A stretch of DNA of 40,843 bases from Kiritimatiellales bacterium (GCA_021734345.1 JAIPJC010000013.1:1-40843); one strand, 5' to 3'. Shown: positions 1-40,843, counted from the first letter of the stretch. The notes: generated from the sequence alone by a model not told the origin. Translations and numbers: made by a program.

Positions 1-759
1 GTTTGGACGGCGACCACCGGCTACGATCCCTACTTCTACCTCAATACTGGAAGCACGGACTCCGGAGCCGGAATCAATGCCGATCTCTACAAGACACTGC
101 AAGTCCGTCTGCGCGTGGACAAGCCGAACGCATCCAGCACCGCGCAATTCTTCTTCTTCCCGGAAACCGGCGGCGTGCATTCGGTGAATTTCTCTGTTCC
201 TCCGGACGGGCAATGGGTTGAGCGCACCATCGATCTTTCCACCAATCCCGATTGGCATGGCCACATGGCATCTGTCCGGCTTGATCCGACGCTTGCCTCT
301 AATGCGACCGTATCTGTTGACTGGGTGCGGTTCATGCCAGCCTCGGACGGCGACTTTGATGGCGATGGGATTCCCGACATCGTGGAAGGAACGGGGGATA
401 TGGATGGCGACGGGCTGGAAAACTTCCGCGACCCGGACTCGGATAGCGACGGTTTTCTGGATGCGGAAGAAGGAGCCGGGGACTTGGACGGTGACGGGGT
501 GCCGAACTTCCTCGATGCCGACACTCCTCCCGTGTACATTGAGGGGCCGGTGTTTTCTTCCGGCGGCACCGTTGAAATGCAGGTGGACGGCCGAGCCGGA
601 CAGACCTACCTCCTTGAACGAACAACGAGCCTGACCCTGCCGGATTGGGTCGCCGTGCAAACCACCGGGCCACTGGAAACGAACCAGCCCGTCTTGCTCA
701 TTGATGTGACCCCTCCCGGCGTCGCTGCATTCTATCGGATTGTCAGGGTTGATGGGTAG
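1..759 (+). CDS. C-terminal part of a secreted/surface protein with DxDGDG (thrombospondin type 3-like) calcium-binding repeats and a C-terminal module ending AFYRIV; 5' end outside window
   Basis: Frame 1 is open from base 1 to TAG at 757-759; [43 protein letters not shown] repeats. Confidence 0.75.
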
Positions 760-835
760 GGAGGAACGGAATGGATTTCCTGAGCAAAGCACCGGCTAGA
801 TGCCGGTTCGCATTCATTACAATGGAGCCGTCGGT

Positions 836-2839
836 ATGAAAAACAAACTCTGTTTAATAGTTTTAGCTGCTGTTCTAGCAGGCGCGGCGAAGGGAGCCGA
901 AGAGCATCCGGGGAGGCGCCCCAATGTCGTTTTTATCCTGTCGGACGACCACCGGGCGGACCTCATGGAATTCATGGGAAACCCTTATATCAAGACACCG
1001 ATTCTCGACCAAATGGCAAGGGATGGCGCAGTCTTCCAGAATGCGTTCTGCACGGCAGCTGTATGCACCCCTTCTCGGGCCTCCTTCTGGACAGGGCGGT
1101 ATTCCGAGAAAACCGGAGCACCCTGCATCGTCGATCAAGCGACAGGGTTCATCGAGCTTTCAAGGGTTTTTGCCGAAGATCTTCATGACAACGGATATAC
1201 CACTGCGTTTGTCGGAAAATGGCATCTGGGTGACGGGAAGACGCCGAAACGAGGATTCGATTACTGGGCCAGTTGGGACTGGGTGGGAAATGACTTTGAT
1301 TTCATTATCCATGAAAACGGGCTTCCGGTCCAGATGAGGGGATTCACCGACGACAACACCTCGCGAATGGCGGCGGAATTCATCCAGACGCATGCCGGGG
1401 ACGATAAGCCATTCTTCCTCTACCTAGGGCTGAAGGCACCGCACTTACCGTATGCCTATCCCGAGCGGATCGAGCATGCTTTCGATGGGGTTGACATTCC
1501 CCGTCCGGCATCTTTTGACGAGAACTACGATACCACGGGCAAGCTCGGGCTGAAAGGAACCTGCATCCGTGCGGCGGAATGGACATACGGGATTCCAAAG
1601 TTTGGAAGTTGGGAAAACTATGTGAAGTCCTATTACCGCGCCGCGCAGTCCATCGACGGATCGGTTGGCACGGTTCTTCGGTCCCTGAAAGATGCCGGGT
1701 TGGATAACAATACGCTGGTGATCTATTCATCCGACCAAGGCTACCATATTGGCGACCACGGACTGACCGAGAAACACTACACCTATCGCAACGTGCTTCA
1801 CATTCCCCTACTGATCCGCTACCCCGGACTCGTTGCGCCAGGAACCGTCTCCGACGATCTCGTTTCGGCCATCGACGTCGCGCCGACCATCCTGAATGCC
1901 TGCGGAGTGAAAAGCACGGCGGAAATGGATGGGAAAAGCCTGTTGCCGCTGCTGGAAAACGGCGGGCACGACCCGGATCCCCGCGAGGACATTTTCTGCG
2001 CGTTTGATGCGGATACCGACCGGGTGATCCTGCGCGGCAATTCCTGTGTCCGAACGAGGCAGTACAAGTTGATCTGGTTTTCGGACATCAATCATTGCGA
2101 ATTGTATGACGTGCAGAAAGATCCGGAAGAGATGAATAATCTGGCAGGCAATCTGGAGTTTGCCGCGACTTTGAAGGAAATGAAGCAGCGGCTTGAGCGA
2201 AAAATAAAAGAAACATCATGGGGCCAGTTGGAAAAACATCCGTTCACCGGAACCTGCTATGTCCTGGGGCCAGTCGCAATCCACGATGAAGAAGCGGTGC
2301 GCAAAGCCATTGCTGTTCGTGCAATCGACTACTCTTCGCCGATCCGCGCTTCCGGAAACACCTATGCATGGAAGCCTGTGAAAGTTCGGGGACCACTGGC
2401 TTTTGAGAAGATGTTTGGAAATCCCGGAGATCGGGGATTCGTGGCATTTCCGGTCATCAACAAGCAAGATTCCGTCGGCTTCCTCCAGATGGATGTCGGG
2501 GGAAACGGCCTGCCCTTGATGGGTATTTGGGATGGTCGAGTGGTTTTCGGAAACAAGCTGGCGGAGGAGATGCTCCATCAGGAAGCCGGGTTCCACCAGA
2601 AATTTTTTGAGTACTGCCCTCCGTTGCAGCCGGGGCGCAACGATGTGGTGGTGGAGTTTGCCGTGGAGGGAGGAAAGCCGCCGAATTTCGACATTACATT
2701 GACCTATGCGAAAAGCCTGCTCGAACTGCCCTCCATGGACTGCGGTAAGGAGGAAGAAGCGGTTCCGCTTCGACTTCGACCGCCGGTCCGGACGGAGATT
2801 CAGCTGCGGAACATTCTGTTGACGGGAGGAGGACTCTAA
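836..2839 (+). CDS. Sulfatase (S1 family, Cys-type) with signal peptide and a ~200-aa C-terminal extension
   Basis: PNVVFILSDDHRADLM, AAVCTPSRASFWTGRY (C-x-P-x-R formylglycine motif), GKWHLGD, YSSDQGYHIGDHG; ATG 836 gives the signal peptide MKNKLCLIVLAAVLAGAAKG. Confidence 0.93.
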   Translation: MKNKLCLIVLAAVLAGAAKGAEEHPGRRPNVVFILSDDHRADLMEFMGNPYIKTPILDQMARDGAVFQNAFCTAAVCTPSRASFWTGRYSEKTGAPCIVDQATGFIELSRVFAEDLHDNGYTTAFVGKWHLGDGKTPKRGFDYWASWDWVGNDFDFIIHENGLPVQMRGFTDDNTSRMAAEFIQTHAGDDKPFFLYLGLKAPHLPYAYPERIEHAFDGVDIPRPASFDENYDTTGKLGLKGTCIRAAEWTYGIPKFGSWENYVKSYYRAAQSIDGSVGTVLRSLKDAGLDNNTLVIYSSDQGYHIGDHGLTEKHYTYRNVLHIPLLIRYPGLVAPGTVSDDLVSAIDVAPTILNACGVKSTAEMDGKSLLPLLENGGHDPDPREDIFCAFDADTDRVILRGNSCVRTRQYKLIWFSDINHCELYDVQKDPEEMNNLAGNLEFAATLKEMKQRLERKIKETSWGQLEKHPFTGTCYVLGPVAIHDEEAVRKAIAVRAIDYSSPIRASGNTYAWKPVKVRGPLAFEKMFGNPGDRGFVAFPVINKQDSVGFLQMDVGGNGLPLMGIWDGRVVFGNKLAEEMLHQEAGFHQKFFEYCPPLQPGRNDVVVEFAVEGGKPPNFDITLTYAKSLLELPSMDCGKEEEAVPLRLRPPVRTEIQLRNILLTGGGL

Positions 2840-2842
2840 AAA

Positions 2843-3652
2843 ATGTCGATCAATCAATTTGCAGGACTGCGGAAAATCCGGCGGCTGGTCGAATCGTATC
2901 AGCGGCCGGTCGATAAGTTTGATCCGTCCGGATCATGGTCGCATCAGTACGATATTTACATGATTGCCCACTCCAATTTTGTGAATCTGGGAACCATTCG
3001 GGTTTCTCGAAAGCCGTCTAAAAATGGTGCGCGGCTTGAACTTCTGACCGTTCGTCCGACTGCGGAACCGAACCTGCAGCATTTCACGCAGGCAACGCTG
3101 GTATGCGAGGGCAATCTGCTTGCTTCGCCGCGGCAATGGAGCGTGACGACCAAAATCGCCGCATCGGAAACCGCCGCGCCGTATTTCAATTCCGGCATGA
3201 CCAAAACATCGGAGTTCAACAACGGACAGGTTTGCATTTCAGCTGACGGGAAAACGATGGATAAAACCATTCCGTTAACGGAACCGTACGGCTGCAAATT
3301 CTGCATGCTGGATGCCGTCCAGCGAATGCCCGCTGAAAAAGGATTCGTTATTCCGGAGTTCGTTTTCCTTGATGAATACGATCAAATTCGGTCTGGATAC
3401 CGGCTGGAGTTTCGGCAAAACACGTCGATCCAATTGAAGTATGAAACCGCGATGTTGAGTCTATTCACCATGGCCGGAACGGGACAAATTCCCGCTTCGT
3501 ACTGGCGGGATGCAACGGGTCGGCTGTTGTTCTTTGTTTCAGGTCTGGAGGTGTATGTACTTTCCGAGGAAAACGGAATCCCCCTTGGGTTTTATAAGGA
3601 ACCGGATGTGTTTAAGCAGTCGGCTCAACTCATGAAGAAGGAGGGAGAATGA
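2843..3652 (+). CDS. Hypothetical protein between two sulfatases, no evident signal peptide
   Basis: 269-aa ORF starting 3 nt after the upstream stop and overlapping the next start (ATGA); no family recognised. Confidence 0.8.
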   Translation: MSINQFAGLRKIRRLVESYQRPVDKFDPSGSWSHQYDIYMIAHSNFVNLGTIRVSRKPSKNGARLELLTVRPTAEPNLQHFTQATLVCEGNLLASPRQWSVTTKIAASETAAPYFNSGMTKTSEFNNGQVCISADGKTMDKTIPLTEPYGCKFCMLDAVQRMPAEKGFVIPEFVFLDEYDQIRSGYRLEFRQNTSIQLKYETAMLSLFTMAGTGQIPASYWRDATGRLLFFVSGLEVYVLSEENGIPLGFYKEPDVFKQSAQLMKKEGE

Positions 3653-5169
3653 GTTTGAATCGGAGAGATTTTCTCGGGTCAGCGGTGGGCGGAACGCTTC
3701 TTTCCCTGAGCGGCGGATCGGTCGGTGCTGCTCCGATAGGAACAGATCGTCCCAATATTCTGATGATCATAGTTGATCAGATGAATCTCGATGCCATTTC
3801 GGCATACCGGGAAATTCTGAAAGATCCGGCGTACGGCTGCCACTGGCTGAACACGCCCAACCTCGACTATCTGGTGGGCAATGGGACGTCGTTTATCGAG
3901 TCGCACAGCGCCGACCCGATCTGCTGCCCAGCGCGGGCCTCGGTTTTTACCGGCCGCATGTCCTGCGAGCACGGTGTGTTCTACAACAATATCGGCATTG
4001 ACGCCGATGTTCCAAACCTCGGACAGTGGTTGGAGAGAGAGGCGGGGTATAAAACCGTCTACTGCGGCAAATGGCATGCCGGCGGCGCGTGGAACTGCCC
4101 GACGATTTCCGGGGTCCGGAAAATTCCTGGGTTTGACATACTGCCGGTCGGCAGTCACTACGGAGTCGGACGAACGCTGGATTACGAAGTGTCGACATCA
4201 ACGGAAGCCTTTGTCCGCAACTACAAGGATCCCCGACCGTTGTTCATGGTCGCCGGGTTGCTCAATCCGCACGACATCTGTTTCTGGCATCCCGTTTCCA
4301 GCCGCGGACTGATCACGCTCGATGAGGATTATTATGGTCTGGGCGAAGCCTTGCCGTCCCTGCCGCCGAATCAGGATGTCTCGTTTGATGAGACGGGGAT
4401 AACAGATCGCAATAAAATCGATCCCAACCAGTGGGGCGACATGCAGTGGAAAAATTACATCCACGACTACCTGCGCCAGATTGAAATCCTTGATCGCGAC
4501 GTCGGGCGGATGCTCGATGCCGTTCGTGCGCGCGACGACAACACGGTGGTGATCTTCACATCCGATCACGGCGACGGAGCCGGGCGGCATCGACGGGTCG
4601 GAAAATGGCAGCCGTATGAAAGTTCGGTTAAGGTGCCGCTGATCATCTATGGGCCGGGGGTGCGCGCCGGCGCAGTGGATCAGAAACATCTGGTCAGCGG
4701 CGTCGATCTGTTCCCCACCGTTTGCGAGCTGGCCGGAGCGGTTTCGCCGCAGAACATGCGCGGATACTCACTGGTGCCGCTTCTGCGCGGAACGGCGATG
4801 CAGGAATGGCGCGATCATGTTTATTATTCCTTCCAGCACACCGGTCGCTGCATCCGGACGAAGAAATATAAATATGTGATGCGCTACAAATTTTCTGGGC
4901 AGGTCTCAAAGCCGCCATCTGGTCCGGAGGTGCCCGACCTGCCCTTTGTTCTGAAAGAAGGCGGTGCGGCGTCGCGGTTTGTTCCTGGCGAAGGTGACCG
5001 CTTTGAAAAAGAGCCGAACGAATTTCTGTTCGATATAGAAAACGATCCATGGGAAACGAGAAACCTTGCCGGGGATCCGCAATATTCCACCGTGCTTGAA
5101 GCGCACGAACAGCTCCTGCGGAACTGGGAGGCCATGCTCGACATTGGAACTCGGCATGATCGGAACTAG
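3649..5169 (+). CDS. Sulfatase (S1 family), Tat-like leader
   Basis: NRRDFLGSAVGG leader, PNILMIIVDQMNLD, DPICCPARASVFTGRM motif, FTSDHGDGAG. Confidence 0.92.
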   Translation: MSLNRRDFLGSAVGGTLLSLSGGSVGAAPIGTDRPNILMIIVDQMNLDAISAYREILKDPAYGCHWLNTPNLDYLVGNGTSFIESHSADPICCPARASVFTGRMSCEHGVFYNNIGIDADVPNLGQWLEREAGYKTVYCGKWHAGGAWNCPTISGVRKIPGFDILPVGSHYGVGRTLDYEVSTSTEAFVRNYKDPRPLFMVAGLLNPHDICFWHPVSSRGLITLDEDYYGLGEALPSLPPNQDVSFDETGITDRNKIDPNQWGDMQWKNYIHDYLRQIEILDRDVGRMLDAVRARDDNTVVIFTSDHGDGAGRHRRVGKWQPYESSVKVPLIIYGPGVRAGAVDQKHLVSGVDLFPTVCELAGAVSPQNMRGYSLVPLLRGTAMQEWRDHVYYSFQHTGRCIRTKKYKYVMRYKFSGQVSKPPSGPEVPDLPFVLKEGGAASRFVPGEGDRFEKEPNEFLFDIENDPWETRNLAGDPQYSTVLEAHEQLLRNWEAMLDIGTRHDRN

Positions 5170-5292
5170 AACCTATCCTAAAAGCCATTTATCGCCCGGT
5201 CAGGGAGCCGGAGCTACATGCATTTTCCAGAAAAACCACACGCTGTAGGCCACGTGCCCTCACACGGCGGCGGTTTTGGGATAGGTTCTAGT
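5165..5292 (+). mobile_element. MITE-like element or IS remnant with terminal inverted repeats
   Basis: actagaacctatcc (5165-5178) and ggataggttctagt (5279-5292) are perfect reverse complements (14 bp); the match extends inward imperfectly to ~22 bp (cctaaaagc / cggttttggg); no transposase ORF inside. Confidence 0.65.
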
Positions 5293-5465
5293 GAGACCCG
5301 CGATAAATAAAGTCCATCAATCCAACCGCTTCATCCATGGATATGAACTCCAGATCGTCGTACCTTACGTTGGTTTCGGAAGAGCTGCGGAAATAGTGTG
5401 GCATGGAAGCCTTCCATCAGGATCTTTCGAATAGGATATCATTGAAACCAACAAAGGAGAAAGAC

Positions 5466-6824
5466 ATGGGAAAGACAAGATACATCTATATTTGTTTGCT
5501 GGCGGCACTGGCCGGAACAGCGAGCGGTTCGTATACATTCACCGGAGCACAAAACAACCAGTTGTTGACCGCAACGAACTGGGTCGAGAATGTGTCGCCC
5601 GTCAATCAGCATCTTGTTTTTGCGGATAATGGGTGGACGAGCCGAAACATGGTCACCACTGGGGGAGCGGGGTACCTGTACGCGCTGTCCATGACCGTGA
5701 ACTCGAATGTCAACAGCGTGACAACCGACGAGTTCCAGATTAACGGGTGGACTGCGACTTCCCGTGTCTTTTGCTACAACGGCGTTTCCGTTGATGCGGA
5801 CGTATCCAAAAATGTTCGCCTGTCGGGTTATTGGGGATTTAACGCGGGAGTGAATGCGAATCCCGTCTTCCAGCATTACGGATCCGGTATTTTGCAAATG
5901 CAGGTGAGCCAGTATGGCCTGGTCGGTACGATAAACTCGGTGAGATTCAAGGGGAATAATTTGAACAAGGTTTCCGTAACGACCTTCAGCCAGAATTGGA
6001 TCGGAACCACAATTCTTGACAACGTCGACATGGCGATTGCCCGGCCCACTGCCGGTGCTACGACCAATGCGATAGGTTCCGGCCTACTTGATCTGACCGC
6101 CGGCTCCAAGCTGTCACTGACCGGCTATGCGGTTCTTGGCAATTCCGAGATCCAGATCGAAAACGGAACCGTGTTCGACGTGTCCGGAATAGCGGGCGGG
6201 GTGTTTACAAACGCCACGCTTCTCCAAGGAAAAGGGACGGTCGTTGGCGACATCTATCAGACAGGAGCCCTCCGTGCCGGCCCAGGAATTGGGACTTTTA
6301 CATTCCAAGGGGGGCTCGCCGTGGCGGAAACGTCGTCGGTAGGATTCGAGCTTGGCACCGGATCGTATGATGTTCTTGCGAATGACGGAGGGGATACCCT
6401 CGTGGTGGCCGAGGGCTCCGAATGGAAGTTCAACGGCATGGGGGCTGAACTTCTGAATGGAATACCTATGACTGTGTTGGCCGGTTGGGGCAGTATTTCG
6501 GGATCCAGTACAAACATCGTCCTAACCAATTTTGCGGAAGGCTATTCCCTCGACACATCCGAATTGTTCACGAGCGGCGTGGTTACGGTGCGCTACAGCG
6601 GCCCCCCGCCCGCCTCCCAAATTTCAGTGGCCGATAGCAACAGCGTTGTAATTTGCTGGGACGGCGGAACCAACAAGGCTTATGCAGTCCAGCGCAAGAC
6701 AGACCTACTCTTCGGAACTTGGAGCAATGTGGTCGAGGGGGTCATCTCAGGGAATGGCGGCATGGTTTGCGTAACGAACGATACGTCCGCCTCGCAGGCC
6801 TTCTACCAGGTTGTGTTCGAATAG
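5466..6824 (+). CDS. Secreted beta-rich (autotransporter/adhesin-like) protein, paralog A, with a C-terminal module ending AFYQVVFE
   Basis: Signal peptide MGKTRYIYICLLAALAGTASG; repetitive beta-rich sequence; near-identical along most of its length to the next ORF. Confidence 0.85.
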   Translation: MGKTRYIYICLLAALAGTASGSYTFTGAQNNQLLTATNWVENVSPVNQHLVFADNGWTSRNMVTTGGAGYLYALSMTVNSNVNSVTTDEFQINGWTATSRVFCYNGVSVDADVSKNVRLSGYWGFNAGVNANPVFQHYGSGILQMQVSQYGLVGTINSVRFKGNNLNKVSVTTFSQNWIGTTILDNVDMAIARPTAGATTNAIGSGLLDLTAGSKLSLTGYAVLGNSEIQIENGTVFDVSGIAGGVFTNATLLQGKGTVVGDIYQTGALRAGPGIGTFTFQGGLAVAETSSVGFELGTGSYDVLANDGGDTLVVAEGSEWKFNGMGAELLNGIPMTVLAGWGSISGSSTNIVLTNFAEGYSLDTSELFTSGVVTVRYSGPPPASQISVADSNSVVICWDGGTNKAYAVQRKTDLLFGTWSNVVEGVISGNGGMVCVTNDTSASQAFYQVVFE

Positions 6825-6855
6825 GACATCATTGAAACTCAGGAAAAGGTTCGTT

Positions 6856-8061
6856 ATGAAAAATAAAAAGTGCATACACATTTGCTTGATGGCGGCCATG
6901 GCCGGAACAGCGTTTGGCGCGTATACTTTCAACGGGGCAGTCAACAACCAGTTGTTGACCGCAGGGAACTGGGTCGAGGGCGTGTCGCCCGTCAATCAGC
7001 ACCTTGTTTTTGCGGATAATGGGTGGATGAGCCGAAGCATGGTCACCACCGGGGGCGCAGGGTATCTGTACGCGCTGTCCATGACCGTGAACTCTAATGT
7101 CAACAGCGTGACAACCCCCGAGTTCCAGATCAACGGGTGGACTGCGGGTTCCCGTGTCTTTTCCTACAACGGCGTTGCCATCGATGCGGGCGTATCCAAA
7201 AACGTTCGACTGTCGGGCTATTGGGGATTTAACGCAGGGGTAAATGCGAATCCCGTCTTCCAGCATTACGGATCCGGCGTTTTGGAAATGAAGGTGGGCC
7301 AGTATAGCCAAGTGGGCACGATAAGCTCGGTTAGTTTCAAGGGAAATAATTTGAACAAGGTTTCCGTAACGACCTTCAACCAGAACTGGACCGGAACCAC
7401 GGTTCTTGACAACGTCGATATGGCGATTGACCGGCCTACTGCCGGGGCCGGGGTCAATGCGGTTGGCTCGGGGCTTCTTTCGCTAACCTCCGGCTCCAAG
7501 CTGTCGATGACCGACTATGCGGCTCTTGGCAATTCCGAAATCCGGATCGCAGACGGGAGCGTGTTCGATGTGTCCGGAATGGCGGGTGGGGTCTTTACAA
7601 ACGCCGCGCTTCTCCAAGGAAAAGGGACGATCGTTGGCGACATTTACCAGACAGGAGCCCTTCGCGCCGGTCCGGGGGTTGGAACGCTTACATTCCAGGA
7701 TGGGCTCACGGTGGCTGAAACATCGTCGGTGGGTTTCGAGCTTTTTCCCGGTGGCTTTGATCTCCTCGCGAATGACGGTGGGGATACCCTTATGGTGGCC
7801 GAGGGCTCCGAATGGAATTTCAACGGTGCGGGGGCTGAGCTCCTGAATGGGGCGACCCTGGCTGTTTTGGACGGTTGGGGAAGTATTTCAGGTTCAAGCA
7901 CTAATATAGTCTTAAGCAATTTTGCGGAAGGTTATTCCCTCGACACATCCGAGTTGTTCACTAGCGGGGTGGTTACCGTAATCCCGGAGCCTGCCACATT
8001 GGGTCTGGTTGCCTTCATCGCCATCGGCATGTTGACCATTCGTCGGGTTCTGGCTTTGTAG
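6856..8061 (+). CDS. Secreted beta-rich protein, paralog B, with PEP-CTERM sorting signal
   Basis: Signal peptide MKNKKCIHICLMAAMAGTAFG; C-terminus VIPEPATLGLVAFIAIGMLTIRRVLAL. Confidence 0.9.
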   Translation: MKNKKCIHICLMAAMAGTAFGAYTFNGAVNNQLLTAGNWVEGVSPVNQHLVFADNGWMSRSMVTTGGAGYLYALSMTVNSNVNSVTTPEFQINGWTAGSRVFSYNGVAIDAGVSKNVRLSGYWGFNAGVNANPVFQHYGSGVLEMKVGQYSQVGTISSVSFKGNNLNKVSVTTFNQNWTGTTVLDNVDMAIDRPTAGAGVNAVGSGLLSLTSGSKLSMTDYAALGNSEIRIADGSVFDVSGMAGGVFTNAALLQGKGTIVGDIYQTGALRAGPGVGTLTFQDGLTVAETSSVGFELFPGGFDLLANDGGDTLMVAEGSEWNFNGAGAELLNGATLAVLDGWGSISGSSTNIVLSNFAEGYSLDTSELFTSGVVTVIPEPATLGLVAFIAIGMLTIRRVLAL

Positions 8062-8079
8062 ATGGAACCACTTGTTTGG

Positions 8080-8111
8080 AAACAAAGCCTCTTCGGGAAG
8101 AGGCTTTGTTT
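8080..8111 (+). terminator. Rho-independent terminator
   Basis: Perfect 14-bp stem aaacaaagcctctt-cggg-aagaggctttgttt just after the paralog B stop. Confidence 0.85.
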
Positions 8112-8231
8112 ATTCAAACCCATGACGATGAATCAATGGTTCTATGGGAAGGTAGTTGTGCCAACTTTGGAATGTATGGTTTCAGGTGTTTGTTTTATGT
8201 AATCCTCCAACTGCAAGAAATGGACAAGGAT

Positions 8232-9275
8232 ATGAGCAGGCCGAATATTATTTTTGATACGGATATGGGGAACGATGTGGACGATGTGCTGGCGCAGGTG
8301 TTGCTACATTCGTTTGTTCAGGACGGGGCTGCCGATTTCGATGTGGCGCTGGTGAACAAAGGAAGCCTGTTGGCTCCGGCATTTACGGATTTGATCAACC
8401 GGTTCTGCGGCAGAACCGACATCGAGGTTGGCTTCTGTCCCAACGGGCCGACACCGGAAGAGGGGCTGTTTCTCCGCCCTGTATTGGAGGAAAGCGAAGG
8501 CCTGCTCCCCTACGACCCGGACACGAAGAAGTGGCCGGATGCGGTTTCGCTGCTCCGGCGCCACCTCGCATCGATCCCCGATCGGAGCGGGGTCTATGTC
8601 TCGATTGGCTTTTGCACCATTCTGTCCCGGTTTTTGGAATCGGGTCCTGATGAATATTCCACATTGACCGGGGTTGAACTGGCAACCCGCAAGCTTCGGT
8701 TTGTCTCTTTGATGGCCGGGAATTTTGATGCGCAGGTCATGCAGAATCCAACGCCGGAAAACGCAGAGCATAATATCGTGAAGGACATTCCCTCAGCGGT
8801 TCAGGCGATTACGTTGTGCCCGGTTCCGATGGTTTTCAGCGGGTTTGAGGTCGGAGTCGAATGCTGTTTCCCTCGTCGGGTCGTTCGGGAAGAGATGAAT
8901 TGGTGTAAGTTCAACCCGCTGAAGATGGCCTATGGGTTGTACCTCGGCATGGAGCATGACCGACCCTTGTGGGACCTGACCAGTCTGCTGCATGCCGTGT
9001 TCCCCGACGAGGGTCATTTCGATGTCTCCGAGCCGGGAACCGTTACGGTTTCGGACAGCGGACACACGATGTTTCATCCCGACGCGTCAGGGTTGCATCG
9101 CTATTTGATTTTGAAAGACGAGCGGCTTCCCGAAATCATCGATCTTTTTTCCAAGGGATGCTCGCGGCGCTTCGACAGCGCCTTTGAACCGGCCTTGGCA
9201 GCGGAATGCCGCTCCGCAGAGGAGCTTGCCACGGAACGGTGCATGGCTGGTTTTAAGGAGCCGAATTATGTTTAG
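8232..9275 (+). CDS. Nucleoside hydrolase (IUNH) family protein, predicted cytosolic
   Basis: IIFDTDMGNDVDDVLA (DTDxGxDxDD motif); possible alternative ATG at 8220. Confidence 0.85.
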   Translation: MSRPNIIFDTDMGNDVDDVLAQVLLHSFVQDGAADFDVALVNKGSLLAPAFTDLINRFCGRTDIEVGFCPNGPTPEEGLFLRPVLEESEGLLPYDPDTKKWPDAVSLLRRHLASIPDRSGVYVSIGFCTILSRFLESGPDEYSTLTGVELATRKLRFVSLMAGNFDAQVMQNPTPENAEHNIVKDIPSAVQAITLCPVPMVFSGFEVGVECCFPRRVVREEMNWCKFNPLKMAYGLYLGMEHDRPLWDLTSLLHAVFPDEGHFDVSEPGTVTVSDSGHTMFHPDASGLHRYLILKDERLPEIIDLFSKGCSRRFDSAFEPALAAECRSAEELATERCMAGFKEPNYV

Positions 9276-11451
9276 AAATTGCCATAGTGCAGTTCTGCTG
9301 GCTGGAATCTTGATGGCGGATCCCGCTGGAGCGACGCAGGAAGATCTATTCAGGAATCCACCGCCGGAGTTCCGCCCGCTGATCATGCAGCACGACAAGC
9401 CTATACGGGATTCGGGCGCGTTGGACTACCTGCGGGTGCGCCGGGCCGGAGGGTTCGTCATGGATGCCGGAGGAAGCAAGACCCCGTCGGGGCGCGACGT
9501 GTCCGACGAAGAAACCTTCATCAACCCCACCTATCTGAACGTCCCTGAAAACTTTAAAAGGCTGGCTACCGTGCTTCAACAGTTGAAGTCCGATGGCCGG
9601 GGAGCCTGGCTCTATGACGAGTATGCCTATCCCAGCGGATCGGCGGGCGGTCTGGTTTTGGCCGACGGGCACGATGAATATGCGGCACAGGTGGTTCGCT
9701 TTCGCGTTTTCAAAAAAGGCGAGCAGGTTGTGCCGAAAAGCGATGCGGTTGTGGTTTCCTGCGTTGCCCTGCCGATGCAGGACAGCGTGGTCGATCTCAG
9801 CCGCGCGCAGGATTTGACCAACGAGGCCCGCAGGGGATCTTTTTTGTGCGATGTCCCCGACGAGGCATGGCGCGTTTGTCTTCTTGAAAAGGATTATTCC
9901 GACACTTGGAAACGGCACAACATGGGACGACGTTTGCTAAATGTGCTGGATCGTGATGCGGTCGGTCGGTTTATTGCAATAACCCATCAAAAGTACGTCG
10001 AGGAGCTAGGTTCCGGCCTGCGCAATGTCCAGGCATTCTTTACGGATGAACCGCAGTTCGGCAGTGCCGAATTTTGGGGCAAGTCCGGACTGGAAGAAGC
10101 CGACCCGATGATCCAGTGGACCGACGAGCTCCTCGCGGCATTTGAGAAAAAGAAGGGCTATGGCCTGGTTCCCATTCTCCCGGCCTTGTTCATGGATGCC
10201 GGACCGCAGACGGCCAAGTACCGCTATGATTTCTATGATGTGCAAAGCGACCTGATGGCGGAAAACTATTTCGGCCAGATCCAGACATGGTGCAATGGCC
10301 ATGGGATTCTTTCCTCCGGGCACATGCTGCTCGAGGAATCGCTTCTTTTCCATGTGATGTTCAGCGGGAGCGCCTTTAAGAACTGGATGCGGCAGGATCT
10401 TCCGGGAATGGATCTGCTGGGGGCGATGCCATACCGGAGCATGGCGTTCCATTGGGAGCCAAAGTCGGCATGGTCCACAGAGGACATCTCCTGCAAAATG
10501 GTTTCGTCCATGGCCCATCTCCAAGGGAGGAAAGGCGCGTTTTCCGAAAATTTTGCCACTGCGGAAAAAGCGTCGTTGCGGGATGTCCTGGGGACGGTCG
10601 CCTGGCAGTACAGCGAAGGCATCACCCATATGGCGACGTACACCATTCAAAACACCCTTTCGGCGGAAGACTATGCGAAGTTCTGCGATTTCTGCGGGCG
10701 CCTGGCCCTCTTCGCCCGCCGCGGCGTGCCGGGTTCCAGGATTGCGGTCCTTGTGCCGGAGTCGTCCGTGTGGGCCGCCTATGTTCCGCCATCCGGCGGC
10801 GGCTTCGAGCGGTATTTCAAGGACAATCCCGCCGCAACCGAAATCGATGCCGGGTTCCGCAAGACATGTGAAACCCTGCTGGCTGCGCAAAAGCAGTTCG
10901 AGTGCGTTACCGACGAGCTGTTGCGCCAGGCAACGGTGCGGGATGGATATTTGATGATCGGCCCCATGAAGTTTTCAATGCTGATTTTGCCGGAGGTGCG
11001 TTTTGCCGGTCCGGGCATTTTGGAGAAACTAAGCGAATTTGTGGCATCGGGTGGCTACGTCCAGTTTGTCGGGGCTCTTCCTTCCCAGGACGGGAAGACC
11101 GGCCAATCCGCCAAGGTGGCCCTTGAGGCGGAAAAACTGATTCGGAGTAATCCCGGTCACGTCAGCAAGGAACCCAAGGTTTCGTTGCCATGGATCGAGC
11201 ACAACTGTCTGGACGATGTTGTCTGGAGCGGTGATTCCGCCGTGCGCATGCTCGTCAAGAATGACGGGGATGAAACCATCATTATTCTTGCAAACCCGTC
11301 GACGGATCCGGCCAAAGGCCGACTGGGCGTTGCAGCGGGAAGGAAGGCGGAACTGTGGAATCCAGAGACGGGGGAAACCAGCCCGTTGAATGGCAGCGCC
11401 CTGGAGATTGAATTGCAGCAGAAGACGGCCTGCGTCGTGACCCTGCGCTAA
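9268..11451 (+). CDS. Secreted glycoside hydrolase, GH106 (alpha-L-rhamnosidase)-like
   Basis: Signal peptide after ATG 9268 (overlaps upstream stop, ATGTTTAG); WLYDEYAYPSGSAGG, AFFTDEPQFG, KKGYGLVPILPALF. Confidence 0.65.
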   Translation: MFRNCHSAVLLAGILMADPAGATQEDLFRNPPPEFRPLIMQHDKPIRDSGALDYLRVRRAGGFVMDAGGSKTPSGRDVSDEETFINPTYLNVPENFKRLATVLQQLKSDGRGAWLYDEYAYPSGSAGGLVLADGHDEYAAQVVRFRVFKKGEQVVPKSDAVVVSCVALPMQDSVVDLSRAQDLTNEARRGSFLCDVPDEAWRVCLLEKDYSDTWKRHNMGRRLLNVLDRDAVGRFIAITHQKYVEELGSGLRNVQAFFTDEPQFGSAEFWGKSGLEEADPMIQWTDELLAAFEKKKGYGLVPILPALFMDAGPQTAKYRYDFYDVQSDLMAENYFGQIQTWCNGHGILSSGHMLLEESLLFHVMFSGSAFKNWMRQDLPGMDLLGAMPYRSMAFHWEPKSAWSTEDISCKMVSSMAHLQGRKGAFSENFATAEKASLRDVLGTVAWQYSEGITHMATYTIQNTLSAEDYAKFCDFCGRLALFARRGVPGSRIAVLVPESSVWAAYVPPSGGGFERYFKDNPAATEIDAGFRKTCETLLAAQKQFECVTDELLRQATVRDGYLMIGPMKFSMLILPEVRFAGPGILEKLSEFVASGGYVQFVGALPSQDGKTGQSAKVALEAEKLIRSNPGHVSKEPKVSLPWIEHNCLDDVVWSGDSAVRMLVKNDGDETIIILANPSTDPAKGRLGVAAGRKAELWNPETGETSPLNGSALEIELQQKTACVVTLR

Positions 11452-11469
11452 TCTGGAACAAAAATTGAT

Positions 11470-12927
11470 ATGACAAAGGAAAAACACAAGCCGGTATCGC
11501 TGGCCCAGATCTTCGGCTACGCCCTCGGCGAAGGAGCCGTTTCCATTACCATGAATGGCATCTCCAACTTCGCGATGCTCTACTACACGCAAGTGCTGGG
11601 ACTCAGCGCGACGTACGCCGGAATCGCCCTGAGCGTCACGACGCTCTGGGATGCCGTCACTGACCCGGTCATGGGACACATCACCGACAACACCCGCAGC
11701 CGCTTCGGGCGGCGCCATCCCTACCTGCTCTGGGGCGGCCTTGCGCTGGCCGTTTCGTTCTTTCTGCTCTGGGTGCTGCCGGGTAAATTTTCTTCGGCCT
11801 CCGGGATCTTCTGGTGTGTCCTGCTCATCAACCTTGTCGTGCGCACCGCCGTCACCGTCTTCGTGGTTCCCTACACCGCGCTCGGTTTCGAAATCTGCCC
11901 GGACTATGTCGACCGCTCCCGGCTCCAGGGCGTTCGCTACTTTATCAATCAGGTCGTGAACCTGGTCTTCGGCGCCTTCGCGTGGACCCTCTTCTTTAAA
12001 GACAAAACCGCCGCCGACGGCAGCCGGATCGACGGTACGCTGATTCAAAGCAACTACCTGACCATGGGTGTCGTACTGGCCGTAGCCACCTTCGTGATGA
12101 TTGTCTTCTGTATTCTCTCCACCCGCCGCCACGTCAAAGACAGCCGTGCGCTCCCGATGGAAGGCAACACCCTGAAAGCCTTCTTCCACGACCTCGCCGC
12201 CATCTTCAAAGACCGGATCGCCTGGTATGTCTTCGGCTTTTTCGGAATCGCCCAGCTCGCCATGCTGCTGGTCTCCCAGATCCAGATGTTCACCTATGTG
12301 CACTACATGCAGTTCACCTCCACCGAAAAAACCTGTGTGCACGGTGCCGGTATGGTCGCCTTTGCGCTGGGTTCGCTCAGCCTCTCCCGCCTCGTCAAAC
12401 GCTATGACAAAAAACCGGCCGGCTACATCGGCATTGCGATCAGCATGCTGGGCGGACTGGCCCTGTTCGCGATCTTTAGCGGAGGGCTGCTTGCGCCGAA
12501 AACCATGTGGGGAACCATACCCGTTGCAACCGTTCTGTTTGGACTCTGCCAGGGAATGTGGTGGGGCGGCTGCGGCATCCTCGTTCCGCTGGCGCTCTCC
12601 ATGATCGCCGACATCTCCGCGATCAACCAGCACCGCACCGGCCTGTTGAAAGACGGCAGCTACTCCGCCGTCTTCAGCTTCTTTATGAAAGCCGCCTGCT
12701 CCGTCGGTCTGCTGATCACCGGCTGGCTGGTCACCTGGGCGGGCATCGTCTCCGGATCGGAAACGCAAACCGCAGAAGCCGCCCGGAACATTTCGGTCAT
12801 GACCTTTCTCTCCGGCCCGATCATCGTTTTGATTTCGTTTTTCATCCTGAGAAAATATCCGATTGATCGCGCCTTTATGGAGAATATACAGGCGGAACCG
12901 GCGGCTGATGGAAAAAGGAGCATATGA
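11470..12927 (+). CDS. MFS/GPH (glycoside-pentoside-hexuronide) cation symporter family transporter
   Basis: LAQIFGYALGEGAVS, WDAVTDPVMGHITDNTRSRFGRRHPYLLWG, ~12 hydrophobic segments. Confidence 0.9.
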   Translation: MTKEKHKPVSLAQIFGYALGEGAVSITMNGISNFAMLYYTQVLGLSATYAGIALSVTTLWDAVTDPVMGHITDNTRSRFGRRHPYLLWGGLALAVSFFLLWVLPGKFSSASGIFWCVLLINLVVRTAVTVFVVPYTALGFEICPDYVDRSRLQGVRYFINQVVNLVFGAFAWTLFFKDKTAADGSRIDGTLIQSNYLTMGVVLAVATFVMIVFCILSTRRHVKDSRALPMEGNTLKAFFHDLAAIFKDRIAWYVFGFFGIAQLAMLLVSQIQMFTYVHYMQFTSTEKTCVHGAGMVAFALGSLSLSRLVKRYDKKPAGYIGIAISMLGGLALFAIFSGGLLAPKTMWGTIPVATVLFGLCQGMWWGGCGILVPLALSMIADISAINQHRTGLLKDGSYSAVFSFFMKAACSVGLLITGWLVTWAGIVSGSETQTAEAARNISVMTFLSGPIIVLISFFILRKYPIDRAFMENIQAEPAADGKRSI

Positions 12928-13823
12928 AGCCGATACTTGTTATAGGAAGTTCAAACACCGATTTGGTTGCGTCTGTGGAACGGCTGCCGGGCGAAGGCGA
13001 AACCGTCATGGGCAGCAGCCTTCAGAAATTCACCGGAGGCAAGGGGGCCAACCAGGCGGTGGCCGCTGTTCGTGCCGGTGTGCCCGTGGCGTTTGCCGGA
13101 GCGGTGGGAACCGACGCGTTCGGCGATGAAACTATTCAGGCATTTCAAACCGACGGACTGGATCTCCGCTATCTTCGGCGCACAGAATCCGCGCCGTCCG
13201 GAACGGCGCTGATCGCGGTTGATCGCAACGGCAGAAACCAGATTGTTGTCGTGCCGGGCGCGAATGGCTTGGTGGATCGGGAACAGATCGACACCATCGA
13301 GTTTTCCGAATTCGGCTTGGCGGTATTCCAACTTGAAATCCCTCACCCGGCGGTTTGGCATGGGTTGAAGAAAGCCCATGAAGCCGGATGCATCACCCTC
13401 TTGAATCCGGCTCCGGCCGCGACCGTTCCTGCGGAAATCCTCGCGCTGGTCGACTATCTGATTCCCAACGAGCACGAACTCAAAATCCTTTCGCAAAACG
13501 GCGGAACAGTGGAACAGATGGCGAAAGTGATGCTCGATACAGGGGTGAAAAATCTGATTGTCACACTGGGATCCAATGGGGCAGCCTGCTTCAGCCGCGA
13601 GGGACAAATTTCGGTTCCCGCGCCGGGAGTGCCGGTCGTCGATACGGTCGGCGCCGGCGACTGCTTCGTCGGGGTTTTCGCGGCGGCCTTGTACAAAGGA
13701 TTCGATATCGAACAGAGTCTGGTTTACGCGGTATCCGCCGCCTCCCTGTCCGTCGGAAAGGCAGGCGCACAGGCTTCTTATGGCGACTGGGATGCAATAC
13801 AAGAATTGGCGGCCACCACCTGA
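12924..13823 (+). CDS. rbsK: Ribokinase / PfkB family sugar kinase
   Basis: GSSNTDLVASVERLPGEGETV, FTGGKGANQAVAAVRAG, VDTVGAGDCFVGVFAAAL; start overlaps the transporter stop (ATGA). Confidence 0.9.
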   Translation: MKPILVIGSSNTDLVASVERLPGEGETVMGSSLQKFTGGKGANQAVAAVRAGVPVAFAGAVGTDAFGDETIQAFQTDGLDLRYLRRTESAPSGTALIAVDRNGRNQIVVVPGANGLVDREQIDTIEFSEFGLAVFQLEIPHPAVWHGLKKAHEAGCITLLNPAPAATVPAEILALVDYLIPNEHELKILSQNGGTVEQMAKVMLDTGVKNLIVTLGSNGAACFSREGQISVPAPGVPVVDTVGAGDCFVGVFAAALYKGFDIEQSLVYAVSAASLSVGKAGAQASYGDWDAIQELAATT

Positions 13824-13871
13824 CCCTTCCGGCAAGGTGGCCCGGCGGACTGGAAGAAAGGAAAAAGCACC

Positions 13872-14891
13872 ATGAAACACTTCATCCTATCTGCGATCCT
13901 CTGCACTTGCTGTAGTTTATCCGAAGCCGTTCCCGTACGGCTCATCTTCGACACCGACATGGGCAACGACGTGGATGACCTCATGGCACTGTGCATGATC
14001 CACAATCTACAGAGGCGCGGCGCCTGCGACCTGCTCGCCGTGACGATTACGAAAGACCATCCGCAGGCGGCGGCTTTCGTCGATGCGGTGAATACGCTCT
14101 ACGGCTATCCCGACATTCCCATCGGCGTCGTGCGCGACGGTGCGGCGAAGGAAGCGGGCAAGTTCAACCTTCTCTCCGATGAAAAAAATGCGGATGGCTC
14201 GCTGCGATATCCCCATGATTTGAAAAGCGGGGCCGATGCTCCCGAAGCCGTCGGCTTGCTCCGCAAAGTGCTCGCCGCGCAACCGGATGGAAGCGTCGTC
14301 ATAGCCCAGGTTGGTTTCTTCACCAATCTTGGCCGCTTGCTCGACTCGAATCCCGATGAATATTCGCCATTAGGCGGTCGCGAACTCGTTTCGAAAAAAG
14401 TCAGAGTCCTCAGCATCATGGCCGGAGCCTTCCAGACGGTGCAGTGGGACACGCGGCACCTCGAATACAATGTGAAGCTTGACGTGCCGGCCGCGCAGAA
14501 CCTCGCGAAAAACTGGCCCACGCCCGTTGTGTGGAGTGGTTTCGAGATCGGGATGGCCGCGGCCTTCCCGCATGTCGTCATCGAGCAAGATTTCGGCTAC
14601 ATAGCACATCATCCGCTCAAGGAAGCGTACTACCTCTACAACCCGCCGCCGCATGACCGCCCCACATGGGATCCAACCGCCGTGCTCTATGCCGTGATGC
14701 CGGATCGCGGCTACTTCGATCTTTCTCCACCCGGCGAAGTCACGATCGCGAATGACGCCGCCACCAGCTTTCGTCCGTCAAAGGACGGCAAAGGCCGCCA
14801 TCGCTTCCTTGTGATGAATCCCGAGCAAACCGCCCGCGTCCGGGAAGCCATCGTACAGCTCTGCGTGGAACCTCCGCCGCCGAAAAAATGA
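13872..14891 (+). CDS. Nucleoside hydrolase (IUNH) family protein, predicted exported
   Basis: Leader MKHFILSAILCTCCSLSEA then RLIFDTDMGNDVDDLMA. Confidence 0.88.
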   Translation: MKHFILSAILCTCCSLSEAVPVRLIFDTDMGNDVDDLMALCMIHNLQRRGACDLLAVTITKDHPQAAAFVDAVNTLYGYPDIPIGVVRDGAAKEAGKFNLLSDEKNADGSLRYPHDLKSGADAPEAVGLLRKVLAAQPDGSVVIAQVGFFTNLGRLLDSNPDEYSPLGGRELVSKKVRVLSIMAGAFQTVQWDTRHLEYNVKLDVPAAQNLAKNWPTPVVWSGFEIGMAAAFPHVVIEQDFGYIAHHPLKEAYYLYNPPPHDRPTWDPTAVLYAVMPDRGYFDLSPPGEVTIANDAATSFRPSKDGKGRHRFLVMNPEQTARVREAIVQLCVEPPPPKK

Positions 14892-14938
14892 TGGAAACAT
14901 CAATCGGAAGGAATATTTCCGCAAGATTAAGGAATGCC

Positions 14939-14966
14939 AATGCCCCGCACTGTGGCGGGGCATTTT
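14939..14966 (+). terminator. Rho-independent terminator between convergent genes
   Basis: Perfect 10-bp stem aatgccccgc-actgtg-gcggggcatt followed by T run. Confidence 0.8.
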
Positions 14967-14986
14967 AGGTTTGATCCGTCAGGAAT

Positions 14987-16849
<1,863 letters not shown>

Positions 16850-16986
16850 TGTCTGTCCTTTCGCATCCGAAAGGGAACTGGATAGTGGATTAATGGATGT
16901 TTGGATGTCGTTCGTAAAAAATGGTCGTCGCGGCGGTTTCCACCGGGCGGTTCAATGATCCAGTTATCCAAAAATCCACTTGCCCG

Positions 16987-18183
16987 TCATCCTTCGGATG
17001 CTGCTGTTAGTATTTGTTGTATCCAATCGCAGGCCAGACATTGCACGTTTCCGTTGTTTACCGTTTCGTCAAATTTGGCCTGCGCGTCGATGTTCCCCAC
17101 GGGTCCTCTCAGGACAGCCATGGGAACGGGCTCGGAGGTGTGCCCCTTGAGGGCCACCGGCGTACGATGGTCGGTGCACAGCAGCAGGGTATAAGGCTCG
17201 CCCGCATCTTCCAACCATTGGAAAACCGGCGCGACTACCCTCGAATCGAACTCTTCGATCGCCTGCGTCTTCAACTGTGCTTTGCCCATGTGCCCGCATT
17301 CGTCCGGGGCTTCGATGTGGATGAAGACAAAATCGTCTTGCTCCAAAATCGCGAGCCCCGCGTCTACTTTGCCCTGGTAGTTTGTATCCAGGAAGCCGGT
17401 CGCACCGTCAACATCGGGTGCTTTCAAACCAGCCAGTTTTGCGAGTCCCTTCAGAAGGTCGACCGCGGAGACCACTCCGCCGCCCAACCCATAGAGGGAT
17501 TGATATGTTTCCAGCTGCATGGCATTGCCTTGCCCCCACAGCCAGATTTGCGTTGCGGGCTTTTTCCCTTCCGCAATACGCTTCATGTTTACGGGATGAT
17601 TCGCGAAAACCTCCTTCGAGCACTCCATAAGCTCGCGGATCTCCGCCTGCCGATCCCCTGCCGGCACATGTTCGCCTACCGGTTTATCGGTAATCTCGTG
17701 CGGCGGCATGCATGCGCATCCCGCCGGTCCACCGTCCCAAATGAGCAGGTGGCGATATTGCACGCCGGGATGGAAGGTTAGCCCCTCGCGTCCCAGCTTT
17801 TCCTGAACCGACGCGATCAGCGCCCGCCCCTCTTCCGTCGTGATATGGCCGGCGGAATAGTCGTCCATCATCCCGTCGACCACCGTCACCAGATTGCAGC
17901 GAAACGCCACATCCGACGGTTTCATCGGGATTTCCGCCCCGGCGGCCTCGATCGGCGCGCGGCCCGTATAGTTCAGCGCCGCGTCGTAGCCGAGCAGCGC
18001 CATATTGGCTACATCGCTGCCGGGCGGCATGCCCTCCGGTACGGTCTGTACCATCCGCACTTCCCCCGCCGCCGCGATCTTCCGGATCGTCGGGATATTC
18101 GCCGCCTGCAGGGGTGTTTTATTTCCCAAGACCTCGACGGGATAGTCGCCCATCCCATCACCAACCAAAACCACAACCTTCAT
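16987..18183 (-). CDS. apgM: Cofactor-independent phosphoglycerate mutase, archaeal-type
   Basis: MKVVVLVGDGMGDYPVEVLGNKTPLQAANIPTIRKIA, PPGSDVANMALLGYD, HIEAPDECGHMG; start at ATG 18183. Confidence 0.87.
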   Translation of the reverse strand: MKVVVLVGDGMGDYPVEVLGNKTPLQAANIPTIRKIAAAGEVRMVQTVPEGMPPGSDVANMALLGYDAALNYTGRAPIEAAGAEIPMKPSDVAFRCNLVTVVDGMMDDYSAGHITTEEGRALIASVQEKLGREGLTFHPGVQYRHLLIWDGGPAGCACMPPHEITDKPVGEHVPAGDRQAEIRELMECSKEVFANHPVNMKRIAEGKKPATQIWLWGQGNAMQLETYQSLYGLGGGVVSAVDLLKGLAKLAGLKAPDVDGATGFLDTNYQGKVDAGLAILEQDDFVFIHIEAPDECGHMGKAQLKTQAIEEFDSRVVAPVFQWLEDAGEPYTLLLCTDHRTPVALKGHTSEPVPMAVLRGPVGNIDAQAKFDETVNNGNVQCLACDWIQQILTAASEG

Positions 18184-18316
18184 ATACGAGTCCAAATTCC
18201 TGATTAATGCGCGCGAATGTCTCCGAAAAGCCCCTCGAAGGCAACTCTTTAGCAAATCTAATTAGCCGCTCGTATACGCGCTGCGGAAGCGGGCGGGACT
18301 TCCGGGTCGCATTCGC

Positions 18317-18344
18317 TTGCCAGCAAACGGGAGGCAGGTATATT
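18317..18344 (+). promoter_or_regulatory. Putative sigma70-type promoter
   Basis: TTGCCA - 16 nt - TATATT upstream of the 18381 ORF. Confidence 0.4.
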
Positions 18345-18380
18345 GGCGGGCAGGATAATTAAGCAAGAAAAGGAAAGTCC

Positions 18381-19262
18381 ATGAAAAGTCCGATGCTACC
18401 TTCCGAACATCAGGCCGCCCGGCAGAAAACTTTGGAACTGGGTCGCAGCGGCGACCCGGCGACGCTTCCCGATCTGATGAACCTGCTCGCGCTTCCGTCC
18501 AACGACATCCAGCGCCTAGCGGTATCGGCCATCGGGAAATTGGCTGCTTTTGGTGCGGATGCCAGGCAGGCAGTGGCGGCGTTGGCACTTGTTGCCATGA
18601 AAGGGCGCCATCCTCAGACGCGGCAGTATGCGATCCGGGCGCTGGTGAAGTATGGCGCGGCGGCGCGCGGGCATGTCCACGACCTACACGATATGGCGCG
18701 CAATCCCGCCCAACCCGACTATGTGCGTGCGGCAGCCAAAACGGCGGCCGATGCCATCGCGCTGGCCGCACAGGACGTCGAAACCATCGTGCTCCATCGC
18801 TGCCAGCGTTGCAACGCCGCCCTGTCGGAGAAGGAGCACGCTCGTTCACAGGAAGTTTTCCAGCGGAATTTCTGCGATCGCTGTTTCGATGAGGTGTTTC
18901 TGGAACGTCGCAATTTTGAAACACAGGTGGAGCTCAACAAAACCGTCGAAGCGCGCGATGGAACACTTGTACAGTCGAAGGGCGAGAAACGGATTGCCGA
19001 GTGGTTGACCGACCATGGCATAATCTACCGGTACGATTCAAAATACCGCATCATTGCCGAGTTCCAGATCCGTCCGGATTTTTATCTGCCGGAGCTGGAC
19101 GTCTACATCGAGTATTGGGGAATGGACACGCCGCAGTACAAAATGAGCATGTACAAGAAGCAGCTTCTCTATCAGCAGGAAGGCAAGCGGCTGGTTTCGG
19201 TCTATCCCAAGGATTTGCCTAATCTCGACCGGCTGCTGACGGAAAAACTGGGCCGCTACTGA
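18381..19262 (+). CDS. HEAT-like repeat protein with Zn-ribbon-like Cys pairs and C-terminal PD-(D/E)XK (Vsr-like) nuclease-like domain
   Basis: Alpha-helical N-terminal repeats; CQRC...CDRC; SKGEKRIAEWLTDHGIIYRYDSKYRI...IRPDFYLPELDVYIEYWG. Confidence 0.75.
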   Translation: MKSPMLPSEHQAARQKTLELGRSGDPATLPDLMNLLALPSNDIQRLAVSAIGKLAAFGADARQAVAALALVAMKGRHPQTRQYAIRALVKYGAAARGHVHDLHDMARNPAQPDYVRAAAKTAADAIALAAQDVETIVLHRCQRCNAALSEKEHARSQEVFQRNFCDRCFDEVFLERRNFETQVELNKTVEARDGTLVQSKGEKRIAEWLTDHGIIYRYDSKYRIIAEFQIRPDFYLPELDVYIEYWGMDTPQYKMSMYKKQLLYQQEGKRLVSVYPKDLPNLDRLLTEKLGRY

Positions 19263-19283
19263 CCTTATGCGAAGCTATCCGTC

Positions 19284-19330
19284 GACTCGCTACGCTTGCC
19301 GACGAGATCCGCTGGCAAGCGTAGCGAGTC
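19284..19330. repeat. Perfect 17-bp inverted repeat between convergent genes (terminator or REP-like)
   Basis: gactcgctacgcttgcc (19284-19300) / ggcaagcgtagcgagtc (19314-19330). Confidence 0.7.
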
Positions 19331-19340
19331 AATGGTTGAA

Positions 19341-21341
19341 CTACTTCACCGCAGCACCGGGGCCGATGGAGCCGTCGACGGTGACAAGTTTGAGCGAGTC
19401 GCCGAGGGAGGCGGCGAGGAGCATGCCTTGCGATTCGACGCCGCGCAGTTTGGCGGGTTTGAGGTTGGCGACGACGACGATGGTTTTGCCGATCAGCGAT
19501 TCGGGCGTGTAGTGCAGGGCGATGCCGGCGACAAGCTGGCGCTTTTCCGTTCCGAGATCGATCTGGAGCTTGAGCAGCTTGTCCGCCCCTTCGATCTTTT
19601 CGGCGGCGAGCACAACGGCGGTCTTGAGCTGGACGTTCATGACCTGATCGAAGGTGATGAGGCCGTCTGGCGGCGGTGTGGAAGGCGAGGGCGCCGTCCC
19701 TCCAGCTTTCGGGGGCTTGACGGGCTGCTTGGCTGGCGCAACGCGGCTGGAAGCCGCGTCTACTTTTTCGACTTCGATGCGGGGGAAGAGCGCGCCGGGC
19801 TGGGAAATGGCAGAGCCGGGAATGAGCACGCCGAATTTGGAGAGCTTGCCGACGTGCGGCTTGGCGTCGGCCATGCCGAGGGCGGTGCGTAGTTCGAGCA
19901 TCTTGGCGGGCATGACGGGATAGAGCAGGCCGGCGCAGACGCGCAGGCATTCGGCGGCGGTGTAGAGGCAGTGGTTAAGCAGCTCTTCTTTTCCTTCCTG
20001 CTTCGCCAAACTCCAAGGTGCGCGTTCCTGCAAATAAACATTAATCATCCGAACCGCTGACATGATAGATCCAACTGCGCTATCAAGTTTCATCGCACTA
20101 ATCTTCTCCCCAACTTCGGTAGATATGGCCGACACAGCGATCCATATGTCCTGCTCCATACCCGGGTTGTTTTCAATGGGATCATTGGTGTCAACCGAGT
20201 TTGAACGCACAGGTATTTTCCCATCGCAATATCGGTCGATCATGCTGAGGACGCGGTTGGCGACGTTGCCCAAGTCGTTGGCGAGGTCGGAGTTGTAGCG
20301 CTTCACAAACGCTTCCTCGGTGAAGGAGGCGTCCTGGCCAAGGGTCATTTCGGCGATGAGGAAGTAGCGGAAGGCGTCGACGCCATAGTTGTCGATCATG
20401 TCCATCGGGTTGACGACATTGCCAAGCGATTTGCTCATTTTGGTGCGACCGGTCAGCCACCAGCCATGGGCGAAGACGGTCTTGGGCATTTCAACACCCA
20501 TGGCCTTGAGCATGGTCGGCCAGTAGACGGTGTGGGTGGTGAGGATGTCCTTGCCGATGAGCTGGCAGGAGCACGGCCACCATTTTTTGAACTGCTCGTC
20601 GTCGGATTTGTAGCCGATGGCGGAGATGTAGTTGATGAGCGCGTCGAACCAGACGTAGGTGACGAAGTCGGAATCGAACGGCAGGTCGATGCCCCACGCG
20701 AGGCGCGATTTTGGGCGGGAGATGCAGAGATCCTGCAACTCCTTGTTTTTCAAGAAGCCAAGGGTTTCGTTGGCGCGGAAGGCGGGCTGGATAAAGTCGG
20801 GATGGGTTTCGATGTAGTCGATGAGCCACTGCTGGTATTTACCCATGCGGAAGAAATAGTTGGATTCGACGATGGAGTCGACCTTGCGGCCGCATTCGGG
20901 GCAGTTGCCTTCAACAAGATCCTTTTCGGCGAAGAAGCGTTCGCAGCCGACGCAGTACCAGCCTTCGTATTCGGCCTTGTAGATTTCGTCCTTCTCGTAG
21001 AGTTCCTGCAGGATCTGCTGGACGACGGTCTTATGGCGCGGCTCGGTGGTGCGGATGAAGTCATCGTTGGTGATTTCAAGGCGTTTCCATAGTTCCTGGA
21101 AGCGGATGACGGTCTGGTCGCACTGCTGCTGCGGGGTGATGCCGTTCTTGTCGGCAGCTTGCTGGACCTTCTGGCCGTGCTCGTCGGTTCCGGTGAGGAA
21201 GTGGGTGGGCACGTCGAGCAGGCGGTGGTAGTTGGCGAGCACGTCGGCGAGGATGGTCGTGTAGGAGTGGCCGATGTGCGGCTTGTCGTTCACATAGTAG
21301 ATCGGCGTCGTGACGTAGTAGTGGTCGGGCTTGTTGCTCAT
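19341..21341 (-). CDS. metG: Methionyl-tRNA synthetase with C-terminal tRNA-binding domain
   Basis: YYVTTPIYYVNDKPHIGHSYTT, CVGCERFF..CPECG, KMSKSLGNVV; C-terminal DQVMNVQLKTAVVLAAEKIEGADKLLKLQIDLG. Confidence 0.97.
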   Translation of the reverse strand: MSNKPDHYYVTTPIYYVNDKPHIGHSYTTILADVLANYHRLLDVPTHFLTGTDEHGQKVQQAADKNGITPQQQCDQTVIRFQELWKRLEITNDDFIRTTEPRHKTVVQQILQELYEKDEIYKAEYEGWYCVGCERFFAEKDLVEGNCPECGRKVDSIVESNYFFRMGKYQQWLIDYIETHPDFIQPAFRANETLGFLKNKELQDLCISRPKSRLAWGIDLPFDSDFVTYVWFDALINYISAIGYKSDDEQFKKWWPCSCQLIGKDILTTHTVYWPTMLKAMGVEMPKTVFAHGWWLTGRTKMSKSLGNVVNPMDMIDNYGVDAFRYFLIAEMTLGQDASFTEEAFVKRYNSDLANDLGNVANRVLSMIDRYCDGKIPVRSNSVDTNDPIENNPGMEQDIWIAVSAISTEVGEKISAMKLDSAVGSIMSAVRMINVYLQERAPWSLAKQEGKEELLNHCLYTAAECLRVCAGLLYPVMPAKMLELRTALGMADAKPHVGKLSKFGVLIPGSAISQPGALFPRIEVEKVDAASSRVAPAKQPVKPPKAGGTAPSPSTPPPDGLITFDQVMNVQLKTAVVLAAEKIEGADKLLKLQIDLGTEKRQLVAGIALHYTPESLIGKTIVVVANLKPAKLRGVESQGMLLAASLGDSLKLVTVDGSIGPGAAVK
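19736..19763 (-). repeat. 28-bp palindrome-containing repeat, copy 1 (inside metG)
   Basis: Reverse complement reads gtagacgcggcttccagccgcgttgcgc, identical to 34125-34152. Confidence 0.85.
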
Positions 21342-21419
21342 GGCTTTTTCCTCGGATTCAAAACAGGCGGGCATTGTAGAGGGATTGGGCGGCATTTCAA
21401 CGATTTATCCCAACATTGA

Positions 21420-21455
21420 AAAAAACCGCCCGGCGGGTGCGGGGCGGCTTTTGGC
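21420..21455 (-). terminator. Probable terminator of the DUF481 gene
   Basis: aaaaaccgcccggcgggtgcggggcggctttt hairpin with one bulge. Confidence 0.5.
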
Positions 21456-21485
21456 ATATTTTCAGACCCTGGAAACGACCGGAAC

Positions 21486-22217
21486 CTAGAAGTCGTAGCT
21501 CAGGCCGGCAATGACGGTGGTATCGTTGTAGGCGATCCCCGGATCGGGCATGTTGTCGTACTCGTCGCGCAGCTCGACAAACAGCGCAAGCTTGTTGTTC
21601 ACCTTGCTCTTCACGCCGGTCACCAGCAGCCCGCTGCCGTTGTCGGTATCCTTGACATCCGCACTGTATTCTATGTTGAGGTAGTAGCTGGCGGTTTCGC
21701 TGATGTTCCAGAGATAGTTTCCGGCGGCACGGTATTCCGCAAAGTCCTCATCCCCAGCGTCGGTGTCTTCGTGGACATAGTTGATACCGCCGTTGGCATC
21801 CAGTTTCATTTTGGCGTTATTGATGAAGTAGTAGCCGATGTTCGGACCGATTTTGACGCGGTAGTTGATGTCCTTGAGCGCATCGTTGTAGATTTCGCCG
21901 AATGCTGCGGCGTACCATCTGCTACCTTCGCCCAGCTTCAACCGGTATTCCGATTGGCCGCGCAGCTGGCCTTCGGTCTGGTCGCCTTCGGTATTGCCGT
22001 ATTCACCATAGAGGCTGCTGATCCAGTCGCTACCCGGCGAAGTCCGGTCGCCCTTGAGGCTCATTGTGTAGAGCGTCTTTTCGGTATTGCCCGACTTGTA
22101 GGTCGCACCAAGGGCCAGACTGCTTTTCCAAACCACGTTCGTATCCGCATCAGCCGCAAAACCCGCCACCGGAGCAACCACCAGCGAAGCCAATACAATC
22201 CCTTTAACCATCCTCAT
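21486..22217 (-). CDS. DUF481 family outer-membrane beta-barrel protein
   Basis: Signal peptide MRMVKGIVLASLVVAPVAGFAA; WKSSLALGATYKSGNTEKTLYTMSLKGDR; ends AGLSYDF; RBS aaaggag upstream. Confidence 0.82.
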   Translation of the reverse strand: MRMVKGIVLASLVVAPVAGFAADADTNVVWKSSLALGATYKSGNTEKTLYTMSLKGDRTSPGSDWISSLYGEYGNTEGDQTEGQLRGQSEYRLKLGEGSRWYAAAFGEIYNDALKDINYRVKIGPNIGYYFINNAKMKLDANGGINYVHEDTDAGDEDFAEYRAAGNYLWNISETASYYLNIEYSADVKDTDNGSGLLVTGVKSKVNNKLALFVELRDEYDNMPDPGIAYNDTTVIAGLSYDF

Positions 22218-22346
22218 TGCATTTCTCCTTTTGTTAAGACGGCGGAGTCTAAAATAAGAAGCCTTGCGCCAACAACTTTTTAAATTCCCATTTTTTCGTT
22301 TGTTCTTCCTGTTTTCCGGGCCAGTTCCGTGTGCTACCGTTCGCGC

Positions 22347-22808
22347 ATGTCTGGCAAAAGCGCGCAACAATGGATCGATGAACTGGAACTGGCACGCCAT
22401 CCGGAAGGTGGATGGTTCCGGCGGGTGTACGAGTCGGAGTTGACGGTGGACGGGTCGCGTCCGGCCATGAGCTCGATCTACTACCTGCTCGAAAGCGGCG
22501 ACTTTTCCGCGCTCCACCGGTTGAAGAGCGACGAGCAATGGCACTTCTACCACGGGGCTCCCATCACGATCCACATGCTTGATGCGGGAGGCCGATACAC
22601 CCAGACCACACTCGGAACAAAAGGCCCGTTCCAGTGCACGGTCAAGGCCGGCCAACTGTTCGGGGCAACGGTTGGAAACGGCTACGCACTGGTGGGCTGC
22701 ACGGTCGCGCCGGGGTTCGACTACTCCGGCTTCGAGCTGCCGGCTCGCGGCACGCTGCTGCGTGATTATCCACTACATGCGGAGATGATCGGTCGCCTAA
22801 CCCGTTGA
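22347..22808 (+). CDS. Cupin-like DUF985 family protein
   Basis: LARHPEGGWFRRVYES, SSIYYLLESGDFSALHRLKSDEQWHFYHG, GCTVAPGFDYSGFEL. Confidence 0.88.
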   Translation: MSGKSAQQWIDELELARHPEGGWFRRVYESELTVDGSRPAMSSIYYLLESGDFSALHRLKSDEQWHFYHGAPITIHMLDAGGRYTQTTLGTKGPFQCTVKAGQLFGATVGNGYALVGCTVAPGFDYSGFELPARGTLLRDYPLHAEMIGRLTR

Positions 22809-22839
22809 ACAAAGCCTTCTTATTTAGATGGTTCCCCGG

Positions 22840-22867
22840 TTGACAGCCCCGTCCACACGCCTAAAAT
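22840..22867 (+). promoter_or_regulatory. Sigma70-type promoter
   Basis: TTGACA - 16 nt - TAAAAT upstream of the 22894 ORF. Confidence 0.6.
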
Positions 22868-22893
22868 GCCCTTGTTAACAAAAGGAGTCACCA

Positions 22894-23367
22894 ATGCCGT
22901 ACAGACAGACGAAGGAAGTGCTGGACCAGGCGCGGAAGTTCCACCAGCGGTTGGGAAAATTCTACGACGACCTCAAGGACAACGCGTCGGTGGAACACAC
23001 CCGCGCCCTGCTCGACTACATGAGCCGGCACGAAACCTACCTCGACCAATGCCTGCAGGAATTCAAGGACCAGGTTTCCGTCAACGTACTCGATACCTTC
23101 ATGCAGTACGGCTCCGACGCATCGTCGCAAGTCCACATCGACCGCTTCGTGATCAAGCCGGAAATGTCGGTGGACGATGTCGTTGCGGCGGCCATGCACT
23201 TCGATGCCTGCCTGATCCAGTTCTACCGGGAAATGGCCACCAAAAGCTCGAACGCCAAGGTGCGCGAAGTGTTCGAAAACCTGCTGGTGATGGAGCAGCA
23301 CGAGCAAATCGAACTCAGCAAGCAAACGCTGGAACTCAGTTCGCTTGAAGCGCAAAACAAGATTTGA
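22894..23367 (+). CDS. Small helical protein, possibly ferritin-like fold
   Basis: 157 aa, all-helical look with spaced E/H residues (EHTRALLDYMSRHE, FENLLVMEQHEQIE); RBS aaaggag. Confidence 0.6.
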   Translation: MPYRQTKEVLDQARKFHQRLGKFYDDLKDNASVEHTRALLDYMSRHETYLDQCLQEFKDQVSVNVLDTFMQYGSDASSQVHIDRFVIKPEMSVDDVVAAAMHFDACLIQFYREMATKSSNAKVREVFENLLVMEQHEQIELSKQTLELSSLEAQNKI

Positions 23368-23403
23368 TTTCCAGACCTTGGCACTTTGCGATACCGTGCC
23401 GAC

Positions 23404-23925
23404 ATGATTTACAAATTCGAAGACCGCACCCCATCCCTGCCCGCGGAATACTACGTGGCCGACTCCGCCATGGTCATCGGCGATGTCATCCTCGGCAACC
23501 AGTCCAGCGTGTGGTTTGGTGCCGTGCTGCGCGGCGACATCGAACCGATCACCCTCGGCGAACGCAGCAACATCCAGGACAACTCCGTCGCCCACACCAG
23601 CAAAGGGAAAGCCGTCGTCATCGGCAGCGACACCACCATTGGCCACAAGGTCATGCTGCATGCGTGCACCGTCGGCAACAACTGCCTCATCGGCATGGGC
23701 GCCATCCTGCTCGACGGTTGCGAGATTGGCGACAACTGCCTGATCGGCGCCGGAACGGTCGTGGGGCAAAACCGCAAGATCCCCGCCGGTTCGCTTGCCG
23801 TCGGCTCCCCCGCCCGTGTTATCCGCACGCTCAGCGACGAGGACATCGACACGGTCCGCCGATATGCCGAGCGCTATGTCGCCCTCCAGGCCCGCTACCG
23901 CAACGGCGCGCTGACGGTTCTGTAG
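23404..23925 (+). CDS. Gamma-carbonic anhydrase family / hexapeptide-repeat protein
   Basis: SSVWFGAVLRGDIEPITLGERSNIQDNSVAHT, IGHKVMLHACTVGNNCLIGMGAILLDG. Confidence 0.92.
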   Translation: MIYKFEDRTPSLPAEYYVADSAMVIGDVILGNQSSVWFGAVLRGDIEPITLGERSNIQDNSVAHTSKGKAVVIGSDTTIGHKVMLHACTVGNNCLIGMGAILLDGCEIGDNCLIGAGTVVGQNRKIPAGSLAVGSPARVIRTLSDEDIDTVRRYAERYVALQARYRNGALTVL

Positions 23926-23934
23926 AACGAACGC

Positions 23935-25404
23935 CTATTTTTTCGCCTTCTTGCCTGCGGGCTTGGGATACAGCCGCCTGAGGCCAGGCGGAAGCGTTTT
24001 TGCCGCACGGACGCGTTCTTCAAGCAAGGCGTCCATCCGCGCGATCTGGTCGCGGTATTCCGGATTGTCCGCCTGGTTGGTCATTTCCTCCGGATCGGTG
24101 GAGCGGTCGTAGAACTCGATCATGTCCGGCCCGCCGTCGCCCCACTTGGTGTAGCGGTAGTTGCCGGCGCGCACGGTGTAGCCGCCCGGCATCTGCGTCA
24201 GCGTACTCTCGCGCACCGAAACCGAAGGATCGGCCACGACCGGCGCAAGACTGACTCCGGAAACCATCGCGGGTTTCGGAAGCCCGGCCAGGTCGCTGAA
24301 CGTCGGATAGAAGTCGATCATCTCGGCGAAGGACCGCGTTTCCGTACCGCGCTGCGGCATGCCCGGCGCGGAAATGATCAGCGGTACGCGGCCGGCGTTT
24401 TCGAAGAGCGTCATTTTCTGGAAGTGGTCGTGTTCGCCCATGTGGTAGCCGTGGTCGGACGTGAACAGCACGACGGTGTTGTCCTTCAGCCCCGCCTCAT
24501 CCAACCCTTGGAGAACCCTCCCGACCTGCGCATCGAGGAAGCTGATCGCGGCGTAGTAGGCGCGGATCACCGTTCGGCGCATTTCATCGGACAGCCCGAT
24601 TGCGGTCTTGTGGGCATGCAGCGTCTTTTGCGCCGGCTCGGGAAGCGTGTCGAAGTAGCCGTCCGGAACCTGCGGCACCACCATGTCCTTCGGATCGTAC
24701 ATGTCGAAATATTTCTTCGGGGAAACGTATGGAGTGTGGGGCTTGTAGAACCCGACGCCGAGGAAGAACGGTTGCTTGGCGGCGGCGTATTTCTTGATCA
24801 GCCGGATCGATTCGGTCGCGACGATGCCGTCGGTCTGCTCCTCGTCCGTGCCGTCGGCGGCCAGCCAGCTCAGCCGAGCGCCGAACCCCTTCTTGCCATC
24901 GCCGTCGATGCTATGGATGAGGTTTTCCTCGTCCTTGTCTCGCCCTCGCGGATTGACCGTTTCGTTCCACGATGCCGGATCGTCGTGGCCCGGCGTGCCG
25001 ATTTCACCGGGGTTGCCGTAGTGGAAAATCTTGCCGACGCGCGCAGCGACGTATCCGTTGTTCATGAAGTGCTGGCTCATCGTCACCACGTCCGGCGCAC
25101 GTTCGCGCAGCAGCGTGTTCAGGTCGTACAGCCCGGTCTGGTCGGGATAGAGCCCGCTCATGAAGCAGTTGCGCGACGGCCCGCAAAGCGGGAAATTGGT
25201 GTAGGCATCGCGGAAAATGCGCCCTTCGCGCGCAAGGCGGTCGATGTTCGGCGTCTTGATGATGCGGTTGCCGTAGCAGCCGAGGTTGTCGTTGAGGTCG
25301 TCGGCAATGATGAACAGTACGTTGGGCTTGGCTGTGCCTTTCGCCGACACGGTTGAACACAGCGCCGTGGCACCGACGGTTTGGATAAAACATCTTCTCT
25401 TCAT
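23935..25404 (-). CDS. Sulfatase (iduronate-2-sulfatase-like)
   Basis: PNVLFIIADDLNDNLGCYGN, FPLCGPSRNCFMSGLYPDQ, FTSDHGYHMGEH; ATG 25404. Confidence 0.92.
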   Translation of the reverse strand: MKRRCFIQTVGATALCSTVSAKGTAKPNVLFIIADDLNDNLGCYGNRIIKTPNIDRLAREGRIFRDAYTNFPLCGPSRNCFMSGLYPDQTGLYDLNTLLRERAPDVVTMSQHFMNNGYVAARVGKIFHYGNPGEIGTPGHDDPASWNETVNPRGRDKDEENLIHSIDGDGKKGFGARLSWLAADGTDEEQTDGIVATESIRLIKKYAAAKQPFFLGVGFYKPHTPYVSPKKYFDMYDPKDMVVPQVPDGYFDTLPEPAQKTLHAHKTAIGLSDEMRRTVIRAYYAAISFLDAQVGRVLQGLDEAGLKDNTVVLFTSDHGYHMGEHDHFQKMTLFENAGRVPLIISAPGMPQRGTETRSFAEMIDFYPTFSDLAGLPKPAMVSGVSLAPVVADPSVSVRESTLTQMPGGYTVRAGNYRYTKWGDGGPDMIEFYDRSTDPEEMTNQADNPEYRDQIARMDALLEERVRAAKTLPPGLRRLYPKPAGKKAKK

Positions 25405-25406
25405 AG

Positions 25407-26102
25407 TCAGCTCCCCTGCTCCACCGGCGCAACCAGGCGCAACCCGCCCGTCGACACATCGGCTCTCCACACATATACCTCGACACCCGCGGCTTTGGCA
25501 ACTCCAAGCGCGGCGGCGTATTGCGGGTCGATCTCGCGCGCGACACGGAAGGCGGTTCCGGCGGAACGGGGAACAACATAGAGCATCGCGGCGCGGTGTC
25601 CGGCCTTCACAACGTCCACAAGTTCGTCGAGATGCTTCCGTCCGCGCTCGGTGACGGCATCGGGAAAGGCATGGCATCCGTCGGCCGCCAGCAGCGTCAC
25701 GCTCTTGACCTCGACATAGAAAAGCTCGCCGCCGGAGCGCAGCAGCAGGTCGAAGCGACTGTTGCCGAAGGTTTGCTCGCGCAGCACTTCGGCATAGCCG
25801 GAAAGCGCGGGAATCCAACCCTTGGAAACCGCCTCGAACGCCACTTCGTTGGCGCGGCCGGTGTTGACGCAGATCCAGCATTGGCCGTTGTGAACAAGTT
25901 CCCACGTGTAGCGGTATTTGCGTTTCGGGTTGCCGCTATCGGAAAGGGCGACGCGCCAACCAGGCTCGGCGCACGTCGTCATCCGCCCGGTGTTTGGACA
26001 GTGCGCGGTAACCACCGTGCCGTCGTCCAGCTCGACATCGGCGAGGAAGCGCTTGTAGCGCCGAAGCAACGTGCCGAAAATCAGCGGCGCGTCGAACGTC
26101 AT
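25407..26102 (-). CDS. sfsA: SfsA family protein
   Basis: LLRRYKRFLADVELDDGTVVTAHCPNTGRM, FYVEVKSVTLL, FPDAVTERGRKHL. Confidence 0.93.
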   Translation of the reverse strand: MTFDAPLIFGTLLRRYKRFLADVELDDGTVVTAHCPNTGRMTTCAEPGWRVALSDSGNPKRKYRYTWELVHNGQCWICVNTGRANEVAFEAVSKGWIPALSGYAEVLREQTFGNSRFDLLLRSGGELFYVEVKSVTLLAADGCHAFPDAVTERGRKHLDELVDVVKAGHRAAMLYVVPRSAGTAFRVAREIDPQYAAALGVAKAAGVEVYVWRADVSTGGLRLVAPVEQGS

Positions 26103-26995
26103 GGGGTCGGCTTTTGGTTCCACGCGACAATGCATTCGTCGATGGTAAGTTCGTAGCGCTCGTTGCAGAACTGGCATTGGATGCCGACGTTCTCGCCCTT
26201 CTTCACGATTTCCATCCGGTCGGGGATCGGCAGGCTGCGGACGACCGCGGTCATTTTATCGCGGTTGCAGGTGCATTGGAATTTCGGCGCAGGGCAGGTT
26301 TCCACATGGAGTCCCTCGTAGCCCGGCTCGTCGCCCATCAGCGCCTTGGCGATCTGTTCGAAATATCCATCGGCATCGCTGTCATGGCCGAGCAGGTCGC
26401 GGAAAACGGAGTCGTCCATCCGGCGGCGGATGCGGTCGAAGCGTTCCAGATCGGTATTGGGCAAAGCCTGGATCATCCAGCCCTGGCAGAGTTGTACGGG
26501 GTTTTCCGGGTCGGGGTTGAAGCCGATCAGGACGCTCATGCCGGTTTCGACCTGGTCGGAAATGCAATAGTGGTAGGCCAGATCGTTCACGGCATCGTGC
26601 AGCGAAATCGGCGTCGTACCAGTGTTTTCGATGATACCATCCCTGGACACGATCACCTGCAGTTCGCCGACCTCCCCGTACAACTCGTCGTGTACATCGT
26701 CATGCAGGCCAAGCTGTGGCGGCGAGATCAGCGAGCGCACGGTGCCATCCTGCCCGGCATCGGCCACGATGGCCCGCAACGCGCCGTGGTATTTCCAGCG
26801 GGCGTTCAGCCGACGGCCTTCCGGCAGGACCGCGGCGGCGAGCAGTGCGCCGGTCATGGCGCGGCCGAGGATGTGCGCCGCGGCCGGATCGCAATCGTGG
26901 CGGACAATAGCTTCGTTCGCGGAACGAGTCGTTGCGGCATAGGCGAAGGCGATATCAAGCCCCTTGAAGTGGCCTTTGTAGAGTAGATCGTTCAT
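26099..26995 (-). CDS. hslO: Hsp33 redox-regulated chaperone
   Basis: CTCN...CQFC zinc motif, LGRAMTGALLAAAVL; start overlap with sfsA. Confidence 0.9.
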   Translation of the reverse strand: MNDLLYKGHFKGLDIAFAYAATTRSANEAIVRHDCDPAAAHILGRAMTGALLAAAVLPEGRRLNARWKYHGALRAIVADAGQDGTVRSLISPPQLGLHDDVHDELYGEVGELQVIVSRDGIIENTGTTPISLHDAVNDLAYHYCISDQVETGMSVLIGFNPDPENPVQLCQGWMIQALPNTDLERFDRIRRRMDDSVFRDLLGHDSDADGYFEQIAKALMGDEPGYEGLHVETCPAPKFQCTCNRDKMTAVVRSLPIPDRMEIVKKGENVGIQCQFCNERYELTIDECIVAWNQKPTP

Positions 26996-27009
26996 AGCTC
27001 GCGTATTCT

Positions 27010-27621
27010 TCAAAACGGGGCCGGACATTCAAGTTTAATCGGGTCGCCCGATCCCGGATGGCTCAGTTCAAGCGTCTGGGCGTGGAGCATGAGGCGGGCG
27101 GCGGGCGTTCCGTAGATGGGATCGCCGACGATGGGATGGCCGATGGATTGCATGTGCAGGCGCAGCTGGTGCGAGCGCCCGGTTTGGGGAAACAATGCGA
27201 GCCGGGTGGTTGCCATCCCGCGCTCCAAGACCTTCCATTCGGTGACGGCCTTCTTGCCGCGCACGCAGTCGATCAGATGTTTTGGCGGCAGCCGTTGCTC
27301 CATGTCCTTGCGCATCGGGAAATCAACGGTGCCGCAATCCGCCTCGACGACGCCCTCGACGATGGCGATGTAGGTTTTGGCGACCTGCCGGTGTTCGAAC
27401 TGCAAACCAAGGTTGCGCTGGGTCTCCGGCGAACAGGCGAAGAGGACGAGGCCGGAGGTGTCCATATCGAGCCGGTGCACCACCAGCGCATCGGGAAAGC
27501 GTTCGAGTACGCGAAGGTAGAGGCAATCCTGCTTATCCGCCCCCCGCCCCGGAACGGTCAACAACCCCGTCGGCTTGTTCACGGCCACAAGGAATTCGTC
27601 ACTATGGAGAATGTCCAACAT
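27010..27621 (-). CDS. RluA family pseudouridine synthase
   Basis: VVHRLDMDTSGLVLFA, TGRSHQLRLHMQSIGHPIVGDPIYG. Confidence 0.92.
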   Translation of the reverse strand: MLDILHSDEFLVAVNKPTGLLTVPGRGADKQDCLYLRVLERFPDALVVHRLDMDTSGLVLFACSPETQRNLGLQFEHRQVAKTYIAIVEGVVEADCGTVDFPMRKDMEQRLPPKHLIDCVRGKKAVTEWKVLERGMATTRLALFPQTGRSHQLRLHMQSIGHPIVGDPIYGTPAARLMLHAQTLELSHPGSGDPIKLECPAPF

Positions 27622-27867
27622 TCGGGAAACGTGCCTGAATCCCGTATCATAGCCGATTCAAAACATTGGAAAATCCACGTTCCGCGGCCTACTCGCTTCA
27701 AAGTCGAAAGCAACCCGCTATTTTTGGTTAAATGAAAATATTTAATATTATACTTTGATAATATATATTGTTTTTAAATACACGTTGACATCCATAGGTA
27801 TTTAGGACTAGAAGGCCCCTAGCTCTTTCGGGCAACGATGCCCGACTGGCAACCAAGGGAGGGTAGA

Positions 27868-28782
27868 ATGAAAATCAACATGACATCCACCATCGCGGGC
27901 ACACTGCTGCTCGTTGTCACCGCCCACGGGCAGGCATATACCCCGGCATTTTCAGTGGTCAATGGAGGCCCGTCGGGTCTGCCGGGTGATAATGTCTATC
28001 AACCTGGCCCAGCCTTGGTTCTTCCAGGCATTGGCGTTTGGGAAGTCGATGCCATTTCGGGCAACCAGCATGGCATTCCGGAAGAGTGGGTGTTTTCGGT
28101 CGACATCGGCTCGGTCGGAGCACCAGGTTCTGCCGTGAACCAAGAGGCAACGCTTCCCTTGCCCGGCGACCACCCGGCGGACATCTACAGATCGGCAGGC
28201 TTGGGACTCAATGGCTTGGATTGGGATGGCGATGGCGTTGCCAACCCATTGCTTGGTCCTTCGCTGGGCCTGATCGAGCAACCCCCGCTGGGCGACGATG
28301 TCGATGGCTTGGAAGTGCATGGGCTTGCGGGCAATATCTACTATTCCCTGAGCCAGGCTTCGGCTGTTGGCATTGGCTTCGATGGCGCAACGCTGTTCTT
28401 GAATCCGGCCGCCCCTGGATATGACGCCGCTCCGTCCCCTTTTGCCTTTGCAGCCCAGTTAGGCTTGTTAGGCGGTGGAGCGGACGACCTCGATGCGGTG
28501 GTGGTCTACGATGCGAACGGCCTTTGGGATCCGGGCGACCAGATCTTCTTCTCCCTCACAGCAGGATCCGCAACGTTGGCAGCCAACGGCTGGAGCGCGG
28601 CGGATATCCTCGTCTCGCAGGGAGGAATTGTTGGCTTGGCCGTATCGGCGGCTCAACTGGGACTTAATGGAGCGACAGACAACATCGACGCACTCGACGT
28701 GATCCCCGAACCGAGCGTGATTCTGCTACTCGCAATCGGTGGTGCCGGGTTCTACGCCCGTAAACGGCTGCTACCCTATTGA
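27868..28782 (+). CDS. PEP-CTERM sorting domain protein
   Basis: Signal peptide MKINMTSTIAGTLLLVVTAHGQA; C-terminus VIPEPSVILLLAIGGAGFYARKRLLPY; RBS gggagg. Confidence 0.92.
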   Translation: MKINMTSTIAGTLLLVVTAHGQAYTPAFSVVNGGPSGLPGDNVYQPGPALVLPGIGVWEVDAISGNQHGIPEEWVFSVDIGSVGAPGSAVNQEATLPLPGDHPADIYRSAGLGLNGLDWDGDGVANPLLGPSLGLIEQPPLGDDVDGLEVHGLAGNIYYSLSQASAVGIGFDGATLFLNPAAPGYDAAPSPFAFAAQLGLLGGGADDLDAVVVYDANGLWDPGDQIFFSLTAGSATLAANGWSAADILVSQGGIVGLAVSAAQLGLNGATDNIDALDVIPEPSVILLLAIGGAGFYARKRLLPY

Positions 28783-28805
28783 GTTGATCCGATCCAAAAA
28801 ACCAG

Positions 28806-28834
28806 AAAGCCGGGAACGATTTCCCGGCTTTTTC
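28806..28834 (+). terminator. Rho-independent terminator
   Basis: 11-bp stem aaagccgggaa-cgat-ttcccggcttt followed by Ts. Confidence 0.82.
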
Positions 28835-28868
28835 CGTGGGGTGCGCGGGACTTCTTCCGGGTTGTTCG

Positions 28869-30848
28869 CTAGTTGAAGGTCGAAGCAACAACGTCGTCAC
28901 CCGTATGCTGGCAATCCGCATGCCGGGACTGATCGATCCGGTGGCAGAGGTTCCGGCAATCGAGCTCATGGACGGAGTAGGGCTTCACCACGCCTTGGCA
29001 TACGCCGTTTTCATCGAGCTCGCGGAGGGCAAACACAAAGTCGCGGATCAAAAGGTTGTGGGTCAACTTCATGCCCAGCACCTTTGCCCGAAGTTCGTCG
29101 CTATAGTGGTGGGTAAAGATCAGTTCGTTGATCCCGTACTGCTCGACCACGTCTTCCAGTTCATCGAAGTTTCCTAGAACGGGATAGCCGTAAACCACCT
29201 TTTGGTGTAGCGCAGGATTGTCGTCGATCAGGCCGATAATTTTCCGGGGGGCCTGTTGCTGGTCTTCAAAGGAAGCTTGGCGCAAATAGAGAATGGCGTT
29301 TTCGCCGGCGCCGAGGATGAGGGTGCGGGAATCGAAGTCGGGACCGATCGAGCAGCGCAGCCAGGCACCGAGGTCGCGCACCACCCGCAGCGATGCGCGA
29401 ATGCCGACGATGCCGATCATGGCACCAAGCGAGTGCACTGCCGCTGCAATCAACAACTCGCCACGCGACAGGTCGGTCGTCCATAGCAACGCAACAAACG
29501 CCAAGGCTTCGCCGGCCAGCAGTTGGAGCATCAGCACCACCAACTGCGAGCTGCGCGAGCGGGTCCATACCGTCCGATAGGCTCCATACAGGTAGATCGT
29601 TGCAAAGGGAATCGTGACGCAGATTGCCAGAAGCGCCTCCGTTACGGGAAAGGAAAGAACCATGCCGAACGTAAAAAACGTCACGGCCAGCAAGCACGCC
29701 AAATCCCATCCGATGGCCACCAGCACGCCGATCCTGTTGCGTGGACGGCGCACGCCGTGCAGGACGACCTGGGTGGTGGTCCACAATTCGATTTGCGCCA
29801 ATTGGCGGACAATCACGTGCAGCACCACGATCATGCCGATCATGAGGAGCGCGGTGCGGTTGGACGTCATGGCCGTTGCGCCGAGCGCAATCAGACAGAT
29901 GAATCCGGCGGCGGCATAGAGGGAGATTGCGGCCTTGCGCTGGGTCATTCCGCTGCGCATGAGCTTGTGGTGGATATGGTCGAGGTCCGGTCCAAAAATC
30001 TTGGTGGCCAGATTGTCCTTCTTGATAATCGAAATCAGCTTGCGCCCTAGGCGCCGCCATACCGCCAGAATCACGTCGAAGACCGGAACACCCACAGCAA
30101 GCAACGGCACCAGCAAAGCCACCATCATCGACTGCTTCACATTCGCCTTCAACGACACGGCCGCGAGCATGAACCCGATGAACATGCTGCCGCAGTCCTC
30201 GAGGAAGACCGATGCCGGATTGAAATTGTAGCGCAGGAAGCCCAGGCAAGCCCCCGCCAATGCCACCAGTACCAGCGCATCGGTCGGTTGATGAAGCGAA
30301 AGCAACATGCCGGCAAGCCCGGCGCTGGCGATCATCCCCAGTCCGGCGCACACCCCATCCATGCCATCGATCAGGTTGAAGGCGTTGATCAGCAAGGTGA
30401 ACCAAAACAACGTCGCGCCTAGATTGACCAGAAACGGCAGCTGTATGTGCAGGAAGGCCTGGAAGGTGAACCCTCCGAAAAACATCAGCAGCGCAACGCC
30501 CAGCTGACCCAATAGCTTGAACCAGGCGCGCATCGAGAACCGGTCGTCGAAAATTCCTACCAGCAGCAGCAGGAGCGACCCGGCGAACACGAACCCCCAT
30601 TCCGGAAGTTGCATGCTTCCCGCCAGATTCCGCCACGGCCCAAAAAATGCGATGACCAGTCCCAGATGCGTCGCCAGAAACACCGCAATACCGCCGCAGC
30701 GGGGTATCGGCGTCTTATGGATCCGGCGCTCCGACGGCTCATCCACCAGCCCCAACATCGGGGCGAGCTTCTTCACCCACGGCACCAGAAGCCACGAGGC
30801 CACCAGGCTGGCCAAAAAAACCACTCCGTATTTCACGATAAATCCCAT
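28869..30848 (-). CDS. Fusion: WecA/MraY-family glycosyl-1-phosphate transferase + second membrane segment + Rossmann (WbpM N-terminal/CoA-binding-like) domain
   Basis: GLVDEPSERRIHKTPIPRCGGIAVF, NAFNLIDGMDGVCAGLG, DLDHIHHKLMRSGMTQRKA; C-terminal TLILGAGENAILYLRQASF...IIGLIDDNPALHQKVVYGYPVLG. Confidence 0.85.
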   Translation of the reverse strand: MGFIVKYGVVFLASLVASWLLVPWVKKLAPMLGLVDEPSERRIHKTPIPRCGGIAVFLATHLGLVIAFFGPWRNLAGSMQLPEWGFVFAGSLLLLLVGIFDDRFSMRAWFKLLGQLGVALLMFFGGFTFQAFLHIQLPFLVNLGATLFWFTLLINAFNLIDGMDGVCAGLGMIASAGLAGMLLSLHQPTDALVLVALAGACLGFLRYNFNPASVFLEDCGSMFIGFMLAAVSLKANVKQSMMVALLVPLLAVGVPVFDVILAVWRRLGRKLISIIKKDNLATKIFGPDLDHIHHKLMRSGMTQRKAAISLYAAAGFICLIALGATAMTSNRTALLMIGMIVVLHVIVRQLAQIELWTTTQVVLHGVRRPRNRIGVLVAIGWDLACLLAVTFFTFGMVLSFPVTEALLAICVTIPFATIYLYGAYRTVWTRSRSSQLVVLMLQLLAGEALAFVALLWTTDLSRGELLIAAAVHSLGAMIGIVGIRASLRVVRDLGAWLRCSIGPDFDSRTLILGAGENAILYLRQASFEDQQQAPRKIIGLIDDNPALHQKVVYGYPVLGNFDELEDVVEQYGINELIFTHHYSDELRAKVLGMKLTHNLLIRDFVFALRELDENGVCQGVVKPYSVHELDCRNLCHRIDQSRHADCQHTGDDVVASTFN

Positions 30849-31188
30849 AATCCATGATCCTTCGTCGTCGCTGAAAGCAGAACGGAACGGGTTCCCTTGC
30901 TGCCGGCACATTGGCAAATTATAAGCAAATTGCGTGCCTTCGGGAAGTCCCCGTCCTCGAATCGCGGCGATCCTAAAATTCCCCGTCCCAAAAGCAAAGC
31001 CATTCGCACATCTATAATTCCCGCTAGACCTCCCTGACTTCAATGACCCGGTCTTGGTCTTTACAAGCCTCCATCCGTCCCTTATCTTGTCCCGCTTTGC
31101 AGAAAGGTGGGAAAGCGGTCTGGCCAAATAGGAGTGGCTTTGGTCTACTTCCTGCTGTTTCAATTCGATGACGACAGGCGACGGAAAC

Positions 31189-32667
31189 ATGCACAAAGGT
31201 CTCCATATAAATCTATTTCTGGCGGGCCGCCCATGCCTCGTGGTAGGTGGCGGAAAAGTGGCCTGGCATAAAATCCAGCTACTACTGGATGCCGGAGCAA
31301 AAGTAGCGGTCGTCAGCCCCGAAGTCTGTCCCGAAGTCGGCGAGCTCATCGGACAAGGCCTTGTAATCCACACGCCGCGCCCCTTTGAAGACCACGACGT
31401 GGCCGGCGCCACCATCGTCTATGCCGCCACCAACGTCCGGGCAGTCAACCGCAATGTGCTCGAAAGCTGCCGGGCGCAGCATATTCTCTGCTGCTGCGTC
31501 GACGGCAACTGGGCGCAGAGCGACTTCACCACCCCCGCCATCACCCGCCGCAACCAGCTGACGGTATCCGTTTCCTCCGGCGGCAACGACTGCCGCCAAT
31601 CCAAGATGATCAAGAACAGCCTCGCGCGCCATCTGAAAATGATGGAGGCCGCCCACCTCGTCATCGTCGGCACCGACCACAACCACCTGACGGTCGAAGA
31701 GCGCGAACCCTTCCACCTGACCGGCCCCCGCTTCGAACGGGCCGGCTTCATGATCATGCAGCTCTGGGGCATCCACGAATTCATGGTGCTCAACACCTGC
31801 AACCGCGTCGAAGTCATCGCCGTCGTTTCCGAAGAAACCGCCCGGAACGGCATCCTGCGGCACATCATGGGTTTCACCCATCTCAAGGAAGACAAGTTCT
31901 ACCTCAAAACCGGCAAGGCCGCCTTCGAACACCTCTGCCTCGTCACCGCCGGCATGCTCTCGCAAACGCCCGGCGAAAACCACATCACCGCGCAAATCAA
32001 GGATGCCCTCGAAGAAGCCAAGACGCGCGGCTGGGCCGGCAACATGACCCAGGAATGGGTCTCCTTCGCGCTGCGCGTTTCCAAGGAGATCAAAAACCAC
32101 GTCGCACCGCTGCTGCACAGCTACGAGATCGAAGACCTTGCGCTAAAATACTGCGAATTCCGCGGCAAGGATCTCTCCGCCTCCACGATCATGGTGCTCG
32201 GTGCCGGCATAGTCGGCAAGGGCCTCGTCAAGGAAAGCCTTCAAAAGGTGAAAAAAATCATCTGGTGCTACCACGTCAACAAACCCGAAATTTCCAAGGA
32301 CTGGAACGGCAAGGTCGAAGTCTGCACCTTCAACGACATGAAGGAACGCATCACCCAGGCCGACATCATCGTCAGCGCCACCGAGGCGCCCGGCCATCTG
32401 CTGCACCTCGGCCACGCCCCGTTCTTCAACCAGGAGCGCCCCGTTTTGGTGATCGACCTCGGCATGCCCCGCAACATCGATCCCGAACTCGACGACCTCT
32501 CGTCGGACATCACCGTGGTCGACCTCGACGGCCTCAAATACTGGTACCGCCGCGAGCTCACCGACATGAACGACATCCTCTCCCGCAGCCGCGCCATCAT
32601 TGCCGAACACCAGGATCTCTATGAAAAGATCACCAACAGTTTTCAGGGCGGGAACGCGTCCAAGTAG
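31189..32667 (+). CDS. hemA: Fusion: siroheme synthase N-terminal domain (precorrin-2 dehydrogenase-like) + glutamyl-tRNA reductase
   Basis: N-term GRPCLVVGGGKVAWHKIQLLLDAGAKVAVVSPEV; C-term HLVIVGTDHNHLTVEEREPF, LNTCNRVEV catalytic Cys, MVLGAGIVGKGL. Confidence 0.9.
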   Translation: MHKGLHINLFLAGRPCLVVGGGKVAWHKIQLLLDAGAKVAVVSPEVCPEVGELIGQGLVIHTPRPFEDHDVAGATIVYAATNVRAVNRNVLESCRAQHILCCCVDGNWAQSDFTTPAITRRNQLTVSVSSGGNDCRQSKMIKNSLARHLKMMEAAHLVIVGTDHNHLTVEEREPFHLTGPRFERAGFMIMQLWGIHEFMVLNTCNRVEVIAVVSEETARNGILRHIMGFTHLKEDKFYLKTGKAAFEHLCLVTAGMLSQTPGENHITAQIKDALEEAKTRGWAGNMTQEWVSFALRVSKEIKNHVAPLLHSYEIEDLALKYCEFRGKDLSASTIMVLGAGIVGKGLVKESLQKVKKIIWCYHVNKPEISKDWNGKVEVCTFNDMKERITQADIIVSATEAPGHLLHLGHAPFFNQERPVLVIDLGMPRNIDPELDDLSSDITVVDLDGLKYWYRRELTDMNDILSRSRAIIAEHQDLYEKITNSFQGGNASK

Positions 32668-34747
32668 CCTCGCGCTGACGCAAAGCCGCGCCGCGCTCGA
32701 CCGCATCGAAAGCCTGCTCGACGGCGTCGCCTTCGAGCAAGTGAAGATCACCTCCGTCGGCGATACCGACCGCACCACCGACCTGCGCGAAAGCCCCGCC
32801 GACTTCTTCACCCGCGAACTCGACGCCGCCCTGCTTCGCGGCGACATCGACCTCGCCGTCCACAGCGCCAAGGACCTGCCCGAACCCATGCCCGCCGGCA
32901 TCGACTGGTACTGGCTCCCCTGGCGCGAAGAGCCGCGCGACGCTCTCATCCTGGCCAAAGGCCGGAAGATTTCCGACCTGCCTGGCAACCCCGTCATCGG
33001 CGTCAGCTCCGCCCGCCGCGAAGCCTACTGCACCAAGCGCTTCCCCTCCGCCATCCAGAAAAACATCCGCGGCAACATCGACGAGCGCATCGCGCAGGTC
33101 GACAACGGAACCTACGACATCGTCGTCATGGCCGGTGCTGCCCTCGTCCGTCTCGGCATCGAAGAGCGCATCACCGAATGGATCCCGCTCGACGAACTCG
33201 AAGTCCCCGAAGGCCAGGGCCATCTCGCCGTCACCTTCCGCGAAGGCGATGAAAGGATGACGGCGCTCCGCAACCTGTTCACGCCGGCCGTCGTCTTCGC
33301 CGGCGCGGGCGTGAGCAACAAGGAACTCTGCACCGTCGCCACCCTGCACGCCCTGCAACGCTGCGACATCTGCCTCCACGACTCGCTCATCGACCCCTCC
33401 CTGCTCGCCGAACTTCCACCGCACGCCAGCGCCATCGATGTCGGCAAACGCTGCGGTGCCCACAGCAAAGAGCAGCACGAAACCACCCGGCTCATCTGCG
33501 AATGCGCGCGGCAGAGCAAACGCATCGTGCGCCTCAAAGGCGGCGATCCCGGCATCTTCGGCCGCCTCGCCGAGGAAACCGAAGCGCTCGAACACCTCGG
33601 CATCCCCTTCCGCGTCATCCCCGGCATCAGCGCCCTCCAGGCCGCCACAACCGGCACCGGAATGCTGCTCACCCGTCGCGATATTTCGCGCGGCTTCGTC
33701 GCCCTCACCCCGCGCATGCACGGCGGCGGATTGGCCCGTTGCGACGCGGAAATGAAAAGCCAACTTCCGGTCATCTACTACATGTCGATCAAGGCGATCG
33801 AACCGATTGCCCGGCAGCTGCTCGACGACGGCGTTCCAGCCGATACCCCGGTCGCGCTGGTCTTCAACGCCGGCGGCGAAGACGAAAACATCATCAAGAC
33901 CACGCTCGGCGAACTGCCGAGCCAGTCGATGCCCCACTGTGTCAAGCAACCTGGCCTCATCATCGTCGGCAACATCACGGCCTACGCCTACAAGACCGAA
34001 CTCGGCGCCTTGCAAGGTCGGAAAATCCTGCTCACCTGCTCCGAGGCCATACAGGAAAAGGCCGCCGCGCTCGTCCGCGATTTTGGTGGCCGCCCGATCC
34101 AACTCCCCCTGATCCGTTTGAAATGTAGACGCGGCTTCCAGCCGCGTTGCGCAGAATACGACTGGCTGGTCGTCACCTCCCCCTCTTCCGTACGTGCATT
34201 CATGGAATTGATTCACGATCAAAAAATAGACTACCGCACCATCCCGAAGATCATGGTTTGCGGACGCGGCACCGCCGACGAGTTCGCGCAATACAACCTC
34301 CAAGTCGATGCCCAGCCCGAATCGGACTTCAGCGCCGAAGCGCTGATCGAACTCGCAAAGGCTACCTTGAAACCCGACGACAAAATTTTGCGCGTCCGTT
34401 CCGACAAAGCCGGCCCGCAACTCGCCGAAGCCCTGCGCTCCAACGGCGCGGACGTCGAAGACGCCATCCTCTACGACAACGAACGCATCGACCACGGCGA
34501 TCTGCCCGGTTTCGACGTCGTCTTCTTCGCCAGCGCATCCGCCGTCGACTCCCTCGTCGGCCAATGGGGCACCGCCGCACTCGCCGGAAAAACCATTTGC
34601 GTCATCGGCAAACCCACCGCCCAGGCGCTGGAAAAACACGGCCTCCGCCATGATATAATGGCTCGCGAAGCCACGGTGATGGGTGCTATCCATTCATGTG
34701 CAGAATATTTCGTAGGAGAAAAACTATGTACCCGGAAATCAGACTAA
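32621..34747 (+). CDS. Fusion: truncated porphobilinogen deaminase (HemC domains 1-2) + uroporphyrinogen-III C-methyltransferase (CobA) + uroporphyrinogen-III synthase (HemD)
   Basis: AGTRPSSLALTQSRAAL, LAVHSAKDLPEPMP, NIRGNIDERIAQVDNGTYD; VVFAGAGVSNKELCTVATLHALQRCDICLHDSLID, RLKGGDPGIFGR, PGISALQAA; C-terminal HemD-like KILLTCSEAIQEK...YDWLVVTSPSSVRAF. Confidence 0.88.
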   Translation: MKRSPTVFRAGTRPSSLALTQSRAALDRIESLLDGVAFEQVKITSVGDTDRTTDLRESPADFFTRELDAALLRGDIDLAVHSAKDLPEPMPAGIDWYWLPWREEPRDALILAKGRKISDLPGNPVIGVSSARREAYCTKRFPSAIQKNIRGNIDERIAQVDNGTYDIVVMAGAALVRLGIEERITEWIPLDELEVPEGQGHLAVTFREGDERMTALRNLFTPAVVFAGAGVSNKELCTVATLHALQRCDICLHDSLIDPSLLAELPPHASAIDVGKRCGAHSKEQHETTRLICECARQSKRIVRLKGGDPGIFGRLAEETEALEHLGIPFRVIPGISALQAATTGTGMLLTRRDISRGFVALTPRMHGGGLARCDAEMKSQLPVIYYMSIKAIEPIARQLLDDGVPADTPVALVFNAGGEDENIIKTTLGELPSQSMPHCVKQPGLIIVGNITAYAYKTELGALQGRKILLTCSEAIQEKAAALVRDFGGRPIQLPLIRLKCRRGFQPRCAEYDWLVVTSPSSVRAFMELIHDQKIDYRTIPKIMVCGRGTADEFAQYNLQVDAQPESDFSAEALIELAKATLKPDDKILRVRSDKAGPQLAEALRSNGADVEDAILYDNERIDHGDLPGFDVVFFASASAVDSLVGQWGTAALAGKTICVIGKPTAQALEKHGLRHDIMAREATVMGAIHSCAEYFVGEKLCTRKSD
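34125..34152 (+). repeat. 28-bp palindrome-containing repeat, copy 2 (inside the hemD segment)
   Basis: gtagacgcggcttccagccgcgttgcgc, identical to the reverse complement of 19736-19763. Confidence 0.85.
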
Positions 34748-35706
34748 GACGCCTGCGCCAGAGCGCAGGGATCCGCAGAATGCTGGACGCGCCGCTGCCC
34801 GGTCCGGAAAAATTCATATGGCCGGCGTTTGTCATCGACGGCGCGGCAAAGCGCGAGCCGATCGATGCGATGCCGGGGCAGTCGCGGTTGAGCGTCGACC
34901 AATTGCTGATCGATCTTGAACCCGTTGTCGAGTCCGGCGTAAACGGGGTCCTGCTGTTTGGTTTGGTCGAGGATTCCGAAAAGGATTACGCCGGCACGGC
35001 CGCCTACAACGACAAGGGTGCCGTGCAACGCGCCATCCGCGAGGTGAAATCCCGCTTCCCCGATTTAGTGGTCACGGCCGATGTCTGTGTCTGCGCCTAC
35101 ACGACTCACGGCCACTGCGGCCCGCTGACCGAATCCGGCGATGTGGATAACGATGCCGCCAACGAGGTGCTCGCCAAGATCGCCGTCTCCTACGCCGCCG
35201 CCGGTGCCGACATCGTTGCGCCGAGCGCGATGATGGACGGGCAGGTTGAAGCGATCCGCACCGCGCTCGACGCCAACGCCTTCAATCAAACGCTGCTCAT
35301 GAGCTATTCGACCAAGTTTGCATCGGCCATGTACGGCCCGTTCCGCGAGGCGGAAAAATCGCAACCCGGCAAGGGCGACCGCAAGGGCTACCAGGCGTCG
35401 TACGGCGATCTGCGCACCGCGCTGCGCGAGTCGGAACTCGACGAATTGGAAGGCGCGGACATGCTGATGGTCAAACCATCGCTTTTCTACCTCGACGTGC
35501 TGGCCAAGATGCGCGAAGCAACCGACCTGCCGATCGCGGCCTACAACGTCAGCGGCGAATATTCCATGCTGCACGCCACCGCCGAACGCGGCTGGGGCGA
35601 CCTAAAAGGCATGGTGCAGGAATCGTCCGCCGCGCTCGTCCGCGCCGGTGCCGACATCCTCATCTCCTACTGGGCCAACCAGTACGACAAGTACTTCCGC
35701 AATTAG
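34726..35706 (+). CDS. hemB: Delta-aminolevulinic acid dehydratase (porphobilinogen synthase)
   Basis: RRLRQSAGIRRML, VVTADVCVCAYTTHGHCG, DIVAPSAMMDG, MLMVKPSLFYLDVL, YNVSGEYSML; RBS taggag. Confidence 0.96.
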   Translation: MYPEIRLRRLRQSAGIRRMLDAPLPGPEKFIWPAFVIDGAAKREPIDAMPGQSRLSVDQLLIDLEPVVESGVNGVLLFGLVEDSEKDYAGTAAYNDKGAVQRAIREVKSRFPDLVVTADVCVCAYTTHGHCGPLTESGDVDNDAANEVLAKIAVSYAAAGADIVAPSAMMDGQVEAIRTALDANAFNQTLLMSYSTKFASAMYGPFREAEKSQPGKGDRKGYQASYGDLRTALRESELDELEGADMLMVKPSLFYLDVLAKMREATDLPIAAYNVSGEYSMLHATAERGWGDLKGMVQESSAALVRAGADILISYWANQYDKYFRN

Positions 35707-35713
35707 GCTGGAG

Positions 35714-35733
35714 GGACGCTGGCCTCAGCGTCC
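35714..35733. terminator. Hairpin between convergent hemB and galM
   Basis: Perfect 8-bp stem ggacgctg-gcct-cagcgtcc; no T run, so assignment is tentative. Confidence 0.4.
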
Positions 35734-35763
35734 GGTCATTGAGGACAATGCCCCTCCAAATCC

Positions 35764-36795
35764 CTATTGGGCTACGCCAAACGTGTAGATGCAGGTTTGG
35801 GTATAGGTTTCGCCGGAAGCGAGTTCCGTCGACGGGAAGTCCGGTTGATTCGGGCTGTCGGGATAGTGCTGGGTTTCGAGGCAGAAGCCTTCGCGCCAGT
35901 TATAGACCGCGCCGCCTTTGCCTTTGACGTTGTCAAGGAAGTTGCCGGCGTAGAGCTGCACGCCGGGCGCGGTGGTCCAGCATTCGAGCGTGCGGCCGCT
36001 GGCCGGATCTAGCACCTTGGCCGCGAGGGTGAGCTCGCCGGCCGCCGATTGGTTGATGCAGTAGTTGTGGTCGTAGCCTGCGCCCGCCCGGTCAATGTTC
36101 TTGCCGAGCGGCGTGGGCGACCGGAAATCCATTTCGGTTCCGGCGACGGCGCGCAACTCGCCGGTCGGGATGGCGGTGTCGTCGACCACGGTGTAGCGGT
36201 CGGCGTTGATCATCATCAGATGGTCGTAGTGCGTGCCGCCACCCGCGAGGTTGAAGTAGCTGTGGTTGGTCAGGTTGAGAATGGTTTTCCGATCAGTGCG
36301 GGCCGTGTATTCGATCCGCAGTTCGTTTGCATCGGTCAGGCTGAAAAGTACCACGACGGTCAACGTGCCGGGATAGCCTTCCTCGCCATCGGGACTGGTG
36401 AGCGACATCTTGACGGCATTCTCGCCCACGATTTCCGCGTCCCACAGCTTCTTGTCGAATCCGAGCAAGCCGCCGTGCAGCGCGTTTACGCCATTGTTGA
36501 TGGCGAGCTGGTATTCAACACCATCGACGCTGAACCGGCCCTTGGCGATGCGGTTGGCGTAGCGGCCGCAGGTAGCGCCAAAGTATGGATTGCCCGCGCT
36601 TTGATAGCCCGCCATGTCGTCGAAGCCCAGCACCACATCGGCGAAGTTGCCGGCGCGATCGGGTGCCTCCACCGAAACGATGGTGGCGCCGTGGTTGATG
36701 ATCTTCACCTTTACGCCGTTGCCGTTCGCGAGGATGAAGACGTCGACGTTCTGGCCGGCGCTGGTTTTCCCGAAAGGTTGCTTTTCAATTCCCAT
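35764..36795 (-). CDS. galM: Aldose 1-epimerase
   Basis: KVKIINHGATIVSVEAPDRAG, YFGATCGRYANRIAKGRF, NNGVNALHGG, LTNHSYFNLAG; ATG 36795. Confidence 0.95.
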   Translation of the reverse strand: MGIEKQPFGKTSAGQNVDVFILANGNGVKVKIINHGATIVSVEAPDRAGNFADVVLGFDDMAGYQSAGNPYFGATCGRYANRIAKGRFSVDGVEYQLAINNGVNALHGGLLGFDKKLWDAEIVGENAVKMSLTSPDGEEGYPGTLTVVVLFSLTDANELRIEYTARTDRKTILNLTNHSYFNLAGGGTHYDHLMMINADRYTVVDDTAIPTGELRAVAGTEMDFRSPTPLGKNIDRAGAGYDHNYCINQSAAGELTLAAKVLDPASGRTLECWTTAPGVQLYAGNFLDNVKGKGGAVYNWREGFCLETQHYPDSPNQPDFPSTELASGETYTQTCIYTFGVAQ

Positions 36796-36928
36796 TTTCA
36801 ATCTCCTTGATGCTGTCTCGAACCGAGGCGGATGACTCCAAGGATTGGAACACAGCCCACGCCGGTTTTCATTGGTTTGTTTTTCTAAAACAGGGAACTG
36901 CATCCCCGTGCCTCTCATCTTTGTTCGG

Positions 36929-36954
36929 AATGATGAAAAAAGCCTCCTGACGCC
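36929..36954 (+). repeat. Left copy of inverted repeat flanking the accessory segment
   Basis: aatgatgaaaaaagcctcctgacgcc. Confidence 0.7.
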
Positions 36955-36963
36955 GTGCACACC

Positions 36964-37866
36964 TCAATTTAGGCTACTCGCAAATCCAGATTCCTTTAGT
37001 TTCGACTTAAAGTAGTCATCAAGGTCGAGTCTTTGGATGTACTCAGGAATATTCAGCGTATAAATATCGCCTCGGGCCTTGGCGCTCTCGCCTTCGTACA
37101 GTCCAAAATCTTCGAGATGAAACTCTCGTTGGTACGGAGGAGAAATGAACACACGAGGAAATTTTGCGAGGCTCCAGTAGTCTTTCAGCTCCTGTGTCGT
37201 GACCGTCATAATCGGAATCGACAAATCAACATGCCTGAAGAGCAACCTGCCCATCACCAATAGGCTTTCCAGATAATCCCGCCACAAAGGCCACTCTTCC
37301 CCACACACTAAGTAACGATACAAGTACGTTTCCGAGTTCAGTTGCTTTATCATCCCCCGCATGAGAAATCCAATGCGACCATTGGTGCTTTGCCGGTCTT
37401 TTGTCAGATCGTGGTCTTCAGAGTCGATGAATACAAACGCTTCCAGAAATTCACTGTCGCGCATTAACTCGACAACATCATCTATTATCCTATTCGGATG
37501 CCTAGTGTAGCTTTTGTAGGGATATATTTGATTCGAGCTTCCATCCAACCACTCGCGTTGAACTCCAAAATATCGCGCCGTCCAGTCCAACACTTTCGGA
37601 GTAAGAACACTCAGGATCTTTTCATCGGATGTAAGCTTATCCAGCGTGATCCCAAATTCAGAAGGAAAGATGTCAGCTGCGTGCTGTAATTTCAGTTCAT
37701 GTCCTACAAACAGATCCCGAAATCGACGAGCAACTATGGTAACATGATTCTCCGAGGAGACTATGTCATCAGAAACAGGAACGCCTTTAAGGCGGCGAAA
37801 AAGCTCATGTAGATTGACTGAGAAGCCCCATAGCCCTGGCTTTGCTTCAAATATTTTATCCACCAT
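36964..37866 (-). CDS. Hypothetical 300-aa protein with a possible N-terminal helical/HTH-like region
   Basis: Intact ORF in AT-richer DNA; LTPKVLDWTARYFGVQREWLDG segment; no confident family. Confidence 0.8.
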   Translation of the reverse strand: MVDKIFEAKPGLWGFSVNLHELFRRLKGVPVSDDIVSSENHVTIVARRFRDLFVGHELKLQHAADIFPSEFGITLDKLTSDEKILSVLTPKVLDWTARYFGVQREWLDGSSNQIYPYKSYTRHPNRIIDDVVELMRDSEFLEAFVFIDSEDHDLTKDRQSTNGRIGFLMRGMIKQLNSETYLYRYLVCGEEWPLWRDYLESLLVMGRLLFRHVDLSIPIMTVTTQELKDYWSLAKFPRVFISPPYQREFHLEDFGLYEGESAKARGDIYTLNIPEYIQRLDLDDYFKSKLKESGFASSLN

Positions 37867-37917
37867 TATTTCTCCAGAGTCTTAGATTATGCCTGATTCT
37901 CCCAATTATTAATGCGT

Positions 37918-38031
37918 CTAGAGGATGGCGTTGATCCGCTGGCGGTCCACGCCAAGTTCCTTGGCAATCTGCGCCGCTTTAAGACCATTCCCCCAGCCCA
38001 GCATCTCCAGAATCTGTGGTGCTAAATCCAT
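37918..38031 (-). CDS. 37-aa HTH-only mini-ORF (MDLAPQILEMLGWGNGLKAAQIAKELGVDRQRINAIL)
   Basis: ATG at 38031 directly after the AAA ATPase stop, TAG at 37918; AAQIAKELGVDRQRINAIL resembles an HTH helix pair; absent from the supplied ORF track because it is too short. Confidence 0.5.
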   Translation of the reverse strand: MDLAPQILEMLGWGNGLKAAQIAKELGVDRQRINAIL

Positions 38032-38033
38032 CC

Positions 38034-40100
38034 CTATTCCGGCCTATTGCCGTTTTCTTTGTATGGGGTTCCTAAATAATTCGAGGAGTTGTGTTTTTCG
38101 ATGAAGCCGTAGACCGCTTCAGTTATGCACTTTAGTTCTGGAGATGTGCTCAGCAGAGTCCATTCATATTCTTTATCCAAAACGAGCTGAGACAGTTCAT
38201 TTTTATGCCCGGTAGTCAGTGTTCTATCCCCGTACTCCAGCGGTTGTTCGCCACTATTTTCTTTCAGAAATTTCCCCATCGGCTCTTGGGAATAATCGTC
38301 CAGCTTGGCTGTAAAGCTGACGTTCTGTTGTGATTGATGGCTCTGAATGAAATCCTGAATGATCTCAGGTGGAAGCAGGTTTTCGATTTCCAGTACTATG
38401 GTTGTCTTGTATTCAAAGTTTTCAGAATTCAGCTTTTCTAGCTCTTTATGCCGCCCCTGTTTTTCTTGGCTCATATCCTGATCTGCTAAGAGAAAGATTC
38501 GATTGGCATTGCGGAATGAATCGATGAATTTTTTATCCACAGTTTCAGGATCAAAAAGATAGTGCCGAATATTTGATCCTGCATATTCAAAGAATGTGTA
38601 ATCCAAACCTTCCTTGAATTCACGCTTCCCGGTGGCTTTACAGTATGAGCTGAGGAATGCCTGTACATATCGCCGATCCGAAACGCCCTCCACCCAGATG
38701 GAGCAGTTGGCCATATAGACCGAGGCATTCACAACGCCAAGCTGGTCAAGCACGGTTGTATCAGCCCCATGGACACAACGGATGATGGACTTGTCTTTAT
38801 TGATCGGGCTGAAGTTGAAAACAGAAATATTGTTGGGTTCGCGCAATGCATGACTCAGAAAATGGTTCGAGTGCGTCGTCAGGAAATAACGCAGGCTCTT
38901 CGCTTTTAAGTCCTTGTTATTCAGGATGGTGTCAATAAAGAGGTTCTGAAATCCCGGATGCAGACTCAGCTCTGGTTCGTCGATGAATATCCACGTATTT
39001 GCATCCGCCATGAATATTGGGTAGAGAAGAATCAACAGGTGTTGAATCCCATCACCTAAATCCTGAATTTTTCTTTCCGACTCGCTTGCTATATAAAAGC
39101 GAATTTCTTTTGTCTTCGTGTTGGGTTCGGCAACAACTTCGACCCGTCTTTCGTTGAAAAAACTAGTACTGATGAATCCTTGGAACTGCTGAAACCGTTC
39201 GCGTTTCTCAAACGTACTGTTCCGATCCATAAGAATAGTATGATGAAGTCGATCTCCCGCAGATATTTTGAACTTCCTATTTTGTTTTAACCCGCCGTTT
39301 GAGGAAAAGTAATAATGTACAGTGGTGTCTTCGTATATTGCATTAGGCAACATTGTGCCTTGCTGTCCTGAATCGCAGAGGGGTAATGAGCCTCTAAGTG
39401 AAGGTATGAAGATCTTATCTTGCCCGATCTCTTGTTTTTCTGTGGACTCAATCAGTTGTGCGAACTTCTGATAAATATGCATGAACTCATGTTGTAGCTT
39501 GGAGATGAGATCAAAGGCAATGGGGTTATTGTCCCCTCCGATTCTCATTGTTTGGTGTTGGTTCTGATAAAGTAGCTCGAAAAAGTCTGCAATCTTACGG
39601 TATGCGCCATAGTCGATGCTGATTCCGTCTGCTTTTTCCATAGACAGCTTTATAAAGCTGCCTCTTAGTCGTGATAATTCCTCACTATCTAGGACCATAC
39701 GTCCACTTCGGTCCTCGAGGGTGTGATTGAACAACGCGATTCTGTCTTCTTTTGTGGTGTTTTCTTTGAAGTTTTTGAAAGAAGGAAGCCATTGTGAAGA
39801 AATAATGCTGTTAGCATCGAACCTCTGTACGTTGAAAAGCTCATCATTACCAACTTTGCTGATCAGCTGGTCGAACATCTTAATCCCCGCTTGAAGCGCA
39901 TCTTTAAGGGTCTCATCCACAGTTGGTATATGGTCTAACATAACAAGCATTCGCATAAAGCGGCTTTTGCGTGAGTTATTGGCCCCCACTAGAATGTTGA
40001 CAGTTGAAATCGGACCAACAAACAGATGTTCATTGCTACCATCAACGAACTCAAAATCACCTTGTGAGGTTCTGTCTACAAAACTGATATATTCCTTCAT
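38034..40100 (-). CDS. AAA/ABC-type ATPase with OLD-like C-terminal TOPRIM domain
   Basis: Walker A-like LVGANNSRKSRFMR, IQDLGDGIQHLLILL, Walker B TWIFIDEPELSLHP, FLTTHSNHF; TOPRIM-like IWVEGVSDRRYVQAFL...IFLLADQD...VLEIENLL. Confidence 0.85.
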   Translation of the reverse strand: MKEYISFVDRTSQGDFEFVDGSNEHLFVGPISTVNILVGANNSRKSRFMRMLVMLDHIPTVDETLKDALQAGIKMFDQLISKVGNDELFNVQRFDANSIISSQWLPSFKNFKENTTKEDRIALFNHTLEDRSGRMVLDSEELSRLRGSFIKLSMEKADGISIDYGAYRKIADFFELLYQNQHQTMRIGGDNNPIAFDLISKLQHEFMHIYQKFAQLIESTEKQEIGQDKIFIPSLRGSLPLCDSGQQGTMLPNAIYEDTTVHYYFSSNGGLKQNRKFKISAGDRLHHTILMDRNSTFEKRERFQQFQGFISTSFFNERRVEVVAEPNTKTKEIRFYIASESERKIQDLGDGIQHLLILLYPIFMADANTWIFIDEPELSLHPGFQNLFIDTILNNKDLKAKSLRYFLTTHSNHFLSHALREPNNISVFNFSPINKDKSIIRCVHGADTTVLDQLGVVNASVYMANCSIWVEGVSDRRYVQAFLSSYCKATGKREFKEGLDYTFFEYAGSNIRHYLFDPETVDKKFIDSFRNANRIFLLADQDMSQEKQGRHKELEKLNSENFEYKTTIVLEIENLLPPEIIQDFIQSHQSQQNVSFTAKLDDYSQEPMGKFLKENSGEQPLEYGDRTLTTGHKNELSQLVLDKEYEWTLLSTSPELKCITEAVYGFIEKHNSSNYLGTPYKENGNRPE

Positions 40101-40368
40101 GGGTCTCTCTTGGTTCAGCTTTGATATGCGGTGGCGATTGCCGGCGTTTCACAAATGATGTCTTTGTGCGCTCGGCATAGGCTTTCACGGCTTCTTGGAA
40201 ATTGAGCCAATCCGAGGTTTCGTACCCCGGCTTGAAGTTGAATGTTTCGACGGTTCGTTGTCTTCCATTGGTCGGATTTCCTGTCCGTCTTGTGGTTTTC
40301 TTTACGGCGACTTTAAACCATTCAAGGGGTCAGAACGCTTTTTTCATCATTTGCATATTTGTATCCAT
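40057..40368 (-). pseudogene. Disrupted ORF upstream of the ATPase (in-frame TGA at 40330-40332)
   Basis: MDTNMQMMKKAF*PLEWFKVAVKKTTRRTGNPTNGRQRTVETFNFKPGYETSDWLNFQEAVKAYAERTKTSFVKRRQ... Confidence 0.4.
40326..40351 (-). repeat. Right copy of inverted repeat flanking the accessory segment
   Basis: Reverse complement reads aatgatgaaaaaagcgttctgacccc; 15 nt identical and 22/26 overall versus 36929-36954. Confidence 0.7.
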
Positions 40369-40571
40369 TTCGTTTTCTCTCGTCAAACAACATGCCCTTT
40401 ATTTCAAGTTATCTGCTGAATTTCACCTCACCCAGCCCTCAACCGCTGTTCCCGCCAAAGCAGCGCGTCGCGTTTGGGGGCGGATTGTTTTTGCTCGGGC
40501 GGGAGGATGGTTTTGCCGTTGAGGTTGATCAGGTCGCGGTGGGCGTCGATTGCTCTTAGTTCTTCCATTAT

Positions 40572-40843
40572 CATTTCCCGCCTCCGATCAGGTTGGTCAG
40601 CATGGCGGTGATGACGTCTTTTTCCTGCGGGCGGCTTTCGGCGATCATGAGCGTCATGGCGACGAGGGCGTTGTCGGCAATGCGTTTGTTCCCTTCCTTG
40701 TCGTACAGCAGTTTATTCTTATCGGCGAAGCGCAGGAACACGGCGGCTGCGATGCGCTTGTTGCCGTCAACGAAGCTGTGGTTCTTGACGAGGAAGTAGA
40801 GGAGGTGGGCGGACTTTTCCTCGACGGAGGGATAGACGTCCTT
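40572..40843 (-). pseudogene. Fic/DOC-like protein C-terminal part, apparently frameshifted near 40617-40622 (5' end outside window)
   Basis: Minus frame open from 40843: KDVYPSVEEKSAHLLYFLVKNHSFVDGNKRIAAAVFLRFADKNKLLYDKEGNKRIADNALVAMTLMIAESRPQE; in-frame stop at 40598-40600, while the adjacent frame reads KDVITAMLTNLIGGGK* to 40572. Confidence 0.65.

Follow-up and report, generated by a model that had tools for sequence, protein, structure and literature searches.

A probable acquired defence island between rng and galM with an OLD-type ATPase gene and a candidate DNA-binding accessory gene

The window, a stretch of 40,843 nucleotides that constitutes contig C11 of a Kiritimatiellales bacterium genome, probably carries part of an acquired defence island of ~5.3 kb, situated between rng and galM. 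In this reading, the AT-rich part of the island contains a stand-alone-type OLD effector and a DNA-binding accessory, and the inverted repeats around it are solo copies of a dispersed repeat that did not move it. The sequence support comes from an intact TOPRIM motif, the insertion site, the base composition, and relatives that lie beside defence genes. The OLD gene adds a further member to a well-studied nuclease family. The new item of the locus is the family of the 300-aa accessory protein, which is the more useful lead, as its sampled members are situated downstream of many unrelated defence operons. The features of the region are as follows.

35764 to 36795, minus strand: galM, the left border of the insertion
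36929 to 36957, plus strand: left repeat arm, best read as a degenerate solo copy of a genus-wide Y1/RAYT-associated repeat
36964 to 37866, minus strand: 300-aa protein of an unnamed family, with a predicted cI/XRE-like helical core and a C-terminal alpha/beta domain
near 37917 to 38031, minus strand: HTH mini-ORF of 37 codons, MDLAPQILEMLGWGNGLKAAQIAKELGVDRQRINAIL, probably a gene fragment
38034 to 40100, minus strand: OLD-type ATPase of 688 aa (Pfam AAA_15/AAA_21) with a C-terminal TOPRIM domain
40323 to 40351, minus strand: right repeat arm, AATGATGAAAAAAGCGTTCTGACCCCTTG, best read as a solo copy of the Y1/RAYT-associated repeat
40571 to 40843, minus strand: 3' part of a RhuM-Fic gene (PADLOC PDC-S23), with the remainder on contig C121 (L034 from 9525)

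Insertion site and base composition

Among relatives that retain the order rng-galM-hemB, the two closest have rng as the next gene upstream of galM, with a gap of 11 bp (G213) and 101 bp (G215). In the genome of the window, rng lies on contig C121 and is followed by the RhuM-Fic gene; the ends of C121 and C11 overlap within this gene by 67 bp, with two mismatches (window 40843 / L034 10290). Across the two contigs, whose join we infer, the distance between rng and galM is ~5.3 kb with the RhuM-Fic gene included. The original prediction had placed a repeat-bounded cassette downstream of galM, with an empty site to be expected in relatives. The short rng-galM gaps do provide such a site, but it lies upstream (5') of galM, and the insertion extends beyond the repeat-bounded segment. 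The flank that had been called Fic-like is indeed Fic, namely the C-terminal part of a RhuM-Fic protein whose gene is cut by the contig end. No target-site duplication is visible in the comparison with relatives, which are just ~74–79% identical in the region.

In C121, one of the two mismatches in the contig overlap creates a stop codon, and the two-base difference reflects either strain variation or an assembly error. A further ORF on C121 (L034 8993-9478) is located between rng and the RhuM-Fic gene and has no Pfam match; its end resembles what we take to be a four-helix-bundle suffix region.

The AT-richer character of the block, noticed at first sight, is borne out by the numbers: the segment has a GC content of 44.5% compared with 58.2% in window positions 1-36928, and the GC3 of its two main ORFs is 0.48–0.49, compared with 0.80 in galM, 0.79 in hemB, 0.82 in the Fic part, and 0.85 in rng. 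The compositional change therefore affects just the OLD and 300-aa genes together with their spacers. Since its GC3 is native-like, the RhuM-Fic gene seems to lie outside the AT-rich segment. Judged by composition, 36929-40351 is AT-rich DNA of foreign character with two apparently intact genes.

Gene content of the AT-rich block

The predicted product of 38034-40100 is a probable phage-defence nuclease; it appears to be an ATPase of the OLD type whose TOPRIM motif is intact. It contains the P-loop GANNSRKS, the catalytic Glu E374, the ABC signature LGDGIQ, and a TTHS switch, and the TOPRIM residues E470, D539, D541, and E572 do not vary among the 11 aligned proteins. A profile built from 11 relatives matched PtuA (8ee4, 5.5e-17), the Retron-Eco8 OLD nuclease (23or, 8.8e-15), the T. 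scotoductus OLD (6p74, 8.8e-14), and AriA (1.1e-13) in the PDB. These matches to solved OLD proteins and the invariant TOPRIM residues uphold the OLD/TOPRIM-like identity first proposed for the protein. In the P-loop, an arginine (R43) is found in the window ATPase alone among the 11 aligned proteins, at a column that is otherwise nearly invariant Gly, and K44 and S45 are present. R43 may impair ATP binding.

Three same-strand ORFs had been described in the block. Two of them, of 688 and 300 aa, are full length and all three lie on the minus strand, but the HTH ORF is a 37-codon stub. The sequence that matches it best within the genus (78%, in G217) likewise comes from an interval that contains no intact gene, and the HTH ORF is probably a gene fragment. 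Upstream of the OLD gene, a 71-codon open stretch on the minus strand (~40112-40324) has no start after the stop, and no relatives of it were found in Pfam or in plasmid records.

The island may be decaying, because the HTH mini-ORF looks like debris. Decay could have gone so far that the P-loop of the OLD protein is broken, the HTH ORF and 40101-40325 are remnants, and nothing is functional; the unusual R43, the HTH stub, and the 71-codon stretch without a relative in plasmid records would fit such a state. However, both main ORFs are full length and free of stops, the catalytic Glu and the TOPRIM residues are intact, and a single residue change in the P-loop is no proof of lost function, and we consider complete loss of function unlikely.

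In the acquired-island reading that we prefer, the OLD protein would be the effector of the island: its ABC-type ATPase domain would sense or gate, and its TOPRIM domain would cut DNA upon phage infection. The 300-aa gene lies 167 bp downstream of the OLD gene on the same strand. The accessory protein, joined to whichever defence gene lies upstream of it, would bind DNA and thereby regulate or direct that gene or its product. This mechanism of an OLD effector with a DNA-binding accessory is suggested by the protein families and their neighbours.

The repeat arms

The two arms, 36929-36957 and 40323-40351, match in inverted orientation at 25 of 29 positions (86%), and thus the inverted ~26-bp repeats with 15 identical bases that drew attention to the segment are real and somewhat longer than first described. 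Their exact 15-base core, AATGATGAAAAAAGC, is located at 36929-36943 on the plus strand and 40337-40351 on the minus strand, and a search of the 3.25-Mb genome (84.8% complete) for the core with up to one mismatch retrieves it nowhere else. Among 300 dinucleotide shuffles each, an exact inverted match of 15 bp arose twice for the 3.5-kb segment and seven times for the last 7 kb of the window; hence, such a match is unusual by chance, but not impossible. As had been noted, there is no transposase between the arms (36929-40351).

A 23-base pattern of the repeat is present in 14 of the 29 genomes of the family, with at most eight copies per genome, compared with a single occurrence of the reversed control pattern across all 29. 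The repeat is 26–27 bp long, is dispersed genus-wide, and ends Y1/RAYT transposase genes. At two loci (L073 and L074), a Y1_Tnp (RAYT-like) gene lies between repeat copies, and its last codons fall inside the right copy; the left copy is inverted, so that the copies point outward. REPIN-like tight inverted pairs are present at L101 and L114, and many other copies in the relatives are solo. The genus thus shows the arrangement of RAYT/REPIN systems, with copies of the repeat at the borders of Y1_Tnp genes, in tight inverted pairs, and alone. In contrast, the two copies in the window stand singly, point inward, and have no transposase between them, and they are best read as solo copies of this RAYT-associated repeat family.

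We rejected the arms as terminal inverted repeats, because the repeat is scattered in the relatives and points outward in the Y1/RAYT elements, but inward here. Scattered copies had been named from the start as an observation that would detach the repeats from the segment; they are found in the relatives, although the genome of the window has just two, and the idea that the repeats terminate a mobile cassette is therefore unsupported. The segment could still be a transposon-like cassette with 26–29-bp terminal inverted repeats that was moved in trans, for example by the Y1/RAYT enzymes of the genus. Such a cassette would account for a repeat that occurs just twice in the genome, exactly around the foreign block, as independent copies so close together would be rare, and two RAYT genes of the same family are present in the genome. 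However, the copies face outward from the moved DNA in the RAYT elements and REPIN-like pairs of the relatives and inward here, there is no visible target duplication, the arms have 4 mismatches in 29 positions, and solo copies are common in the relatives, all of which makes movement in trans quite improbable. In the preferred reading, the foreign segment would have landed at or between the RAYT-associated repeats rather than being moved by them, with the restriction of the two copies to the borders of the foreign block as a loose end. A dispersed RAYT repeat can thus be mistaken for transposon ends.

A perfect tandem duplication of 7–14 bp, made of the repeat end and the adjoining DNA, was observed at the repeat tip in 12 of 38 copies, compared with 47 of 4000 random 60-mers; the repeat reads AATGAYGARAAAAGCGTTCTGACCC(C)TTT. 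These duplications, present at L073, L074, L075, L077, L081, L100, L106, L112, and others, may be a trace of the insertion mode of the repeat. The two Y1/RAYT transposase genes in the genome of the window (G000 C168:5188-6123 and C77:3211-4209; L087 and L088) are 53–58% identical to the repeat-carrying Y1/RAYT transposase gene. The flanks of L088 are GGGGTCAGTCC and GGACTGACCCC, with only the CTGACCCC tip in common.

The accessory family and the known OLD systems

The 300-aa protein has no match in Pfam, NCBIfam, or PADLOC, and none of 10 family members has a Pfam match. Its relatives share 18–27% identity. The core, approximately residues 41–110, contains the motif FGVxREWLDG, located where XRE domains end, and the C-terminal part contains a PEDYxLxxxES-type motif. 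The AlphaFold2 model (10 sequences) has a mean pLDDT of 77.8, with 88–94 over residues 41–120, and its helical core (41–110) is confident. Foldseek aligned ~80 residues of the model with phage XRE/CI domains (best TM (target) 0.68 over 79 columns, at a weak E of 0.3), and there was no PDB match at E ≤ 0.001. Apart from one weak CI match, a PDB sequence search with the protein alone returned noise, and a profile search returned no match. A DNA-binding, cI/XRE-like head is therefore a prediction from the model. Weak Foldseek matches also include RNase H domains; we do not claim an RNase H-like C-terminal domain (beta-beta-beta-alpha-beta), as no acidic triad is conserved in the family alignment.

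Similar to phage CI/XRE repressors, the protein has a predicted helical core with the WL-x-G end of XRE domains; in contrast to them, its C-terminal domain has no Pfam or PDB match, and its relatives add varied N-terminal modules. These modules are an AlbA_2 domain (L030), an RHH-like domain in enterobacterial plasmids (Pfam RelB/NikA below cut-off), and hydrophobic helices recognised by reading in L056, L059, and L061. The accessory relatives were found in the following contexts, at all of which they lie on the same strand as the preceding gene.

L056: downstream of type I R-M subunits, with GmrSD nearby
L061: downstream of type I R-M subunits, with a SIR2 gene nearby
L057: after a DUF5655 gene, with type I R-M
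L050/L060: downstream of HsdM-Mrr
L030: AlbA_2-fused, beside type I R-M plus an ATPase
L054: after a complete Gabija (GajA 2e-216, GajB 5e-203)
L059: downstream of a PtuA-like ATPase
L052: downstream of PtuA plus HNH
L051/L055: downstream of an AAA_16 NTPase, with a GIY-YIG-like gene
L062: with a RhuM neighbour
L058: with unidentified neighbour genes

The sample is small and was partly drawn by an HTH-motif pattern, which biases it, and we claim no rate from it. No relatives were present in annotated phage records, and neither the OLD ATPase nor the 300-aa protein has a confirmed relative in viral contigs. A literature search of partial coverage retrieved no published description of the family, and we know of no experiment on any of its members. 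Tentatively, the protein could belong to a modular accessory family, so far undescribed, whose members join unrelated defence operons (Gabija, Septu-like, type I R-M, and stand-alone OLD), carry exchangeable N-terminal modules (AlbA_2, RHH-like, hydrophobic helix, or none), and act as a shared regulator or sensor for these operons. If so, a gene left unannotated in many defence islands would be accounted for, and several systems could be approached through a single handle.

The OLD ATPase, the HTH protein, and the 300-aa protein had been proposed as a multi-gene system. A conserved three-gene system would be consistent with the same strand and order of the three in the window, and the 300-aa family does adjoin other OLD-type or related ATPases (GajA at L054; PtuA-like ATPases at L059 and L052). 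However, no sampled locus elsewhere pairs the two proteins: the 300-aa protein is beside none of the ATPase relatives examined, including four plasmid loci, the 300-aa relatives have no ATPase of the window type beside them, and the HTH ORF is fragmentary. Such a system is very improbable and is largely refuted by the sampled loci. What appears to stand of the mobilised or inserted defence-type cassette is the foreign insertion of defence type, with its empty site and OLD gene; the repeat-bounded mobile cassette and the three-gene system do not.

By genomic context, class 2 OLD genes are found with a helicase and class 3 with a reverse transcriptase, and the reviewed class 1 genes are single and distant from other candidate defence genes (PMC10568477). 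In the case of the window ATPase, neither a UvrD-like helicase (GajB) nor a reverse transcriptase was found in 34000-40843 or in the part of C121 that was read; it would therefore be neither class 2 nor class 3, and appears closest to class 1. Gabija GajA (class 2) has the same ATPase-TOPRIM layout, and at L054 the full GajA-GajB pair is followed by a 300-aa relative, but the window has no UvrD-like GajB and its ATPase matches the PADLOC GajA models weakly (4e-9). The best PADLOC models are ATPase-Toprim_I-B (retron I-B, 2.4e-18) and AriA, and the best NCBIfam match is retron_eff_Eco8 (3.3e-14, 52 bits), which, with the strong profile match to the solved structure, likens the protein to the class 3 effector of Retron-Eco8. 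A type I-B retron that has lost its reverse transcriptase is nevertheless hardly credible, and we rejected it, as the Eco8 match is far below the 250-bit cut-off, no reverse transcriptase or ncRNA was found (no Rfam match in 36700-40843 at E up to 1), and the nearest ATPase relatives have no adjacent reverse transcriptase.

These nearest relatives, L094 (613 aa) and L095 (697 aa), are 27–28% identical to the window ATPase, have the P-loop GxNNSGKS, and are single genes among housekeeping genes, with no helicase, reverse transcriptase, or 300-aa protein next to them. The class 1 proteins (for example, T. scotoductus OLD, 6P74, and P2 Old) share with the window ATPase the ABC ATPase followed by TOPRIM and the E / DxD motif, and its nearest relatives likewise stand alone. 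Compared with class 1, the window ATPase is longer (688 vs. 528 aa), has an Arg in the P-loop, and lies inside a defence island with a downstream accessory gene, a same-strand neighbour that its stand-alone relatives lack.
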